Source of the DNA: an uncultured Dehalococcoidia bacterium
Lineage (GTDB): Bacteria > Chloroflexota > Dehalococcoidia > Lucifugimonadales > Australimonadaceae
Direction: 5' to 3'
Length of the DNA: 64,000 nucleotides
NCBI GenBank assembly: GCA_958295525.1
Contig: OY282355.1
Coordinates: 1,848,394-1,912,393, forward strand
The notes under the pieces are model-generated. The model ran no database searches, was not told where the DNA came from, and was given only the letters and a program-made list of their open reading frames with translations. Shown here piece by piece: positions 1 to 64,000 of the stretch. The position numbers and the translations under genes are program-made. How positions within the stretch are numbered: the stretch's first letter is position 1; each line of letters starts with the position of its first letter.

Positions 1-611
1 CGGTGGCGGGTCTCGCCGCTTTCAGGCTCGTCTGGGCGGTCTCCTCATCCATCGGATTCGAGCGCACCCTCGGGTCCGACTCGGTGGGAACCGCCTGGTG
101 CGTCTTCTTCGGAATTCCGCTGAGCATCGCCATCCTGCTCGCCTTGCGCGTCGGAGCCGAGGACGGAACGCCCCTCGCGCGGGCGCTGATCGTCGCAGGC
201 GGACTCGCCTTTATTGTCATCGCGGCACTCGTACGGTTCGTCTCCCCTTACGAAGGCGAATTCGGAGCGGGCCACCCGATATCGAACGCCATAATCGTGT
301 TCCTTTTCGCGGGCTCGTTCATCATCGCGCTGCACACCGTGCTCGCCCACACCAAGGGCGCGGGCTACCGCATTCTCTTCGAATCCGCGTTCGCCGTGCT
401 CATCATCGGCGTGGCCATTGAGTTCGTCGTCGCATCCGCGGGCGCGTCCTCCGCCGGCGGGCACACCGACTCCTCGGAACTCATCCGCGTCGCCACCGAC
501 GTGATCACCAGCGTGATGGCCCTTGTGCTCTGGGTCTCCATCGTCGTCCATGAACTCGCCGAGAGCAGACGCGAACGCAATCCGCGCGGCGAAACGCCGT
601 CCGCTTCATAG
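1..611 (+). CDS. Multi-pass membrane protein, 5' end outside the window
   Basis: The frame is open from the left edge and ends in TAG at 609-611, so the N-terminus is missing. At least five hydrophobic segments of about 20 residues alternate with short polar loops, so this is an integral membrane protein. I recognise no catalytic motif and no named family. It is a close paralog of the gene at 1149-1892: the aligned parts, including the loop SPYEGEFGAGHP, are nearly identical in DNA as well as protein, which points to a recent tandem duplication. By comparison with the paralog about 45 N-terminal residues lie off the edge. A perfect hairpin follows the stop codon. Function unknown. Confidence 0.75.
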   Translation, partial: VAGLAAFRLVWAVSSSIGFERTLGSDSVGTAWCVFFGIPLSIAILLALRVGAEDGTPLARALIVAGGLAFIVIAALVRFVSPYEGEFGAGHPISNAIIVFLFAGSFIIALHTVLAHTKGAGYRILFESAFAVLIIGVAIEFVVASAGASSAGGHTDSSELIRVATDVITSVMALVLWVSIVVHELAESRRERNPRGETPSAS

Positions 612-619
612 CCGGAAGG

Positions 620-650
620 AACCGCCCCGAATTGCAAATTCGGGGCGGTT
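620..650 (+). terminator. Hairpin terminator after the first membrane gene
   Basis: A perfect 14-bp stem (620-633 with 637-650) closes on a 3-base loop just after the stop codon at 611. No clear T-run follows, so intrinsic termination is likely but not certain. Confidence 0.6.
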
Positions 651-665
651 CTCCTCGCCCCCCTG

Positions 666-1066
666 TCCCGTCATTCCCGCGCAGGCGGGAATCCAGTCGG
701 CGCGCAAGCGCCGGACGAGGCGCGCAGCGCATTGTCGTTCCCTCCTGTCCCGTCATTCCCGCGCAGGCGGGAATCCAGTCGGCGCGCAAGCGCCGGACGA
801 GGCGCGCAGCGCATCGTCGTTCCCCTCCGTCCCGTCATTCCCGCGCAGGCGGGAATCCAGTCGGCGCGCAAGCGCCGGACGAGGCGCGCAGCGCATCGTC
901 GTTCCCCTCCGTCCCGTCATTCCCGCGCAGGCGGGAATCCAGTCGGCGCGCAAGCGCCGGACGAGGCGCGCAGCGCATCGTCGTTCCCCTCCGTCCCGTC
1001 ATTCCCGCGCAGGCGGGAATCTCGCCTCTTGCCCCCTGTCCCGTCATTCCCGCGCAGGCGGGAATC
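666..1066. repeat. 82-bp minisatellite, five units plus a short sixth
   Basis: The 20-bp palindrome ATTCCCGCGCAGGCGGGAAT occurs at 673, 755, 837, 919 and 1001, exactly 82 bp apart, and once more at 1046 after a shortened 45-bp interval. The DNA between the palindromes is almost identical from unit to unit and itself holds a small inverted repeat (GCGCGCAAGCGCC). The same unit appears singly in the opposite orientation at about 20376-20445. The array fills the gap between the tandem membrane genes; no gene is seen in it, and frames open through it are repeat artefacts. This is not a CRISPR, because the intervals are copies of each other. Confidence 0.9.
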
Positions 1067-1087
1067 TCGCCCCTGACGGCGGCGCAG

Positions 1088-1116
1088 TTGGCCGCGCCCC
1101 GCGAATCTGCTATATT
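1088..1116 (+). promoter_or_regulatory. Putative sigma-70 promoter of the second membrane gene
   Basis: TTGGCC (1088-1093), a 17-bp spacer and TATATT (1111-1116) with an extended TG one base upstream, ending 32 bases before the ATG at 1149. Recognised by eye only. Confidence 0.45.
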
Positions 1117-1148
1117 CCCCGCCATCCCGCCAAGTTGGGAGGCTGGAG

Positions 1149-1892
1149 ATGTACAATCTGAACTTCTACGGGGAGCATGTGCTCCTTCAGGTCAGCCACT
1201 GGCACGAAGTCGCCGGTTTGCTGATCGTGGCGGTGATGCTCATTCGCCGCAAAGACCACGTGCTGCGATTGTTCGGCCAGGCGGTGGCCGGTCTCGCCGC
1301 TTTCAGGCTCGTCTGGGCTCTCTCCTCGACCATCGGATTCGAGAACACCCTGGGGTCCGAATCGGCGGGAATCGCCTGGGGCGTCTTCTTCGCAGTTCCG
1401 ATGAGCATCGCCATCCTGCTCGCCTTGCGCGTCGGAGCCGAGGACGGAACGCCGCGCGCGCGGGCGCTGATCGTCGCGGGCGGAATCGTCCTCATCATCG
1501 CCTCTGCCCTCGTCCGTTTCCTCTCCCCTTACGAAGGCGAATTCGGGGCGGGCCACCCAATCTCCACCACCATAGTCGTGTTCCTTTTCGCGGGCTCGTT
1601 CATCATCGCGCTGCACACCGTGCTCGCCCACACCAACGGCGTGGGCTACCGCATTCTCTTCGAATCCGCGTTCGCCGTGCTTATCATCGGCGTGGCCATT
1701 GAGTTCATCGCCACATCCGCGGGCGCGACCCCCGCCGGCGAGCACACCGACTCCTCGGAACTCCTCCGCGTCGCCACCGACGTGATCACCAGCGTGATGG
1801 CCTTTGTGCTCTGGGTCTCCGTCGTCATCCACGAACTCGCCGAAATCGGACGCGAACGCAACCCGCGCGGCAAGATGCTGTCCGCGTCGTAG
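1149..1892 (+). CDS. Multi-pass membrane protein, paralog of the preceding gene
   Basis: Encodes 247 residues from an ATG preceded by GGGAGG at good spacing. Six or seven hydrophobic helices are visible, beginning near residue 20 and ending with one near residues 205-225, and the tail is short and basic. The N-terminal 45 residues (from MYNLNFYGEHVLL) show what the first copy lost at the window edge. No enzymatic motif is visible. The two copies keep intact frames, so both may be functional; the differences cluster in loops and at helix ends. Role unknown. A promoter-like sequence precedes the gene and a hairpin follows it. Confidence 0.8.
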   Translation: MYNLNFYGEHVLLQVSHWHEVAGLLIVAVMLIRRKDHVLRLFGQAVAGLAAFRLVWALSSTIGFENTLGSESAGIAWGVFFAVPMSIAILLALRVGAEDGTPRARALIVAGGIVLIIASALVRFLSPYEGEFGAGHPISTTIVVFLFAGSFIIALHTVLAHTNGVGYRILFESAFAVLIIGVAIEFIATSAGATPAGEHTDSSELLRVATDVITSVMAFVLWVSVVIHELAEIGRERNPRGKMLSAS

Positions 1893-1909
1893 ACGGAAGG
1901 AGAACCGCC

Positions 1910-1943
1910 GTCGGCAGGCAGCCATGCGGCTGCCTTTGCCGAC
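1910..1943 (+). terminator. Hairpin terminator after the second membrane gene
   Basis: A 14-bp stem with a two-base bulge and an ATGC loop lies 18 bases after the stop codon. The region from here to 2012 holds nothing else recognisable. Confidence 0.5.
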
Positions 1944-2012
1944 TCTGCAGGCGGCGCAGCCCCATCGCTCCCCAAGCGCCCTGCGCCGCCCTCGCGGCGC
2001 CGTTCGCTCCTC

Positions 2013-2104
2013 CACTGCCGCGAGTTCTTTCTCCAGCGCCCCGGAGTAGGCGCCTTGCCGGGCGGCGCTAGTGAGTTGCAGCGCTGGAGATACGCCTTCT
2101 GCGC
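2013..2104 (-). pseudogene. Duplicated 3' fragment of the aldolase gene
   Basis: These 92 bases match the 3' end of the class I aldolase gene (about 2421-2514) at close to nine positions in ten, in the same orientation. They would encode a degraded version of the aldolase tail (QKAYLQRC against QKAYLHRC), then a frameshift scrambles the rest. The fragment has no start signal and sits just past the stop of the small membrane gene at 2109-2294. I read it as a non-coding relic of a local duplication. Confidence 0.75.
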
Positions 2105-2108
2105 CTCG

Positions 2109-2294
2109 TCAGCGGCCTTCCTTCTTGCGGGCGATGCGGAGCGCAATCGCGGCGATCACGAGCCCCACGCCGATTCCCGTGCTCCGCTCCGCCACGTTCA
2201 GGAGAGCGTCCGCCGGGTTGATGCTGACGATCACGACCGTGGCCAAGACGATGACAATTCCAACTATCCAGAACCAGCGTTCCAACGACGCCAT
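2109..2294 (-). CDS. Small two-helix membrane protein, 61 residues
   Basis: The ATG at 2294 is preceded by AAGGAGG six bases upstream, a strong ribosome binding site that supports this short gene. The product has two hydrophobic stretches, about residues 7-25 and 41-55, separated by a short loop, with a basic C-terminus (RKKEGR). No family is recognised. It lies between the aldolase gene and the aldolase 3' fragment on the same strand, so it may be co-transcribed with aldolase. Confidence 0.65.
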   Translation of the reverse strand: MASLERWFWIVGIVIVLATVVIVSINPADALLNVAERSTGIGVGLVIAAIALRIARKKEGR

Positions 2295-2379
2295 TGCGTC
2301 CTCCTTGCTCCCGCTCTGCGCGGCGGGGGCGCAGGGCGTTCCGCCCCGCGCCGTTCCAATACGATGCCGCCTTTTCTGG

Positions 2380-2398
2380 ATTCCCGCCTACGCGGAAT
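2380..2398. repeat. dRS3-like palindrome, one base short
   Basis: ATTCCCGCCTACGCGGAAT, a single copy of the dispersed palindrome with one G missing, between the small membrane gene and the aldolase stop. Confidence 0.6.
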
Positions 2399-2417
2399 GA
2401 CGGCAAGTTGTGCAATC

Positions 2418-3455
2418 CTACACTGCCGCCAGTTCCTCCTCCAGCGCCTCGGAATAGGCGCCTTGCCGGGCGGCGCTTGTGAGTTTGCAACGGTGGAGAT
2501 ACGCCTTCTGCGCGGCGGGGACGTTGGCGGCGTCGCCCAGCCATGCGTTGAGCGGCAGCGCCTGCAATCCGCGCCCGAACGAGTAACTCAATTCCCACGG
2601 CGCGTTGACCTCCGCCCCGCGGCGGGCGATCTCGTGCATATTCAGCGTCGCCTCGTCGTCGGGCTGTCCGCCGGAGAGGAAGACGATGCCGGGCACGGCG
2701 GCGGGAACCGTGTGCAAGAAAACGTCCACCGTTCGGACGGCGACCTCCGGCGCGGGCGCGCGGTTCGGCGCGGTCGAGCCGGACGTGACCATATTCGGCT
2801 TGAGGAGCGTCCCCTCGAGCGCGACGCCGAAGAGCGCCAGCGCCGCGTAGACCTCGCGGAGAGTCCGCTCCGTGACCCGCTGGTCGGTTTCGATGTCGTG
2901 CGCGCCGTCTATGAGGACTTCGGGCTCGACGATGGGGACGAGGCCGGCTTCTTGGCTGAGGGATGCGTAGCGGGCGAGGGCGTGCGCGTTGGCGGCGACG
3001 CACTTCTCGCTGGGGACGCCGTCGCCGATGGTGAGGATGGCGCGCCACTTGGCGAAGCGCGCGCCCAGCGCGTAGTGCTCCTCGAGGCGCGGGCGGAGGC
3101 CGTCGAGCCCTTCGGTCACCAGTTCGCCGGGCGACCCGGCGAGAGGCGTCGCGCCGGTGTCCACCTTGATGCCGGGGATGACGCCCTTGCTCCGGAGCAG
3201 ATCGACGAGCGGGGTTCCGTCCGCGCCCTTCTGCCGGATGGTTTCGTCGTAGAGGATGACGCCGCTGACGTAGTTCTCCGCGCCTTCCGCGCTGAAGAGC
3301 ATCTCGCGGTAGTCGCGCCGGTTCTCCTCGGTGTTCTCGACGCCGATGGAGTCGAACCGGCGCTTGATGGTTCCCGAACTTTCGTCGGCGGCGAGTATGC
3401 CTTTCGCGGGCGCGACGAGGGCTTGGGCGGTTTGCGCGAGCGCCGTGATGTCCAT
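2418..3455 (-). CDS. fba: Fructose-bisphosphate aldolase, class I
   Basis: Encodes 345 residues, near the length of metal-independent (Schiff-base) aldolases. It cleaves fructose 1,6-bisphosphate to dihydroxyacetone phosphate and glyceraldehyde 3-phosphate in glycolysis and works in reverse in gluconeogenesis. Visible motifs are LAADES near residue 21, GIKVDTG with a lysine at 98, KWR near 136, EPE near 177 and the Schiff-base lysine at about 219 in LLKPNMVT. An AGGAGA ribosome binding site precedes the ATG. The 3' end has been copied to 2013-2104. Transketolase at 51824 belongs to connected carbon metabolism but is unlinked. Confidence 0.93.
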   Translation of the reverse strand: MDITALAQTAQALVAPAKGILAADESSGTIKRRFDSIGVENTEENRRDYREMLFSAEGAENYVSGVILYDETIRQKGADGTPLVDLLRSKGVIPGIKVDTGATPLAGSPGELVTEGLDGLRPRLEEHYALGARFAKWRAILTIGDGVPSEKCVAANAHALARYASLSQEAGLVPIVEPEVLIDGAHDIETDQRVTERTLREVYAALALFGVALEGTLLKPNMVTSGSTAPNRAPAPEVAVRTVDVFLHTVPAAVPGIVFLSGGQPDDEATLNMHEIARRGAEVNAPWELSYSFGRGLQALPLNAWLGDAANVPAAQKAYLHRCKLTSAARQGAYSEALEEELAAV

Positions 3456-3599
3456 AGCGGTTTCTCTCCTTGCGTTCCTGGCGTTGTGTTCGGCCTTGCG
3501 GCGCGGCGCCTATGATAACCCCTCCCGCTAGCCTGCGTAACGCCTCGCGTCTCCCCCCGTCGTCCCTCCGCCTGCCCCGCCGTTCCCCCTCCGTCCGTC

Positions 3600-3619
3600 A
3601 TTCTCGCGTAGGCGGGAAC
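3600..3619. repeat. dRS3-like palindrome, diverged copy
   Basis: ATTCTCGCGTAGGCGGGAAC in the divergent intergenic region between the aldolase and exchanger genes. Confidence 0.55.
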
Positions 3620-3717
3620 CACGGGGCCCGCCAACTCGCGCGCCATTATCGGATGCGCTATGATTCGGCAACCCTTCCGCAGGCGTTCGCCTCGGTGATT
3701 TCAGGAGTTTCCGCCGT

Positions 3718-4719
3718 ATGGACAGCCTCGCGGTCGCGGTTCCCGTCTTTCTCGCCAGCGCAATCGTCGTGGTGCTCGCCGGCATTATGCTCGCGCGCTT
3801 CGGCGATCAGGTGGCGGACGTCACGGGCTGGGGCGCGCTGTGGGTAGGCACGATTCTGGTGAGCGTGGCGACCTCGCTGCCGGAACTGGTGACCAACATT
3901 ACGGCGGTTCGGATCGACGCTCCCGAGCTCGCGCTGGGCAACGTGTTCGGCGCGGATATGATCAACATTTTCACCATCTCGATGGTCGCCATCGTGTTCG
4001 GCGTCCGCAACCTGTTCAGCAATCAACCGAAGGACACGCAGACGCTCGTGGCGGTGGCGGTCGTTCTCGGCGTCATCGCGTTCGGATTCGGCTGGCTGGG
4101 GGACTGGGGGCTGGGGCCGACGAGCGCGGGCGCGGTCGTGATCGCGGTCGGGTACGTCGTAGGGATGAAGTTGGTGTACGACGCGGGGAGCGCGGGGAGG
4201 GCGGAAGCGGCGGCCGAGGAGCCTGCGGACGCGGAAGGCGGAGGCGGAAGCGCGGCGAAAGTGTGGGGCGGGTTCTTCGGAGCGGCGGCGGTCGTGCTGG
4301 TCGCGGCGTACTTTCTCGCGCTGAGCGCGGACGGCATCGCGGAGGCGTCGGGGCTGGGGCGCAGTTTCATCGGCGTGCTGCTGGTCTCCATCGTGACGAC
4401 GCTGCCGGAGGCGTCGGTCACCGTGGCCGCCGCGCTGCGGAAGTCTTACGGCCTGGTGATTGGCAACATCTACGGGAGTTGCGCGTTCAACCTGTTCGTC
4501 ATCCCCATCGCCGGGCTCTTCTTCGCGGGCGGGCCGCTGCTGCGCGAAATGACCGACGCCCACTTCGTCGCGGCGGGGTCGGCCATCGGGCTGATGGCGG
4601 CGGGCTTCCTCATCATCCGCAGTTTCAAGACGGCGGCGCTCGCCCCGCTGCGCTATCTGACGTTCCTGCTCCCGCCCGCCTATGTCGCGGGGCTGTTCTT
4701 CGTGTACCTGCTGGCGTGA
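3718..4719 (+). CDS. Na+/Ca2+ exchanger family membrane antiporter
   Basis: Encodes 333 residues with about ten hydrophobic helices arranged as two inverted halves. Each half carries the alpha-repeat signature of the CaCA superfamily: SVATSLPELVTN near residue 50 with GNVFGADMIN following, and SIVTTLPEASVT near residue 224 with GNIYGSCAFN following. The acidic residues in these repeats bind the cation in known exchangers. Between the halves is an acidic, Gly/Ala-rich cytoplasmic loop of about 30 residues. It probably exchanges Na+ or H+ for Ca2+ at the plasma membrane; ion specificity cannot be read from sequence. AGGAG precedes the ATG. It converges with the bicupin gene 15 bases downstream. 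Confidence 0.88.
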   Translation: MDSLAVAVPVFLASAIVVVLAGIMLARFGDQVADVTGWGALWVGTILVSVATSLPELVTNITAVRIDAPELALGNVFGADMINIFTISMVAIVFGVRNLFSNQPKDTQTLVAVAVVLGVIAFGFGWLGDWGLGPTSAGAVVIAVGYVVGMKLVYDAGSAGRAEAAAEEPADAEGGGGSAAKVWGGFFGAAAVVLVAAYFLALSADGIAEASGLGRSFIGVLLVSIVTTLPEASVTVAAALRKSYGLVIGNIYGSCAFNLFVIPIAGLFFAGGPLLREMTDAHFVAAGSAIGLMAAGFLIIRSFKTAALAPLRYLTFLLPPAYVAGLFFVYLLA

Positions 4720-4734
4720 CGGGCTTGCCTGCGG

Positions 4735-5862
4735 TCAGGCGCGCAGGCGCGGAATGAATTCGGCCATGCGCGACTCCGCGCCCGCCTTGCCGAGCGTCTC
4801 GGCGAACGTCTCGTGGATGATCGGATCCTCGTCCTCGTACTCGATCTGCGCGCCGCCCATCTTGACGTCCACGTCGGTGTCGCCCTCCATCGCGGAGCCG
4901 AGCGAGAAGTAGTACTTCTGGCTGTTCCAGCGGAAGGCGAGGTAGCGCGCGGGAGTCGCGCCGCCGTTGAAATGCTGATGGAACCATCCGTTGGGGGGAA
5001 CGACCATAGAGCCGGGCTTCCAGTCGACGCGCTCCATGCCGTCGCGGGGGCTCCCGCTCGACGGCCACAGGAGCGAGTAGCCGTCGCCCTTGATGATGAT
5101 GACGTGCGCGCCGGGGCCGTGCCGGTGCGCCTTCTTGTACGTGCCGACGGGGAATTCGGAGATATGGGCAGTCTGCGTCTGGTCGGCCAGTTCGAGTTTG
5201 ATGTGCGCGCCGCCCGCGCCGCGCTCCTTCCATGAGAAGGTGGTGAACGTCTCGATGTCGGGGACGAAGTTCGTCTCCCATGCGTTCGTGCGTCCGGTGG
5301 TGGCCGTCCACATTTGACCCTCGCCGTGGAAGCGTTTGGGGTCGCCGATGCGGTCTTCGAAGACGTAGGGGTTGTCGAAGATGAAGCCCTCGTTGTGAAA
5401 AAGGTTCATCGTGAGCGGGGCGGTCGTCACCGCGACGAATCGGGCGGGCTCGGCGCCGCTGCCGTTCATATGCTGGTGACGGACGTTGATGGGAATGGAG
5501 AAGACGCTGCCGCGCTTCCATTCGAAACTCACGCTGCTGTTGGGGTCGTCGCCGACGAGCGTCGCGCCGCGCCCGTCGAGGACGTAGACGTTCTTCTCGA
5601 AGATGTGGCGCTCCGGGGCCATCTTCCCGCCCGGAGGGATCTCGGCGACGTAGGCGTCGTTGGTGTCGCCCGCGCCGTCGAGGTTGATGTACGCGCCGAG
5701 GCAGTCGAGGCGGGCCCACGGCGCGAGTTCGAGGGCGCGGAGGTCGTCCACGGCGAATCCGGTGACGACGGGAATGCCTTCCCTCGCCTGGAACGCCCGG
5801 TAGGCGTCGTGCTTGACGATGCGCTCCTGCTCGGGGCGCGCTTCCGGCGTTGACGTCGTCAT
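4735..5862 (-). CDS. Bicupin protein, putative oxygenase-like metalloprotein (copy 1)
   Basis: Encodes 375 residues from the ATG at 5862, chosen because GAGGAG lies just upstream; the frame stays open further upstream but lacks such a signal. Two cupin barrels are visible. The first has a histidine pair in RHQHMNG near residue 130; the second has HRHGPGAH near 260 and a second metal-site histidine pair in WFHQHFN near 305. Bicupins of this shape include dioxygenases, decarboxylases and isomerases, so the reaction cannot be named. A paralog of identical length (375 residues) lies at 48602-49729. Neighbours give no pathway context. Confidence 0.75.
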   Translation of the reverse strand: MTTSTPEARPEQERIVKHDAYRAFQAREGIPVVTGFAVDDLRALELAPWARLDCLGAYINLDGAGDTNDAYVAEIPPGGKMAPERHIFEKNVYVLDGRGATLVGDDPNSSVSFEWKRGSVFSIPINVRHQHMNGSGAEPARFVAVTTAPLTMNLFHNEGFIFDNPYVFEDRIGDPKRFHGEGQMWTATTGRTNAWETNFVPDIETFTTFSWKERGAGGAHIKLELADQTQTAHISEFPVGTYKKAHRHGPGAHVIIIKGDGYSLLWPSSGSPRDGMERVDWKPGSMVVPPNGWFHQHFNGGATPARYLAFRWNSQKYYFSLGSAMEGDTDVDVKMGGAQIEYEDEDPIIHETFAETLGKAGAESRMAEFIPRLRA

Positions 5863-5986
5863 AGGCTTCTCCTCGGTGAGCCCTCTGCGTAACCTCCGCG
5901 CCCCTGCGGGTTCCGCTTTCACGGTCTTTCGCGGTTCAGGGCGCGGCCTTGCGCGCAGGGGAGCGGCGGTTCGCGCCGCCTGCTGG

Positions 5987-6006
5987 ATTCCCGCCTTCGC
6001 GGGAAT
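5987..6006. repeat. dRS3-like palindrome
   Basis: ATTCCCGCCTTCGCGGGAAT, full 6-8-6 form, upstream of the bicupin gene and 50 bases from tRNA-Gly. Confidence 0.7.
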
Positions 6007-6055
6007 GACGGTGGTCATGCATTAGGCCGCCTGATGATGGGGCGCCGCCTAATGC

Positions 6056-6130
6056 TGGAGCGGGCGATGGGATTCGAACCCACGACCCTCTGCTTGGGAA
6101 GCAGATGCTCTACCCCTGAGCTACGCCCGC
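6056..6130 (-). tRNA. tRNA-Gly (anticodon CCC)
   Basis: The minus strand folds into a complete cloverleaf: acceptor GCGGGCG pairs with CGCCCGC, the anticodon stem TCTGC/GCAGA holds the loop TTCCCAA (anticodon CCC), and the T arm contains GGTTCGAATCC. The 3' CCA is encoded (6056-6058). Confidence 0.95.
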
Positions 6131-6233
6131 GCCGCTGATATGGATTGTAGCGCAAGTTGGGCTGCGCCGGAACTACGGTGCGACCCTCGCGCCACCCTTC
6201 TTACGCCGTTGCGGAGATTGCCTCGCGCTTCGG

Positions 6234-7610
6234 CTAGTCCTCGCCCGCAAGCCCGGCGGCGACAGCGTCCGCAAGCGCGGCGTCGCGCTCCGGCGGAACG
6301 GCGCGCGGGTCGAGCAGAACGCGCTCCCCCTCGATGCGCGCGGCCACCGGGGGCGAGCCCGCCCGAAGCCTGCGCGCTAGTTCGGACGCGCCGCCCGCGC
6401 CGGATGCGTCCACGCTCACGAGTCGCGTCGGCAATTCGTCCGTAGGGAGGCTGCCGCCGCCCAGCCGCGACGCGCCGTCCACGACGGAGGCCGCCGCCCC
6501 AACGCGCTCCGCGACCGCCATAGCGCGGGCGTCCAACTCCTCTAACGGCGCGGCGATCATCCGCCAAATGGGTATCTTCGTTATCGCCTCGCCGCGCGCG
6601 TAGTGCAGCAGCGTCCGGCGGAGCGCGGCCAGCGTCATCTTGTCGGCGCGAAGCGCGCGGGCCAGCGGGTGGCTCCGCAAGGCCGCGACGAGTTCCGCGC
6701 TCCCGGCGGCGATTCCGGCCTGCGGCCCGCCCAGCAATTTGTCGCCGGAGAAGAACACCAGCGCCGCCCCCGCCGCCAAACTCTCCTGCGGCGTCGGCTC
6801 ATGCCCTATGCCGAATTGGGCCGTGTCGAGCAGCGCGCCCGACCCCAAATCGTGCAGGACGGGAACGCCTCGCGCCGCGCCGGCGGCGGCGACCTCCGCA
6901 AGCGCAGGCTCGTGCGTGAAGCCCAAGACGCGGAAGTTGGAGCGGTGAACGACCAGGAGCGCGGCGGTCTGATCCGTCACGGCGCGCTCATAGTCCCGGG
7001 CGTAAGTTCGGTTGACCGTCCCCACCTCCACGAGTTTCGCCCCGCTCTGGGCGAGCACGTCGGGAATGCGGAAGCCGCCCCCGATCTCGCTCGCCTCGCC
7101 GCGTGAAACGACCACCTCGCGCCCGGCGGCGACGGCGGCGAGCCCCAGCAACATCGCGCCCGCGTTGTTGTTGACCGCGACGGCGTCCTCCGCGCCGGTC
7201 AGTTGACGCAGCGTCTGCGCGACGGCGGCATGCCGGTCGCCGCGCCGTCCGTCGGCCAAATCCAACTCCAAGTCCGAGTAGCCTTCGGCGGCGGACGCGG
7301 CGGCGCGAACGCTCTCGGCGGAGAGCGGGGCGCGGCCCAAGTTGGTGTGCAGAATGACGCCCGTTGCGTTGATCACGAGGGCGGGCCAGTCCGCCGCGCT
7401 GCGTTCGGCGGCGTCCGCGACGGCGCGGGCGATGTCCCCGGCGGACGGCGGCGGGACGCCTCTCGCGGCGGCGGCGCGCGCCTCGGCGACGCGCTCGCGG
7501 ACGGCGCCGGTCACGATGCTATGCGGATGGCCTGCGGCCAGCATCGCGGCGACGGGAGGCTGCGCGAGCGCGTCGCTCACGCTCGGCAAGTTGCGGAGGT
7601 TGGCGTTCAT
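6234..7610 (-). CDS. selA: L-seryl-tRNA(Sec) selenium transferase
   Basis: Encodes 458 residues, close to the E. coli enzyme. SelA is a PLP enzyme that converts seryl-tRNA(Sec) to selenocysteyl-tRNA(Sec) with selenophosphate. The N-terminal MNANLRNLPSVSDAL is typical of the family, followed by VINATGVILHTNLGRAPLS near residue 88, NNNAGAMLL, and the PLP-lysine motif FFSGDKLLGGPQAG in the middle of the protein. The ATG at 7610 was chosen over longer in-frame options because of this conserved N-terminus. No selB, selD or tRNA-Sec gene is seen in the window. SelA presence implies a selenoprotein-making host, but no selenoprotein was identified here. Confidence 0.93.
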   Translation of the reverse strand: MNANLRNLPSVSDALAQPPVAAMLAAGHPHSIVTGAVRERVAEARAAAARGVPPPSAGDIARAVADAAERSAADWPALVINATGVILHTNLGRAPLSAESVRAAASAAEGYSDLELDLADGRRGDRHAAVAQTLRQLTGAEDAVAVNNNAGAMLLGLAAVAAGREVVVSRGEASEIGGGFRIPDVLAQSGAKLVEVGTVNRTYARDYERAVTDQTAALLVVHRSNFRVLGFTHEPALAEVAAAGAARGVPVLHDLGSGALLDTAQFGIGHEPTPQESLAAGAALVFFSGDKLLGGPQAGIAAGSAELVAALRSHPLARALRADKMTLAALRRTLLHYARGEAITKIPIWRMIAAPLEELDARAMAVAERVGAAASVVDGASRLGGGSLPTDELPTRLVSVDASGAGGASELARRLRAGSPPVAARIEGERVLLDPRAVPPERDAALADAVAAGLAGED

Positions 7611-7730
7611 TTCGCGCGCTATGTTAGGGGGCGGAAGGGAACGGGGCAAGGAACAGCCCCCTCCCAGGGCGCAGGCGGAATGAAACGCGCCGCGCCGATG
7701 ACTGCGCCTTGCGCCTATAATCAAGGAGAG

Positions 7731-7816
7731 GCCGAGGTGGCGGAACGGCAGACGCGGCGGACTTAAAATCCGCAGTCCGCGCGGACGTGTGGGTTCGAGT
7801 CCCACCCTCGGCACCA
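7731..7816 (+). tRNA. tRNA-Leu (anticodon TAA)
   Basis: Class II tRNA with a long variable arm. Acceptor GCCGAGG (7731-7737) pairs with CCTCGGC (7806-7812), the anticodon loop CTTAAAA gives TAA, the T loop contains GGTTCGAGTCC and the 3' ACCA is encoded. A TATAAT at 7716-7721 is correctly placed to be its -10 box. Confidence 0.94.
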
Positions 7817-7988
7817 CTCCTCGGCGCCGCCCATCGCAAATCGCCCGATTCCCGGACAATTGCTCCTTACGCCCCCATGGCGGACGGCGTAGACTAATCT
7901 ATGGTTCATAGAGGCGTGATGCATCGCCTGCCCGCGCTCACACTGCAAGGGCGGACAAGCGGAGAGCCGCTAGGTTACGAATACCCCC

Positions 7989-8357
7989 ATGATGGAGCGC
8001 GCGTTGCGGACACACCCTTTCGGTAAAGAATTCGAGTTGGAGCGCCTGCCTGACGGCTGCGAGCGAACCTCGCTCGGCTGGCTGTTCGGAGCGTCCCGTC
8101 AGTGGCGCGGGCCCAACGGCTTGCACGTGCGGGAATACCGGGACCGCCTCTTCGCCCACTACGACCGCGTGGACCCCAGGCGCAACCTCATTGGCCACTG
8201 GCTCGCGGACGCTCCGTTCGAATTGGCGCTCGGCAGCACAGGCGCCGTCGGCATCTTCGCAAGCCTCACCGCAGGCGCGGGCGCCGTCCTCGCTTGGGTC
8301 GCAGCCGCTCTCGTCGGCAGCCTCGCCGCCAGCGCTTTCGTCCGCAAACGCTTCTAG
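7989..8357 (+). CDS. Hypothetical protein with a C-terminal hydrophobic helix pair
   Basis: Encodes 122 residues. The first 80 or so are polar, rich in Arg and aromatic residues, and the last 40 form one or two hydrophobic segments (from about residue 82) ending in FVRKRF, so it may be membrane-anchored by its C-terminus. Two ATG codons occur in a row (7989 and 7992) and no good ribosome binding site is seen, so the start is uncertain. I recognise no family. The 170 bases between tRNA-Leu and this gene hold nothing recognisable. Confidence 0.5.
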   Translation: MMERALRTHPFGKEFELERLPDGCERTSLGWLFGASRQWRGPNGLHVREYRDRLFAHYDRVDPRRNLIGHWLADAPFELALGSTGAVGIFASLTAGAGAVLAWVAAALVGSLAASAFVRKRF

Positions 8358-8432
8358 TCTCCGCGAGACCGTTGCATAGCCACCGCCCCGCCCGCCTAGC
8401 GGGAATTCTCCGCTGCGGGGCGCAAGCGGCCC

Positions 8433-9431
8433 CTACCCCACGCCCTGCGCCCGCAGACGCCCCCAGACATCGGGGTTCGCCAAATGCTCGGGGCGCTCCC
8501 CGCGCGCGAACCGCTCAAAATCCCTGGCGGCCATCGCCGAGTGACGCTCCACCGTCTCCCGCGTCGCGCCCCCGACGTGCGGCGTGAGCAGCGCGTTCGG
8601 CAGGCCCAGGAACGGCGAATCCGGCGGAATCGGATGCGCCTCGTGAACGTCCAGCGCCGCGCCCGCGAGATTGCCTTCCGCGAGCGCAGCCGCAAGCGCT
8701 GCGGAGTCGGCCACCGACGGCGAGGCTGCGTTCACGAGATACGCCCCGCGCTTCATCGCGGCGATGCGGGCTGCGCTCAGCATCCCCGCCGTCTCCGGCG
8801 TCTCCGGCGCGTGCACGGACACGAAGTCCGAAGCCGCCAGCAGATCGTCCAACGCCACCGTCTCCACGCCCTCCGCCTCCGGCGCGTGAGGATCGTAGGC
8901 GAGGACGCGCATCCCGAAGCCGCCGGCGATCCGCGCGACCGCCCGGCCAATCGCCCCCAGCCCGATGACGCCTAGCGTCGCCCCCGCCAACTCGCGTCCT
9001 TGAAAGCGGATGTACGCCTCCGCCGGCTCCGTCCATTCCCCCTCGCGGACGCTGCGCTCCGCCTCTTGCGTATGCCGCGCCAGCGCGATCATCCGCCCGA
9101 CGACGAACTCCGCCACGGCCTGCGCGTTCCGCCCCGGCGTATGCGTCACGGCGACGCCGCGCTCCGTCGCCGCGTCCAAATCCACGTGGTTGAGCGCGCC
9201 CCTGCACACGGCGGCGATACGCAGCCCCGGCGCGGCGTCGAAGAGTTCCTCGAAAAGGAAATCCGCCTCCACCGCGAGCGCGTCGAACCCTTCGGCGGTC
9301 AGCCGCGCGCCCAACTCCTCCGGATCCCACAGCGTCCCCGTCTCCGTCCACGGCTCATGCGCGACCTGCCCCAGCGCGGCGAGGCGGGCAATGCCGGCGG
9401 CGGAAAACGGCGCGAGCACGAGCGTGTTCAC
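8433..9431 (-). CDS. D-isomer specific 2-hydroxyacid dehydrogenase (NAD-dependent)
   Basis: Encodes 332 residues. The NAD-binding Rossmann motif GLGAIGRAVA lies near residue 155, and the family's catalytic residues fall where expected: an Arg in the VNAASPSV region, a Glu in DVHEAHP and a His in LTPHVGGAT. Such enzymes reduce 2-keto acids to D-2-hydroxy acids (lactate, glycerate, phosphoglycerate and others); the substrate is not evident. It has no ACT domain, which argues against a standard long SerA. The start is GTG at 9431 and overlaps the TGA of hpnE by four bases, so it is translationally coupled to the hopanoid genes although its link to that pathway is unknown. Confidence 0.85.
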   Translation of the reverse strand: MNTLVLAPFSAAGIARLAALGQVAHEPWTETGTLWDPEELGARLTAEGFDALAVEADFLFEELFDAAPGLRIAAVCRGALNHVDLDAATERGVAVTHTPGRNAQAVAEFVVGRMIALARHTQEAERSVREGEWTEPAEAYIRFQGRELAGATLGVIGLGAIGRAVARIAGGFGMRVLAYDPHAPEAEGVETVALDDLLAASDFVSVHAPETPETAGMLSAARIAAMKRGAYLVNAASPSVADSAALAAALAEGNLAGAALDVHEAHPIPPDSPFLGLPNALLTPHVGGATRETVERHSAMAARDFERFARGERPEHLANPDVWGRLRAQGVG

Positions 9432-10774
9432 GCTGCGGCCTCCGAGCGCAGGGCGGCATCAGCGGCGGCGGCGCCGCTCAACGCCGCGCTCTCCATCGTC
9501 GAAGGCCATCCCGTCGCCGTCCAATCGCCCGCCAAAAAGAAGTTGCGGATGGGCGTGACGGCGGGCAGGCGGTTGTCCGGCCCGCCGGGCAGCGAGCGGA
9601 ACGTCGCCCGCCGCTCCTTCACAACGATGAACCGCGTCGCGTTGGCGTCCCGCGCCGCCGGAAACAGCCGCCGCAGTTCGGGAACGAACGCCGCCTGCAG
9701 TTCCTCTTTGCTCATTGGCCAAAACTCCCACGCCGCCGACAGCGACACGGTCAGCCGCTGCCCGGGCCCTTCCTCGCCCGCGATGCGCGAGCGGTTGAAC
9801 ACCCATTGCGCCGGGCTGTCCACGAACGCGGCGAATTCGCAGTCCATCACCGGCCTGTCCCACCAAACGTGCAAGTTGACGATGGGCGACCACTCGTGCG
9901 TTCCCGCCGGAGCGAACGCCGGATGCGTCCGCCACTCTTCCGGCAGCAGGCGCAGCAGAACCTCCGGGGCGAGCGCGCTGACGACAACGTCCGCCCGCAG
10001 CGTTTCCCCTCCGGCGAGGCGCGCGCCCGCGATCCGCCCGTTCTCCACGATGAACGCCTCCGCCGTTTTGCCGGTCAGCGTGGTCGCCCCCGCTTCCGCA
10101 AGGCGCCGCCGCGCAGGGTCGCCCATCAGGGCGGAGAGCCCCGTTTTCGCGCAACCGATGCTCGCGCCGCCGCGGCTCCGCAGCAACGCCTCTTGAAACA
10201 GCATAAACCCCGCGCTCGCCGACACGTCCGCCGATGAATCGTTGAGCGCGGGAATGACGATCAGATCCCAGAACGCAGCGATAGCCCGCTCCGACTGCCC
10301 GCGCGCCCGAAGCCAGTCGCGCAGCGATTGCCGCCGCAGCGCGGGGCGGTCGCGGTCGCGCTCCAGCCGCATCGCCAGCAGCGCGAGCGCCGCCCGCGCC
10401 TTCTCGCGCAGGCCAACGTGGGGATAGCGCAGCAGCGACGGCAGCAGATGCAGCGGCGCGGGCAGGGGCAGCGCGGCGAGCGTTCCACGCTTGCCGTCCG
10501 GCGAGCGCACCTCCACGCGCAGCCGCTTCTGCCGGCTCGTCAGATCCAGCGAGCCGATCTCCTCGAGGAAGCCGCGGTACGCCGCGCAGCAGCCCAGGAA
10601 GACGTGCTGTCCGTTGTCCACCTCCTGCCCCGTCTCCGGGTCGGTGAACGAATACGCCCGCCCGCCCAGGTAGGGGCGCCGCTCGACGAGCGTGACGCTC
10701 GCGCCCGCCCGCGCGAGGCGCAGCGCGGCGGCCATCCCCGCAATCCCTCCGCCCACGACGACGGCGGACGTCAC
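9428..10774 (-). CDS. hpnE: Hydroxysqualene dehydroxylase HpnE
   Basis: Encodes 448 residues from a GTG at 10774 that overlaps the hpnD stop. It is a flavin amine-oxidase/phytoene-desaturase fold enzyme that reduces hydroxysqualene to squalene, the last step of the HpnCDE route. The FAD-binding motif GGGIAGMAAALRLARAGA followed by ERRPYLGG is at the N-terminus, and the C-terminal FAD-contacting stretch NFFLAGDWTATGWPSTMESA is intact. The longer frame upstream of the GTG only shadows hpnD. The identification rests on family motifs and on the hpnC-hpnD-hpnE order. Confidence 0.93.
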   Translation of the reverse strand: MTSAVVVGGGIAGMAAALRLARAGASVTLVERRPYLGGRAYSFTDPETGQEVDNGQHVFLGCCAAYRGFLEEIGSLDLTSRQKRLRVEVRSPDGKRGTLAALPLPAPLHLLPSLLRYPHVGLREKARAALALLAMRLERDRDRPALRRQSLRDWLRARGQSERAIAAFWDLIVIPALNDSSADVSASAGFMLFQEALLRSRGGASIGCAKTGLSALMGDPARRRLAEAGATTLTGKTAEAFIVENGRIAGARLAGGETLRADVVVSALAPEVLLRLLPEEWRTHPAFAPAGTHEWSPIVNLHVWWDRPVMDCEFAAFVDSPAQWVFNRSRIAGEEGPGQRLTVSLSAAWEFWPMSKEELQAAFVPELRRLFPAARDANATRFIVVKERRATFRSLPGGPDNRLPAVTPIRNFFLAGDWTATGWPSTMESAALSGAAAADAALRSEAAA

Positions 10775-11661
10775 CGCCCCAGCGCCCGACGCAGTTTGGC
10801 GTTCGTCCAAAGTTTGCACGTCAGCGCCAGTTTCTCCGCCGTCGAAAGGCTCGCCCGACGCGAAAAGACGTCCCAGCCGCGCGACTCCATGCGGTCGAGC
10901 AGGCGCGAGTACAGGCGCAGCAACCCCTCCGCGCAGCCTCGCGACTCCGCCTCGACGAGCGGGAGCAGCCGCGCGCCCGACGCGAAGTAGCGCCGCGCCC
11001 GCGCCGCCTGCGCCGCCATCAACGCTCGAAACTCCTCGTTCACCGTTCCGCGCCGCAGATCGTCCTCCGAATAGCCGTGCCGCGCCATTTCGTCCAGCGG
11101 CAGATACAGGCGCCCGCGCTCCGCGTCCTCCCGCAGGTCGCGCAGGATGTTGGTGAGTTGCATCGCAATTCCGAAGTCCACTGCGGCCTCCTCGGCGGGC
11201 GGCTCGTCGCGGTAGCCGAATATGCGGATGGAGATCAGCCCCACTACGGAGGCCACGTGGTAGCAGTAGCGCTTCAACGCTCCAAAATCCTCGAACCGCC
11301 GGGGCGCGAGGTCCATCTCCACGCCGCCGATCACGTCCTGGAAGAGCGACTCCGGCGCTCCGTAGGCGCTGGCCGCGTCCGCGAGCGCGGCGAGAACGGG
11401 GCAGTCGGGCCGTCCGGCGTAGGCGTCGCTCAGGCGCAGGCGGAGGCTGGCGAGTTCGGCGCGCTTCTCCTCCGCGCCACCCGCGCCGTCCGCGATGTCG
11501 TCCGCGAGGCGGCTGAATGCGTAGGCCGCGTAGACCGCCCGTCTGCGGCGCGGCGGCAGCGCGAGGAAGGCGTAGTAGAAGTTCCGCGCCTCGCGTTTCG
11601 TGATCGCCTGGCACTCCGCGTAGGCGGCGTCGAGGGCGTTTTTGTCCCGCCGGAGCGTCAT
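10771..11661 (-). CDS. hpnD: Presqualene diphosphate synthase HpnD
   Basis: Encodes 296 residues from an ATG that overlaps the hpnC stop (ATGA). HpnD condenses two farnesyl diphosphates into presqualene diphosphate. Both aspartate-rich motifs of the squalene/phytoene synthase family are present: DDIAD near residue 54 and NILRDLRED near residue 172, which bind Mg2+-diphosphate. The motif YCYHVASVVG is also typical. Squalene synthase and phytoene synthase share this fold, but the two-paralog arrangement with hpnC and hpnE makes HpnD the best call. Confidence 0.93.
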   Translation of the reverse strand: MTLRRDKNALDAAYAECQAITKREARNFYYAFLALPPRRRRAVYAAYAFSRLADDIADGAGGAEEKRAELASLRLRLSDAYAGRPDCPVLAALADAASAYGAPESLFQDVIGGVEMDLAPRRFEDFGALKRYCYHVASVVGLISIRIFGYRDEPPAEEAAVDFGIAMQLTNILRDLREDAERGRLYLPLDEMARHGYSEDDLRRGTVNEEFRALMAAQAARARRYFASGARLLPLVEAESRGCAEGLLRLYSRLLDRMESRGWDVFSRRASLSTAEKLALTCKLWTNAKLRRALGR

Positions 11662-12554
11662 AGCGGCCGCCGCGCCGCCATCCGGAGCGCCGCGCCGAGC
11701 GCGAGCCAAGCCTTGCGCGGGCGGGTCACCACAGGGCGCTTGCTCAACGTGTCGTAGTTCTGCTCGCGGATCGCGTCCAGCACGCGCATTCCGCCCTTGC
11801 TGAACAGCGCGACCGCCAGTTTCGCCCGCCCCCGCAGCTGGTTCGCCAGAGGCGCGCCCTCCGCGAACAGCGCCGCCGCCCGGTCGACCTCGAAGCGCAT
11901 TAGCGCGCGAAACGCCTCGTCCGCGGCGCCCCCCGCGATCCGCTCCTCCGCGCAGCCGAACGCCCGCAGATCCTCTTGCGGCAAGTACACGCGCCCTATG
12001 CGGTAGTCGCGCGCGACGTCTTGCCAAAAGTTGGCGAGTTGCAGCGCCGTGCAGGTCGAGTCCGAAAGCCGCCCGTTCTCTTCCGACGCCGCTCCGAGAA
12101 CGTGGAGCACCATGCGGCCAACGGGATTGGCGGAATGATCGCAGTAGCGCAACAGGTCGGCGTAGGTCGCGAAGCGGCCGGTTCCCTGATCTATGCGATT
12201 GGCCTGAATGAGTTTGCGGAACGGCTCCGGCGGAATCTCCGCCCGCCTGACAACGTCCTGCAGCGCGATCATCACGGGATGGGCGGGCTCGCCGGAATAG
12301 GCGAGGTTCAGTTGCGCCTCCCACTCGTCCAGCAGCGCGAGCCGGTCGCCGTCCGCCTCGTCGCCCAGATCGTCGGTGGCGCGGCAGAAGGCGTAGACCG
12401 CTTCCAGGTCGCGGCGGAACCGCGGCGGCGTAAGCCATGAGACGACGCTGAAGTTTTCGTAGCGCGCCCGCGCCATCCGGGCGCAATGCGCGTAGGCGCC
12501 GGCGAGATCGGAGGATTCGGGGCGCGCCTCTGCCGCCCGTGGCGCGGCGGCCAT
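11658..12554 (-). CDS. hpnC: Hydroxysqualene synthase HpnC
   Basis: Encodes 298 residues of the squalene/phytoene synthase fold. HpnC converts presqualene diphosphate to hydroxysqualene. The first aspartate motif DDLGDE lies near residue 60 and the second, NFWQDVARD, near residue 175; the FWQD form is characteristic of HpnC rather than HpnD. The N-terminal ENFSVVSWLTPP is also typical. It starts eight bases after yjbQ ends and runs straight into hpnD, so all three hpn genes form one operon. Confidence 0.94.
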   Translation of the reverse strand: MAAAPRAAEARPESSDLAGAYAHCARMARARYENFSVVSWLTPPRFRRDLEAVYAFCRATDDLGDEADGDRLALLDEWEAQLNLAYSGEPAHPVMIALQDVVRRAEIPPEPFRKLIQANRIDQGTGRFATYADLLRYCDHSANPVGRMVLHVLGAASEENGRLSDSTCTALQLANFWQDVARDYRIGRVYLPQEDLRAFGCAEERIAGGAADEAFRALMRFEVDRAAALFAEGAPLANQLRGRAKLAVALFSKGGMRVLDAIREQNYDTLSKRPVVTRPRKAWLALGAALRMAARRPL

Positions 12555-12562
12555 CGCCGGGC

Positions 12563-13009
12563 CTAGTCCCCGTGGACGCTGATGATGACCTCGCGCGTCC
12601 GGGGACGGGGATCCAGTTCCACGACGAACACGCTCTGCCAGGGGCCCAGCATCAGTTCGCCGTCAATGATCGGAATCGTCTCGCTGGAGGGCAGCAGCAG
12701 GTGGGCGCAGTGCGAATGGCCGTTCGGCTCTTCGTCGGCGGTCATATGCACGGTGCGGACGGCGAAGTCGTTGTGCGCGTAGTAGGCGTCGTCCGGCGCG
12801 ATGCGGCGGAGGAAATGCTCCATATCCTTCAGGAGGAGCGGCTCGTTCTCGTTGATCACGACGGCGGCGGTCGTGTGGAGCGAGTAGACGCACGCGAGCC
12901 CGTTGCGGACTCTCGATTCCTCGACGCGCCTCCGGACGTCCTCGGTGATGTCGAGGAACTCGGGCGCGGTCGTCGTTTCGACGGTTATGCGGGTGACTGC
13001 GGCGTTCAT
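12563..13009 (-). CDS. yjbQ: YjbQ/UPF0047 family protein
   Basis: Encodes 148 residues, the usual length. Family signatures are YSLHTTAAVVINENE near residue 42 and HSHCAHLLLPSSE near residue 98, with the final Glu-rich strand VFVVELDPRPR. The histidines line a metal-like pocket in solved family members. Databases often name the family secondary thiamine-phosphate synthase, from weak in vitro activity; the physiological role is unsettled. It is the first gene of the compact yjbQ-hpnC-hpnD-hpnE run, a placement I cannot explain functionally. Confidence 0.88.
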   Translation of the reverse strand: MNAAVTRITVETTTAPEFLDITEDVRRRVEESRVRNGLACVYSLHTTAAVVINENEPLLLKDMEHFLRRIAPDDAYYAHNDFAVRTVHMTADEEPNGHSHCAHLLLPSSETIPIIDGELMLGPWQSVFVVELDPRPRTREVIISVHGD

Positions 13010-13028
13010 TCCGCTTCTTGTTCCTTCC

Positions 13029-13622
13029 TCACGAACGGCGGGCGCCGCCCCCTCCCGGGGCGCTCGTCCGATGAGCGGGGTTAGGCACGCCGTACTTTCT
13101 GAGGTAGCCCAGCGCGTCGTTCCTATACGCCTGGTTGCTGGGCGGAGGCGTTCCTTTCGGCGTTTGCCTATCCGCTGCGCGCAGGAGACGCAGAAACACC
13201 TTCAAGGTTCGCCGCATCTCCTGCAGTTCGTCTTCGGTCAGGTTATCGTTGTAGAAGTTCCTGTGCGAATCCCCCAAGTCCCCGAACAGGCTGCCGATGT
13301 ACTGGGAATCCGTCACTTTGCCTTTCGCCTGCTGCGCCAAGTAGTCCGTGATGCGGCGCAGCGAGTCGTGCGATTGGTGCGGCCATCCGCGCTTACGGGC
13401 TATCTTCTTGACCGCGTGAGCGGCGGCCCCGTAGATTTCCTCTGACGAGGCCACTCTCCCCGCCGCCCCGCCATTCTTCAACGAGTCCCCCGAACGCTCC
13501 AGCAACTCGCCGCTGATCGCCGCGTGCGTCGCCAAAGGAGGAGCGCGGTCTAGCCAGGCGTCAAACGGCGGAGCGAACGGCTTGGGCAGGCGCGCCTTGA
13601 TGGGAGTGTTCAGTTTCGCCAT
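13029..13622 (-). CDS. Hypothetical helical protein, possibly HEPN-like
   Basis: Encodes 197 residues from an ATG preceded by GAGGAG. It is polar and largely helical, with a core from about residue 60 to 155. The segment KKIARKRGWPHQSHDSL contains an Arg followed by a His five to six residues later, loosely like the RX4-6H motif of HEPN domains, and the region RNFYNDNLTEDEL is strongly polar. I do not recognise the family with certainty; the HEPN idea is an inference from spacing alone. It lies between squalene-hopene cyclase and yjbQ on the same strand, so it interrupts the hopanoid cluster. The 119 bases upstream hold no other feature. Confidence 0.6.
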   Translation of the reverse strand: MAKLNTPIKARLPKPFAPPFDAWLDRAPPLATHAAISGELLERSGDSLKNGGAAGRVASSEEIYGAAAHAVKKIARKRGWPHQSHDSLRRITDYLAQQAKGKVTDSQYIGSLFGDLGDSHRNFYNDNLTEDELQEMRRTLKVFLRLLRAADRQTPKGTPPPSNQAYRNDALGYLRKYGVPNPAHRTSAPGGGGARRS

Positions 13623-13741
13623 CGTATGCTCCTCTATGCGTTGCGGGCGGCCTGCTCGGAAAGCGCGGGCTACGCTCCGAACGCCGCCTCGGGGAACTCC
13701 CCGCCGCTCCATTCTACGCTTGCGCGTAAGCGGCGCATAGG

Positions 13742-15838
13742 TTAGCACGCAACGCTTTTCGGGGCAACGCCGTCAAGCCCGCATTCTCTATCCTGCGCGC
13801 CGCCCCGCCGCCCGCGCCCGATCATTCCCGTCCGCTCCGCGTAGCGCCCAAGCGCCCACAACGGAAAGTAGTTGCGGTACAGGTGATACTTGATCATAAA
13901 CGCCGCGCTCAACTCCGCGCCTTGCGCGTTCGACGGCTTGCGCTCGCCCGGCCTGTCGCCGGGGCCGTAGCCCGGAAATCCGCAACCCGTGAACTGCGGC
14001 TCGTCCCATTCCCCGTCCACGCGCTGGCGGTCGAGCAGAAACTCGACGCCTCTGCGGACGGCCTCGCCCTCCGTCTCCCCCGCCGCGATCAGCGCGATCA
14101 GCGCCCACGAGGTCTGCGACGCCGCGCTCTCTCCCCGCCCGCGCAGCGACGGGTCTACGTAACTCGCGCACGTCTCGCCCCATCCGCCGTCGGCGTTCTG
14201 CCGCGCCAGCAGCCACTCGACCGCCTTCCGCGCCCGCGGCTGCCGCATATCCTCCCCCAACGCCTCCAGCGCGGGCAGAACCGCCCCCGTTCCATAGATA
14301 TAGTTGACGCCCCACCGCCCGAACCACGCCCCGTCGCGCTCCTGCTCGCGCCACACGTAGGCGAGCCCCCGGCGGACAGCCGGATGATCCCTCCCATAGC
14401 CAAGCCTGCCGCACATCTCCAGCACGTGGGCGGTGACGTCCGCGCTCGGCGGATCGAGCAACTCGCCGAAATCGGCGAACGGAATGCTCGCCAGGTAGCG
14501 CGCGGCGTTGTTCCGGTCGAACGCGGCCCAACCGCCGTTGGACGATTGCATGCCCTCCAGCCACGCCGCCGCGCGCCGCATCGCCGCCTTCCGCGCATCC
14601 TCGCCGGCCTCGTCCTCGAGGCGCGTCCGCGCCAAGTCCATCACGATGATGGCCGAGTCGTCTATGTCCGGGTAATGATCGTTGTGGAACTCGAACGCCC
14701 AACCGCTGGGCTCCAGGCGCGGCCTCTGAACGGCCCAATCGCCCTTCACCCGCACCTCCCTGTCCAAAAGCCACCGCGCCGCCCGCCGCATCGCGGGATG
14801 GTCCGGCGGAACGCCGGAGTCCAGCAGCCCCGTCATCGCCAGGCACGTGTCCCACACCGGCGAGAGGCACGCCTGCACGCGCAGCGCCGCTCCGTCATCC
14901 GACGGAACGCTCCACTCGCCGCGGAATCCCCGCATCCCTTTCGCAATCGCCGGATGGTCGAGCGGATGGCCAAGCGCGCTCAGCGCGATGAGCGAGTACG
15001 CCCACGGAGGCTGAATGCCTCCCCACGATCCGTCGGCCTCCTGATGCGCGATGATCCAGTCCTCCGCGGCGCGGAGCGCCATCTTCCGGCCCGGCGTGAA
15101 CGGCAGCCTGCGGTAGAGGCGCAGCAGCCTGTCGGCGAGCAGCGCCCCGCCTTGCAGCGAGAACGGGCTCGTCTTCCAGCGCGAGAGCGTGTAATTCGCC
15201 CTCCCGCCGGGGTAAAGTTCCGCGATTCCTTCCTCCGGGCGCGGGGGGCGCGTCGGGTTGAGCGTGAGAATGATGGTCATGGGAACGATGGTCGCGCGCG
15301 CCCAACTTGCGAAGCGGTGGATATTCAGGGGCGCCCACTTGGGGAGCAGCATCATCTCCGGCGGCATCGAGGGAGTCGCGCCCCAGTCCCACTGCCCGAA
15401 CAGCGCGAGCCATATCTTGGTGAAGACGCGCGCCTTGGGAACGCCGCCCGCCTCGACGATGAACTCCCGCGCCCGCGTCATATGCGGGGCGTCCGCCGCG
15501 TCTCCGGCCAATTTCAGCGCGAAATAGCACTCAATGGACGTGCTGAGGTCGCCCGGCGCGCCGTAGTACATACGCCACGAGCCGTCCGGCGACTGCCTGC
15601 GCCGGATGTCCTCCGCGACGCGGGGAATGCGCCCGCCTTCGTCCGACCCCATAAAGCGCGCGAGCATCACGTGCTCGGCCTCCATCGTGGGGTTGGACTC
15701 CAATTCCCCCAGCCAGTAGCCTTCCGCGCGCTGCGTCTGAAAGAAGCGCGCCTGCGTCCGCGCCAGCGCCTCTCGAACGCGGCTTCCGAGGTCGTCGCCT
15801 CCGCCGGCCGGCCCCATCCGCGTCGCCGCTACCGCCAC
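13742..15838 (-). CDS. shc: Squalene-hopene cyclase
   Basis: Encodes about 698 residues, in the family range. It cyclises squalene to hopene or hopanol in the membrane. The catalytic acid motif DIDD of the DxDD class is at about residues 391-394, and several QW repeats are visible (for example DGSWGGIQPPW and NADGGWGETC). The start given is a GTG that overlaps the upstream gene by ten bases; an ATG eight codons downstream is an alternative. With hpnC, hpnD and hpnE nearby, the window encodes the path from farnesyl diphosphate to the hopane skeleton. No hpnH or hpnG side-chain gene is present. Confidence 0.95.
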   Translation of the reverse strand: MAVAATRMGPAGGGDDLGSRVREALARTQARFFQTQRAEGYWLGELESNPTMEAEHVMLARFMGSDEGGRIPRVAEDIRRRQSPDGSWRMYYGAPGDLSTSIECYFALKLAGDAADAPHMTRAREFIVEAGGVPKARVFTKIWLALFGQWDWGATPSMPPEMMLLPKWAPLNIHRFASWARATIVPMTIILTLNPTRPPRPEEGIAELYPGGRANYTLSRWKTSPFSLQGGALLADRLLRLYRRLPFTPGRKMALRAAEDWIIAHQEADGSWGGIQPPWAYSLIALSALGHPLDHPAIAKGMRGFRGEWSVPSDDGAALRVQACLSPVWDTCLAMTGLLDSGVPPDHPAMRRAARWLLDREVRVKGDWAVQRPRLEPSGWAFEFHNDHYPDIDDSAIIVMDLARTRLEDEAGEDARKAAMRRAAAWLEGMQSSNGGWAAFDRNNAARYLASIPFADFGELLDPPSADVTAHVLEMCGRLGYGRDHPAVRRGLAYVWREQERDGAWFGRWGVNYIYGTGAVLPALEALGEDMRQPRARKAVEWLLARQNADGGWGETCASYVDPSLRGRGESAASQTSWALIALIAAGETEGEAVRRGVEFLLDRQRVDGEWDEPQFTGCGFPGYGPGDRPGERKPSNAQGAELSAAFMIKYHLYRNYFPLWALGRYAERTGMIGRGRRGGAQDRECGLDGVAPKSVAC

Positions 15839-16254
15839 ACCGCCAGGATCATTCCGCCCGCGATCATCTGCAGCATCGGGTAGCCCGCGTCTATCAGGTA
15901 GAGTTTCAGCCCCCGGTACTGGAAGGCGTAGTTCGGAATCTGCCCCACGGCCGTAATGGCGACGCCGACGATGAGGCCGATGAGCAGCCCTTCGGGCGCG
16001 GATTTCGCGTCCGCCGCCCGAATAATGAACGCGAGCATCACGGCGCCGACGGCGGACGCGAAGGCCGCGAGGCCGTAGGAGAGCGTGTTCTCGTTCTTGC
16101 GCGCCGCGACCATCTCAGGCGTCAGCCCCGCCGCCCCCATCCACGGCTTGCCGAGCGCCATGTAGTAGACGGCTCCCAGCGCGTAGCCCGCCACCGCCGT
16201 GACCGCGATGGCCAGCCAGTTCATCGAGGTGACCACGCCGAACTCAATTTGCAT
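15829..16254 (-). CDS. DUF1761-like membrane protein
   Basis: Encodes 141 residues with four hydrophobic helices (about 10-30, 60-82, 88-106 and 121-140). The segment ALGAVYYMALGKPWMGAAGLTPE in the first helix and loop is typical of the DUF1761 family, whose function is unknown. AGGAG lies eight bases before the ATG. Its stop overlaps the start of squalene-hopene cyclase, so the two are probably co-transcribed. Confidence 0.8.
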   Translation of the reverse strand: MQIEFGVVTSMNWLAIAVTAVAGYALGAVYYMALGKPWMGAAGLTPEMVAARKNENTLSYGLAAFASAVGAVMLAFIIRAADAKSAPEGLLIGLIVGVAITAVGQIPNYAFQYRGLKLYLIDAGYPMLQMIAGGMILAVWR

Positions 16255-16453
16255 CCGCTCATCTCCTGCGCCCGCCGGATTGCGCGCTCCCGGCGCGGCG
16301 CGTAATTCTACTACAATGCGTCGGGCGGGGCAGCGAGCGCCGTCTGGTGGATTCCCATCTGCCCCGGCGGAACCACAGGTAGGTTACGCTTTCACGGGCA
16401 GGGCGGGTGAGCGTTCGTCCGCAGGGCGTTGCGCGGGGCGAGCGCGCAACGCC

Positions 16454-16924
16454 TCATTGCGGCGGATGCGTTGCGGCCGCCGCCGCTTGGACGGAGCGGA
16501 GGATGCCCGCGTACCCGGTGCAGCGGCAGATGTTGCCGCCCATATAGCGGACGACCTCCTCGCGGGTGGGCGCGGGGTTCTCGTCCAGCAGCGCTTTCGT
16601 CAGCAGGATCATTCCCGGAGTGCAGTAGCCGCACTGCAGGCCGAAGTTGTCCACGAACGCTTGCTGAATGGGGTGCAGCCCCTCTTCGGGAGTCAGCCCC
16701 TCTATGGTGAGAATGTCCTTGCCTTCCATCTGCGGAGCGAGGAGGCTGCACGAACTGACGGCTTGGCCGTCGGCGATGACCGTGCAGGCGCCGCACACCC
16801 CGCTATGGCAATACTCTTTCGTCCCGCGCAGTTCGAGGCGGTCGCGCAGCAGGTCGAGGAGCGTCGTGGCGGGCGGCGCGTCAATGGAAACGGACGCGCC
16901 GTTTAGCGTGAAGGATATGTTCAT
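16454..16924 (-). CDS. Orphan [2Fe-2S] subunit of a molybdenum hydroxylase
   Basis: Encodes 156 residues from an ATG with GGAGA upstream. It has the two-domain architecture of small subunits of the xanthine dehydrogenase/CO dehydrogenase family: a plant-type ferredoxin domain with CHSGVCGAC and a further Cys near residue 58, and a helical domain with CGYCTPG and CRCTGY. It would carry electrons between the molybdenum and FAD subunits. Unlike the copy at 24299-24820 it has no partner genes beside it, so it either pairs with subunits elsewhere or is a remnant. The 200 bases on its downstream side hold no feature I can name. Confidence 0.88.
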   Translation of the reverse strand: MNISFTLNGASVSIDAPPATTLLDLLRDRLELRGTKEYCHSGVCGACTVIADGQAVSSCSLLAPQMEGKDILTIEGLTPEEGLHPIQQAFVDNFGLQCGYCTPGMILLTKALLDENPAPTREEVVRYMGGNICRCTGYAGILRSVQAAAAATHPPQ

Positions 16925-17194
16925 GGCGTCGCCTTCTCCTATCACGCGCCGGGATGGCGTAGCGCAGCGAGGCGTTGGCGCGCGTCCGCCAGTGTACACG
17001 ACGTTCCGCCGTCCGTCCGCCCATTGCGCTCGTTCACTGCAGATGAGACAGCGCGTGGGTTGCGAGGCCGCATCCATGCGCTGCGCCGGGGGCGCTCCAT
17101 CGGCTCAAGCCAAGCGCCTGACGCCGGAGTATACTGGGCCTCCCGCCTCGCCAAACGCCAAACGCGCCGCGCCCGATGCGGCGGTTCACGGAAC

Positions 17195-17830
17195 GTGCCC
17201 TCGCAAACGGAATTCCCTTACTCGCTGCGCCCGATGGACTGGGACGACCTCGATCAGGTCGCGGCCATCGAGCGCGAGGCGTTCCCCACGCTCTGGCCGC
17301 CCACCAACTACCGCAAGGAGATGCGGAACCGCATCGCCGAGCACCTCGTCTGCGTGCAGGAGGGCGAGTACCTGACCGTCGAGCGCAAGCCGGGCGCGCT
17401 CGGCCGCCTCTTCCGCCGCAACAAGCCCGCGCCGCCTCCGCTGCGGCGCCGCAGCGTGGCCGGCTTCCTCGGTGTCTGGCATATGGCGGACGAGGCGCAT
17501 ATCGTCTCTATCGCCGTCCGCGAGGAGAAGCGGCGTCTTGGGCTCGGCGAACTGCTGCTGATCGGCGCGGTCGAACTGGGAATGGCGCGCGGCTCCCAAT
17601 TCGTCACGCTGGAGGCGCGCGTCTCCAACGAGGCCGCCAAAGCCCTCTATCTCAAGTACGGCTTCCGCGAGACCGGCGTCCGGAAGGGCTACTACTCCGA
17701 CAACCGCGAGGACGCCGTCATTATGACCACTGACGCCCTCGCGTCCGGCGCCTACCGCGCCCTCTTCGAGCGGCTCCGCGCCGCCTTCGAGGAGCGCTAC
17801 GGCGCCGCCGTCCGCGAATACTCCCCGTAA
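17195..17830 (+). CDS. GNAT acetyltransferase, RimI-like
   Basis: Encodes about 211 residues from a GTG at 17195; the frame is open to 17024, so the start is uncertain. The GNAT core is clear: LRPMDWDDLDQVAAIEREAF at the N-terminus, the acetyl-CoA loop RRLGLGELLL near residue 110 and the C-terminal ALYLKYGFRETGVRKGYY. This matches RimI-type protein N-alpha-acetyltransferases. Between the first strands is a basic, proline-rich insert (GRLFRRNKPAPPPLRRR) absent from typical RimI. The C-terminus is also longer. It leads a plus-strand run with a phosphatase, nth and an SprT-like gene. Confidence 0.82.
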   Translation: MPSQTEFPYSLRPMDWDDLDQVAAIEREAFPTLWPPTNYRKEMRNRIAEHLVCVQEGEYLTVERKPGALGRLFRRNKPAPPPLRRRSVAGFLGVWHMADEAHIVSIAVREEKRRLGLGELLLIGAVELGMARGSQFVTLEARVSNEAAKALYLKYGFRETGVRKGYYSDNREDAVIMTTDALASGAYRALFERLRAAFEERYGAAVREYSP

Positions 17831-17880
17831 ACATGGGAGCGCGGCGCATCGCCTTGCCTGATGCGCTACAATCTCCGGCG

Positions 17881-18501
17881 ATGCTTCGCTTGATCCTCGT
17901 TCGCCATGGCCGCACCGATTGGAACGTTCAAGGGCGGGTGCAGGGCGGCGGAGGGCTGGACGAGGTGGGCAGAGCGCAGGTTGCGGCGCTGACCGAACGC
18001 CTCGCCGGAGAGCCCATCGCCGCCGTCTACGCATCGCCCGCGCGGCGCGCCCTCCAGACCGCCAAGCCCGTCGCCGACGCGCTTGGCCTTCCCGTCCGCC
18101 GCAGTTCCTTGCTGCGCGATTTGAACTACGGACGTTTCGCCGGCGCGTTCGTCGCCGACGTCGAGCGCGAGGATCCGGGCCTCTTCGAGCGGTGGCGCAC
18201 CGCCCCCGAAACCGTCACGTTCGACGGAGGAGAGAATCTCGCCGCGCTCCGCGAACGGATCGCGCGCTTCATTCGCCGGACGGCGGAGGCGCATCCGGCC
18301 TGCGCCGTTCTCGCGGCCACGCACGACTCGCCCGTTCGGATGGCCGTCTCCATCGCGCAGGGTCTGCCGGACGCCGCGCACCGCGAGGAGTTCATTAAGA
18401 CGCCCTATGCCTCCGTGACGCTGCTGGAGGTGGAGCGCGGCGGCGCGATGCGCGTCGCTCTCCATAAGGACGACGCGCATCTGGCGGGAATCGATGCCTA
18501 G
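17881..18501 (+). CDS. Histidine phosphatase family protein
   Basis: Encodes 206 residues. The catalytic LVRHGRTDWN motif is at residues 5-14, the second conserved arginine is in YASPARRALQTA near 50, a Glu-bearing or equivalent loop follows, and the second catalytic histidine is in AATHDSPVR near 155. The family covers phosphoglycerate mutase-like, alpha-ribazole and sugar phosphatases; the substrate is not evident. An upstream in-frame ATG at 17833 exists, but the RHG motif fits the later start. It overlaps nth by eight bases. A second member is at 56180-56812. Confidence 0.86.
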   Translation: MLRLILVRHGRTDWNVQGRVQGGGGLDEVGRAQVAALTERLAGEPIAAVYASPARRALQTAKPVADALGLPVRRSSLLRDLNYGRFAGAFVADVEREDPGLFERWRTAPETVTFDGGENLAALRERIARFIRRTAEAHPACAVLAATHDSPVRMAVSIAQGLPDAAHREEFIKTPYASVTLLEVERGGAMRVALHKDDAHLAGIDA

Positions 18502-19264
18502 CGCCGCCCCTCGAGCGCGCCGCAAGGCGATGCGGCCGCGCAGCGCGCGGGGCGTCAAGCCCTACGCCCCCGGCGAGGTCTATGATCTGCTGGAGGGGTT
18601 CTACGGCAAGCCGACGCGCCGCGCCCGGCTGGACGGCGTGTCGGAACTCGTCTGGACGATCCTTTCGCAGCACACGTCCGATCTGAACGCCGAGCGCGCC
18701 TTCGCGGCTCTCTCCGACCGCTATCCGACGTGGGAGGCCGTGATGAACGCGAGCGAGGGCGACCTCGTCGAGACGATCCGCAGCGGCGGCCTCGCGCGTC
18801 AGAAGGCGCCGCGCATTCAGCAGGCGCTCCGCTCCGTCCTCGACCGCGCGGGCGGCTTCAACATCGGATTCCTCGCGGGGCTTCCGCTCGGCGAGGCGAA
18901 AGCCTGGCTGCGCGAAATCCCCGGCGTCGGGCCGAAGACGGCGGGCGTCGTGCTGTCGTTCGCAATGGATCAGCCCGCGATGGCGGTGGACACGCATATT
19001 CACCGCGTCGCCAAGCGGCTCGCGCTCATCGGCCCGAAAGTGACGGCGGACAGCGCGCACGACGCGCTGGAGCAGGCCGTCGCGCCGGAGCGCGTGCTCA
19101 ATTTCCACGTCTACCTCATCACGCACGGACGCCGCGTTTGCAAGGCGCGACGCCCGCTTTGCCATGCGTGCCCGCTCGCCGAACGCTGCCCCGAGAAGCC
19201 GCGCCGCGCCGTCGAGGGCGACGCCCGAGTTCCTACGCCGTCGCTGAGCCACAAGCCGCTATGA
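18494..19264 (+). CDS. nth: Endonuclease III-like DNA glycosylase
   Basis: Encodes 256 residues. It excises oxidised pyrimidines and nicks the abasic site in base excision repair. The helix-hairpin-helix is LREIPGVGPKTAGVVL with the lyase lysine at about 148, the catalytic aspartate is in MAVDTHIHRV at about 166, and the [4Fe-4S] cluster loop has four cysteines spaced C-X6-C-X2-C-X5-C near the C-terminus. About 20 extra basic residues precede the core. The stop overlaps the next ATG (ATGA). Confidence 0.92.
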   Translation: MPSAAPRARRKAMRPRSARGVKPYAPGEVYDLLEGFYGKPTRRARLDGVSELVWTILSQHTSDLNAERAFAALSDRYPTWEAVMNASEGDLVETIRSGGLARQKAPRIQQALRSVLDRAGGFNIGFLAGLPLGEAKAWLREIPGVGPKTAGVVLSFAMDQPAMAVDTHIHRVAKRLALIGPKVTADSAHDALEQAVAPERVLNFHVYLITHGRRVCKARRPLCHACPLAERCPEKPRRAVEGDARVPTPSLSHKPL

Positions 19265-19860
19265 CTGGCTCCGGGCGCGGGGAGCGGCCGGCTGAGCCGC
19301 AAACCCCAATGGCCGACTTCCCGCGCGAGGCGCAACTGCCGCTACCGGATGCTCCGCGCGCGACGCCCGCCGAGACCCGCGAGTCCGTCCGTCTGCTGCT
19401 GCTGGAACTGGCGAAGAAGCATCGCATTGTTCCGGCGCCGCGCTTGGAGTGGTCGGGGCGCATGCGGCGGCTTCTCGGCAAGGCGTACCTTGACCGCAAC
19501 CTCATTCGCCTCTCGCTTTGGCTGGACGACGAACAGGCGCGAGAGACGCTTCGGCATGAACTCGCGCACATTGGGGCGGGGCGCGTTCGGCAGCCGCACG
19601 GCGACAAGTGGAAGCGCTGGGCGGAGCGGCTGGGGGCGAATCCCCGCGCGACGTCGCATCGGGCGCCTGAGCTCGCGCCGCCGCCCTCCGCTGACCGCCG
19701 CGCCGCCGGCCTTCAGTGCCCGGGTTGCGGCCTCCGCATCGTCCGCCTCCGCGCTCAGCGGAACCTGTACTGCCGTGCCTGCGGCGCCAAGCGGGGCAAG
19801 ATCTTTCTCGCCATGCGGGGGCCTCTCTCGGAGGTGCGGGAGTGGGCGCAGGGGGAGTAG
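19261..19860 (+). CDS. SprT-like zinc metallopeptidase-family protein
   Basis: Encodes 199 residues. The zinc site is the HELAH motif at about residues 99-103 with a further His at 113 (QPHGDKW), as in SprT-like domains related to the DNA-protein crosslink protease SPRTN. A C-terminal zinc ribbon has CPGCG and, 20 residues later, CRACG. The first 35 residues are low-complexity and probably disordered. Coupling to nth would suit a role in DNA repair, which is an inference; bacterial members are poorly characterised. Confidence 0.82.
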   Translation: MTGSGRGERPAEPQTPMADFPREAQLPLPDAPRATPAETRESVRLLLLELAKKHRIVPAPRLEWSGRMRRLLGKAYLDRNLIRLSLWLDDEQARETLRHELAHIGAGRVRQPHGDKWKRWAERLGANPRATSHRAPELAPPPSADRRAAGLQCPGCGLRIVRLRAQRNLYCRACGAKRGKIFLAMRGPLSEVREWAQGE

Positions 19861-20018
19861 CGCGTCCGCGCGCGGGCTCGCGGGGGCGCCGCCTGCCGAA
19901 TTCCTGCCCATGCGCGCTATTGGACGCCTTCTTAGGCGGAACGGCGACTATCCGGCGGCGTCCGGGATTCGGCGCGAAATTCGCGCAGGATGGGCTAGCC
20001 GAACGCGGCGGGGCGCAG

Positions 20019-20277
20019 TACTATAAGGTTTGCGGCGGTAGGCCGCAGAAAGGGGGTGATCAGTAGTGTATACGTCATTACCTTGCGCTGCTGCTTCGCC
20101 CGCTGCTCGCCGCTAGGGGCTGGTTCGGTCGAGACCGGTCATCTCCCATAGGCGGCGCCTTTGCGGGGGCCTCACGGCGGGTCCTTGCGGGCGGCGGCAG
20201 GGCGCCCTCAGGCGTTTCGCTGATGCGGAGCGTCCGAGGGAACAGGAAGGCGCCCCGGCTCCACGCGAGCCGGGGCG
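20019..20277 (+). other. Possible small transcription unit with micro-ORF and terminator
   Basis: In a 667-base stretch without a conventional gene, this part is structured. A TACTATAAG at 20019 could be a -10 box. A 6-bp hairpin (20031-20047) is followed by AAAGGGGGTGATC at 20050-20062, almost a perfect complement of the 3' end of 16S rRNA. Nine bases later a GTG opens a 16-codon frame (20066-20116); another GTG inside the Shine-Dalgarno opens a 31-codon frame (20056-20151) encoding a Cys-rich peptide beginning MISSVYVITLRCC. A perfect 10-bp hairpin closes the segment at 20251. It could be a micro-protein gene, a leader or a small RNA. Confidence 0.4.
20251..20277 (+). terminator. Hairpin terminator
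   Basis: CGCCCCGGCT pairs perfectly with AGCCGGGGCG over a 7-base loop, followed by TTCGCCGTTTT. Confidence 0.6.
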
Positions 20278-20355
20278 TTCGCCGTTTTGGGCGGGCGCGA
20301 GGTTCCCGCCTGGGCAGGGCGCTCCCAGTAGGTTCGGCTTTCGCAGTCAGGACGT

Positions 20356-20481
20356 GGCGCATGGGGCGCTTTGGAGACGATGCGTTGCGCGCCCGTTCGG
20401 CGCTTGCGCGCCGACTGGATTCCCGCCTACGCGGGAATGACGACGGGACAGAGGGGGCGGGATTCCCGCCTGTGGGGGAAC
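20356..20481. repeat. Composite repeat with two dRS3-like palindromes
   Basis: From about 20376 this matches the 82-bp unit of the 666-1066 array in reverse orientation, including GCGCTTGCGCGCCGACTGG and the palindrome ATTCCCGCCTACGCGGGAAT (20419-20438). A second, diverged palindrome follows at 20462-20481. The leading part (GGCGC..GGGC.CTTTGGAGACG) recurs near 53869. Confidence 0.75.
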
Positions 20482-20527
20482 GACGGGCAAAGGGGGCGAG
20501 GTTCGCGGCGGCGCGCGCCGCTCCCGG

Positions 20528-21691
20528 CTAGCGTTCGGCGAGCCAGCGCTGCAGGCGGGCGAGCGCCTCGCGGATGTTGGCCTGCGAGTTGGCGAAAGAG
20601 ATGCGGACGTAGCCCTCGCCGTATGCGCCGAAAGAGGTTCCGGCCAGGAGCGAGACGCCCGCCTCGTCCAACGCCCCGCGCTCGAACTCGGCGCTGGTCA
20701 TTCCCGTGCCCGCGATGTTGGGGAAGGCGTAGAACGCGCCGCCGGGCATCGGGCAGGAGACGCCGGGCAGCCGGTTCAGCCCGTCCACGAGGAGGCTGCG
20801 GCGCTCCGCGAACTCCGCGACCATTTCGCGCACGGAATCCTGCGGCGCCTGCAGTGCGGCGCCCGCCGCGACCTGCGCGAACGCCGCCGTGCAGGAGACG
20901 CTGTTGGTGACGAGCCGCGTAACCGGCTCCACGAGCGGCTCCGGCAGCACGCCGTAGCCGACCCGCCAGCCGGTCATCGCGTAACTCTTCGAGAGGCCGT
21001 CCAGCACGACGGTCCGCTCCCACATTCCGGGGAAACTCGTGATGGAGACGTGCGAGCCCTCGTAGTGGAAGTCTTTGTAGATCTCGTCGGAGAGCGCGAC
21101 GGCGTCCGTCTCGGCCGCGAGTTCGGCGATGCGGCGGAGCGTATCGGCGGGGATGACGCTGCCGCAAGGGTTGTTGGGCGAGTTGACGATGATGAGGCGC
21201 GTGCGCGGGGTCGCCAGCGCGGCGAGTTCGTCGGGGTCGGGGTTGAAGCCGAGTTCCTCGTGGAGGCGCATCGGCACGGGGGTCGCGCCCGCGAACCGGA
21301 TCATCGATTCGTAGATGGGGAAGCCGGGATTCGGATAGATGACCTCGTCGCCTTCCTCGGCGAGCGCGAGGATCGTGAAGAACATAATGGGCTTGCCGCC
21401 CGGCGTGATGACGACGCGGGACGCGGGGATTTCGGCGTCCAACCTGCGCCCGACGTCTGCGGCGACGGCCTCGCGCGCGGCGGCTGTTCCCGCCGACGGG
21501 ACGTAGTGGGTGTGGCCGGCGTCCAGCGCGTCTTTGGCCGCCTCGACGATGTGGGAGGGGGTGTCGAAGTCCGGCTCGCCGATCCCGAGGAAGACGATGT
21601 CGCGGCCTTGCGCCTCGAGGGCTTTGGCGCGGGCAAGAGCCTCAAACGCCGTCTCCGTTCCGAGCAAGGCCATTCGGGACGCGAGCCGCAT
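20528..21691 (-). CDS. Class I/II PLP-dependent aminotransferase
   Basis: Encodes 387 residues of fold-type I. Visible are GIGEPDFDTP near residue 36, the PLP-ring contact N in NSPNNPCGSV near 170, the D-x-x-Y pair in SDEIYKDF near 202, the Schiff-base lysine in LSKSYAMTGWRVGY near 236 and the substrate-carboxylate Arg in YVRISFANS. This is the aspartate/aromatic aminotransferase subgroup that includes AspC- and LL-DAP-like enzymes; the substrate cannot be fixed. Its ATG overlaps the stop of the MoaD-like gene, so it is the last gene of the molybdenum hydroxylase operon. Confidence 0.88.
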   Translation of the reverse strand: MRLASRMALLGTETAFEALARAKALEAQGRDIVFLGIGEPDFDTPSHIVEAAKDALDAGHTHYVPSAGTAAAREAVAADVGRRLDAEIPASRVVITPGGKPIMFFTILALAEEGDEVIYPNPGFPIYESMIRFAGATPVPMRLHEELGFNPDPDELAALATPRTRLIIVNSPNNPCGSVIPADTLRRIAELAAETDAVALSDEIYKDFHYEGSHVSITSFPGMWERTVVLDGLSKSYAMTGWRVGYGVLPEPLVEPVTRLVTNSVSCTAAFAQVAAGAALQAPQDSVREMVAEFAERRSLLVDGLNRLPGVSCPMPGGAFYAFPNIAGTGMTSAEFERGALDEAGVSLLAGTSFGAYGEGYVRISFANSQANIREALARLQRWLAER

Positions 21692-21966
21692 TACGCGCCT
21701 CCGGCGATGGCGGGCAGGAAGTGCACCTCGGAGTCCTCGCCGAGCGGAGTGAGCAACCCCATATTGGTCGGTTCGCCGTCCACGACGGCGGCGAGGCCGG
21801 GCATCAGGCGGTCGGGGTCGTCCGGATGGACGAGGCGCTCGCGGACGCCGGGGCAGCGCTCGTCGAGATTACGCACGAGAGCGCGGAGCGTCGCGCCGGG
21901 GACTTCCAGCCTCGCCTCGCCGCCGGTGTGCGCCCTGAGCGTGATGGGCATAAAGACGACCGCCAC
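21691..21966 (-). CDS. MoaD/ThiS-like ubiquitin-fold protein
   Basis: Encodes 91 residues with a beta-grasp pattern (PITLRAHTGGEARLEV ... VAAVVDGEPTN ... EDSEVHFLPAIAGGA). MoaD and ThiS end in Gly-Gly, which is thiocarboxylated to donate sulfur; here the last residues are GGA, one residue past the diglycine, as in some family members that are trimmed or lack sulfur transfer. Its place directly after a molybdopterin enzyme gene suggests a cofactor role, which is an inference. It starts ten bases after the Mo-subunit stop. Confidence 0.8.
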   Translation of the reverse strand: MAVVFMPITLRAHTGGEARLEVPGATLRALVRNLDERCPGVRERLVHPDDPDRLMPGLAAVVDGEPTNMGLLTPLGEDSEVHFLPAIAGGA

Positions 21967-21976
21967 GCTGCGCGCC

Positions 21977-24283
21977 CTAACGCCCGTTCGCGCCGTTCCG
22001 CTTGGCGGCCAGCGCCTCCATCACGCGGGCGGGGTTCATCGGCGTCTGATAGAGCCGGGCGCCGATGGCGTCGGCGATGGCGTTGGCGACGGCGGGCGCC
22101 GGGGGGACGATGCTCGTCTCGCCGATGCCGCGCACGCCGAACGGGTGGTTCGCGTTGGGCGTCTCCACAATGATCGTGTCCAGCATCGGCAGGTCGAGCG
22201 CGGTGGGCATCCGGTAGTCGAGGAAACTGGAGTTGAGCATCACGCCGTCTTCGTCGGTGTAGTACTCCTCGTTGAGCGCCCAGCCGACGCCCTGCGCCGC
22301 GCCGCCCTGGAACTGCCCCTCGACGTAGGAGGGATGAACGGCTTTGCCCGCGTCCTGCGCGGCGGTGTAGCGGATGACCTGCGTTTTGCCGGTCTCCGGG
22401 TCGACTTCCACGTCCACGAGATGCGCGGCGAAACTGCCGCCGCCGGAGCCGCGCACGTTGACCGAGCCGGTCTTGGCGACGGGGCCGCCGGTCTGCCCGA
22501 GTTTGCCCGCGGCTTGCTTGAAAGCGAACCGCTGGTCGGGCGCGACTTTGTTGCGGAACACGCCGTTCTCGAACTCGACGTTCTCAGGGTCGGTCTCCCA
22601 GACGAGCGCCATGCGCTTCTTCATCTCCTCGACGACGAGGCGCGCGGCTTCTATGGCGGCTTGCCCGCTGGCGTAAGTGGTGCGGCTGCCCGCGGTGAGG
22701 TCGTTGTAGCCGATGGCGTCGGTGTCCACGACTGCGGGATGGACGTCTTCGGCGGGCAGACCGAGGATCTCCGCCGCCTGCATTGCGATGGTGGCGCGCG
22801 TTCCGCCGATGTCGGGGTTGCCCTCCACGAGGGAGACGACGCCGTCGTCGTTGACGTTGATGGTCACGGAGGAGCGGTTGCCGATGCCGTTCCAGAAGCC
22901 GCTGGCCATCCCCCGCCCGCGGAGTTTGCCGTCCGGCCCCTCGCGCTGCAGCGCGCTTTGGAAGTGGGCGGAGTCGCGGATGGCCTCCATGCAGGCTTTG
23001 TTGCCGACGCGGGGGAAGATCGGGCCGTCGGGCCTGCGGTCGCCTTCCTCCGCCGCGTTGAGCAAGTGAAAGTCCATCGGGGACATTCCGATCCGTTCGC
23101 AGAGTTCGGAGACGAGGGACTCGCTGGCGAACGCGGCCTGCGGGGTGCCGGGGGCGCGGTAGGCGGCGGTCTTGGACATATTGATGACGACGTCGTAGGC
23201 GTCTATGCGAAGGTTGGGGACTTTGTAGCAGGCGAAAACGCCGACGGAGGCGGCGCTGATGGAGGAGCCGGGGTAGGCGCCCGCCATATAGCGGATGTCG
23301 GCGGTGGCGGCGACGATTGCGCCGTTCGCGTCCACGCCCATCTTCACGGTGACTTGCCCGCCGGGGCCGGGGCCGGTCGCGTCGAACACGGACTTGCGGT
23401 CCATCACCATTTTGACGGGGCGGGCGGCTTTCTTGGAGAGCACGGCGGCGAGCGGCTCCAAGTAGAGTTGGATCTTGCCCCCGAATCCGCCACCGATCTC
23501 CATCGGGGTGACTTTCACGGCGGAGACGGGCAGTTTGAGGACTTGCGCCAAGTTGCTTCGGACGCCGAAAGGCGCCTGCGTCGTCGTCCAGACGGCGAGT
23601 TTGCCGTCCGGGCTCCAGAAGGCGGTCGCGCTGTGGGGCTCGATGTAGCCCTGATGGGCGCGGGAGATCGTGTAGGTTCGCTCGAGGACGTGCGCGGCCT
23701 GCTCGAACGCGGCGTCGGGGTCGCCGAATTCGATGCGGGTGTGCTCCGCGACGTTCGTGCCGCGCGCCTTTTCGCCGAGGTGGTCGCCCACGAGGTCGTC
23801 GTGAATGACGACGGCGCCGGGGGCCATCGCGTCCTCCAGGCTGATCACGGCGGGCAAGGGCTCGTAGTCCACTTCGATCAGTTTGAGGGCTTCGAGCGCG
23901 GCGTTTTGGTCCACGGCGGCGACGGCGGCGACGGGATGGCCCTTGTAGACGGCTTTGCCGCGCGCCATTATGCGCTCGCTCATCCAGCGGAGGTCGGTCA
24001 CCTCCTCGCCCATATCCAGCAGTTCGGACGCGGAGACGGGCATATCCTCGCCGGTGATGACGGCGAACACGCCGTGGGCGGCTGCGGCCTTCGCCGCGTC
24101 CACGCGCTTGATGACGGCGTGGGCGTGGGGGCTGCGAAGCACGGCGCCGTGGATGAGGCCGGGCAGTTTGAGGTCGGCCCCGTACTGAGCGCGCCCCAGG
24201 ACTTTGTCGACGCCGTCGTGCCTGATGGGGCGGGTTCCGACGACGTTGAATTGCTGAGCGGGGCGGTCGGTCGTGGTGGTCAT
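21977..24283 (-). CDS. Molybdenum hydroxylase large (molybdopterin) subunit, xanthine dehydrogenase family
   Basis: Encodes 768 residues. It is the catalytic subunit that would bind the molybdenum-cytosine dinucleotide cofactor. The cofactor-contact motif EIGGGFGGKIQLYLEP lies near residue 262 and the catalytic glutamate is in FGVRGIGETSIVPP near the C-terminus. The active-site loop reads AYRAPGTPQ, not the AYRCSFR of form I CO dehydrogenase nor the AYRGAGR of form II, so CO oxidation is unlikely. Substrates in this family are N-heterocycles, aldehydes or xanthine-like purines. The FAD and 2Fe-2S partners lie upstream in the same operon. Confidence 0.92.
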   Translation of the reverse strand: MTTTTDRPAQQFNVVGTRPIRHDGVDKVLGRAQYGADLKLPGLIHGAVLRSPHAHAVIKRVDAAKAAAAHGVFAVITGEDMPVSASELLDMGEEVTDLRWMSERIMARGKAVYKGHPVAAVAAVDQNAALEALKLIEVDYEPLPAVISLEDAMAPGAVVIHDDLVGDHLGEKARGTNVAEHTRIEFGDPDAAFEQAAHVLERTYTISRAHQGYIEPHSATAFWSPDGKLAVWTTTQAPFGVRSNLAQVLKLPVSAVKVTPMEIGGGFGGKIQLYLEPLAAVLSKKAARPVKMVMDRKSVFDATGPGPGGQVTVKMGVDANGAIVAATADIRYMAGAYPGSSISAASVGVFACYKVPNLRIDAYDVVINMSKTAAYRAPGTPQAAFASESLVSELCERIGMSPMDFHLLNAAEEGDRRPDGPIFPRVGNKACMEAIRDSAHFQSALQREGPDGKLRGRGMASGFWNGIGNRSSVTINVNDDGVVSLVEGNPDIGGTRATIAMQAAEILGLPAEDVHPAVVDTDAIGYNDLTAGSRTTYASGQAAIEAARLVVEEMKKRMALVWETDPENVEFENGVFRNKVAPDQRFAFKQAAGKLGQTGGPVAKTGSVNVRGSGGGSFAAHLVDVEVDPETGKTQVIRYTAAQDAGKAVHPSYVEGQFQGGAAQGVGWALNEEYYTDEDGVMLNSSFLDYRMPTALDLPMLDTIIVETPNANHPFGVRGIGETSIVPPAPAVANAIADAIGARLYQTPMNPARVMEALAAKRNGANGR

Positions 24284-24298
24284 CTCTCGCTCCTTGCG

Positions 24299-24820
24299 CT
24301 AGGCGCCGCCCGCGGGAGCGGGCTTGCTCATTTCGCTCGAGGCGCGCTGCACGGCGCGCACGATCTTGTCGTAGCCGGTGCAGCGGCACAGGTTGCCCGC
24401 GAGCCAGAGGCGGATGCGATGCTCGTCGGGCTCCGGCTCGCGCTCCAAGAGCGCCTTGGCGGCGACGAGGAAGCCGGGCGTGCATATCCCGCACTGGAGG
24501 GCGGCCTCTTCCAAGAACGCCTGCTGCAAGGGATGCAGCCCGTTCGGCGGCGCCATCCCCTCGATGGTGTCCACGCGCTTGCCGTCGGCCTCCGCCGCGA
24601 GGACGAGGCAGGAGTCAACGATGCGCCCGTCGAGCGCGACGGTGCAAGCGCCGCAGTTGCCGTCGTTGCAGCCTTCCTTCGTTCCCGTGAGCCCCATCGC
24701 CTCGCGGAGCGCTTCGAGAAGCGACTGATGCGGCGCGGCCAGGAACTCCGCCGGATAGCCGTTGACGTCGCAGGCGACGGTAATTTTGCGGACGGGGGCC
24801 TCTTGTTGCGTCATCATCAC
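24299..24820 (-). CDS. [2Fe-2S] subunit of the molybdenum hydroxylase
   Basis: Encodes up to 173 residues; three ATG codons in a row open the frame. The ferredoxin domain has CNDGNCGACTV and a Cys near residue 71, and the second domain has CGICTPG and CRCTGY, giving the eight cysteines for two clusters. It moves electrons from the molybdenum centre to the FAD subunit. It starts six bases after the FAD gene ends and is followed 15 bases later by the molybdenum subunit. Confidence 0.93.
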   Translation of the reverse strand: MMMTQQEAPVRKITVACDVNGYPAEFLAAPHQSLLEALREAMGLTGTKEGCNDGNCGACTVALDGRIVDSCLVLAAEADGKRVDTIEGMAPPNGLHPLQQAFLEEAALQCGICTPGFLVAAKALLEREPEPDEHRIRLWLAGNLCRCTGYDKIVRAVQRASSEMSKPAPAGGA

Positions 24821-24826
24821 CTGCTC

Positions 24827-25702
24827 TTAGCGGCTGGTTCGGGCGCGGGCGAGCGCGACAGCGAGCGTCCGTCGGGTAAGCGTCTCGATCAGTTGGAGCC
24901 GATGCTCCTTCGTGCCGCGCATATCGGCGATGGGAGAAGCCTCCGACGCGGCGATCTTCCCCGCCTCCGCGAAAGTCTCCGTGGTCGGGGGTTTGCCCAT
25001 CAGAAAGGCGGAGGCGCGCTCGGCGAGGATGGGCGTGGGGCCGACGGCGGCGAGCGCGAGGCGCGCCGATACGATGGCCGCGCCGTCCTCGTCCAGCGCG
25101 ACGGCGCTGGCGACCCCTGCGACGGCGATGTCCATTTCGTTGCGCGGGATGAAGCGCTGATAGGCCGCGCCGAAGCGTTCGGGGGGCGGAGGCAGTTCGA
25201 TTTCGACGAGCAGTTCGCCGCGCCGCAGAACGTTCGCGCCGGGCCCCGTGCAGAACGACTCAACCGACGCGTCGCGCTCGCCCTCCGGCCCGCGGAGTTT
25301 GGCGACGGCGGAGTGAACGATGAGCGGGCAAACGCCGTCGGCGCTGGGCGAGGCGTTGCAGAGGTTCCCCCCGAGGCTGGCGCGCGACTGGATCTGAATG
25401 CCGCCGATGAGCGACGCGGCGTCTATGAGGCCGGGGAAGGCGGCGCGGACAGCGGCGTCTTCGTAGATTTCGCAGCAGGGGACGGCGGCGCCGATGCGGA
25501 GACCGCCGCCGTCGAGGGAGAGGGCGGTCGTTTCGGGGACGGCCTTGAGGTCCACCAGCGCGTCGAGTTCGAATCTTCCGGCGCGGAGTTGGACGAGGAT
25601 GTCGGTGGCGCCCGCGAAGGGGCGGGCGCGCTCGCCGCGCCGGTCGAGGATTTCGACGGCCTCGTCGAGCGTGCGCGGGGCAACGTAGGAGAACGGATGC
25701 AA
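24827..25702 (-). CDS. FAD-binding subunit of the molybdenum hydroxylase
   Basis: Encodes about 291 residues. It has the CoxM/XdhB-type FAD domain: HPFSYVAPRTLDEAVEIL at the N-terminus, the FAD-diphosphate loop PFAGATDILVQLR, the second FAD motif IQSRASLGGNLCNASPSAD, and the C-terminal domain with DIAVAGVASAV. The start given is a TTG at 25702 with AGGGAG six bases upstream, which puts HPFSYV at residue 2 as in homologs; an ATG at 25780 would add 26 residues without similarity. It is the first gene of the five-gene operon. Confidence 0.88.
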   Translation of the reverse strand: MHPFSYVAPRTLDEAVEILDRRGERARPFAGATDILVQLRAGRFELDALVDLKAVPETTALSLDGGGLRIGAAVPCCEIYEDAAVRAAFPGLIDAASLIGGIQIQSRASLGGNLCNASPSADGVCPLIVHSAVAKLRGPEGERDASVESFCTGPGANVLRRGELLVEIELPPPPERFGAAYQRFIPRNEMDIAVAGVASAVALDEDGAAIVSARLALAAVGPTPILAERASAFLMGKPPTTETFAEAGKIAASEASPIADMRGTKEHRLQLIETLTRRTLAVALARARTSR

Positions 25703-25816
25703 AAGACGCTCCCTGCTATCGTGTTCGGCGGCTTGCAAGCCGCCCGCGCCTATTATTGACGAAAACCGCCGCCGCCGCAACGCCGTGCGGCTGAGCGCCG
25801 CCGGTTCCCGCCCAAG

Positions 25817-26320
25817 TTACGAGGCGGCGTCGATGCGGGCCAAGTCCGCCTGAAGCAAGTTCACGGCGGCTATCAGTTCGCGGATGCGGTCATCGTGTTG
25901 GCGGATGCTCCGCTCCCGAAGGCTCATCCAAGCGCGAGTGCGCTCTTCGCGCACGCGAATGCGCTCGTCAAGTTCGCGCTGGCGGGTTTCGTGTTCGCGC
26001 ATGCGAGCTTCGTGCTCACGCTGGCGAGCCTGGCTCCGCTCGTCGAGTTCGCGCATGAGGGCTTCGTATTTGCGCTCGCGAGCCTGGCTCTGCTCGTCGA
26101 GTTCGCGCATGCCCGCTTCGTATTCGCGCTGGCGCTCGTCGTATTCGCGCTGGCGAGCCAGGCTCCGCTCGTCGATTTCGCGCATGCCCGCTTCGAACTT
26201 CTCGTCTATCGCCCGCAGTTGCTCCTCGCGCTCGCGTTCGCGCGCATCCATCTCCTCCATCGCCTGAACGAGGTTGCCGACGACTCTTGCCAATTCCGCC
26301 ATGCGGTCGGGCGAACTCAT
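25817..26320 (-). CDS. Coiled-coil protein with internal repeats
   Basis: Encodes 167 residues from an ATG with GGAGG upstream. Almost the whole chain is a charged coiled coil made of repeats such as MRELDERSQARQREHE, about 20 residues each, between residues 30 and 130, with Arg, Glu, Asp and Gln dominating. No catalytic domain or membrane segment is seen. The ends (MAELARVVGNLVQAMEEM and RIRELIAAVNLLQADL) look like amphipathic helices and may oligomerise. It could be a structural or scaffolding protein; function unknown. The repeats are also visible in the DNA. Confidence 0.65.
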   Translation of the reverse strand: MSSPDRMAELARVVGNLVQAMEEMDAREREREEQLRAIDEKFEAGMREIDERSLARQREYDERQREYEAGMRELDEQSQARERKYEALMRELDERSQARQREHEARMREHETRQRELDERIRVREERTRAWMSLRERSIRQHDDRIRELIAAVNLLQADLARIDAAS

Positions 26321-26411
26321 AGGCCGTCCTCCATTGCGGCCATTATATCCGGCGCCGCCCACGGCGGGAAGGACTGAGGCGCGGAAGCCTCCCGACGGGG
26401 ACGCGCGCTCC

Positions 26412-27221
26412 TTACGTGCCCAGGCGGACGGGGTCGGCTTCCTGCCGGAGGGCGCTGATGATGGACATTGCCGTCAGACGTCCGGTTTTGGGGTTTTCGC
26501 CGGGAATGTTCTCGAGGTGGAGGCGCATCAGCCCGAACTCGCCCTCGACCTCCACGTCGTGGCAGTTGCGCTCCAGCCCGGGCGTGGCGATCATCCGGAC
26601 GGCGGTGCGGTCGGGGCCGATTCCGGCGAAACTGACGGCGGCGGAGACGTTGAGGTTGGCGGGGAATCCGTCGCACGCTTCCCGCGCCGATCCGGAGAAG
26701 ATGACCTCTTCCTCTTCGAGCGCCCAGAGGTCTATGTTGTTCTTTACGACGTGAGGCGCGCCGTCGAGCGCGGCGGGGCCCTTGCGGGACTCCATCACGA
26801 CGCGGTCGACGCGGCCCATCGCCGCCGCCTTGATTCCGTCCAGGCCGATGATCGCGCCCGAGGGCATCAGCAGGCGACAGCCGGTCTCCCGCGACTTGTC
26901 CAGCAACTCGGGGTGGGCGATGAGCGCGCCGACGCTGATGACCATCGCGCCTTTGCCCGCCGCGAACGCCGACGCGACCAGATCCGGGACGACGGACGCG
27001 CCTGCGGCCTCGACGAGCAGGTCGGCCTGCTCAATCAGTTCGCCGGCGCTCATATAGGGCGGGGGCTGGCGGAGGGAGGCGAGGAATTCCCGGGCGCTCC
27101 GCTCCCCGCGGCTGGCCGCGCCCGCGACCTCGATGCCGCCGAGCGCGCCCTCGTCGGCGGCGCGCAGAATGGCGCGGCCTATGGCGCCGCAGCCGACGAC
27201 TCCTATGCTGAGCGCGGCCAC
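26412..27221 (-). CDS. nadX: L-aspartate dehydrogenase
   Basis: Encodes 269 residues. The enzyme oxidises L-aspartate to iminoaspartate with NAD(P), an alternative to NadB at the first step of NAD synthesis, or runs in reverse. Motifs are VVGCGAIGRAI at the N-terminus, the family signature MPSGAIIGLDGIKAA near residue 138 and NCHDVEVEGEFG near residue 232. The start is GTG, seven bases after the upstream epimerase-like gene. No nadA or nadC is present, so the gene may serve NAD synthesis or aspartate metabolism. Confidence 0.88.
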   Translation of the reverse strand: MAALSIGVVGCGAIGRAILRAADEGALGGIEVAGAASRGERSAREFLASLRQPPPYMSAGELIEQADLLVEAAGASVVPDLVASAFAAGKGAMVISVGALIAHPELLDKSRETGCRLLMPSGAIIGLDGIKAAAMGRVDRVVMESRKGPAALDGAPHVVKNNIDLWALEEEEVIFSGSAREACDGFPANLNVSAAVSFAGIGPDRTAVRMIATPGLERNCHDVEVEGEFGLMRLHLENIPGENPKTGRLTAMSIISALRQEADPVRLGT

Positions 27222-27228
27222 CGCGGTC

Positions 27229-28173
27229 CTACTTCTCGTTGCCTTCGTCCAGCCACGCGAGATAGTCGGCCATCGCGGTTTCCGGGGCGTAGGCGTTGGC
27301 GAAGCCGAGTTCGTCGCGGGCGCGGCTCATATCCAGGTAGTTCTCCTCTTTGTAGGCGGGGCCTTTGCCTTCCTGCAGCGGGAGGTTCGCGTCCGGCTTG
27401 ACGGCCTTCACGGCGTCCACGAGCATTTGGTTGGAGACGGCGACGCCGGAACTCACGTTGTAGACGCGGCTCTGCAGGCTGTCCGCGAGTTGGACGAGTT
27501 TAATGCCCTGCGCGCAGTCCTTCACGTAGCAGAGGTCTCCGTTGTCCTCGGCGAACGGGACGCCCCGGGAGTAGTCCGGCTCCGTTCCCTTGACGGCGGC
27601 GTGCGCCAGCCTGCTAGGGAGGTTCATCATCGAGTGGTAGAGGGGCCCCCAGATGCCGCCGATCCGCATCGAGACGACCTCCAGCCCCGTGCGGTCGGCG
27701 TAGTGGAAAGCGAGGATCTCCCACGCCTTCTTGAACGTTTCGGTCGGGTTGCTCGACTCCACCGGCAGCCTGTCCGTCTCGCGGAAGGGGCCGACGGGCA
27801 GGCTGTGGTAGACGGCGATGGACGAGGCGAGCGATAGGCGTTTCACCTCGGCGTTGCGGGCGGCCTCGAGGACGCCGATGAGGCCGTTCATATTCACGCG
27901 GTAGTCCTCGTAGGGGCCGAGCGCGGCGACGCCCGGGACGGCGAGGTGGACGATGTTCTCCGTCTTGTGCTTCTTCGCGAGTTCCTCGATGACGCTGGGC
28001 TGGGAGACGTCCGCCTTTTCGACGATGACGCGCTTGCCGAACTCGTCCTTGATGAACGAGGGCTCGCGCCACGTTTGGTAGTAGGTGATGACCACGTCCT
28101 CGCCCGCGTCAACGAACGCCTTGGCCGTGTGCAGGCCGATGAATCCCATTCCGCCGGTGATGAGCGTCGTCAT
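27229..28173 (-). CDS. NAD-dependent epimerase/dehydratase family protein
   Basis: Encodes 314 residues from an ATG preceded by CGGAGG. It is an extended short-chain dehydrogenase: nucleotide motif GGMGFIG at residues 7-13 and SSIAVYHSL near 117 in the place of the catalytic Ser/Thr strand. Where YxxxK is expected, the sequence reads TETFKKAWE, so the lysine aligns but the tyrosine seems to be Thr. If the alignment is right, ordinary epimerase chemistry may be impaired or use another residue. The gene probably forms a two-gene unit with nadX. Confidence 0.8.
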   Translation of the reverse strand: MTTLITGGMGFIGLHTAKAFVDAGEDVVITYYQTWREPSFIKDEFGKRVIVEKADVSQPSVIEELAKKHKTENIVHLAVPGVAALGPYEDYRVNMNGLIGVLEAARNAEVKRLSLASSIAVYHSLPVGPFRETDRLPVESSNPTETFKKAWEILAFHYADRTGLEVVSMRIGGIWGPLYHSMMNLPSRLAHAAVKGTEPDYSRGVPFAEDNGDLCYVKDCAQGIKLVQLADSLQSRVYNVSSGVAVSNQMLVDAVKAVKPDANLPLQEGKGPAYKEENYLDMSRARDELGFANAYAPETAMADYLAWLDEGNEK

Positions 28174-28298
28174 CGTTCGCGCCTCCGTTCCGCGGCTGGT
28201 TCCGCGCCGCCGCGCCTCAAGGGACAAGGGTAAACCATTGCGCTCAATTCCGCGAGGGGGGGCTGAGGAAGGCGATGGCTAGCCTTGCCGAAATTCGC

Positions 28299-28349
28299 CG
28301 GACATTCGTTCTAATTTGCGTTGACATCATAGAACAAACATTCTATTAT
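28299..28349 (+). promoter_or_regulatory. Consensus sigma-70 promoter with two SOS-box-like operators
   Basis: TTGACA (28321-28326), a 17-bp spacer and TATTAT (28344-28349) form a near-perfect promoter, rare in this GC-rich window. The inverted repeat TAGAACAAACATTCTA (28330-28345) fills the spacer and enters the -10 box. A second site, reading TAGAACGAATGTCC on the minus strand (28300-28313), lies about 31 bp upstream, three helical turns away. Both fit the GAAC-N4-GTTC type of LexA box with one mismatch each. A repressor bound here would block RNA polymerase. LexA as the repressor is an inference. Confidence 0.7.
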
Positions 28350-28380
28350 GCTGCCCATCACTCCTATTGGAGGGGGCGCT

Positions 28381-29709
28381 ATGAAAACGCCAACGGCTTA
28401 TCAGCGGGAGATCGCGGCGGCGGTCGCGGCGGACTTGCTCCACGGGCGCGGCTCCGTCTTCACGGTGGAGGCGCCGCTCGGGGCGGGCGTCCGCGAGTTG
28501 GCGTCGCAGTTGGAGATGCTCGCGCTGAGCGTCAACGTGCAAGCGGGGGGCTCGCTGCTGCGCGTCGTTTCGCCGGACGCGCCCGCCTCGCAGGAGACGG
28601 TGAAGGAGCGGCTAATGGCGAGCCTGCGCGAGAGCGCGCCGCGCGGGCTTTGGTCGGTCGGGGACGCGGACGCGCGGCTGGGCAGGGCGCGGGCGGTGTA
28701 CGCGGCGCCGGAGCAGTTGGAGGGACTGGAGGGGCGATTCGAGATGGCGCAGGCGCTCGACGCCCACCGCCTGAGCGCGGAGGCGGTGGAACGCCTGCAG
28801 GGGATGGCGGATTCGGGCGCGACTGTCGTCCTCTACGGGCGCCCCCGCGACGGCGCGACGCCTTTCGAGCGGCTCAAACTCGCCAACCGCGAGGCGGAAG
28901 CGTCGGCGGGGCGCAAGCATTTCCGCGTTACGCCGGAGCGGGCGCAGGCGGAATTGCCGGGCTACGCGGCGCGGGTTGCGGCGGCGCAAGAGGAACTGGG
29001 CGAGGCGCACCCGGAATTCGAGACGGACTACGCGCTGCGCCCCGTGTCCAACGGCGCCCCCGCCTTCCCGGCGACCCGCTTGCGCGAACTGCTCGCGAGC
29101 GGCGGGCCCCGCCGTTTGGCCGTCGCGGGCGAACTCGTCGCGGCGGTCGTGCTCACGCGGCTGCCGGACGAGGGCAACGGCGCGCTGAGGAGCGCGTCGG
29201 CGACGGCGGTCGCGACGGTGGCGTCGCGCCGCGGTCGGGAGTTGCGCGTTCTGGACCACAAGTGGGCGGAAGCCGCCGACATGGCGTCGCTCGCGCGCTG
29301 CGTCGCGCGTTTCACGGAGAAGACGTGGCCGTGCGAGCGCGTGATCGTCCGGTCGCGGGCGGAGCGTTCGGAGGAGGCGCGGCGGTTGCTGGACGACGCT
29401 CTGGGGGCGCGGCGCGCGCGGTGGGCTCCGAACGATGCGGGGCGGCGCGAGCGCGAGTCGTCCGCCCTGATCGCCGCCGCGCTCACCGGACGGTTGAGCC
29501 TCTACGCGGCCGACGGCTCGCCGGAATACCGCGCGCTGCGGCGCGAGATGGAAAGCGCGGCTCTGCGCCCGGGCGCGGAAGGCGGCCTCGCGGCGGCGGT
29601 GAACGGGCCCGACGAGGGCTTTATGGAGGGGCTTTCGATACTGGTTGAGGAGGACGCGGAGCGCGGGGGGCCGAGGCTCGCCGCGTTGCCCGACGCGCTC
29701 GCGTCCTGA
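28381..29709 (+). CDS. Terminase-like protein with degenerate ATPase and nuclease motifs
   Basis: Encodes 442 residues; GGAGGGGG precedes the ATG. The layout resembles phage terminase large subunits: an N-terminal TAYQREIAAAV start leading to a P-loop position (about residues 31-40), then a C-terminal part ending in GRLSLYAADGSPEYRAL and GFMEGLSILVEE, similar to terminase nuclease domains. The key residues look lost: the P-loop reads APLGAGVREL with no Lys, and the strands that normally bear nuclease aspartates read AVAGELVAAV and VIVRSRAERS. It therefore seems a non-catalytic relative. It follows an operator-controlled promoter and precedes an HTH gene by 75 bases. No other phage gene is near. 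Confidence 0.7.
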   Translation: MKTPTAYQREIAAAVAADLLHGRGSVFTVEAPLGAGVRELASQLEMLALSVNVQAGGSLLRVVSPDAPASQETVKERLMASLRESAPRGLWSVGDADARLGRARAVYAAPEQLEGLEGRFEMAQALDAHRLSAEAVERLQGMADSGATVVLYGRPRDGATPFERLKLANREAEASAGRKHFRVTPERAQAELPGYAARVAAAQEELGEAHPEFETDYALRPVSNGAPAFPATRLRELLASGGPRRLAVAGELVAAVVLTRLPDEGNGALRSASATAVATVASRRGRELRVLDHKWAEAADMASLARCVARFTEKTWPCERVIVRSRAERSEEARRLLDDALGARRARWAPNDAGRRERESSALIAAALTGRLSLYAADGSPEYRALRREMESAALRPGAEGGLAAAVNGPDEGFMEGLSILVEEDAERGGPRLAALPDALAS

Positions 29710-29784
29710 TTCGTGTTGCCTGACCCAGCGAGAACGAACGAATGGACAGCCGTTATGAGACGGACGAAGCGTAAGGAGGGAGAG

Positions 29785-30102
29785 ATGAGCAAGTACACGA
29801 AGACGAACCGCGGGCGCTACGCCCCTGCGCCGGACAGCCTGCCGGAGGAGATGCACTACGCGGACACGGGCTGCGAGGCGTCGGCGTCCTGTCTGAAGTG
29901 CCCGCTGCCGATGTGCAAGTTCGACGACCCCGCTTGGTACCAGGCGCACAAGACGCGCGAGCGGGATATGGAGGTCGTCGCCGCCTTCCGCGAGGAGGGT
30001 CTGCGCGTGTTCGAAGTGGCCGACCGCCTCGGCATCAGCGCGCGGACGGTGAGCCGCGCGCTCCGCAGGACGGGGTTCGCTCCGGCGGCGCAAGCGGCCT
30101 GA
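29785..30102 (+). CDS. Cys-rich helix-turn-helix protein
   Basis: Encodes 105 residues from an ATG with GGAGG upstream. A four-cysteine cluster, C30-X5-C36-X2-C39-X4-C44, includes CLKCPLPMC and could bind zinc or an iron-sulfur cluster. A C-terminal helix-turn-helix spans about residues 73-95 (LRVFEVADRLGISARTVSRA), of the homeodomain-like or Fis-like type. This is a likely DNA-binding protein. It lies 75 bases after the terminase-like gene, and a strong terminator follows at 30155, so the two genes appear to be one transcription unit. Confidence 0.75.
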   Translation: MSKYTKTNRGRYAPAPDSLPEEMHYADTGCEASASCLKCPLPMCKFDDPAWYQAHKTRERDMEVVAAFREEGLRVFEVADRLGISARTVSRALRRTGFAPAAQAA

Positions 30103-30154
30103 TTCGCAGGCCGCGCCCCGGACAACAGCGCAGGCAGCACGAGCAACACGAAAA

Positions 30155-30182
30155 AGCAGCCGGGCTACGCAGCCCGGCTGCT
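30155..30182. terminator. Strong bidirectional terminator
   Basis: A perfect 12-bp stem (30155-30166 with 30171-30182) with an ACGC loop, preceded by an A-run and followed by TTT. It ends the terminase-like/HTH unit and may also serve the minus-strand gene opposite. Confidence 0.8.
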
Positions 30183-30245
30183 TTCGCATAAGCGCGGTGA
30201 TCCCTCACGCGCATGGGACGAAACGCCTCGGAAGGAATAATTCCG

Positions 30246-30704
30246 CTATTCCGCGCGCTCCAGGATGATGACGGGGATCTCCCGCTCGGTGGCCGCTTGG
30301 AATTCGTCGTAGGGCGGGTAGATGCCGGTCATCAGCCGCCAGAGCGCAGGCTTCTCGTCGGGAGAGGCCGCTCGCGCCGTCGCTTGGAATTTATCGGCGG
30401 CGACCTGCACGCCGACGGACGGATTCGCTTCGAGGTTGAGGCGCCACTGGGGATGCGTCGGCGCCCCGCTGCGCGAGGCCACGACGATGTGGCGCCCCGC
30501 GTCCTCGCCGTAGATGAGCGGCGTCGTCACGGGATTGCCCGACTTCCGGCCTATGGTCGTGAGCAGCAGCGTGGGAAGGCCGCGCCAGATATGGCCTTCC
30601 TCGCCGTTGGTCTGCAGGTAGCGCTCCAAGTGCTCGCGCACCCACGGACCGTAACGCGCGTCGTCGGTCAGAAACTCGGGGCGGGCCCCGTTCGAGGTCG
30701 TCAT
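30246..30704 (-). CDS. Deazaflavin (F420)-dependent nitroreductase family protein
   Basis: Encodes 152 residues, typical of the DDN family of split-barrel proteins. The motif TTIGRKSGNPVTTPLIYGED near residue 50, with HIVVASRSGAP after it, binds F420 in known members, and PQWRLNLEANP is also conserved. Family members reduce nitroimidazoles, quinones or enones. AGGAGA precedes the ATG. Its presence suggests that the host makes coenzyme F420, though no F420 biosynthesis gene is in the window. Confidence 0.86.
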   Translation of the reverse strand: MTTSNGARPEFLTDDARYGPWVREHLERYLQTNGEEGHIWRGLPTLLLTTIGRKSGNPVTTPLIYGEDAGRHIVVASRSGAPTHPQWRLNLEANPSVGVQVAADKFQATARAASPDEKPALWRLMTGIYPPYDEFQAATEREIPVIILERAE

Positions 30705-30735
30705 TCGAGTCTCCTAGCGATGAGGAATGAAGGAC

Positions 30736-30812
30736 TGGTCGGGGTGATTGGATTTGAACCAACGACCCCCTGCACCCCATGCAGGTGCGCTTCCGGGCTG
30801 CGCCACACCCCG
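30736..30812 (-). tRNA. tRNA-Pro (anticodon GGG)
   Basis: On the minus strand, acceptor CGGGGTG pairs with CACCCCG, the anticodon stem CCTGC/GCAGG holds the loop ATGGGGT (anticodon GGG), the T arm has GGTTCAAATCC, and CCA is encoded. Confidence 0.94.
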
Positions 30813-30859
30813 ACTCTGTGACTAGCATAGCGCTTAACCGGCGGCTCGTCCAGCGCGAT

Positions 30860-30935
30860 GGCGCCCCTGCAGGGACTCGAACCCTGGCACGCGGTTTAGG
30901 AAACCACCGCTCTATCCGCCTGAGCTACAGGGGCG
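30860..30935 (-). tRNA. tRNA-Arg (anticodon CCT)
   Basis: On the minus strand, acceptor GCCCCTG pairs with CAGGGGC, the anticodon loop TTCCTAA gives CCT, the T arm has GGTTCGAGTCC, and the 3' CCA is encoded. It lies 47 bases upstream of tRNA-Pro and the two are probably co-transcribed. Confidence 0.94.
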
Positions 30936-31042
30936 TGTCTTGCCATGGTATCACCGTCGCGCCGATGCCGGGGGGCGCCGGGCGCGCAGGCGGGAACCTC
31001 GCCCCATGACGGAGCGCGCAGCGCATCGTCCCCCCTTGCCCC

Positions 31043-31102
31043 GTCGTCCCCGCGTAGGCGGGAATCCCGCCCCCTTGCCGCCCTGCCCGCGCAGGCGGGA
31101 GA
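31043..31102. repeat. Two diverged dRS3-like palindromes
   Basis: GTCCCCGCGTAGGCGGGAAT near 31046 and a shorter CCCGCGCAGGCGGG near 31086, with part of the composite unit (GAGCGCGCAGCGCATCGTC) just before them. They fill the gap between tRNA-Arg and ribD, which also has a TATAAT at 31128-31133. Confidence 0.6.
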
Positions 31103-31175
31103 CTCGCCCCTGTCCCGCCCTGCCCGCTATAATCGCCCGCAGCCGCGCCAGCGCGCAACGGGGCAGGACGCCGCA

Positions 31176-32264
31176 ATGACCGCGACCAATCCTATGCGGC
31201 GGGCGATAGAACTTGCCCGCCAGTCCGCCGGAGCGACGAGCCCTAATCCGCCCGTCGGAGCCGTCCTCGTGAAGAGCGGGCGCATCGTCGGCGAAGGGCG
31301 CACGCAGCCCCCAGGCGGCCCCCACGCCGAGGCCGAGGCGCTCCGCAGCGCAGGCGCGGACGCGCGCGGCGCCGACCTCTGCGTTACGCTCGAGCCCTGC
31401 GCCCACCACGGCCGCACCCCCCCGTGCGCCGACGCTCTGATCGCGGCGGGCGTCGCCTCCGTCCGAATCGCCGTGATGGACCCCGCGCCCCACACCGCCG
31501 GACGCGGCGTCGAGCGGCTGCGGAGCGCGGGGATTCCCACGAGCGTGGACGGCGGCCCGGCGGAGGCGCGCCAACTCGTGGAGGCGTTCGCCAAGCACGC
31601 AACGACCAGGCTGCCGTTCGTCGTCGCCAAATTCGCAATGAGCCTCGACGGCAAAATCGCCGCCCGCTCCGGCGACTCCCGCTGGATATCGAACGAAACC
31701 TCGCGCCGCGAGGCGCACCGGCTGCGCGCCGAGGCCGACGCGGTGATGGTCGGCGCCGGAACTGCGCTCGCCGACGACCCCCGCCTCACCGTGCGCGGAG
31801 TCCCGCTCGGCGACCGCAGCCAGCCCCTGCGCGTCGTCGTTGACGGCGCCGGACGCCTTCCGGCGGGCGCGGCGATGCTCGCCGAAGAAGGGCCGACGCT
31901 CGTCGCGGTCGCGTCGCCCGACGCGGCGCGGCGCGTGGCGGAGCGCGGCGCGGAGGCCGTCATCGCGGCGGGCGCCGGCGGGCGCGTTGACCTGCCCCGC
32001 CTCCTCGCCGAACTCGGCTCCCGAAACGTGATGTCGCTGCTCGTCGAGGGCGGCGCAACGCTCCACGGCGCGCTGTTCGCGGATGGCCTCGTCGACAAAG
32101 TAATCGCGTTCATCGCGCCCATCGTCATTGGCGGCGGCGGCGCGCCTGGGCCCGTCGGCGGCGCGGGCGCCGCGCGCATCGCGGACGCGCTCCGTCTCAA
32201 CGCCCTAACCTACGCCGAAATGGACGGCGACCTAATGATCACCGGCTACCCAGCGCCGAAGTAA
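31176..32264 (+). CDS. ribD: Bifunctional riboflavin biosynthesis deaminase/reductase
   Basis: Encodes 362 residues. The N-terminal deaminase domain has the zinc site HAEAEAL near residue 50 and PCAHHGRTPPC near 75; the C-terminal reductase domain has KFAMSLDGKIA near 155, GAGTALADDPRLT near 195 and VEGGATLHGALF near 290. Together they convert the GTP cyclohydrolase II product to 5-amino-6-ribitylamino-uracil phosphate. The ATG at 31176 is preceded by AGGA. No FMN riboswitch pattern is visible upstream. Lumazine synthase (ribH) is 3.8 kb away on the other strand; the remaining rib genes are not in the window. Confidence 0.94.
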   Translation: MTATNPMRRAIELARQSAGATSPNPPVGAVLVKSGRIVGEGRTQPPGGPHAEAEALRSAGADARGADLCVTLEPCAHHGRTPPCADALIAAGVASVRIAVMDPAPHTAGRGVERLRSAGIPTSVDGGPAEARQLVEAFAKHATTRLPFVVAKFAMSLDGKIAARSGDSRWISNETSRREAHRLRAEADAVMVGAGTALADDPRLTVRGVPLGDRSQPLRVVVDGAGRLPAGAAMLAEEGPTLVAVASPDAARRVAERGAEAVIAAGAGGRVDLPRLLAELGSRNVMSLLVEGGATLHGALFADGLVDKVIAFIAPIVIGGGGAPGPVGGAGAARIADALRLNALTYAEMDGDLMITGYPAPK

Positions 32265-32323
32265 GTAGCGATTCGCGTCGTTCCTGCCCTCTGCCCCCTC
32301 GCCCTCCCCCCACCCTTACCGTC

Positions 32324-32381
32324 GTTCCCGCGTAGGCGGGAACCTCGCCCCCTGCCCCGTCATTCCCGCGTAGGCGGGAAT
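32324..32381. repeat. Two dRS3-like palindromes
   Basis: GTTCCCGCGTAGGCGGGAAC (32324-32343) and ATTCCCGCGTAGGCGGGAAT (32362-32381) between the convergent ribD and purL genes. Confidence 0.75.
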
Positions 32382-32426
32382 CTCGCCCCCTGCCCCGCCC
32401 TCCCCCCGTAAGCGGAACCCGCCCCC

Positions 32427-34646
32427 CTACTTCCCCAGCGCCGCCTCCAGCCCGCCGAAGTACGCGGCGGCCAGATCCGCCAGCGGCTCGTCCACGAGCC
32501 CCTGAATGACGAATCGGTCTCCGCCCGTCGCGCCCAGCCTCGCGCACGGAACGCCTTCCTCCCGCGCCGCCGATTCGACGCGCGCGACGTCGGCTTCCGC
32601 GCAACTCACGACGGCGCGGGACGGCGATTCGCCGAACAGCGCGGCGTCCCACCGGCCCGCCGGCAAGCCGCCGCCAATGAAGCCCGCGCCGCCCAGAATC
32701 GCGCTCTCCGCAAGCGCAACGGCCAGCCCTCCGTCCGAGCAATCCTGCGCGGAGCGCAGCAGCCGCGCTCTCGCCAGCGCGACGAGCAGCCGCTGCAGCC
32801 GCGCCTCCGCGTCCAAGTCGATCCCCGGCTTCCCCGCGACCGTCCCATGCGTGACCGCCAGATACTCGCTGCCTGCGAGCGCGGCGGCGTCCCTATCGGA
32901 CGACGAGGCGCCGGGCGCGCCGCCCAGCAGCAGCGCCGCGCAACCGCCCCCGAACGCCGCGCTCAGCGCGTCGCGGGCGTCGTCCAGCAGCCCGACCGCC
33001 CCGACAATGGGCGTCGGGTGGATCGCCTCGCCCTGCGTCTCGTTGTAGAGCGAAACGTTGCCGCTCACGACCGGAACGCCCAGCGCGCGGCAGGCGTCGG
33101 CCATCCCGCGAACGCACTCGCGCAGTTGGTGGTTCACCTCCGGCTTGCGCGGGTCGCCGAAGTTGAGGCAATCCGTCACCGCAAGCGGCGCCGCGCCCGC
33201 CGCCGCCACGTTCCGGCACGCCTCCGCCACCGCCATCGCGCCGCCTGTGTACGGATCCAGATAGGCCATGCGCCCGTTCCCGTCCACCGCCATCGCAAGC
33301 CCTTTCCCCGTCTCCCGAATGCGGAGGACGGCCGCCCCGCCCGCCCCGGGCTTCACAACTGTCCGCGTCTGCACCTCGTGATCGTAGCGGCGGTGGACGG
33401 CGCGCTTGCTCGCAATGTTCGGCGCCGCCAGCAGCGCGCGCAGAATGCGCCCCGCCTCGGACGGCGAGGGCGCGGGCGGCGAGGGCGCGCTCTGCAGCGC
33501 GTCGAGATACGCCGGACGCGCGGCGGGCGGGCGGTATTGCGGCGCGTCCACCAGCGCGGCGACCGGAACCTCGGCGGCGAGCGCGTCTCCGTCGCGCACG
33601 AGGGCCATCCCGTCCGCCGTAACCTCGCCGATCTCCGCGACCGGAACGTCCCACCGCTCGAATATGCGGCGGACGCCCTCCGCGTTGTCCGGCCTGACGA
33701 TCAGCAGCATCCGCTCTTGCGACTCCGAAAGCATAACCTCGTAGGGCGACATCCCCGGCTCGCGGCGCGGAACGCGGGAAACGTCCAGCCGAACGCCGGT
33801 TCCCCCGCGCGCCGCGCACTCCATCACGGAACTCGTGAGCCCCGCCGCCCCAAGGTCCTGCATCCCGGACAGCAAGCCGCTCGCCGCGGCCTCCAAGCAC
33901 GCCTCGATCAGCACCTTCTCCAGAAACGGGTCGCCGACCTGCACGGTCGGGCGCATCTCGCGCTCCTCCTCGAACGTCCGCGACGCCAGCCCCGACGCGC
34001 CGTGAATGCCGTCCCGCCCCGTCGCGGAGCCGACGAGCAGGAATACGTCGCCGGGCGTGTCGGCCGCGGCCCGCGTCAGCCCGCCGACCGGCGCCAGCCC
34101 CGCGCACATCGCATTCACCAGCGGATTCCCCGCGTAGCACGGCGCGAACGCGACCTCCCCTCCGACGTCCGGCACGCCGATGCAATTCCCGTAGGCCGAG
34201 ATCCCCGCGACGACGCCGTCGAACAGGTAGCGGTTCCGCGCGTCGTCCGGCGGGCCGAACCGCAGCGAGTTGAGCAGCGCGACAGGGCGCGCCCCCATCG
34301 CCAAAACGTCGCGCACGATGCCCCCGACGCCCGTCGCCGCTCCCTGATGCGGCTCGACCGCCGACGGATGGTTGTGCGATTCGATCTTGAAAACGACCGC
34401 CAGCCCGCCGCCAATGTTGACCGCGCCCGCGTTCTCCTCGCCCGCCCGCGCGAGCGCCGCGTCCCCGCCGGAGGGAAACTCGCGCAGCAGCGGCTTGGAG
34501 TGCTTATAGCCGCAGTGCTCGCTCCACAACGCGCCGAACATCCCCAACTCGAGGCCGTTCGGCTCGCGCCCCAGTTTGGCGACAATGAGGTCGTATTCCT
34601 CGCGGCTCAGCGCGATTTCGTCCAGCGTTTCCTGCGAAACGGCCAT
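32427..34646 (-). CDS. purL: Phosphoribosylformylglycinamidine synthase subunit PurL
   Basis: Encodes 739 residues, the size of the small PurL that works with PurQ and PurS. It makes FGAM from FGAR with ATP and ammonia in purine synthesis. Visible motifs are FGALWSEHCGYKHSKP near residue 40, KIESHNHPSAVEPHQGAATG near 87, QDLGAAGLTSS and the C-terminal SDGGLAVALAES. purQ ends five bases upstream. No purS is seen next to them, so PurS must be encoded elsewhere. Confidence 0.96.
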   Translation of the reverse strand: MAVSQETLDEIALSREEYDLIVAKLGREPNGLELGMFGALWSEHCGYKHSKPLLREFPSGGDAALARAGEENAGAVNIGGGLAVVFKIESHNHPSAVEPHQGAATGVGGIVRDVLAMGARPVALLNSLRFGPPDDARNRYLFDGVVAGISAYGNCIGVPDVGGEVAFAPCYAGNPLVNAMCAGLAPVGGLTRAAADTPGDVFLLVGSATGRDGIHGASGLASRTFEEEREMRPTVQVGDPFLEKVLIEACLEAAASGLLSGMQDLGAAGLTSSVMECAARGGTGVRLDVSRVPRREPGMSPYEVMLSESQERMLLIVRPDNAEGVRRIFERWDVPVAEIGEVTADGMALVRDGDALAAEVPVAALVDAPQYRPPAARPAYLDALQSAPSPPAPSPSEAGRILRALLAAPNIASKRAVHRRYDHEVQTRTVVKPGAGGAAVLRIRETGKGLAMAVDGNGRMAYLDPYTGGAMAVAEACRNVAAAGAAPLAVTDCLNFGDPRKPEVNHQLRECVRGMADACRALGVPVVSGNVSLYNETQGEAIHPTPIVGAVGLLDDARDALSAAFGGGCAALLLGGAPGASSSDRDAAALAGSEYLAVTHGTVAGKPGIDLDAEARLQRLLVALARARLLRSAQDCSDGGLAVALAESAILGGAGFIGGGLPAGRWDAALFGESPSRAVVSCAEADVARVESAAREEGVPCARLGATGGDRFVIQGLVDEPLADLAAAYFGGLEAALGK

Positions 34647-34650
34647 ACGC

Positions 34651-35361
34651 CTACACGCCTACCCGCTCGCGCAACGCGCCGTCGAGCGACCGCAGCAGCC
34701 GCAGGCCGTCCGTTCCGCCCAGCAACTCCTCGACCGCCCGCTCCGGGTGCGGCATCAGCCCCAGCACGTTCCCCGCCTCGTTGGTGACCCCCGCGATATT
34801 GCCCAGCGACCCGTTCGGATTCGCCTCCGGCGTCGCCGCCCCGTCCGCGTCGCAGTAGCGGAAGGCGATCTGCCCGTTCGCCTCCATCCGCGCCAGCGTC
34901 TCCGCGTCCGCGTAATAGTTCCCGTCGCCGTGCGAAATCGGAACGGAGAGCGGCTCGCCCTCGCGCAGCCCTTCCGTGAACGGCGCGGCGGCGCGCTCCA
35001 CGCGCAAACGCTGCGGCTGGCACCGGAACTCGAGGCTCGCGTTCCGCATCAGCGCGCCCGGCAGCAAGCCCGATTCGCACAGAACCTGGAACCCGTTGCA
35101 ACTCCCGATCACCGGCCCGCCGGCGCCCGCGAACGCCGCGACTGCCTCCATCACCGGCGAGAACCGCGCGATGGCCCCAGGACGCAGGTAGTCCCCGTAG
35201 GAAAACCCCCCGGGCACGACGACGCAGTCGAAACGCGAGAGGTCCGTCTCCTTGTGAAAGACCGGCTCCGCCGCCGCGCCCACCGGGCCCTCGAGCGCAT
35301 GCAGCCAGTCCGCGTCCGACCACGTGCCGGGGAAGACGAGCACGCCGTAGCGGGGCGGCAT
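34651..35361 (-). CDS. purQ: Phosphoribosylformylglycinamidine synthase subunit PurQ
   Basis: Encodes 236 residues, a class I glutamine amidotransferase that supplies ammonia to PurL. The nucleophile cysteine is in GSCNGFQVLCE near residue 88, and the catalytic His-x-Glu is in LMPHPERAVEE near the C-terminus. The N-terminal VLVFPGTWSDAD and GGFSYGDYLRPG are typical. Its ATG overlaps the yqeY stop (TAATG), so yqeY-purQ-purL form one operon. Confidence 0.95.
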   Translation of the reverse strand: MPPRYGVLVFPGTWSDADWLHALEGPVGAAAEPVFHKETDLSRFDCVVVPGGFSYGDYLRPGAIARFSPVMEAVAAFAGAGGPVIGSCNGFQVLCESGLLPGALMRNASLEFRCQPQRLRVERAAAPFTEGLREGEPLSVPISHGDGNYYADAETLARMEANGQIAFRYCDADGAATPEANPNGSLGNIAGVTNEAGNVLGLMPHPERAVEELLGGTDGLRLLRSLDGALRERVGV

Positions 35362-35813
35362 TACGCGCTTCCCTCCAGTAGTTCGCCGACGATACGGCTC
35401 ACCGCGTTCCCGTCGGCCTTGCCCCTGAGTTGCGGCATCAGTTTGCCCATCACCTTGCCCCGGTCGCCGGGGCCGGACGCGCCGAGTTCGCTCACCGTCC
35501 GCCGCGCGAGGCCGCGAATCTCCTCCTCGTCCATCTGCGCGGGCAGATAGCGCCTCACGATGGCCAACTCCGCCTCCTCCTGCGCCGCCAAGTCCTCGCG
35601 CCCGTGCTCGCGGTACGCCTCGATGCTCTCGCGGCGCTGTTTCGCCATCCGCGCCAGCACGTCCAATTCGCCCGCCTCGTCCAGCGCGCGCCCCTTCTCG
35701 ATCTCCGCGTTCTGGACTGCCGCCCGCGCCAGACGAATCGCGCCTTTCGCGACATCGTCTTTCGCCCGCATCGCGCTCTTCAGATCTTCCGCCAGCCGCT
35801 CGCTCAGAGACAT
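35361..35813 (-). CDS. yqeY: GatB/YqeY domain protein
   Basis: Encodes 150 residues. The helical YqeY fold is evident: LKSAMRAKDDVAKGAIRLAR at the N-terminus and a C-terminal domain with GKVMGKLMPQLRGKADGNAV, similar to the tail of GatB, which binds tRNA. The exact role of free-standing YqeY is not settled; aminoacyl-tRNA amidation support has been proposed. An in-frame ATG at 35840 would add nine residues that derive from the adjacent repeat, so the shorter start is preferred. Confidence 0.86.
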   Translation of the reverse strand: MSLSERLAEDLKSAMRAKDDVAKGAIRLARAAVQNAEIEKGRALDEAGELDVLARMAKQRRESIEAYREHGREDLAAQEEAELAIVRRYLPAQMDEEEIRGLARRTVSELGASGPGDRGKVMGKLMPQLRGKADGNAVSRIVGELLEGSA

Positions 35814-35852
35814 CCTGTTCCCGCCTTCCTCAACGCTCATTCCCGTCTAGCC

Positions 35853-36052
35853 CTCATTCCCGTCTATTCCGAGGCGGACGCGCCCGCCGCCCGCAGTTGC
35901 CGGTGGACGCTCGCCATCTTGATCGCCGACTCCATTCCCGCTTTCCCCAACGCTCATTCCGGTCTATTCCGTGGCGGACGCGCCTGCTGCCCGCAGTTGC
36001 CGGTGGACGCTCGCCATCTTGATCGCCGACTCCGTTCCCGCCTTCCTCAACG
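35853..36052. repeat. 100-bp tandem repeat derived from the ribH 3' end
   Basis: Two units with a 100-bp period hold copies of the ribH segment that encodes MESAIKMASVHRQ: at 35897-35934 and 35997-36034, against 36113-36152 in ribH itself. The flanks (CTCATTCC.GTCTATTCCG and GTTCCCGCCTTCCTCAACG) repeat as well, and part of the flank extends into the yqeY leader. No separate gene is supported here. Confidence 0.8.
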
Positions 36053-36571
36053 TTCCTGCTCAACGTTCCTGCTCAACGGTCCGATTCGGTAGCGCTTCTC
36101 CGCCGTCTGCAATTGCCGGTGGACGCTCGCCATCTTGATCGCCGACTCCATTGCGTCGAATCCGCGGTTGCCTTGCGCTCCTCCTGAGCGCGCCATCGCT
36201 TGCTCCGCCGTCTCCGTCGTCAGCACGCCGAACGCGACCGGCACGCCCGTCTCGCGCGCCACCTGCGCGACGCCCCGCGCGGCCTCCGCCGCCACGAAGT
36301 CGAAATGCGCCGTCTCGCCTCGTATGACGCAGCCCAGCGCCACCAGCGCGTCCCACAGCCCGCTCCGCGCCATCCAATCCGCCGCCTGCGGCAGTTCGAA
36401 CGAGCCCGGCACGTGAACGATGGTCAGACGGTCCTCGCGCGCGCCGTGCCGCTCCGCCGCCTCCCGCGCCCCGCGCAGCAGCCGCGACGTGACCGTCTCG
36501 TTGAACTGCGCCGCGACGATTCCGATCCGCAGCCCCTGCGCGTTTAAACTCCCTGCAATCTCCTGCGCCAT
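36047..36571 (-). CDS. ribH: 6,7-dimethyl-8-ribityllumazine synthase
   Basis: Encodes 174 residues. It condenses the ribD-pathway product with 3,4-dihydroxy-2-butanone 4-phosphate in the penultimate step of riboflavin synthesis. Visible motifs are IGIVAAQFNETVTSRLL near residue 16, VPGSFELPQAA near 54, GCVIRGETAHFDFV near 80 with the catalytic His, and FGVLTTET near 113. Typical enzymes end near SAIKMA; here about 25 further residues follow, and this extension coincides with the repeated DNA just downstream. Confidence 0.93.
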   Translation of the reverse strand: MAQEIAGSLNAQGLRIGIVAAQFNETVTSRLLRGAREAAERHGAREDRLTIVHVPGSFELPQAADWMARSGLWDALVALGCVIRGETAHFDFVAAEAARGVAQVARETGVPVAFGVLTTETAEQAMARSGGAQGNRGFDAMESAIKMASVHRQLQTAEKRYRIGPLSRNVEQER

Positions 36572-36664
36572 ACCCCTATTCTAACCCCTCCCGCCCCCGG
36601 ACGATGCGCGCAACGCAGCGCCGTTCCCTCCCTGTCCCGTCATTCCCTCCCCTACGCAACCGTC

Positions 36665-36684
36665 ATTCCCGCGTAGGCGGGAAT
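36665..36684. repeat. dRS3-like palindrome beside the IS element
   Basis: ATTCCCGCGTAGGCGGGAAT, full 6-8-6 form, 20 bases left of the IS terminal repeat. Part of the composite unit precedes it (GGACGATGCGCGCAACGCAG near 36599). Confidence 0.75.
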
Positions 36685-36704
36685 CTCGCCCCCTCCGTCA
36701 TTCC

Positions 36705-37482
36705 TGTAGATGTCAACTAATTCGTTGACAGATCCTGCAGGGCTTGGAGGGGCGTCCTGCCACCCAGACCCTGATGCGGCCTCTCCGTGTTGTAGTACAG
36801 CAGGTACAGCCCCAACTCCTCCTTCAACTCCTCCGCCGTCTCGAACGTCGTCCCCTCCAGCACGTCCTCGTTCAGCGTCCGCCAAAACCGCTCCACCTTC
36901 CCGTTCGTCTGCGGGCGATACGGCCGCGTGTACCGATGCTTGATCCCCAACTCCACGAGCAACCGTTCCATCGGATGCCCCGCCGCGTTCCTCCGCGACG
37001 CCACCTCCGGCCCATTGTCCGTCAGCAGCGCCTCGAACCGGACCCCGTACTCCGCGTTCAGCGCGTTGATCCCCTTGAGCGCCGCGAACATCACGCTCAA
37101 ACTCCGCAGATCGTCCACCACCTCCGCCCAGGCCAGCCGCGTGCAGGAGTCCAGCACGCACACGATGTAGCGGCGCCGCGCGCTCCCCACGATTTGGTCT
37201 TTGCCCAGATAGTGGCAGTCGAGATGCCCCAACTCCCCGGCGCGGGTCTTGATGATCCGGCGTTTGGACTGCTGCATCGGGGGAGTCAATTTGTTGAGGC
37301 CGTGGCGTTCGCAGATGGCGTAGATGGTGGTGGGCTTCGGCGTGCGGTCGCCGAGGGTGGGCGCGCCACTTTTGGGTGTAGTTGCGCTCGATGGTCTGGT
37401 CGTTGCGGTTGTCGTGCATGGTCGTCTCCAGATCGGCCTGTTCGCCGGGCCAATTCTGTCAACGAATTATCTAACATCTACA
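36705..37482 (-). mobile_element. IS481-like insertion sequence, 778 bp, with target duplication
   Basis: The left end TGTAGATGTCAACTAATTCG and the complement of the right end TGTAGATGTTAGATAATTCG form imperfect terminal inverted repeats of about 27 bp, both continuing with TTGACAG. The element is flanked by the direct repeat ATTCC (36700-36704 and 37483-37487), a 5-bp target duplication. Joining the flanks restores ATTCCTGCGAAAGCAGGAA, a diverged copy of the dispersed palindrome, so the IS landed inside one. The internal DDE transposase is frameshifted. Confidence 0.88.
36717..37419 (-). pseudogene. DDE transposase (IS481-like), frameshifted
   Basis: The frame that starts at 37419 (MHDNRNDQTIERNYTQK) is broken near 37365; the sensible continuation, from APTLGDRTPKPTTIYAICER, lies in another frame and runs to a TAG inside the left terminal repeat. 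The catalytic core is intact: LDCHYLG with the first Asp, LLTDNGPEVASR with the second, and RPYRPQTNGKVERFWRTLN with the Glu, followed by YYNTERPHQGLGG. A normal N-terminal helix-turn-helix appears short or absent. Programmed frameshifting is possible, but no slippery A-run is evident. Confidence 0.75.
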
Positions 37483-37625
37483 ATTCCTGCGAAAGCAGGA
37501 ACCTACTGGGGCCGCCTCCATGCATATGCGGGGGAATCTGTTGGCCACGTCATTCCCGCAAAGGCGAAACCTACGGGCCGCCGCCCGCTATAATCGCCGC
37601 CTATTCCAACGCGCAAAGAGAAGCA

Positions 37626-38810
37626 ATGCCTTCCCCCGAAAACCACCGACGCATCGAACTCACGCCGGAGACGCCCCTTGACGAGGCGGCGGACGACGCG
37701 CTCGCGTCGCTCAATCGCCGCTTCGAGCCGAACGACTTCTACGTCGCGCGGAACGGCGGCGCGCTGGAGGTGCGGCTGCGGCAAGTGGACGTCAATGCGC
37801 TGCGGGACGCCGCAGACGAGTCGGGGCGGCTGCACGGCAACGCGGACGCGATGAGCAAGATCGTCGAGGCGGTGGAGAGCGTCGGGAGTTACGGAATCAA
37901 CGGGAGCAAGCGCCTCTACGTCGGCTACAACCGCGAGCGCAAGGTCGCCGGACGCAAGGGCAAGGAGCGGCGGCGCGGCAAGCATTACTATGCGAACGAC
38001 CACGCCCACGAGCGCGGCGCCAACCCGCTCCCGCCGGAATTCACCGACAAAATCGTCTGCGGCGACAGCGAGGAAGTCCTCAAGCGGCTGCCCGACAACT
38101 GCGTTGATCTCGTGTTCACCTCGCCGCCGTACAACTTTGGGCTGGGCTACGAGGAAGGCGGAGGCGGCTCGTCCGGCGACGACGCGGCGGACTGGGAGGC
38201 GTACTTCGCCAAACTCTTCCGCGTGTTCGACGAGTGCGTCCGCGTGCTCAAGTTCGGCGGACGCATCGCCGTCAACCTGCAGCCCCTCTTCTCCGACTAC
38301 ATCCCCAGCCACCACGTCGTCTCCAACTACTTTATGGGGAAGCGCCTGATCTGGAAGGGGGAAATCCTCTGGGAGAAGAACAACTACAACTGCAAGTACA
38401 CCGCTTGGGGCAGTTGGAAGAGCCCCGCGAGCCCGTACCTGAAGTACACGTGGGAGTTCATCGAGGTGTTCGCCAAAGGCAGCCTCAAGAAAGACGGCGA
38501 CCCAAGCGCCGCCGACATAGACGCCGACTCCTTCAAAGAGTGGACGCTGGCCAAGTGGTCCATCGCGCCGGAGCGCCGGATGCGCGAGTTCGGCCACCCC
38601 GCGATGTTCCCGGAGGAACTCGCCCGCCGCATCCTGCTGCTGTTCAGTTTCCGCGGCGACGCCGTGCTCGACCCGTTCGCAGGCGTCGGCACGACGAGCG
38701 TCGCGGCGCAGGCGACGGGCCGCCGTCACCTCGGCATAGACGCCGCCCCCGAGTACTGCGCGACGGCTGAGCGGCGCCTGAGCGGGACTGTGCAATATCT
38801 TGCGATATAA
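37626..38810 (+). CDS. Beta-class DNA methyltransferase (N4-cytosine or N6-adenine)
   Basis: Encodes 394 residues. The catalytic motif TSPPYNFGL (motif IV) is at about residues 165-173 and the AdoMet motif DPFAGVGTT (motif I) at 349-357, an order that defines the beta class. SPPY favours N4-cytosine, but adenine methylation is not excluded. About 140 N-terminal residues precede the catalytic domain and may help in DNA recognition. It starts 140 bases after the IS; a TATAAT at 37589-37594 may be its promoter. With the GIY-YIG protein downstream it looks like the modification half of a restriction system. Confidence 0.9.
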   Translation: MPSPENHRRIELTPETPLDEAADDALASLNRRFEPNDFYVARNGGALEVRLRQVDVNALRDAADESGRLHGNADAMSKIVEAVESVGSYGINGSKRLYVGYNRERKVAGRKGKERRRGKHYYANDHAHERGANPLPPEFTDKIVCGDSEEVLKRLPDNCVDLVFTSPPYNFGLGYEEGGGGSSGDDAADWEAYFAKLFRVFDECVRVLKFGGRIAVNLQPLFSDYIPSHHVVSNYFMGKRLIWKGEILWEKNNYNCKYTAWGSWKSPASPYLKYTWEFIEVFAKGSLKKDGDPSAADIDADSFKEWTLAKWSIAPERRMREFGHPAMFPEELARRILLLFSFRGDAVLDPFAGVGTTSVAAQATGRRHLGIDAAPEYCATAERRLSGTVQYLAI

Positions 38811-38859
38811 TCCTCTTTGATAGGATTAGGGCGCGATTGCGCTGCATAGGTGAAAGGAA

Positions 38860-39522
38860 ATGGTTACGTCGGAAGACAACGACAAGCGTGGGACCGTGTA
38901 CATTCTGACCAATGAGTCTATGCCTGGCCACATCAAAATTGGCATGGTCGGAGGAGAGTCGCCAAAGGACGTAGAGGCACGGATGCGCGTGTTGGACGAC
39001 ACCGGAGTGCCCAGGCCGTTTGACTGCGTGTACGCCGCCGTAGTGGCTGACGCTCGCACAGTGGAGTCGACCTTGCACAAGGTGTTCGGAGATCGGCGCG
39101 TCCGCCCTAACCGCGAATTCTTTGAGGGGGTGGAGGTGTTTAGGGTGAAAGCCGCGCTCAGTCTTGTGGCGGAGCGCGACGTAACTCCTGGGATAACCAT
39201 CGATACGAACGAGGAAGGCGAGGCGGTGCAAGTGAAACCTCCCAAGCGCCCTCCGTTCAGGTTCTCTATGGTGGACATTCCCAACGGAACGGAATTGGCG
39301 TTCTTACGAGACGAGAACATCACCTGCAAGGTCAAGGACGACCGCCATGTTGAGTACGGGGAAGACACAAGGTCACTGTCTCCTCTAACACAAGAACTTC
39401 TCAACGCTCCTCGGTCTCCCGCCGGGCCCGACTATTGGCTGTACCAAGGCGAAACGCTGAGCGAGCGGCGTAGGCGATTAGAGGAGGAGCGGCTGGAAAA
39501 CGAGGATATAGAGGGAGACTAG
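38860..39522 (+). CDS. GIY-YIG (T5orf172-type) nuclease fused to a RAMA-like domain
   Basis: Encodes 220 residues with visibly lower GC than its neighbours. The N-terminal domain matches the T5orf172 form of GIY-YIG nucleases: GTVYILTN at residues 11-18, HIKIGMV near 24, an Arg near 41 in VEARMRVLDDTG, and TVESTLHKVFG plus NREFF near 67-88. The C-terminal part (about 130-200) looks like RAMA: NGTELAFLRDENITCKV, LSPLTQELLN, then DYWLYQGETL. RAMA domains are linked to reading or restricting modified DNA. The gene lies 49 bases after a methyltransferase, so it is the likely restriction component. Confidence 0.78.
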   Translation: MVTSEDNDKRGTVYILTNESMPGHIKIGMVGGESPKDVEARMRVLDDTGVPRPFDCVYAAVVADARTVESTLHKVFGDRRVRPNREFFEGVEVFRVKAALSLVAERDVTPGITIDTNEEGEAVQVKPPKRPPFRFSMVDIPNGTELAFLRDENITCKVKDDRHVEYGEDTRSLSPLTQELLNAPRSPAGPDYWLYQGETLSERRRRLEEERLENEDIEGD

Positions 39523-39575
39523 CCTGCGGCGCCGCGGCGCGACTCGGCGCGAAGCCGTAGTTTGGGGGCGGGAGG

Positions 39576-40508
39576 TCAGCCGACACGATGAATAATCCCG
39601 CGGGCGAGCGCCCAGTCGCAGCGGCGGCGGTACAGGCCGTCTTTGCGGATGCCTTTGTAGCAGGTCATCAGCATGTCCCGGGTGTCGGCGCGGAACGCCG
39701 CCAGCGCCTCGTTCCATTCAGCGATGCGGACGGGGCCGTCCACCGTGATTTTCGTAATGTGACGCCCCGTCGGTTTGACGGCGTAGCCCGCCAGTTCGCG
39801 GACGTCGCAGAAGCGGATGGACGCCTCTATCGTGTTGTCGAGCGCGATGAGCCCGGCGTTGCCGAACGGATCGTTGAACGCGACCTCCGCGCCGCCGGGG
39901 AGCGGCTTCGGGCGCCGCGCCGCCAATTGCGCGAGGTTGCCGATGTGCTCCTCTCCCGACCAAATCTGAATGCGGTTGGGATGACCGATGGAGTCGTCGA
40001 ACAGCGCGAGGCCGACGGGGTGGCCGGTGTCCGTGAACATATCCGCCGTGAGCGAGACGAAGGCGAACAGGCGGTCGTGGAAGAGGCCGGCGCGGACGAA
40101 CGACTCCGGCACGAGCGCGGCGACGAACGGGCAGTTGTCCAGGCAGCGCTCGAGCGCGACCTTGTAGAGGTCGTCGTGGCGCGTGTCGGGGAAGGCGAGA
40201 CCCCGGGCGGTCGCGCTGTTCCTGGCGAGCCACGGCGGATTGGTGACGCAGACGTCGTAGCCGGTAGGGAAGTCCGCGAGCGTGTCGCGCCGCCGAACGT
40301 CCGTATTCGCGGGGGCTACGTCGAACGACGCGAACGCCTTGCATAGCCCCATCTCCTGCAACCGCGCGATGAGGCTGTTGGCGCCCGCGAACGGCTCCAA
40401 GACGGTCGCGTAGCGCAGGCGCGCCAGTTCCGCCCACGCGAGGAAGGCGGGATGGCCGAACGGGTTGCCCGCCGTGTAGTAGCGCCCGTTCTCCCGCTTG
40501 CCGCGCAT
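39576..40508 (-). CDS. Adenine-specific methyltransferase-like protein (NPPW)
   Basis: Encodes about 310 residues from an ATG at 40508; the frame is open to 40601 and the true start is uncertain. The AdoMet motif VLEPFAGAN (about residue 36) precedes the catalytic NPPW (about 90), the order of the gamma class and of many N6-adenine methyltransferases. The protein is short and lacks an obvious large target-recognition domain. It converges with the GIY-YIG gene, 53 bases away. It could modify DNA as part of the same system or act on other nucleic acid. Confidence 0.78.
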   Translation of the reverse strand: MRGKRENGRYYTAGNPFGHPAFLAWAELARLRYATVLEPFAGANSLIARLQEMGLCKAFASFDVAPANTDVRRRDTLADFPTGYDVCVTNPPWLARNSATARGLAFPDTRHDDLYKVALERCLDNCPFVAALVPESFVRAGLFHDRLFAFVSLTADMFTDTGHPVGLALFDDSIGHPNRIQIWSGEEHIGNLAQLAARRPKPLPGGAEVAFNDPFGNAGLIALDNTIEASIRFCDVRELAGYAVKPTGRHITKITVDGPVRIAEWNEALAAFRADTRDMLMTCYKGIRKDGLYRRRCDWALARGIIHRVG

Positions 40509-40716
40509 AGCGGCGGTGGGCGGCGACCATCGCGGACGCGGCGGGGTCGCGGAAAACGCTGAGCGCAAGGCGGTCGCGGACAGAGCGGCCTCCTCCCTCA
40601 AGGATGTCGACGCCCAGTCTATCCCGTTCCCACGCGGGCGGGAACGGCGGATCCCCGGGTAAGGCGCGGGGCGCCGCCTCGTTGCCTGCGTCCCGACAAT
40701 CGCGTATCCTAACGCT

Positions 40717-41067
40717 ATGAGCGCCGTCTACACCGCCCGCGAAGCGAGAACCCGGTTCGCCGAACTGCTGCGCCGCGTCCGCAGCGGCGAGACCGTCGCG
40801 ATTTCCTATCGCGGCGCGCCCATCGCCGAGATGCGCCCGTCCGTCGAGTCAGCCCCGCCGGAGGAAGGCGCTGCGTTTGCGGAAGGCGCATCGCTTGCGG
40901 AAGGCGCATCGCCTCAGCCGCGTCTCTCCGAAGAGGAACTCGAAGCCCGCATGGCCGATATGCGGCGGCGCGGCATCTTGTACCCGTCGAGCCAGCCCAA
41001 GAGGCCGTTCAAGCCCGTCTGCTCGAGCCCCGGCGCCTTGGCGCGCTTCCTCGCCGAACGCGACTAA
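40717..41067 (+). CDS. Type II antitoxin, Phd/YefM-like
   Basis: Encodes 116 residues. The N-terminal 35 residues (YTAREARTRFAELLRRVRSGETVAISYRG) match the Phd/YefM DNA-binding fold, which autoregulates and caps the toxin. The linker has a short tandem repeat, FAEGASLAEGAS, encoded by 18-bp repeats at about 40860-40915. The C-terminal half should wrap the toxin. The stop overlaps the toxin start (TAATG), the usual coupling in toxin-antitoxin pairs. Confidence 0.85.
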   Translation: MSAVYTAREARTRFAELLRRVRSGETVAISYRGAPIAEMRPSVESAPPEEGAAFAEGASLAEGASPQPRLSEEELEARMADMRRRGILYPSSQPKRPFKPVCSSPGALARFLAERD

Positions 41068-41447
41068 TGGCCTCCGCCTACGTCGATTCGTCCGCGCTGG
41101 TCGCCGTCGCCTTCGGCGAGCCGGGCGGAGCCGCGGTGGGGGAGCGGCTCTATGCGTATTCGGGGCTCGTGTCCTCGAACCTGCTCGAAGCGGAGATGCT
41201 CTCCGCATTCGCCAGAGAGGGACGCGGACTGAATGACGTGTACGTTCCCCGTATCCAATGGATACTGCCGACCCGACCGCTAACGCAGGAGATCGCCGAG
41301 GCGCTCCGCGCCGGATACCTCAGGGGCGCGGACCTGTGGCATCTGGCGACCGCGCTCTACGCCAGGCAGGAGTTGAACGACCTCGCTTTCATCATGCTGG
41401 ACGTCCGTCAGCGGGCAGCGGCTCAAGCGCTCGGCTTCCAAACCTAA
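41067..41447 (+). CDS. vapC: PIN-domain toxin, VapC-like
   Basis: Encodes 126 residues. The PIN-domain acidic residues are in place: Asp7 in YVDSSALV, Glu near 43 in NLLEAEMLSAF, Asp near 90 in RGADLWHLATAL and Asp near 110 in IMLDVRQR. VapC toxins are Mg2+-dependent ribonucleases that often cut tRNA or rRNA. The partner antitoxin is Phd-like rather than VapB-like, a common mixed pairing. Confidence 0.88.
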   Translation: MASAYVDSSALVAVAFGEPGGAAVGERLYAYSGLVSSNLLEAEMLSAFAREGRGLNDVYVPRIQWILPTRPLTQEIAEALRAGYLRGADLWHLATALYARQELNDLAFIMLDVRQRAAAQALGFQT

Positions 41448-41542
41448 TTTGGACAGGGGGCGCGCCATCTGACGGGCGCGTGTTGTAACATTCGCCCTGC
41501 GAGCGAAGCCGCCGCAACGAAAACGAAAAAGGGAGTCCGCAG

Positions 41543-42019
41543 ATGAGAGCCGCAACCAGAGCCGCCTACACCACCTACGCGCTCGCCGCGCTCGCCGTCG
41601 TCACGGCGGCGGTTCTGCTGATGGTTAACGGAGCGGGGCTCCTCGTTGCGGTCGGAGTAGTCGCCGCGCTCGCCGCGCCCGTCGCCGTGATCGCGTTCGG
41701 CGTGTTCACGTTCTTGGCGCAGGGACGCGCGGGGAAGGCGGCTGCGGGAACGCGGAACGCCGTCGGGAGCGCGGCGGCGGCGATCATCGCCGTCAGCGCA
41801 TTCTGGGTCTCCGTCATCGCCGCCGCCGCGATTGGCGTCGCAAGTTTCGTGGCGCGCCTGATCAACCGCGTCACGGACGCGCTTGGCCTCTCGCTGGAGA
41901 TAAGCACGGGCAACGCATCCACCGTCGCGGCGATTGGCGCGGTTTTGGCGGTGATCACCGCCGTCGGCGCCGTCACGTCGGCGGCCGCCGCGCTCGCGGC
42001 GCTCCACGAAGAGCAATAA
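41543..42019 (+). CDS. Hypothetical membrane protein, Ala/Val-rich
   Basis: Encodes 158 residues from an ATG with GGGAG upstream. Four hydrophobic segments are visible, about residues 10-30, 33-57, 78-102 and 124-150; the last precedes a short tail (LHEEQ). No motif is recognised. It starts about 95 bases after the toxin gene and ends 15 bases before the aldo/keto reductase gene, so it may be the first gene of that unit. Confidence 0.7.
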   Translation: MRAATRAAYTTYALAALAVVTAAVLLMVNGAGLLVAVGVVAALAAPVAVIAFGVFTFLAQGRAGKAAAGTRNAVGSAAAAIIAVSAFWVSVIAAAAIGVASFVARLINRVTDALGLSLEISTGNASTVAAIGAVLAVITAVGAVTSAAAALAALHEEQ

Positions 42020-42033
42020 AAGGAGCCGGCGCA

Positions 42034-43047
42034 ATGCTGCACCGCAAGTTTGGCGACACGGACATGGAGATCTCGGAGATCGGATTCGGCTGCGGCAACA
42101 CCGCGGGCCTGATGATCTGGGGAAGCGAGGCCGACCGCGTCCGCGCCGCCGCCCACGCGATGGAGTTGGGGATCAACTACTTCGACACCGCCGCGACCTA
42201 CGGGCAGGGGAAGTCGGAGGAGAACCTCGGCCCGGTGCTCGCGCAACTGCCGGAGCGTCCGCTCGTCGGCTCCAAAGTCGCGCTGCAGGAAGAGGAACTG
42301 GCGGACATTCCGGGGAACATCCGCAAGTCGGTGGAGCGCAGCCTCAGCCGGCTCGGCCTCGACCACCTGGACATCACGCACCTGCACAACCGCGTGACGA
42401 CTCGGCGCGACCCCGGCAAGACGCTCGCCATCGGCGCGCTCCTGGACGTCGAGCAGATGCTGGGCGAGGGCGGCGTTCAGGAGACGTTCGAGGCGCTGCA
42501 GCGCGAGGGCAAGGTGCGGCATTTCGGCTACTGCGCGTTCGGGGGCGACCCGGCGGCCTATCACGAGGTCGCGGAGAAAGGCCGGTTCAAGTCGCTGCTC
42601 GTTTTCTACAACATCCTCAATCCCACGTCCGACCGCGCGGCGCCGCCGGGGTTCGCGCAGCACGACTACGGGCGGATTATGGGCGCGGCGGCGCAGCGCG
42701 GCATCGGCGCCGTGATTCTGCGCGTGCTGGAGGCGGGCGCGCTCTCCGGCAGCGCGACGCCCCACGAGATGAATCGCGGCGGGCCGGGGAACGACCCGGA
42801 GTACGCCCGCAACGCGGAGCGCGCCCGAGCGCTGGAGTTCCTCAAGCGCGACGCGGACGAGACGCTCGCGCAGGTCGCCATCCGCTTCGCGCTGACGAAC
42901 CGGAACGTCTCGACCGTCCTCGTCGGCTTCTCGGAGATGGCGCAGATAGACGAGGCCGTCGCCTGCGTGGGGCGGGAAGGCTTCACGCCCGAGCAATTGG
43001 AGCGGCTGGAGCGGCTGTACGAGACCGACTTCGGCCTCGCGTCCTGA
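42034..43047 (+). CDS. Aldo/keto reductase
   Basis: Encodes 337 residues; AAAGGAG precedes the ATG. The AKR catalytic tetrad is visible: Asp and Tyr in NYFDTAATYGQG near residue 50, Lys in LVGSKVAL near 83, and His in THLHNR near 112. The C-terminal NADPH-binding segment (TVLVGFSEMAQIDEAV) is present. It reduces aldehydes or ketones with NADPH; the substrate is unknown. The next gene, an ornithine-cyclodeaminase-like dehydrogenase, follows after 21 bases. A second AKR is at 56809-57807, not closely similar. Confidence 0.88.
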   Translation: MLHRKFGDTDMEISEIGFGCGNTAGLMIWGSEADRVRAAAHAMELGINYFDTAATYGQGKSEENLGPVLAQLPERPLVGSKVALQEEELADIPGNIRKSVERSLSRLGLDHLDITHLHNRVTTRRDPGKTLAIGALLDVEQMLGEGGVQETFEALQREGKVRHFGYCAFGGDPAAYHEVAEKGRFKSLLVFYNILNPTSDRAAPPGFAQHDYGRIMGAAAQRGIGAVILRVLEAGALSGSATPHEMNRGGPGNDPEYARNAERARALEFLKRDADETLAQVAIRFALTNRNVSTVLVGFSEMAQIDEAVACVGREGFTPEQLERLERLYETDFGLAS

Positions 43048-43068
43048 TCGAACGCAAAGGAGCGCGGA

Positions 43069-44181
43069 ATGCTTTTCATAGACAACGAAACGGTGCAGCG
43101 GACGCTGACCATCGGCGACGCGATAGACGCGCAGGACGCGGCCTTCCGCGGACTGACCGACGGGGGGGCGATCCACCGCCCGCGCATCGATATGTACGTG
43201 CCCACGGGCAGGGACGACGACTACTACCGCTGGGGAACGATGGAGGGCGCGAGCCGCGACTTGGGCGTGTTCGCCATCCGAATGAAGTCCGACGTCGTGT
43301 CGTGGCCGGAGGACGAAAACGGCAACTGGACAGAGGAGAAGCACTGCGTGGAGCCGGGGACGTTCTGCGGGCTGATCTTCCTGTTCAGCACGCGCAACGG
43401 CGAGCCGCTTGCGATCATCAACGACGGCGAACTGCAGCATATGCGGGTCGGCGCGGGCGCGGGGCTCGGCGTCCGCTATATGGCGAGGGAGGACTCCCGC
43501 GTCGTCGGAATGCTCGGCTCCGGGGGCATGGCGCGGACGTACCTCAAAGCCTTCCGCAACGAGCGGCCCATCGAGAAGGTTCGCGTCTACAGCCCCACGA
43601 AGCGCAACCGCGAAGCCTACGCCGCCGAGATGATGGACTTGCTGGACATCGAGGTCGAGCCCGTTGACGACCCCGAGGCTGCGGTGCGCGGCGCGGACAT
43701 CGTGTCCACCTGCACCGACTCGATGCGCCCCGTCTTGCGCGGCGAGTGGCTGGAGCCGGGGATGCACGTCACGAACCTCGGCGGCTACGAGTTCGACGAG
43801 GCCGTGTTCGAGCGGGCGTCCGTAACCGTCCGGCAGGGGATCGCCGGGGCGAAACTCGCGGACGATCCGCGCATTCAGTACGGGCGCGGCCATAGCCCGG
43901 TCGCGTTCGTGGCGGGAACCGAGGATGAGATGAAGCGTCTGCCTGCGTCGGCGCGCCGGATGGAGCAGTTCGGGACGTCCGCGCACCCCACGTTCAACGA
44001 TCTCGTGAACGGCGGCAGGATCGGGAGAGCGTCGAGGGACGACGTCACGCTCTACCTCAACAGCGGAAATCAGGGCTTGCAGTTCGCGGCGGTCGGCAAG
44101 GTCGTCTACGACAAAGCCCTCGAGGGCGGACTCGGCCGCGAGATGCCCACGTCGCTCTTTCTGCAGGACATCCGCGACTAA
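43069..44181 (+). CDS. Ornithine cyclodeaminase/mu-crystallin family protein
   Basis: Encodes 370 residues; AAAGGAG precedes the ATG. The Rossmann motif is VVGMLGSGGMARTYLKAF near residue 145, and the family context GELQHMRVGAGAGLGVRYM lies just before it. The later segment TNLGGYEFDEAVF near 245 corresponds to the strand after the NAD site. The family includes ornithine cyclodeaminase, alanine dehydrogenase, ketimine reductase and siderophore- or opine-making enzymes. The chain is longer than the usual 320-340 residues, with an insert around 85-105 (WPEDENGNWTEEKH). Substrate unknown. Confidence 0.85.
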   Translation: MLFIDNETVQRTLTIGDAIDAQDAAFRGLTDGGAIHRPRIDMYVPTGRDDDYYRWGTMEGASRDLGVFAIRMKSDVVSWPEDENGNWTEEKHCVEPGTFCGLIFLFSTRNGEPLAIINDGELQHMRVGAGAGLGVRYMAREDSRVVGMLGSGGMARTYLKAFRNERPIEKVRVYSPTKRNREAYAAEMMDLLDIEVEPVDDPEAAVRGADIVSTCTDSMRPVLRGEWLEPGMHVTNLGGYEFDEAVFERASVTVRQGIAGAKLADDPRIQYGRGHSPVAFVAGTEDEMKRLPASARRMEQFGTSAHPTFNDLVNGGRIGRASRDDVTLYLNSGNQGLQFAAVGKVVYDKALEGGLGREMPTSLFLQDIRD

Positions 44182-44193
44182 GCGGAGCGGCGT

Positions 44194-45357
44194 TTGGGGA
44201 GCGAGCGCCGGGCGCGGCGGGGAGTCGGGCCAATTAAGACGGAACGGGCAATCGAAACGGATGCGGAGGCGGAAGCCGGCAAGTTGCGGCTCTTGTTCAT
44301 TGGCCCGATGCCGCCGAGCGCGAAGTCGCCGAACGAAGTGATCGGCGGCGCGCGCGTGATGACGGCGCGTCTGGCGGAGGGGCTGCGCGAGCGCGGCTTC
44401 GCCCTGGACGTCGTCAGCACGGCGCGGCCTCGACCAAACCTTTCACGCCGCAAGGCGCGCTGGCACGAACTGATCACCGGCGTCCGCGTGTTCTGCGCGG
44501 CGCTTCGCCGCATGCGCCGCGCAGACGCCGCGCTGCTCAGCATCTCGGCCTATTCCGCGTTCATCGTGGGGCTCATTGTTTGGATTATCGCGGCGGCGCA
44601 TCGCAAACCAATGGGGCTGCGCCTGCTCGGCGGCGCGATGAGCGAGGTCTACTCCAAGTACGGCCCTTTGCGCCGCCGCATCGCGGACAGGACGTTTCTT
44701 GGCCGCGCAACGGTTCTCGTGGAGTCGCGGCGGCTATGCGAAGACTTGGGGAACAGACCGAACGTTCATTGGATGGCGAACTCCCGCGACGTCCGTCCTC
44801 CGTTCGACCGCGCGCCGGAGCGTCCGCGCCGGCTGGCGTTCGTCGGGCAATTGCGGATGGCGAAAGGGCTTGGCGAGGCGCTGGAGGCGTGCAGACCGCT
44901 TCCTGAAGGATGCAGTCTGAGCGTGTACGGCCCCGCGATGACGGACACGGATTTTTCGCTGTTCGAGGGGCATCCGAGCGCGGCTTACGGGGGCGCGCTG
45001 GAGCCGGCGGACGTTCCGCGCGTTCTCGCGGAGCACGACCTGCTGCTGTTTCCCAGTTACTACCGCGGCGAGGGCTATCCGGGCATCATCATCGAGGCGA
45101 TGCAGTGCGGGCTGCCGGTGATCGCCGCGCGGTGGAACACAGTGCCGGAGGTCGTCGAGCATGAGGAGAGCGGTTTGCTGGTCGCGCCCCGCTCAGTCGA
45201 GGAGTTGCGGTCGGCGATCAACCGGCTGATCGAAGACCCTGCGCTCTACCAGCGCCTGCGGGCGGGAGCGGCGAAGCGCGGCGAGTATTTGCGAAGCAAT
45301 CGCTGGCACGGCCTAGCCGCCGACGAGTTGCGGCGCGCCGTCGCCAAGCGGCGCTAG
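44194..45357 (+). CDS. Glycosyltransferase, family 4-like (GT-B)
   Basis: Encodes up to 387 residues. The start given is a TTG with GGAG six bases upstream; other starts are possible because the first 30 residues are not conserved. The GT-B pattern is clear: LRLLFIGPMPPSAKSPNEVIGGARV near residue 30, LAFVGQLRMAKGLGEALEAC near 213, and the EX7E-type region FPSYYRGEGYPGIIIEAMQCGLPVI near 285 that binds the nucleotide-sugar. It probably adds a sugar to an exopolysaccharide, glycolipid or cell-surface glycan. Confidence 0.87.
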   Translation: MGSERRARRGVGPIKTERAIETDAEAEAGKLRLLFIGPMPPSAKSPNEVIGGARVMTARLAEGLRERGFALDVVSTARPRPNLSRRKARWHELITGVRVFCAALRRMRRADAALLSISAYSAFIVGLIVWIIAAAHRKPMGLRLLGGAMSEVYSKYGPLRRRIADRTFLGRATVLVESRRLCEDLGNRPNVHWMANSRDVRPPFDRAPERPRRLAFVGQLRMAKGLGEALEACRPLPEGCSLSVYGPAMTDTDFSLFEGHPSAAYGGALEPADVPRVLAEHDLLLFPSYYRGEGYPGIIIEAMQCGLPVIAARWNTVPEVVEHEESGLLVAPRSVEELRSAINRLIEDPALYQRLRAGAAKRGEYLRSNRWHGLAADELRRAVAKRR

Positions 45358-45382
45358 GCCGGCGAAACACGAGACCCAGTAG

Positions 45383-45553
45383 GTTCCCGCCTGCGCGGGA
45401 ATGACGTGGCCCCGGGGATAACATGGAGACGGGGCTTGCGCCCCCTCCGGCGTTGCGAGACTCTGGATTCCCGCCTACGCGGGAATGACGGTAGTGTGTG
45501 CGGGAATGACGGGCGCAAGCGCTCCATACTCCCGCGTAGGCGGGAATCTCGCC
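45383..45553. repeat. Three dRS3-like palindromes
   Basis: Copies at 45383-45402 (GTTCCCGCCTGCGCGGGAAT), 45467-45486 (ATTCCCGCCTACGCGGGAAT) and a half-degraded one near 45530-45549, in the gap between two convergent glycosyltransferase genes. The 84-bp interval between the first two matches the composite-unit length. Confidence 0.75.
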
Positions 45554-45592
45554 CCCCTGCCCCGCCCTGCCCGTCTACGCGCCCCCGAAGCC

Positions 45593-47530
45593 TCATTCGC
45601 CGACGCCGAGCCGGACGGCCCAGAGGTTGCCTTCTGACGAGAACTGGCCTGTCTCTATCCGCCGGATTTCGTAGTCGGGGAGAGGGCGCTCGGCTATGCA
45701 CTCCCCGCCCTCCAGCGCGCCGAACTCTTCGAAACTGAAACTGAAATTGTCAAAGCCGTTTCGCTTCCGCTCTTCGGGAAGCGCGTTTCCGTTCGCAGGG
45801 AATACGCGGAGGTAAAAGCGCGGTTCGAGGTCGGCGGGTTCGCACGGGCTCTTGCGGTAAACGAGCGCGTTTTCCGTCACGCCGACCTCGAAGAACGACC
45901 ACGGCAAAACGCCAATGCGCTCCACGAGGTAGAGGTCGGAAAACCAATCTTCATACGCGGTTTCGACGCGGATTCGCGGGTCCAACTCTTGCAAGCCGCT
46001 CCAGTTGTACGTCCGCTTATGCGTCGTCAGAACCCACAGCCGGCCGGCGCCGTCTCCCGCCGCTCTCAGCATATCCTGAACGCACCCCTGCAAGGAGACG
46101 CCTGCGTCGCACGCGCCGTAATAATAGTTGTCCGGCTTCCGCTCGTAATGGAACTGCGCGGCGGGGACCGCCGGAGCCTGCACGTAGACGACGTCGCCTT
46201 CCTCCAACCGCTCGTCCAATACGCTAAATAGGGAGTTGATGTCCTCGAATTCCCGGTACGGCATATTGTCTCTGAACGCGATGACTCCCGTCGCAAGGAT
46301 TACGCTTATGGCGAGCGCGAAAGCGGCCCAGCGCGCGTTGGGGCGGAGGTTATCCAGCAGCGACTGCAGGTTTTGCCCCGCCGCCAAATGGACGATAGGG
46401 CCCAAGAACAGCGATTGCCGGATGTAGTCAATCGGATAGACGCGCAGCAACGCCGCTCCTAACGCGACGCCGAGCGCCGCCAGCAAGAGCGTGTTGACGA
46501 TGGGAAAGCGCGTCCTCCGCAGCGGCGGAATCAGCGACGCGGCGAAGGCCGCGACCGCCAAGCCCGCGACGATTGCAGGCATATGATAGCGCAGCAGAAC
46601 CCAGATGCGCCCAACGGCGAATTGCCCTACGCCGATCACGTCGGAATACGCGCCCGCGTAGTGGTACGGCGCCAAGTAGCCGCCTAGCGCGTCTTCGCCT
46701 CCTATCCACTGATAGCGCAGCGTCGCCGCGTAGCTCAGCGCGCAGCCCGCCGCGAAGCAGACGACGGGCAGAGCGAACGCCGCGAGTTCCCTTTTGACGC
46801 TCCCCGTCTGCCGTTCCAATTCGCCCGTTTCGCCCCCGCCGGTTCGCAACCGCCTCGCCTTCTCGATCGCCATCGTCCCCAGCGCCGCCGCCCCGAACAG
46901 AACGAGCCCGTATTGCAACAGAGGAGCAATGAACAGCGCTCCGCACAGCAGCGCGTTCCGTTTGATCATTCCCCGAAATCTGAAGAACGACAAGACGCCA
47001 ATGATGATGAGAACCGCGGCGAAGGCGTCCACGGAATACTCCCTGGCGTCTTGAGCGTGCACCACCGCTTCGGGGGCGGCGGCGGCGAGAAGGGCCGCTA
47101 TGAACGCCGCCCGCCTGTCAATCCCCACGCGAGGCGCCAGCAAGAGCAGCGAGGCGACGGTGAGCGTGCTCGCTATCGCGGGAACCAGGCGAATGCTGAA
47201 CGCCGAACTCTCGACCGCTTGCGCCGCCCAGAGGATCAAGGGATAGAGGGCGGGCGACGAGTTGAAAGCGCGCGTATTCGGAATGACCTCCGCGAGCGCG
47301 CCTCTCGAATTCAAAGCCGCGACGGCCTCGTCGTACCAAACGGAGTTGCCCGCCAAGTCGTTGAAACGGAGCAGCGCGGCTGCGGCGATCAAGACGGCGC
47401 ATGCCGCGTAGTAGACCCTGGAGTCGCGCGCGAGGCCGCTCGCCCATCCTTCGCCTCGGCCAGGACGCGCTCCAACCTCCCGGCGCGCCTTCCGCCGGTC
47501 GGACAATCTCCTGCTCTGCCTAGACCGCAT
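45593..47530 (-). CDS. GT-C membrane glycosyltransferase
   Basis: Encodes 645 residues. After a basic cytoplasmic start come about ten hydrophobic helices up to residue 430, then a soluble C-terminal domain. The first extracytoplasmic loop has NSVWYDEAVAALNS near residue 63, the acidic motif of GT-C enzymes such as ArnT and PMT-like transferases, and AQDAREYSVDAFA near 160 gives the second conserved acidic-aromatic loop. It would use a polyprenyl-phosphate sugar donor on the outer face of the membrane. Acceptor unknown. It converges with the GT-B gene. Confidence 0.82.
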   Translation of the reverse strand: MRSRQSRRLSDRRKARREVGARPGRGEGWASGLARDSRVYYAACAVLIAAAALLRFNDLAGNSVWYDEAVAALNSRGALAEVIPNTRAFNSSPALYPLILWAAQAVESSAFSIRLVPAIASTLTVASLLLLAPRVGIDRRAAFIAALLAAAAPEAVVHAQDAREYSVDAFAAVLIIIGVLSFFRFRGMIKRNALLCGALFIAPLLQYGLVLFGAAALGTMAIEKARRLRTGGGETGELERQTGSVKRELAAFALPVVCFAAGCALSYAATLRYQWIGGEDALGGYLAPYHYAGAYSDVIGVGQFAVGRIWVLLRYHMPAIVAGLAVAAFAASLIPPLRRTRFPIVNTLLLAALGVALGAALLRVYPIDYIRQSLFLGPIVHLAAGQNLQSLLDNLRPNARWAAFALAISVILATGVIAFRDNMPYREFEDINSLFSVLDERLEEGDVVYVQAPAVPAAQFHYERKPDNYYYGACDAGVSLQGCVQDMLRAAGDGAGRLWVLTTHKRTYNWSGLQELDPRIRVETAYEDWFSDLYLVERIGVLPWSFFEVGVTENALVYRKSPCEPADLEPRFYLRVFPANGNALPEERKRNGFDNFSFSFEEFGALEGGECIAERPLPDYEIRRIETGQFSSEGNLWAVRLGVGE

Positions 47531-47553
47531 GCTTCCCTATTCCCCGCCGCCGC

Positions 47554-48021
47554 TCAGGCCAGCGGCTTCCCGTACCAGACGAGGAACGCGAGGTCGTCCC
47601 AGCCGGGCAGCGGCGGGATGCGGACGTAGCCCATACGTTCGTAGAGGCGGACGGCGCGCTCCAAGCGGACTCTGGTGTTGAGCACGATGCGGCTGAACCC
47701 GCGCTCGGCGGCGAGGCGCTCGGCGCGGCGCGTCAGTTCGGGCGCGACGCCGGAGCCGCGCTCGTCCGGCTCGAGGTACATCCGCTTGAGTTCGGCGGTG
47801 GAATCGTCGAGTCGCTGGATGCCGCCGCAGCCGACGGGCCGCCCGCCGCGCCGCGCGAGGAGCAACTCCATCGGATTCTCCCGCGCGGCCTCGCGCTCCC
47901 GCACCCGCGCGATCTCCTCCGGCGAGTAGAGCGACGTCACTTCGCCGGTCATCGCTGCGATGAGGCGGGCGGCGTCGGGATGCTCCGCCGAGACGCGCTC
48001 AAACGTGACGCCGTCAAGCAT
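47554..48021 (-). CDS. GNAT family N-acetyltransferase
   Basis: Encodes 155 residues. The acetyl-CoA loop DERGSGVAPELTRRAERLA near residue 86 follows the strand STAELKRMYLEP, and the C-terminal LERAVRLYERMGYVRIPP is the usual family ending. It overlaps the stop of its paralog (48014-48520) by eight bases, and the two share the same order of motifs (GCGGIQ/ACGGVR, AELKRMY/GELKRIY), so the pair arose by tandem duplication. The substrate is unknown. Confidence 0.85.
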   Translation of the reverse strand: MLDGVTFERVSAEHPDAARLIAAMTGEVTSLYSPEEIARVREREAARENPMELLLARRGGRPVGCGGIQRLDDSTAELKRMYLEPDERGSGVAPELTRRAERLAAERGFSRIVLNTRVRLERAVRLYERMGYVRIPPLPGWDDLAFLVWYGKPLA

Positions 48022-48520
48022 AGGCCGCGTCCTTGCGCCGCTCCGACGGGGCGGGCAGGCGCTTCTCGTAGCAGATAGCCCACTGCTTGCCGGCGTGCTC
48101 GCCGTAAGGCGGGATAGGCGTGTAGCCGAGCGATTCGTAGAAACTGACGGCGCGGTTCAGGCGGTCGCCGGTCTCCAGCACGACGCGCGACAGCCCGCGC
48201 TCCGCGGCCGCGCGCTCCAACGCGCTCACGAGCGACCGCGCGACGCCGGAGCCGCGCTCCTCGGGCTTGGCGTAGATGCGCTTCAACTCGCCGGTCGCGC
48301 CGTCGCCGAGGAAGCGCACGCCGCCGCACGCCGCCGGGGCGCCGCGCCGCCTGGCGAGGAGGAACACGCCGTTGAAGGCGGCGCGCTCTTCGGGCGGGAG
48401 CGCGCCCGTGCCGGTGGTTCCCTCGTAGACTGCGTTCACCTCGTCGTCCAGCATCGCCATCAGCGCCTCCGCGTCGGGGTCGCTGGGCGAGACAGGCTCT
48501 ATTGCGACGTCGTCTTCCAT
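48014..48520 (-). CDS. GNAT family N-acetyltransferase, paralog
   Basis: Encodes 168 residues. Core motifs are GELKRIYAKPEERGSGVARSL near residue 88 with the acetyl-CoA loop, and LNRAVSFYESLGYTPIPPY near the C-terminus. AGAGGAG lies upstream of the ATG. The sequence is recognisably related to the downstream gene, so these are tandem copies; the acceptor is unknown. A hairpin just upstream separates the pair from the bicupin gene. Confidence 0.85.
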   Translation of the reverse strand: MEDDVAIEPVSPSDPDAEALMAMLDDEVNAVYEGTTGTGALPPEERAAFNGVFLLARRRGAPAACGGVRFLGDGATGELKRIYAKPEERGSGVARSLVSALERAAAERGLSRVVLETGDRLNRAVSFYESLGYTPIPPYGEHAGKQWAICYEKRLPAPSERRKDAAYA

Positions 48521-48543
48521 TCGCTCTTTCTCCTCTAGCGTAA

Positions 48544-48571
48544 GAGAGGGGCCGGCGCCCCGACCCCTCTC
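48544..48571 (-). terminator. Hairpin terminator after the second bicupin
   Basis: GAGAGGGG (48544-48551) pairs with CCCCTCTC (48564-48571). It follows the bicupin stop on the minus strand. Confidence 0.5.
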
Positions 48572-48601
48572 TCTCGGTTCCGATGCGGGCCTGCCTGCCG
48601 G

Positions 48602-49729
48602 CTAGTCTTTCTCGTTCTCGAACCGGAAGTTGGGGTTGCTGTAGCATTCCGGGGGCATTTCGCTGCGGAGCCCCCGCTTGGCGAGTTCGGACTCGAACCG
48701 CTCCCTGATTTCGGGGGCTTCCTGGTGGTACTCGTACTGGTCGCCGGAGCGGTCGACTTTCTCGCCCATAAAGCCGGTGAACTGGGGCAGCGGATGGAAG
48801 GCGAGGTAGCGCCCGGGCTGATCGCCGACGTTGAAGTGCTGGTGGAACCAGCGGTTCGGCGGAACGAAGATGCTGCCCTCTTGCCAAGGGATGAACACCT
48901 TTTCCTGGCCTTCCGGCCACATAACGGAGAAGCCCTCGCCCGCGGGAATGACGATGACGTAGGCGGGGCCGTGCCGGTGGCCTTTCTTGTAGGTCTTGGC
49001 GGGGAAGACGGACATATGGGCGGTGAGTTCGGAGCCGGGGTACTGGACGAAGACGGTCGTTCCGCCGGCGCCGCGCCCTTTGAACGGAACGAGCCTGTCC
49101 CACGCGCGCATATCGGGGAAGAAGTTGCCGACCCAGTACTGGCGCACCATCCCGCGCCCGGAGGGGTCGTCGTCCACGACGACGGCGTCGGAGTAGAACT
49201 CGTCGGAGGAGCGCAATTCCTCTTGCGGCTGGAGGGGCGTGTTGAAGAAGATGCTCGCGTCCTTCGCGGCGGACATTGCGATGGGCATATTGTTGTAATG
49301 GAGGAGGCGCGCGGGCTGGCCGCCGGACATGCTGGCGTACTCCACCCAGTAGTTGCCGGGGATGCGGAACATCGCGTGGTCGGTCCACTCGAAGGAATGC
49401 TTCTCGCCGCCGTCCTGCCAGACGGTGGCGACGCCGCGCCCGCTGAGGACGTAGACGACGTCCTCGAGCGTCATCTTGTAGGGGGGGACGGAGCCGCCGG
49501 CGGGCACCTCGGTGATGCGCGCCTCCGAGACGCCTTCCTGCCCCGCGAGTTGGAGGAACGCCGCGTTGCAGCCGCGCTCCTTCCAGTAGCCAAGTTCGAG
49601 CGCGCGCCCGTCCTCGATGTAGTAGTCGCGGTAGACCGGAATGCCCTGCGCCTCCATCCACTGGTCGTAGAACTGGGGCTTGCGGATGTAGGTTTGCTGG
49701 GCCTGCGGGGGCGCGGCGGCGGTTGTCAT
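48602..49729 (-). CDS. Bicupin protein, putative oxygenase-like metalloprotein (copy 2)
   Basis: Encodes 375 residues from an ATG with GAGGAG upstream; a short upstream in-frame extension has no such signal. It has the same two-cupin layout and length as the gene at 4735-5862. The second barrel keeps [20 protein letters not shown] near 255 and [20 protein letters not shown] near 305, nearly the same as in copy 1, while the first barrel is more diverged and lacks the matching HQH. So the C-terminal barrel is the likely metal site. Reaction unknown. Confidence 0.76.
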
Positions 49730-49866
49730 CGTCTCGTTCTCCTCTTCTCGCAACGCTTCCCGCATACTCTACGGGAGCGGAATGGAACGCGCAAGGGGCG
49801 GGAGGTAGGAAGGTGGGCAACGATGCGCTGCGTGCTAAACTCTCGCCCAGCAGAAAGGGGCAAGGG

Positions 49867-51531
49867 TTGCAGGAACGCCGCGTCGTCCGTTCGATACGCT
49901 TGCAGGGTTTGGCGTTGGTCGCAGTTGCGACGGTCTTGGGCGTAGCCTGTGTTGCGCCAACCCCTACTCCTACGCTCACGCCTACGGCGACTGCAACGCC
50001 AACCCTTACCCCCACTCCTACGCTCACGCCCACGGCGACTGCAACGCCAACCCCTACCCCCACTCCTACGCTCACGCCCACGCCAACCCCTACCCCTACT
50101 CCTACGCCCACTCCTACCCCTACTCCTACGCCCACTCCTACCCCTACCCCTACCCCTACCCCTACCCCTACTCCTACTCCTACTCCTACTCCCACTCCTA
50201 CCCCTACCCCTACCCCTACTCCTACTCCTACGCCCACTCCTACCCCTACCCCTACCCCTACTCCTACCCCTACTCCTACGCCCACTCCTACCCCTACTCC
50301 TACGTTCACCCCTACCCCTATCCCCACTCCTGCGCTTCCATCGAGGCCTGTTACTCGCGCTACGCCTACGCCTTTTCCAGCACGATGCCTCTACGACGAC
50401 GTTCCTGTTGACGCTCGAGCTAACCCCGGATTGGCGAGAGATCACGAAATTCTGCTCGCGGTGAGAGACCGGCTTGCAGGCGCAGCCTCGTTGAACTGGG
50501 CAAGGAACATTCCTATCAGCGACTGGCGTGGTGTGACGGTGAATATGTCATCCTGCCAGGTGCAAGGCTTATCGCTGGTTGGGCAAAGGCTGACGGGGGA
50601 GATACCGCCTGAGCTGGGCAACCTCGCCGGTTTGCTCGTGCTGGACCTCAGCGACAACATCTTGCGAGGAGAGATACCGCGCGAATTGGCCAAATTGCAA
50701 AACCTTGTGACGATGAACCTGGAGTACAACGGGCTCGCGGGCGTCATACCCAGTGAATTGGGAAGACTTGACAGGCTGGAAACGTTGCTTCTGGAAACCA
50801 ATGGGCTGAGCGGCGCGATACCGCGGGAGTTGGGCAGCCTCGTCAGTTTGCGGATGTTGCGCCTCAGCGACAATGGTCTGAGTGGAGAAATACCTCGAGA
50901 GTTAGGCAATCTTGCCAGTCTGGAGAGGCTGAACCTGAGACACAATGGGTTGAGTGGAAAGATACCGCCTGAATTGGGCAGTCTCACCCGCTTGGATTTC
51001 ATAAATCTCGACAACAACGGGTTGACAGGGGAAATACCGCGTGAGTTCGGCAGTCTCGCCCGCTTGAGTTCCTTGCTCCTTGCTTCGAATGGGTTGACTG
51101 GGGAGATACCGCCTGAGCTAGGACGTCTCGCTCGGCTGGAATCTCTCTGGCTAAACAGGAATGGATTGACGGGAGAGATACCGCCTGAGCTAGGGAGTCT
51201 CGTCCGGCTAGGAGATCTGTTGGCCAGCAACAACCTGTTGACTGGCCCCATACCTTCCGAGTTGGGCAACCTCGTCAACTTGCGGACTTTGTGGCTCGAC
51301 AATAATCACCTAAGCGGCGAAATACCGCAAGAATTGGGGCGCCTCTCCAATCTGCGGAGGTTGGATCTGAGCTACAACGCCTTGACGGGCGCAATCCCTG
51401 CGGAATTAGCCAATATCCCTTACTGGGAGGACATACGCTTATGGCGCAACGCTCTGACAGGGTGCGTGCCTGCGGCTTTGCGCGCGGCTGAGAACCACGA
51501 CTTCGATGAATTGGGCCTTCCCTTCTGCTGA
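49867..51531 (+). CDS. Secreted Thr-Pro-rich leucine-rich-repeat protein
   Basis: Encodes about 554 residues from a TTG at 49867, preceded by AAAGGGG. An N-terminal hydrophobic segment ends in [10 protein letters not shown], a signal peptide with an imperfect lipobox. Residues about 33-157 are almost pure Thr-Pro repeats, a probable extended stalk. After a spacer with two Cys come 12 repeats of 24 residues, GEIPxELGxLxxLxxLxLxxN, of the plant-type LRR class, capped by [22 protein letters not shown] with a final Cys. It is probably displayed on the cell surface for binding proteins or glycans. Composition is less GC-rich than its neighbours. Confidence 0.85.
49963..50338 (+). repeat. Thr-Pro coding minisatellite
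   Basis: About 125 codons alternate Thr and Pro through short repeats such as CCTACTCCTACG and CCTACCCCTACC. Reading frames on the opposite strand give a meaningless Gly-Val polymer. Slippage could change the stalk length. Confidence 0.85.
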
Positions 51532-51630
51532 TGCGAGGGAGCCGTCAAGTCATCGCCTCGTTGCGCGCAGCGCCTCGTCCGGGGGGAGGATTTGCGGCAT
51601 GCGCGGGGGACGACGGGCAAGGGGGGCGAG

Positions 51631-51710
51631 ATTCCCGCCTACGCGGGAATGACGGGACTAATGGGCGGGAATGACGGGCAAGGGGGCGGGATTCCCGCCT
51701 ACGCGGGAAT
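51631..51710. repeat. Two dRS3-like palindromes
   Basis: ATTCCCGCCTACGCGGGAAT at 51631-51650 and 51691-51710, 60 bp apart, in the 292-base gap before transketolase. Part of the composite unit (GCGCGCAGCGCCTCGTCCGG) lies at about 51564. No gene is seen in this gap. Confidence 0.8.
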
Positions 51711-51823
51711 GACGTGGCGGGGGGCGGGAATGACGCAAGGGGCGCGAGGCGCAACCCCGCTCCCCTTGCGCGCCTGCGCTCGGCTAGAATAGCCGGACAT
51801 TCTTGTCTGGCGGGAGGCGCGGC

Positions 51824-53842
51824 TTGTCAGCCCACGCGAACGAGAGCCTCGACCAACTCTGCGTCAACTCCATCCGCTTCCTTTCCATAGACGCCGTGCA
51901 GCAGGCGAACAGCGGCCACCCGGGCGCGCCTATGGGCGCGGCGCCGATGGCCTACGCCCTTTGGGACAGATTGCTGAAGCACAACCCCGCGGACCCGTCC
52001 TGGCCCGACCGCGACCGCTTCGTCCTCTCCGCAGGGCACGCCTCGATGCTGCTCTACTCCCTCCTCCATCTCACGGGCTACGCCCTCTCGATTGACGACC
52101 TCCGCGAGTTCCGGCAGTGGGAGAGCAAGACGCCCGGCCACCCGGAGCATGGCCTGACTCCGGGCGTGGAGACGACCACCGGCCCGCTCGGGCAAGGGTT
52201 CGCTCACGGCGTGGGGATGGCCGTCGCGGAGCGCTTGCTCGCCCAGCGCTACAACCGGCCCGGGCACGAGGTCGTCAACCACTACGTCTACGGCGTCGTC
52301 TCGGACGGCGACCTGATGGAGGGCGTCGCGGCGGAGGCCGCCTCGCTCGCGGGAACGCTCGGACTAGGCAAACTGATCTACCTTTACGACGACAACGGCA
52401 TCTCCATAGAAGGCGACACGGACATCGCGTTCACAGAGGACGTCGGCGCGCGCTTCCGCGCCTACGGATGGCACGTCGCGGGGCCGCTCGACGGCATGGA
52501 CGTTTCGGCGGTCGAGGCCGCGCTGCGCGAGGCCCAGGCCGAACGCGACCGCCCTAGTTTGATCGTGGCGCGCACGACCATCGGCTACGGCAGTCCGAAC
52601 AAGGCGAATACGGGAGGCGTGCACGGCGAGCCGCTTGGCGCGGACGAGGTCGCGCTCACACGCAAGGCGCTGGGCTGGCCTTACGAGCCGTTCATCGCGC
52701 CGCAGGAAGTCTACGACCATACGCTGCTCGCGTTGGAGCGCGGCGCGGAGGCGCAGGCGGACTGGGAGCGCCGGATGGCGGACTACCGGGCCGCCTACCC
52801 CGTCGAGGCCGCGCAGTTGGAGGCCGACCTCGCGGGCGAGTTGCCGGACGGCTGGGCGGACGGGCTCGACGGCCTCTTCGGGCCGGACGAGAAGCCGATG
52901 GCCACCCGCGACGCGGGGAACCGCGCGATGAACGCCATCGCCGAGCGCGTCCGCGCCCTCACCGGCGGCTCCGCCGACCTCGCGCCGTCCACCAAGACGC
53001 TGCTGCGCGAACCGCAAGCGCAGGACGCCCGCGCCCCCTCCCGCAATATGCATTTCGGCGTCCGCGAGCACGCGATGGGGGCGATCGCGGGGGGAATGGC
53101 GCTGCACGGCGGGATTATCCCTTACACGGCCACCTTCCTCATCTTCTCCGACTATATGCGCCCGCCGATGCGCCTCGCCGCGCTGATGGGCTTGCGGGTC
53201 GTCTACGTCTTCACGCACGACTCCATTGGGCTCGGCGAGGACGGCCCGACGCATCAGGCGGTCGAGCAACTGATCGGCTTGCGGAGCGTGCCGAACCTCA
53301 ACGTCATCCGTCCGGCGGATGCGACGGAGACGGCGATGGCCTGGCGCGCGGCGGTGGAACGGACGGACGGCCCGACCGCGCTCGTGCTCACGCGGCAAGC
53401 GACGCCGACGCTCGACCGGAGCGTCTACCCGCCGGCCGAGGGCGTTCTGCGCGGGGCGTACACGCTTTGGGAAGCGTCGGCGAGCCCGGAGGTCATCATC
53501 ATCGGGACGGGCTCCGAGACGCAAGTCGCGCTCGACGCCGCCCGCATGCTCGCGGAGCGCGGCGTGGCGGCCCGCGCCGTCTCGATGCCGTGCTGGGAAC
53601 TCTTCGACGCGCAGCCGCAGGAATACCGCGACGCGGCGCTGCCGCCGGACGTGACCGCTCGCGTGTCGGTCGAGGCTGGCCGCACGCTGGGCTGGGAGCG
53701 CTACGTTGGGGCCGGGGGCGCCGCAATCGGCGTTGACCGATACGGGGCGTCCGCCCCGTACAAACGCATCTTCGAGGAGTACGGCCTCACCGCCGAGCGC
53801 GTCGCGCAGGCCGCCCTGGACGCGCTGCAGGCCGCTCGGTAG
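51824..53842 (+). CDS. tkt: Transketolase
   Basis: Encodes about 672 residues from a TTG at 51824, chosen because GGGAGG lies six bases upstream; an upstream TTG at 51803 is less well placed. It transfers two-carbon ketol units in the pentose phosphate pathway. Visible are [16 protein letters not shown] near residue 29, the thiamine diphosphate motif [13 protein letters not shown] near 160 with the later [22 protein letters not shown] near 410, and [20 protein letters not shown] near 465. The three domains are complete. Confidence 0.95.
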
Positions 53843-53992
53843 GTTCCCGCCTGCGCGGGAACGACGTGGCGCGTAGGGCACTTTGGAGACGGGGCGCTGC
53901 GGCGCCCCGTCCGGGGGCGAGGTTCCCGCCTGCGCGGGAATGACGGGACAAGGGGCGCTTGCGCGCCGCTGGGTTCCCGCCTACGCGGGAAT
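53843..53992. repeat. Three dRS3-like palindromes within composite units
   Basis: Copies at 53843-53862, 53932-53951 and 53973-53992 (GTTCCCGCCTACGCGGGAAT type). The 89-bp interval between the first two contains GGCGC.TAGGGCACTTTGGAGACG, shared with 20360-20385. Confidence 0.8.
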
Positions 53993-54009
53993 GACGAACA
54001 GGGTTCCCT

Positions 54010-55287
54010 TTACGCGGTGGCGTGCTGCTTTTGCTCGTAGGCGGTTTGGGCGAGGAGGTCGACGATGAGGGGCTTGAGTTCGCCGCCGTAGCGCGCCACT
54101 TCGTCTATGTCCGACTTGCGGCCCAGCGTTCCCCAACCTTCTTGCGGCACGTGGATGAGCGTGTTTTGCGCCGGGTCGCGGATGACGTTCAGCGGCTCCG
54201 CGCCGTCTTCCACGGCGGCGGCCTGCTCGTCCAGCATCTTGCGGTAGAAGATGAGGCCGCGGTCGGATTCGCCCAGCCGCTCCGCCGTCCGGTCCATCAC
54301 GGGGCCTTGCAGAATCCACGCGGCGTGGTCTTGCGCGAGCGTGTCGTCGCTGCGCCACGTTCCGTCGGGGTTCCGCAGCGCGATGTTGGCGTAGGGGACG
54401 CTCTCCTGCTCGGGGACGTCCACGTCGTCCGGGAACCAGTAACTCGTGATTTCGACGTGCCAGGTGTGGGTGTCGTCCATCGGGACGCGGTACTGGAAGA
54501 AGTAGCGTCCGCCGCCGCCTTGCTGCAGGATGTTGGGGAAGATCAGCGGGTGGCCGACGCGCCACTTGGGCGAGTTCTTGTCGGTGTTGCCGTAGACGCG
54601 GCGCTTGACGATGCCGCGCTCGAACTCGTCGAAGCCGATCTCCTTGTGGCGGTCGTAGACGGCGAGGCTTTCGGCGACGGCGTCGCGGCGCCCCTCGAGT
54701 TTGGCGCGGTGCGCTCCGTAGACGCCGTGCAGCCACTCCAAGTGCACGGGGTCAACGGAGTTCTCCATGCATTGGAGCCAGTTGCAGGGCACTTCCGCGA
54801 TGAACGCCTCGCGGAGCACGCCCTTGCGCTGCGCGAGAATGTCGTAGTTCGGCAGCAGCGGCGCGGGCGCGGGGCCGAGGTACGCGAAGATCAGCCCGCC
54901 CAACTCTTGAACGGGGTAGCCTGCGATCTTCACCTTCTCCTTGAACCGCCCGTCCGGGTGAACCGTCTCCTCGAACGGCTGCTCGATGCACTGGCCGGTC
55001 TCGTCCATCATCCAGCCGTGGTACATACAGCGCAGGCCGCGCTCCTCAGGGATGCCGTAGGAGAGATCCACGCGGCGGTGGGGGCAGAAGCGCTCGATCA
55101 GCCCCATCGTCCCCGACTTGTCCTTGTAGAGGACGAGGTCCTCGCCGAGGATCTTGACGGCTTTCGTGGGACGCTCGTCGAGTTCGCCCGCCGCGGCGAC
55201 GGGATGCCAGTAGCGGCGCATCAGTTCGCCCATCGGCGTCCCGGGGCCGACCTGCGTCAGGCGTTCGTTCTGCTCTTGCGTCAGCAT
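54010..55287 (-). CDS. Rieske non-heme iron oxygenase, alpha subunit
   Basis: Encodes 425 residues from an ATG at 55287, with a purine-rich site upstream; the longer open frame has no good signal. The Rieske cluster ligands are C68-P-H70 and C87-x2-H90 (FCPHRR and CMYHGW). The mononuclear iron site follows in ENSVDPVHLEWLHG near residue 175, with a DxVH-like His pair. The enzyme would hydroxylate or demethylate an aromatic or other substrate with O2 and electrons from a reductase, which is not in the window. A DinB-family gene lies 56 bases upstream on the same strand. Confidence 0.88.
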   Translation of the reverse strand: MLTQEQNERLTQVGPGTPMGELMRRYWHPVAAAGELDERPTKAVKILGEDLVLYKDKSGTMGLIERFCPHRRVDLSYGIPEERGLRCMYHGWMMDETGQCIEQPFEETVHPDGRFKEKVKIAGYPVQELGGLIFAYLGPAPAPLLPNYDILAQRKGVLREAFIAEVPCNWLQCMENSVDPVHLEWLHGVYGAHRAKLEGRRDAVAESLAVYDRHKEIGFDEFERGIVKRRVYGNTDKNSPKWRVGHPLIFPNILQQGGGGRYFFQYRVPMDDTHTWHVEITSYWFPDDVDVPEQESVPYANIALRNPDGTWRSDDTLAQDHAAWILQGPVMDRTAERLGESDRGLIFYRKMLDEQAAAVEDGAEPLNVIRDPAQNTLIHVPQEGWGTLGRKSDIDEVARYGGELKPLIVDLLAQTAYEQKQHATA

Positions 55288-55343
55288 TGCAACTTCCCTT
55301 TCCTCCGCGCTCTGCGCCGCGTCGTCCCGCGTTTGCCTGCGCG

Positions 55344-55868
55344 CTATGCGCCGTACCATCCGTGCCGGTCAACGAGCCCCCGCACGTAGGCGATCTGCCC
55401 TGTGTGCTGAATGAGGTCGCCGGTGACCCGCGCGATGGAGATTTTGATGGTCTCGTTCCGGTCGATGCCCGCCGCGCTGGGCTGCTCCAAGTCGCCGTCC
55501 GACAGCGCGTCGAGGAACCGGCGGGACTTCTCCCGCGCCGCCTCGAAGTAGGCGATGAGCGTCTGCGCGTCCACCGGATCGAACGCTTGCACCTGCTGCA
55601 GAGAGTCGCCGTTGCCTGTGCCGCGGTCGGCGGGGAGGCCGAACCGCTGATGCCAGCCGTCCGCCGTCCACGCCTCTTCTTCGCCCAGCAGCAGCGCGTA
55701 GTTCTTGTCTTGCGTGCGGACGAGGTGCCACGCGAGCCAGCCGATGGGGTTGCTTTCCGGCCCGGAGGGCTGCGCCTTCAGTTGCTCGACGCTCAGGCCA
55801 TCGAGGGCACGGCGGAACACGCCGCCGATGCGGTCGTAGGCCGCGTTGGAAATCTCGCCTGCGCTCAT
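55344..55868 (-). CDS. DinB-family protein
   Basis: Encodes 174 residues; GGAGG precedes the ATG. It has the DinB four-helix-bundle pattern: an N-terminal helix with AYDRIGGVFRRALDGL, NPIGWLAWHLVRTQDKNY near residue 40 with a metal-ligand His, and GDLIQHTGQIAYVRGLVD near 155 with the other His. Superfamily members include damage-inducible DinB proteins, bacillithiol transferases and mycothiol-dependent isomerases. It is probably co-transcribed with the Rieske oxygenase, which might make it a thiol-dependent partner enzyme; this is an inference. Confidence 0.82.
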   Translation of the reverse strand: MSAGEISNAAYDRIGGVFRRALDGLSVEQLKAQPSGPESNPIGWLAWHLVRTQDKNYALLLGEEEAWTADGWHQRFGLPADRGTGNGDSLQQVQAFDPVDAQTLIAYFEAAREKSRRFLDALSDGDLEQPSAAGIDRNETIKISIARVTGDLIQHTGQIAYVRGLVDRHGWYGA

Positions 55869-55987
55869 GGAACCTCCATCTTGCGCCCATAACTTCCCAT
55901 GCCCCAATAGGTTCCGCTTTCGCGGTCAGGACGATGCGCCGGGGTGGGAGCGGAGCGCCGGCGGACGCCCGCATGCTCAGCCCGAGC

Positions 55988-56122
55988 TTAGCGGGCGCGT
56001 TTCGTGAATCCGAACCGGATGCGCTTGCCGTTGCGCGTTTCGTCTTTCTTGCTCACGCGCGCGATGAACTGCTCCGTCGTCTCGACGGGCCTCTCCCGCT
56101 TCGGCTTCTTGATGCGAGGCAT
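55988..56122 (-). CDS. Small basic protein, 44 residues
   Basis: The frame begins ATG CCT CGC ATC at 56122, preceded by a GGGAGAGAG ribosome binding site, and ends in TAA. The product, starting MPRIKKPKRERPVETTEQFI and ending RFGFTKRAR, has 17 Lys/Arg in 44 residues and no cysteine. Its length and charge suggest a nucleic-acid-binding or ribosome-associated protein, but I recognise no family. It lies between the DinB and phosphatase genes on the same strand. Confidence 0.6.
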   Translation of the reverse strand: MPRIKKPKRERPVETTEQFIARVSKKDETRNGKRIRFGFTKRAR

Positions 56123-56179
56123 ACCGCTCTCTCCCTCGGGGTTTCAACGCAAGGCGTTAGGGAGAGGAGTATAGCATAG

Positions 56180-56812
56180 TCACTCCGGGGCGGAGCGCTC
56201 CAGGTGGCCGACGTCGCTCCATCCGATGAGGACTGCGTGGCCGTCGCGCCGCCTGCGGACACGGGAGACGCCCGCCGATCCGTGGCCGGAGACGGCCCAA
56301 AACGCCTCGTCCGGCAGCCGCAGCAGGCGGACGACGAGCGCCCGCAGCGCGGCGCCGTGCCCCACTACGAGAACGTCGTCGTTCGGATGGCGCTCTTCCA
56401 GCGCCGCCGCGAATCCGCCGAGCCTGTCGAGCAACTCGCGGTACGATTCGCCGTTCGGCGGCCGGAAGTCCAGGTCGCGCTGCTCCTGCCGGACGCGCAG
56501 CCCTGAGCCTTCCGACTCGATCTGCGCCCAGGTCATTCCCTCCAGCGCGCCGAACGCGACCTCCTTGAGGCGGGCGTCAACGACGACGGGCGGGGCGGTC
56601 TCGCTCGCCGCAGCGATGATCTCCGCCGTCTCGATGGCGCGGCTCATATCGCTCGCGTAGACGGCTCGGAACCGGACGCCGGCGAGGCGCTTCCCGGTCA
56701 GCGCGGCCTGCCGCCGCCCGGTATCGTTGAGCGGGATGTCCGTTTGACCTTGCACGCGCTGCTCGGCGTTCCATTGCGTTTCGCCGTGCCGGACGAGATG
56801 CCACACGGTCAT
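56180..56812 (-). CDS. Histidine phosphatase family protein (phosphoglycerate mutase-like)
   Basis: Encodes 210 residues. The RHG signature VWHLVRHGETQWNAEQRVQG is at the N-terminus, the next arginine is in YASDMSRAIETA near 53, the Glu loop is KEVAFGALEGMTW near 85, and the second His is in VVGHGAALRALV near 150. Family members of this form include alpha-ribazole phosphatase and broad phosphatases; no cobalamin gene is nearby. The ATG overlaps the aldo/keto reductase stop by four bases. Confidence 0.87.
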   Translation of the reverse strand: MTVWHLVRHGETQWNAEQRVQGQTDIPLNDTGRRQAALTGKRLAGVRFRAVYASDMSRAIETAEIIAAASETAPPVVVDARLKEVAFGALEGMTWAQIESEGSGLRVRQEQRDLDFRPPNGESYRELLDRLGGFAAALEERHPNDDVLVVGHGAALRALVVRLLRLPDEAFWAVSGHGSAGVSRVRRRRDGHAVLIGWSDVGHLERSAPE

Positions 56813-57807
56813 TGCGCGGGCGTCTCCGGGCGCGGCGTGGGGCCGTCGCTGTCAATCACGGCGTTCCGCCCCTCCCACCAGGAGGTGAGCGCGTCGAGTT
56901 CGTTCAGGTCTTCCGCGCTCAGCGTCCAATCCGCCGCTTTGACGTTCGCCTCGACGTGCTCGGGCCGGTCGAATCCCGTGAGCGCGGACGCGACTTCCGG
57001 ATGCGCGGCGACCCAGGCGAGCGCGAGTTCGGCGACCGCACGGCCTCGCTCCGCCGCGAACGCCTCCAGGCGCGGAACGAGCCGCTCGACGCGCTCGGAG
57101 CGCAGGCGGGTCACGATGCCTGTGGGGACTTTGGCGGCGCGGCTGCCCTCCGGGTACGGCTGGCCGGGGCGGTACGTTCCCGTGAGCCAGCCTCCGCCAA
57201 GCGGGAAGTAGGCGAGGAGCGACTTGCCGTAGGCCGCGCAGAACGGCAGCAACTCCAACTCCGCGTGCCGGTGGAGCAGGCTGTAATGGTTTTGCGTGGA
57301 CTCGAACTCCGCCATTCCTTGCGCCCGGGAGACGGCTATTTCGTCCCGCCAGCGCCACGCCGCCGTGTTGCAGTTGCCGATCCAGCGAACCTTTCCCTCG
57401 CGGACGAGGTCGTTCAGCGGGCCGAGCAACTCCTCGTGCGGAACGCCGGGCGTTGCGAAGTGAACCTGAAACAGGTCCACGCGGTCGGTTCGGAGTTTTC
57501 GCAGGGCTTCTTCGCATCGAGCGTAGATGCGCTGGCGCGGAGTTTGCCCGTCGAGGTTCCGCAGGTTGAACTTCGTGGCGACGTAGACCTCGTTCCGCCT
57601 GCCCTCGAGCGCCTCGCCCAGGAACTCCTCGCTGCGCCCCTCGCCGTAGACGTCCGACGTATCGAAGAAGTTGACGCCGAGCGCGACGGCGCGATGAACG
57701 ACCGCCGCCGTTTCCTCGCGCCCCAGCAGCGGCGGGCCGAAGGGGTAGCCCCCAGCCGCGACGACCGAGACGTCCATATCCGTTCCGCCGAGCCGACGAT
57801 ACTGCAT
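56809..57807 (-). CDS. Aldo/keto reductase
   Basis: Encodes 332 residues. The tetrad is Asp and Tyr in FFDTSDVYGEGRSEE near residue 50, Lys in VATKFNLRN near 83 and His in QVHFATPG near 115, with the NADPH-binding C-terminus SALTGFDRPEHVEANV near 278. The family covers sugar, steroid and aldehyde reduction, so the substrate is open. It follows the EutA-like gene by five bases and overlaps the phosphatase, all on the minus strand. Confidence 0.88.
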   Translation of the reverse strand: MQYRRLGGTDMDVSVVAAGGYPFGPPLLGREETAAVVHRAVALGVNFFDTSDVYGEGRSEEFLGEALEGRRNEVYVATKFNLRNLDGQTPRQRIYARCEEALRKLRTDRVDLFQVHFATPGVPHEELLGPLNDLVREGKVRWIGNCNTAAWRWRDEIAVSRAQGMAEFESTQNHYSLLHRHAELELLPFCAAYGKSLLAYFPLGGGWLTGTYRPGQPYPEGSRAAKVPTGIVTRLRSERVERLVPRLEAFAAERGRAVAELALAWVAAHPEVASALTGFDRPEHVEANVKAADWTLSAEDLNELDALTSWWEGRNAVIDSDGPTPRPETPAQ

Positions 57808-57812
57808 CGCGC

Positions 57813-59309
57813 CTACGCTCCTTCCGGCTGCTGGCCGGGGAACACGAGCGACTTGATGACGACCGGCGCCGCCCCGGACGACGGAATGATCTCGCCCACG
57901 TCTATGTAATCGAATTCGCGCAACTCAACGCCGTCTATGGAGATGACCGGATTGGGGAGGCCGACCTCCTCGCGGAGGTGCAGCCCGATCAGGCCGCCTA
58001 TGTCGCCGTCGCTGACGAGCACGAGCGGCGCGCCTTTGTCGAGCGGGCCGCGCATCGCCGACGCGACGCCGCGCGTGAAAGCGTCCAGCCGGTGGAACGT
58101 CGCCGAACCGGCCCATCGGAAGCCCACCGCGACGGCGGTCTCCGCGTCTTGCAAGTCGAGCCGCGCGAGTCCGGCGCGCACCGCTCCGGCGACCGCCGCC
58201 GCGTCCAGGTCGTCGCCGGACAGATCGAAGTCCGGCGTCATCACGGGGACGTTGCGGACGGGGACGGCCTCGATGGGGGAGATGAAAATAGTGCTGCCGC
58301 TGACTTGCGCGGTGTACTGCGACGCGCCGACGACCGTGGCGCGTATGCCGGCGGCCGGGGTCATCAGCATCGCGCCCAGTTGCGGGACGCGGGCGCGGGC
58401 GGCCTTCGCGATTTGGGGGCCGAGGTCGCCGAAGCCGCTTTTTTCGTAGCCGTAGACGAATTCGGACACGCCGCCGGAGAAGATCACGGCGTCCACTTTG
58501 CCCTGATAGGCGAGTTCGGGCAGGCGCAGCAGGCTGCGGGTTTCGTCGGAGACGCCCGCGCGGCTCGCCGCCTCCATCACCCGCTCCGCGATCCGCTCCG
58601 CGACGGCCTCTTTCGCCTCTTCCGAGAGGCGCTCCCCCAGCGCGACGTCGAAGCCCGCCTGTTGCGCGTAGCGGCGCCCCGCCTCTTCGATGCGGACAAT
58701 GCGGCTCTCCTCGTCGAACGCGAGGAGGCGGGCGCCGCCCTCGAGCGCGGTCGCCTCGACGACGCGCCCGTCCTTGCAGACGGCGATCTTGGTGGTGCCG
58801 CCGCCGACGTCGATGTTCATTACGGCGCCGCGGGCGCGCTCGGACTCGGCGGCCGCGCCGGAGCCGTGCGCGGCCATCACCGCCTCGAGGCCGTCGCCGG
58901 CGCTCACGGCGACGAACTTTCCCGCCTCTTGCGCGAACAGGTCGGCGATGGCGCGGGCGTTGCGCCGCCGCACGGCGACGCCGGTGAGGATGAGCGCGCC
59001 GGTGTCTATCTGGTCGCGCCGCACTCCGGCGGCCTCGTACTGGGCGTCTATGAACGCGCCGAGCGCGTCCGCGTCTATCGTCGCGCCTTCGTCCACGTAG
59101 GGGGTGAGGAGGATGTCGGACTCGCGGATGATGGTCCGCTTGACGATGACGTAGCGGGTGTTGCGGCGCTCCAGTTCGAGGGCGGAAAAGACGAGGTGGG
59201 ACGTGGAGGAGCCGATGTCGACGCCGACGCTGGCGAGGCGCAACTCCTCTTCGCCGATAAAGGAGCGGTCGGCGCCGGTGAAGCCTTCGCGTTCGCGCTG
59301 CTGAGTCAA
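57813..59309 (-). CDS. EutA-like ethanolamine ammonia-lyase reactivase family protein
   Basis: Encodes 498 residues from a TTG at 59309 with GGAG upstream. In known eut systems EutA is an ATPase-fold chaperone that frees damaged cobalamin from ethanolamine ammonia-lyase. The actin-like ATP motifs DIGSSTSHLVFSALELERRN near residue 31 and NIDVGGGTTKIAVC near 168 fit the family, as do YVIVKRTIIRESDILLTPY near 53 and a C-terminal FVSDGDIGG-like strand. No eutB, eutC or cobalamin gene is in the window, so the client enzyme is unknown. Confidence 0.85.
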   Translation of the reverse strand: MTQQREREGFTGADRSFIGEEELRLASVGVDIGSSTSHLVFSALELERRNTRYVIVKRTIIRESDILLTPYVDEGATIDADALGAFIDAQYEAAGVRRDQIDTGALILTGVAVRRRNARAIADLFAQEAGKFVAVSAGDGLEAVMAAHGSGAAAESERARGAVMNIDVGGGTTKIAVCKDGRVVEATALEGGARLLAFDEESRIVRIEEAGRRYAQQAGFDVALGERLSEEAKEAVAERIAERVMEAASRAGVSDETRSLLRLPELAYQGKVDAVIFSGGVSEFVYGYEKSGFGDLGPQIAKAARARVPQLGAMLMTPAAGIRATVVGASQYTAQVSGSTIFISPIEAVPVRNVPVMTPDFDLSGDDLDAAAVAGAVRAGLARLDLQDAETAVAVGFRWAGSATFHRLDAFTRGVASAMRGPLDKGAPLVLVSDGDIGGLIGLHLREEVGLPNPVISIDGVELREFDYIDVGEIIPSSGAAPVVIKSLVFPGQQPEGA

Positions 59310-59349
59310 ACGGAACTCCGCGCGGCGCCCGTCGGCGGCATTGCCGCGG

Positions 59350-60324
59350 CTAGTTGGCGTCCGCGTCGATCGACGCGCTTGGGGCGGGCCCGCCGGCGGC
59401 TTGGAGGAACCGGAACAGTTCCGATTCGGCGGGCAGGACGAGCGTCGAGTTGTCCTTGAGGAAGGCGGCGTAGGCTTCCAGGCTGCGGCGGAACGCGAAG
59501 AACTCGGGGTCTTGGTCGAGCGCCTCCGCGAGCACGCGGATCGCTTCTCCCTCGCCTTCGCCGCGCAGTTGGTTGGCTTCCTTGTCCGCGTCGGCGGAGA
59601 TGACCTCGACTTGGCGGTCGACGTCGGCGACGCGGGTGCGGTACTGCTGCTCGCCCTCGGCGCGGAGGCGCTGGGCCTGAACCGAGCGCTCCGTCCGCAT
59701 GCGGGTGAAGATGTTTTCCTCAGTGGCCTCGGGGAAGTCGGCGCGCTTGATGCGGACGTCGACGATGGTTACGCCGAAGTCGTTTTCGGTGGAATTGACG
59801 ACCTGGTTGGCGGTGGCGAGCGCGCGGGCGACGATGGCGGCGCGGGTTTCCACGCCGCTGGCGTCCTGTAGTTTCTCGACTTCCGTGCGGTCTTCCTGGA
59901 TGTCGATGAGCCGCCCGCCGATGATCTGGGGCTGCGTGGAGCGCCCGATCTCGTCGCGGAGCGCGGCGATGACGATTTGCTGAATAGTGGCGCGCGCGTT
60001 GTTCTCGTTCCGCAGGCGCTCAATGAACTTGCGCGGCTCCTCGATGCGGTAGCGGACGTAGGCGTCCACTTCCAGGAACTGGTTGTCGACGTCGGGCATA
60101 GAGGTCGGGGGGACGTCTATGCGGAGGATGCGCTTGTCGAGGCGGTTGGCCGTGTCTATGAACGGCGCTTTCACCTTGAGGCCGGGGAAGCGCTCGACGC
60201 CGGTGATCTCGCCGAAGCGGGTGACGACGACGAATTGGGTTTCGTCCACCGTGTAGAGCGCTTGGGGCACGACGATCGCGGCGGCGATGACGAGGACGAT
60301 GAGGAAGCCTGCGAGGAAACGCAT
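59350..60324 (-). CDS. hflC: HflC, membrane protease FtsH modulator
   Basis: Encodes 324 residues. One transmembrane helix at about residues 5-25 is followed by the SPFH/band-7 domain: VDETQFVVVTRFGEITGV near 26, GLKVKAPFIDTANRLDKRIL near 48, and a long helical region with RSVQAQRLRAEGEQQYRTR near 213. HflC with HflK forms a cage around FtsH. Its start overlaps the hflK stop by one base. Confidence 0.93.
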   Translation of the reverse strand: MRFLAGFLIVLVIAAAIVVPQALYTVDETQFVVVTRFGEITGVERFPGLKVKAPFIDTANRLDKRILRIDVPPTSMPDVDNQFLEVDAYVRYRIEEPRKFIERLRNENNARATIQQIVIAALRDEIGRSTQPQIIGGRLIDIQEDRTEVEKLQDASGVETRAAIVARALATANQVVNSTENDFGVTIVDVRIKRADFPEATEENIFTRMRTERSVQAQRLRAEGEQQYRTRVADVDRQVEVISADADKEANQLRGEGEGEAIRVLAEALDQDPEFFAFRRSLEAYAAFLKDNSTLVLPAESELFRFLQAAGGPAPSASIDADAN

Positions 60325-61394
60325 CAGCCGCCTCCTCCGGTCGTGGCCGGAACGGACGGAACGCCGCCGGTGAGCGGGAGGAACGGGAGCACGCCGCCGG
60401 TGCTTTCGTCGACGATAAAGAGCGTCACGCCGGGGAGGATCTGCTCCATCGCCTCGAGGTAGAGGCGGGTGCGGGTCACCTCCTGCGAGTCTCGGTACTC
60501 GTTGAAGATCGCGCTGAACTGGTCGGCCTCGCCTTGCGCTCTGGCGATTCGGGCGGACTTGAACGCCTCCGCGGCCTGAGTGACCTGCTGCGCCGCGCCG
60601 CGCGCCCGTGGGACTCTGTCTTGCTCGTAGGCGAGGGACTCGTTGATGCGGCTCTCCCTGTCCACTCGCGCCCGGTTCACGTCGTCAAAGGCGTCGCGCA
60701 CCGGGTCGGGCGGCTGAACGTTCTGCAATTGCACGTTGAGTATCTCGATGCCCGCCGAGTACTGGTCGACGATCTGCTGCAGGAGAACGCGCGTGTCCTC
60801 CTGGACGGCCTCGCGGTTGACGCGGAGGGGGTCGTCAATGGAGCGCTGGCCGACGACCTGCCGGAGGGCGGCCTCGGTCGCGTCCCTGAGCGTGCGCCCG
60901 TCGGGGCGGCCTTCCTGCGCGTCGGGGCGGTCGGGGTCGCCCGGGTCGGCGACGTTGAAGAGAAATTGCTCGAGGCTCTTGATGCGGTACTGGACGACGA
61001 GGTCAATGTCCACGATGTTGAGGTCGCCGGTGATCATCTGCGACTCGACGGGGACGTCGCGGTCGGGCTCGGCGCGGAAGCCGAGTTCCATGCGCCGGGT
61101 CTCCTCGACGGAGACGACGTCGACGGCGCCGACGGGGGAGGGCATATACCAGTGGAGACCGGCGTCCTCGGTGCCGCGGAAGGCGCCGAAGAGGCGGACG
61201 GCGGCGAGTTCGGAGGGCTGGACGGTGTAGAAGCCGGTGGCGAGCCATCCGCCGATTCCGACGACGATTACGGCGAGGATGAGCCAGCGCGCCCCGCCGC
61301 CTCCGGGGAGGCGCGAGCGGAAGCCGTCCCAGCCCTTCTTGAGGTTCTGGGCGATCTGATCGGGATCGAAGTCCGGTCGGCGTTCGCCGTACAT
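60324..61394 (-). CDS. hflK: HflK, membrane protease FtsH modulator
   Basis: Encodes 356 residues. A Gly/Pro-containing N-terminus and one transmembrane helix at about residues 36-55 precede the SPFH domain (GFYTVQPSELAAVRLFGAFRG and QMITGDLNIVDIDLVVQYRI). A coiled-coil helical stretch follows near 235-300. The C-terminus is short and Gly-rich. HflK is the first gene of the hflK-hflC pair. The 284 bases between hflK and the divergent DnaD-like gene contain a TAGAAT (61658-61663) but no other feature I can support. Confidence 0.92.
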   Translation of the reverse strand: MYGERRPDFDPDQIAQNLKKGWDGFRSRLPGGGGARWLILAVIVVGIGGWLATGFYTVQPSELAAVRLFGAFRGTEDAGLHWYMPSPVGAVDVVSVEETRRMELGFRAEPDRDVPVESQMITGDLNIVDIDLVVQYRIKSLEQFLFNVADPGDPDRPDAQEGRPDGRTLRDATEAALRQVVGQRSIDDPLRVNREAVQEDTRVLLQQIVDQYSAGIEILNVQLQNVQPPDPVRDAFDDVNRARVDRESRINESLAYEQDRVPRARGAAQQVTQAAEAFKSARIARAQGEADQFSAIFNEYRDSQEVTRTRLYLEAMEQILPGVTLFIVDESTGGVLPFLPLTGGVPSVPATTGGGG

Positions 61395-61678
61395 CTAACG
61401 CGACTCTTTTCCTATGCCCCGCGATTCGTCTTGCCCAGAGGGCGGAATCGCCATCGGGGCGCGGCGGCGATTCGCCTCCGCAAACGGGACGCGGGCTAGT
61501 GTATACGCGCCCCGGCGGATTGTCAAACATTGCGTTTGGGGCGCATCCCGCTCCCGCAACGGCGCCGCCGCCGCCGAGGGCGGGACTCGCCGAAATCGGC
61601 TTTCGCGCCGCTTGCGTTTTCAACCCGTGCTTGCGCGGATTCGGACCGCCTTTGCCGTAGAATAGACGGCGCAGCATT

Positions 61679-62470
61679 ATGCAAGACGCCGTCACAGCAT
61701 CCGAATGGGAAGCCTCGTCTCCTCCTTCGCCAGCGGAAGAGGCGGCCTCCGCGCCGCCTGCGCGGGAGGGACTCGCGCCGCTTGCGCCGCTTTCTCCCGC
61801 CGCCTACGATAAGCGCCGCCCCGCGCCCGCCTTCGCCGGATTCGAGGAGCGGACGCGGAGCGTGCCCGTGCCCGCGCCGCTGCTGGGAGCGCTGCTGGCG
61901 GAGATCACGGACGAGGCGGAGTTGAAGTGCGCGCTGCGTTTTCTGTGGCATCAGGCGCAGGTTCCGGGCTCGCCGAAGCGCGTGCCCGCGGAGCGTCTGC
62001 TGACGGACGGGGCGCTGCTCGCGGCGCTCGGCTCCGCGGAGCGCGTGGAGCATGGAGTGCGGCTCGCGGTGGAGCGCGGCTTGCTGCTGGAGGCGGACGG
62101 CTGGCTGCTGCTGAACACGCCGCGGAACCGGCGCGGCGCGGGGGCGCCGGCGCGCGCGCGCAACGGAACGGCGGCGCATAGCGCGTCGGAGCGCCCGAAC
62201 GTCTTCCAACTGTATGAGGAGAACATCGGAATGCTGACGCCGATGGTCGCGGACGAGTTGCGCGCCGCCGAAGAGGAGTACCCTGCAGGGTGGGTCGCTG
62301 ACGCGATTCACGAGGCGGCGGCGGGCAACGTTCGCAGTTGGCGGTACGCCGCCGCGGTGCTGGAGCGATGGAAGAGGGAAGGCAAAGGAAAGCGAGCGCT
62401 TGGAAAGCCTGGGAGAGATACTAAGACGCTTACAGCGGCGGAGTTTCTCGAACGCCGCCGCCGCTCCTGA
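61679..62470 (+). CDS. DnaD-domain replication protein
   Basis: Encodes 263 residues. The first 50 are Pro/Ala-rich and probably disordered; a winged-helix-like region follows (about 60-145). Residues about 172-235 (NVFQLYEENIGMLTPMVADE ... SWRYAAAVLERW) match the DnaD/DnaB C-terminal domain, which in Gram-positive-type initiation helps load the replicative helicase. No clear ribosome binding site precedes the ATG. The last 70 bases overlap the start of the DnaC-like ATPase gene, so the two are coupled and likely act together. Confidence 0.78.
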   Translation: MQDAVTASEWEASSPPSPAEEAASAPPAREGLAPLAPLSPAAYDKRRPAPAFAGFEERTRSVPVPAPLLGALLAEITDEAELKCALRFLWHQAQVPGSPKRVPAERLLTDGALLAALGSAERVEHGVRLAVERGLLLEADGWLLLNTPRNRRGAGAPARARNGTAAHSASERPNVFQLYEENIGMLTPMVADELRAAEEEYPAGWVADAIHEAAAGNVRSWRYAAAVLERWKREGKGKRALGKPGRDTKTLTAAEFLERRRRS

Positions 62471-63785
62471 CTGGGTGGAGCGGCTCGACGCGGAGATCGC
62501 CGCCGGCGCGAACGACTGCCCTGTCTGCGAAGGCCGGGGGTGGGTGCGCCGCGACGTGCCGGTCGGCCACCCGGACTTCGGGGGCGCGTTCCCGTGCTCT
62601 TGCCAGGCGGAGGCCGAGGCGGAGCGCGGCCTCTCCCGCTTGCGGCGGTACAGCAACCTGGGCATCCTGAGCGAGGCGCGTTTCGAGGATTTGGACGAGC
62701 GAGGGCCCAGCGCGGGCGCGGAGGCGCAGGCGCGCCACTACGCCGCGACCGAGGCGGCGCGAGCGTTCGCCGCCGCGCCCGCAGGCTCGCTGCTGCTCAC
62801 GGGCGGGCACGGAACGGGCAAGACGCGCCTCGCCGCCGCAGCCGCCAACCGCATTATGGAGCGCGGCGTTCCCGTGCTCTTCGCGTTCGTTCCCGATCTG
62901 CTCGACCAACTGCGGGGCGCCTATTCCAACGAAGCGGCGCTGCCGCACGACGAACTGTTCGAGCAGGTGAAGAACGTTCCCGTGCTGATTCTGGACGACG
63001 TCGGCGCGCACAGCGGCACGCCCTGGGCGGAGGAAAAACTTTTTCAGATCGTGAACCACCGCTACGTCAACGGCCTGCCGACGCTCGTGACGTCGTCGGT
63101 TCCGCTGGAGCGGCTGGACGGACGCTTGCAGAGCAAACTCGCGGATCCGCGGGCCGCCCGCGCCATAGACCTCGGGGGCAAGGCCAGCCCGAAAAGCGTG
63201 GCGCTCGGCGGGGTCGATCCCACGATGCTGCGGGAGAAGACGTTCGAGTCGTTTCAGCCGCACGGCAAGGCGCGCGACAGGGACGGCCAGGAATCGCTCG
63301 CGGCCGCGCTCACGGCGTCGCGCAGTTTCGCGGAAGAGCCGGACGGGTGGCTCGTGCTCTTCGGCGGCACCGGCTGCGGGAAGACGCACTTGGCGGTCGC
63401 GGTCGCCAACCGCCAACTCGCGCAAGGCGGCGAAGTGTTCTTCGCGTCCGTCCCCGACTTGCTCGATCACCTCCGCGTGACCTACAGCCCGGACAGCCGG
63501 GTGACCTACGACGAATTGTTCGACCGCATCCGGCAGGCGCCGCTGCTCATTCTCGACGACTACGGCAAGGAAAATTCGACGGCGTGGGCGAACGAGAAGT
63601 TGTATCAGATCATCGTTCACCGGCATAACGCGCGGCTGCCCACCGTGATCACGATGCCGGAACTGCCCTCGGGCGCGGGCGACCCCATCGCGTCGCGGCT
63701 GAACGACATCAGCATCGTCAACCCCGTGCCAATTACGGCCCCGGACTACCGCTTTTCGAACGCCGGCGGAAATGCGTCCCGCTGA
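62400..63785 (+). CDS. DnaC/DnaI-like helicase loader with two AAA+ domains
   Basis: Encodes about 461 residues from a TTG at 62400, overlapping the DnaD-like gene. The N-terminus has a four-Cys zinc-like site (CPVC at 40 and CSC at 66). Two consecutive ATPase modules follow: Walker A GGHGTGKT at 135-142 with Walker B LILDDVG near 197, and Walker A GGTGCGKT at 322-329 with Walker B LILDDYG near 383. The modules resemble each other (FVPDLLDQLR against SVPDLLDHLR; DELFEQVK against DELFDRIR), so one arose by internal duplication. Ordinary DnaC/DnaI loaders have one module. It probably works with the DnaD-like protein at initiation or restart. Confidence 0.85.
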   Translation: MESLGEILRRLQRRSFSNAAAAPDWVERLDAEIAAGANDCPVCEGRGWVRRDVPVGHPDFGGAFPCSCQAEAEAERGLSRLRRYSNLGILSEARFEDLDERGPSAGAEAQARHYAATEAARAFAAAPAGSLLLTGGHGTGKTRLAAAAANRIMERGVPVLFAFVPDLLDQLRGAYSNEAALPHDELFEQVKNVPVLILDDVGAHSGTPWAEEKLFQIVNHRYVNGLPTLVTSSVPLERLDGRLQSKLADPRAARAIDLGGKASPKSVALGGVDPTMLREKTFESFQPHGKARDRDGQESLAAALTASRSFAEEPDGWLVLFGGTGCGKTHLAVAVANRQLAQGGEVFFASVPDLLDHLRVTYSPDSRVTYDELFDRIRQAPLLILDDYGKENSTAWANEKLYQIIVHRHNARLPTVITMPELPSGAGDPIASRLNDISIVNPVPITAPDYRFSNAGGNASR

Positions 63786-64000
63786 CCTCGGAAGCCCGGA
63801 CGGCGCCGCCGCGCCCGCTCTCGGTTCCGCCTCCGCCGTTGGCGCGGAGGGCTGCGCGTTCTGCGGCATCGCGTCGGGGGCGCTGCCGCGGCGGGTGCGC
63901 TATCAGGACGCGGAACTGATCGCGTTCCGCAATGCGCTGGATTGGGCGCCGCTGATGCACCTCGTCGCGCCGGTCGCGCATATGAGCCAGCGGGAGTTTT
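63772..64000 (+). CDS. HIT family protein, cut by the right edge
   Basis: An ATG at 63772 opens a frame that runs to the window end. After a 25-residue low-complexity start it reads GCAFCGIASGALPRRVRYQD and later LMHLVAPVAHMSQREF, the N-terminal part of the histidine-triad nucleotide hydrolase fold, with CxxC as in HinT-like proteins. The HxHxH active site lies beyond the edge. It overlaps the DnaC-like gene by 14 bases. Substrates of the family are adenosine or dinucleotide phosphates. Confidence 0.75.
   Translation, partial: MRPADLGSPDGAAAPALGSASAVGAEGCAFCGIASGALPRRVRYQDAELIAFRNALDWAPLMHLVAPVAHMSQREF

Follow-up and report, generated by a model that had tools for sequence, protein, structure and literature searches.

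The large subunits of phage terminases (TerL), such as those of D6E (PDB 5OEB) and P74-26/G20c, are the closest described relatives of the locus analyzed here. Its first gene product, P0001, shares their two-domain fold over nearly its full length but is without the P-loop lysine, the Walker B acids and the nuclease aspartates, and, unlike phage TerL, it stands without a neighbouring portal, TerS or capsid gene, and the genomes of its bacterial family (f1) have no capsid gene of the phage family elsewhere. Gene transfer agents (GTAs) such as RcGTA and CcGTA resemble what we find in sister families of f1, where structural genes of phage origin are passed on vertically, lie at two or more places in the chromosome and are regulated by the host. 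In those families, however, control is through LexA-type boxes and there is no evidence on particle production, whereas f1 itself, without capsid, portal and TerS, fails the complete particle-gene set. A GTA-based contribution to DNA repair has been reported in Caulobacter (PMC9632790).

On the regulatory side, GAAC-N4-GTTC is the known LexA box of the Gram-positive Firmicutes and Actinobacteria (PMC3323433). The regulon inferred below shares with the Gram-positive LexA/SOS regulon its operator sequence, the overlap of operator and promoter, and lexA and Y-family polymerase genes as members, but it also includes an operon for a dead TerL and a helix-turn-helix (HTH) protein, for which we know of no counterpart in the SOS regulons described so far. 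Phage late transcription activators (PHROG 836) are likewise small HTH proteins encoded beside structural genes, and relatives of the second product of the operon, P0002, give a weak profile match to them over the HTH; in contrast to these activators, P0002 carries an N-terminal four-cysteine (Cys4) cluster and is kept without any phage structural genes. Among PADLOC defence models none finds P0001, and P0002 gives weak HTH matches only. A literature search returned no report of a domesticated or dead SOS-controlled terminase, a SAR202 terminase or a Chloroflexota GTA, although such absence is not proof.

The window, a stretch of 64,000 nucleotides from an uncultured Dehalococcoidia bacterium, lies within a 2.5-Mb single-contig genome whose close relatives in named records are Chloroflexota labelled Dehalococcoidia, SAR202 cluster bacteria or Chloroflexi bacteria. 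The operon is flanked upstream, on the opposite strand, by a gene for an NAD-dependent epimerase and downstream by a convergent gene for an F420H2-dependent quinone reductase. All neighbours are chromosomal housekeeping genes; no integrase, capsid or other phage gene was found around the pair, nor was TerS, portal or capsid found beside it in any f1 genome carrying it. The promoter, TTGACA-17-TATTAT, matches at 11 of 12 positions and is the sole sigma-70-like site within 28200-30260 (0.1 in shuffles), while the terminator hairpin, in a stretch at -29.8 kcal/mol (z -4.85), is probably bidirectional and serves the convergent gene too. The first-pass annotation, made from the window's sequence alone, had described genes of 442 and 105 residues between a near-consensus promoter and a strong terminator, with no capsid, portal or integrase gene nearby, and this description is borne out. 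Its two GAAC-N4-GTTC-like boxes also stand, each as a 7/8 match, but their starts lie 32 bp apart and not 31.

Table. Features of the operon and its control region, in window coordinates.
Feature	Position	Strand	Remark
Upstream LexA-type box GGACATTCGTTC	28300..28311		7/8 to GAAC-N4-GTTC
-35 hexamer TTGACA	28321..28326	+	
LexA-type box GAACAAACATTC	28332..28343		7/8; within the -35/-10 spacer
-10 hexamer TATTAT	28344..28349	+	
RBS GGAGG of the pseudo-terminase gene	28369..28373	+	by sequence
Pseudo-terminase (P0001), catalytically degenerate terminase large subunit, 442 aa	28381..29709	+	
Former P-loop, residues 31-40, APLGAGVREL	28471..28500	+	ARQGGKNELS in intact relatives; Lys to Val37
Former Walker B, residues 122-129, MAQALDAH	28744..28767	+	LLEMDEAQ in intact relatives; Asp to Leu126, Glu to Asp127
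Strand of the former first nuclease Asp, residues 254-260	29140..29160	+	AGIDVAG in intact relatives; Asp lost
Former third nuclease Asp, now Gly413	29617..29619	+	Gly in 12/12 f1
C-terminal ALAS tail of the pseudo-terminase	29695..29706	+	resembles the ALAA end of the genome's tmRNA tag
RBS AAGGAGG of the HTH gene	29773..29779	+	by sequence
Cys4 and HTH protein (P0002), 105 aa	29785..30102	+	Cys 30, 36, 39, 44; HTH about 59-96
Intrinsic terminator hairpin	30153..30184		14-bp stem

A chance open reading frame in GC-rich DNA is ruled out for P0001 by GC3 periodicity, by dN/dS and by the sense frame, the only one of the six without stops in the 12 full-length orthologs; a 525-aa antisense open reading frame is not conserved and was rejected as a gene. 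Elsewhere in the window, at 36774-39522, an N6/N4 DNA methylase gene is followed by one for a T5orf172 (GIY-YIG-like) protein and adjoins an rve-type transposase (36720-37289), possibly forming a restriction-modification-like mobile unit.

Pfam, PHROG and NCBIfam profiles gave no TerL match to P0001, even at loose thresholds, so that the first-pass call of a TerL-like protein, based on its layout, was both correct and non-trivial. An AlphaFold model built with 19 homologs (mean pLDDT 86, pTM 0.84) places terminases on top in Foldseek (Sf6 gp2, E 1e-15), and VIA-align superimposes 375 residues on the large terminase of phage D6E with a Z of 23.8. In these alignments residues 1-223 match ATPase domains and residues 225-428 match RNase H-like nuclease domains. 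By this model, P0001 has the full two-domain TerL fold (ASCE ATPase plus RNase H-like nuclease), with its last 13 residues unstructured.

Comparison of the catalytic motifs across 178 sequences sets f1 apart. The P-loop lysine is present in 78/78 viral sequences, in 7/7 from other families of the same order and in every non-f1 genome copy covering the site, and is absent from 14/14 f1 copies; the nuclease and Walker residues are likewise kept in all 78 viral and all seven same-order sequences and in essentially all other genome copies. Homologs from the other families of the order match a TerL profile (PHROG 38, E 1.6e-4) and retain all motifs (ARQGGKNE, DEAQ, the nuclease aspartates and GHDDF). 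Within f1, the first and third nuclease aspartates are lost in each of the 12 full-length copies, the third always to glycine, while the second survives in three of the 12; in the window's protein all three metal-binding aspartates are replaced. We note that nine seemingly degenerate "genome" copies among the 178 are f1 genomes retrieved twice, and that the viral set was retrieved with patterns that include the motifs, which biases its complete conservation, whereas the pattern used for the genome set was independent of the lysine. As the first-pass annotation had supposed of the P-loop lysine and the nuclease aspartates, alignment with 155 intact relatives confirms that P0001, hereafter the pseudo-terminase, is without the catalytic residues of both its ATPase and its nuclease.

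P0002 proved to be the four-cysteine HTH protein that had been described, matching HTH_23 (E 3.6e-6) and bearing an N-terminal C-x5-C-x2-C-x4-C cluster invariant in 26/26 proteins. The PHROG 836 profile ("late transcriptional activator") matches HTH proteins of intact cassettes and of phages (E 8e-6 and 3e-5) but P0002 itself at E 0.016 only, and low profile scores confined to the HTH are all that supports the link to late activators. In Foldseek no match to P0002 fell below E 0.1, and those returned were of generic HTH, DeoR, Mor and sigma region 4 types. A second Cys4-HTH paralog was seen in G006 (L048/L153, G006:C170), with a longer open frame, no TerL and no box within 300 bp.

By itself the window offers little support for the boxes. 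Its 64 kb contain 30 sites that score 7/8 or better, from which chance would yield about 0.6 pairs spaced no more than 40 bp apart; the pair at the operon is the only one. Decisive are the orthologous promoters. All 14 f1 genomes with the gene pair have two sites of at least 7/8 that lie no farther than 130 bp from the start and 20-45 bp from each other (shuffle rate at most 0.002 per genome), and many of these promoters have a third box, with a spacing of about 30-32 bp. The spacer box is 8/8 in 12 of 13 sister promoters and 7/8 in G011; the place of the upstream box holds an 8/8 site in G001, G003, G004 and G005. The 14-mer AGAAC-N4-GTTCT is found one to five times per f1 genome, with one copy just upstream of the pair in 13/13 sister genomes, and is absent from the window's own genome, whose boxes are 7/8. 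In the window's genome the total count of GAAC-N4-GTTC is uninformative (22 against 21 in the control).

The same box marks recognized SOS genes. The first-pass annotation had looked to recA and lexA, and the expectation held for lexA, whose promoter in the window's genome has a perfect box (GAACGAAAGTTC) and which has an upstream box in most of 24 genomes, this one included; it did not hold for the genome's recA, where the upstream stretch read (L096) contains none, although recA is boxed in G009, G014 and G020. Y-family polymerase genes (IMS domain) in relatives show the same arrangement of TTGACA, box and -10. On this comparative evidence the box is a LexA operator; there are no expression or binding data.

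Several other boxed genes came to light. LexA-boxed Y-family polymerase genes lie at L347 1589-3001, L345 1459-2898, L348 (reverse) and L354 233-1420; in the first three, the N-terminus (VACVLITHLRAKVEL...) is without the usual metal-binding aspartate, and these proteins are probably ImuB-like and non-catalytic, so that this SOS regulon would include another dead enzyme. In two families, a LexA-type box lies 32-34 bp ahead of a gene for a radical-SAM and helix-hairpin-helix protein (L357 1524-2825; L433 1151-2464, reverse), which is likely a conserved SOS gene; its domains were assigned by Pfam on L357 only and by sequence likeness on L433. In G040 (L128 ~6085-7844, G040:C91), a TerL cassette and recA are divergent neighbours, and the interval that separates them contains a perfect LexA-type box.

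Other families of the order reveal the setting from which the pair may derive. There we find a cassette of the order c12-c7-c8-c9-TerL-HTH-c10, usually small genes, TerS-like, TerL, HTH and portal, with catalytic residues intact. Protein c10 is a portal (PF05133, 1e-14; PHROG 64, 4e-28), not called in the cassettes of G035 and G021, and TerS is matched (5e-8) by proteins of the c8 type from phage contigs. An intact TerL of this phage family is encoded in at least 220 IMG/VR stretches, and phage contigs have the order TerS-TerL-(HTH)-portal-scaffold-capsid; together these point to a tailed-phage lineage as the source. The chromosomal cassettes are flanked by housekeeping genes. Upstream of the cassette in G038 lies a block of AsnC-domain, HIT and c2 genes; this block also precedes the pair in many f1 genomes and, in G018 and G028, the HTH gene, which indicates a shared ancestral site.

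Since no box lies within 180 bp upstream of the intact TerL genes, the boxes might have been an f1 novelty, an idea ruled out by scanning whole cassettes: each of the seven intact cassettes carries a box scoring 7/8 or better close to its first gene, in G038 and G027 inside a seemingly N-terminally over-extended gene call. SOS control is therefore older than the degeneration of the terminase. LexA-boxed cassettes with TerS-like, TerL, HTH and often portal genes in other Dehalococcoidia families lie in L123-L129. Counts of the 13-mer in sister-family genomes are at or below control, so only site positions are informative there, and most other inspected box sites in these genomes are not at phage genes.

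Capsid genes of the phage family occur elsewhere in the chromosome in G021, G027, G035, G040 and G043 (partial in G027 and G043), with a box just upstream in G035, G021 and G040, and one is interrupted in G028; none was found in 14 f1 genomes, nor in G018, G022, G029 and G038. LexA-boxed major capsid genes with head-tail genes, separate from the cassette, were located at L393 8831-12611, L395 8851-13294 and L394 (reverse, ~9478-10368). We regard the sister-family loci as a candidate split-locus, damage-controlled GTA-like element, and infer an ancestor of this kind under LexA control, particle production being unshown. The HTH gene persists alone under boxes in G018, G022 and G024. The window's family has lost its capsid, portal and small genes and its terminase is dead, yet pseudo-terminase and HTH protein persist.

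The pair is present in 14 of 16 f1 genomes (Dehalococcoidia/SAR202-type). It was not found in G010 (75% complete) and G014 (93% complete, with a sister that has the pair); in G014 it is either dispensable or unassembled. A multi-copy mobile element is ruled out, the pair being single-copy. Where the first-pass annotation had allowed that relatives might carry the pair in a prophage, they instead have a single-copy locus that is vertically inherited at its ancestral site.

Careful comparison of these data leads us to favor, as a probable though by no means secure explanation, a LexA-controlled two-gene operon from an inherited phage-derived packaging system, kept for a host purpose, with the HTH protein as effector and the pseudo-terminase as partner. 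We hold the identity and regulation of the operon with high confidence, even without expression or binding data. The essence of the first-pass proposal, an SOS-controlled, non-catalytic, domesticated terminase with a DNA-binding partner, is supported by the promoters of relatives, the lexA boxes, the catalytic loss and the selection described below. Counting against this explanation are the 7/8 scores of both window boxes, the box-less recA, the missing pair in G014, the truncation in genus g4 and the long f1 branches.

Among the alternatives, interference with phages comes narrowly first, though we think it unlikely: the dead TerL would poison the packaging motor of related phages as a dominant negative, and the HTH protein would block or mistime their late genes. 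The abundance of related phages with intact TerL in IMG/VR agrees with this, SOS timing would fit prophage induction, and neither an intact TerL nor a capsid gene of the phage family was found in the f1 genomes; this absence, however, may merely reflect that no infection occurs. The pseudo-terminase is only ~27-32% identical to intact TerLs, which are ~50-73% identical to one another, its C-terminal end differs from theirs, and the PADLOC searches lend no support.

A role as a DNA-repair accessory, in which pseudo-terminase and HTH protein would bind broken ends or replication forks as a structural SOS component, is doubtful. Co-regulation with lexA and Y-family polymerase genes through shared boxes speaks for it, the ATPase-plus-RNase-H-like fold is a DNA-handling fold, and the Caulobacter report offers a precedent. 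There is no synteny link to repair genes, however, the active sites are gone, and g4 manages without the second domain. In both species of that genus the pseudo-terminase is shortened to ~200 aa and the HTH gene retained, which implies that the nuclease-like domain is not always required.

The same truncation, together with the loss of most of the cassette and with G010 and G014, where no pseudo-terminase was found, could instead mark a GTA-like element being lost, with the HTH protein useful otherwise and the pseudo-terminase merely carried along until it disappears. Among sister species of the window's genus (g1), the Nei-Gojobori dN/dS of the pseudo-terminase is 0.145-0.217 (0.26-0.36 against the window species), above the 0.04-0.12 of the HTH gene, as decay would have it. 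Nevertheless, these ratios still imply clear purifying selection on the pair, and the frame is open in every copy found (14 genomes). In the phylogeny the f1 proteins form one clade with support 100, their long branches joined within f1. Of 122 positions invariant in intact TerL they have kept 38 and lost 51, and ~30 positions are conserved in f1 only, including N153 to Gly, L169 to Phe, D433 to Gly and S437 to Gly (intact numbering), a new and family-wide invariant Arg260 on the strand of the former first nuclease aspartate, and a C-terminal Ala-Ser with which nearly all f1 copies end, often as ALAS. Persistence of both genes with such new residues under purifying selection argues for domestication and not decay, and the relic reading, improbable to us, is already disfavoured.

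Least credible by far is autoregulation, with the boxes as operators of the Cys4-HTH protein and not of LexA: arrays of two or three boxes and boxed stand-alone HTH genes would suit it, but in the family's genomes lexA and Y-family polymerase genes share this box, which is the LexA box of Gram-positives.

Returning to the favored reading of a host-purposed LexA operon, the following course of events may be envisaged: (I) DNA damage would lead to LexA cleavage, and pseudo-terminase and HTH protein would be made together; (II) the HTH protein, descended from a phage late activator, would act as effector, a second-tier SOS DNA-binding regulator; (III) the pseudo-terminase would serve as a non-enzymatic scaffold or DNA-docking partner modulating it; and (IV) both would then be quickly removed via their alanine-rich C-terminal tails. 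The division into effector and non-enzymatic partner is an inferred biochemical role that we put forward only tentatively. For the tails, the evidence is resemblance alone: the genome's tmRNA tag ends in ...PVALAA and the pseudo-terminase in ...ALAS. Many HTH proteins of f1 likewise close with LAA or AAA and so resemble the tag encoded by their own genomes, which makes built-in ClpXP degrons possible. More broadly, Dehalococcoidia could inherit a LexA-controlled, split GTA-like system (a TerS-TerL-HTH-portal cassette plus a capsid locus) that f1 dismantled, reusing pseudo-terminase and Cys4-HTH protein as a dedicated SOS effector, a scenario we find conceivable without quite favoring it.

In sum, comparative evidence identifies the pseudo-terminase as a putatively domesticated phage gene in an operon of the LexA regulon. 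Few viral enzymes are as conserved as terminase motors. A non-catalytic one kept by a host under its SOS repressor, and selected for as long as the family has existed or longer, would, if this holds, represent a new kind of pseudoenzyme and open a new function of the SOS regulon to testing. The intact LexA-boxed packaging and capsid loci of the sister families point, in turn, to an undescribed damage-controlled GTA-like element in Chloroflexota.
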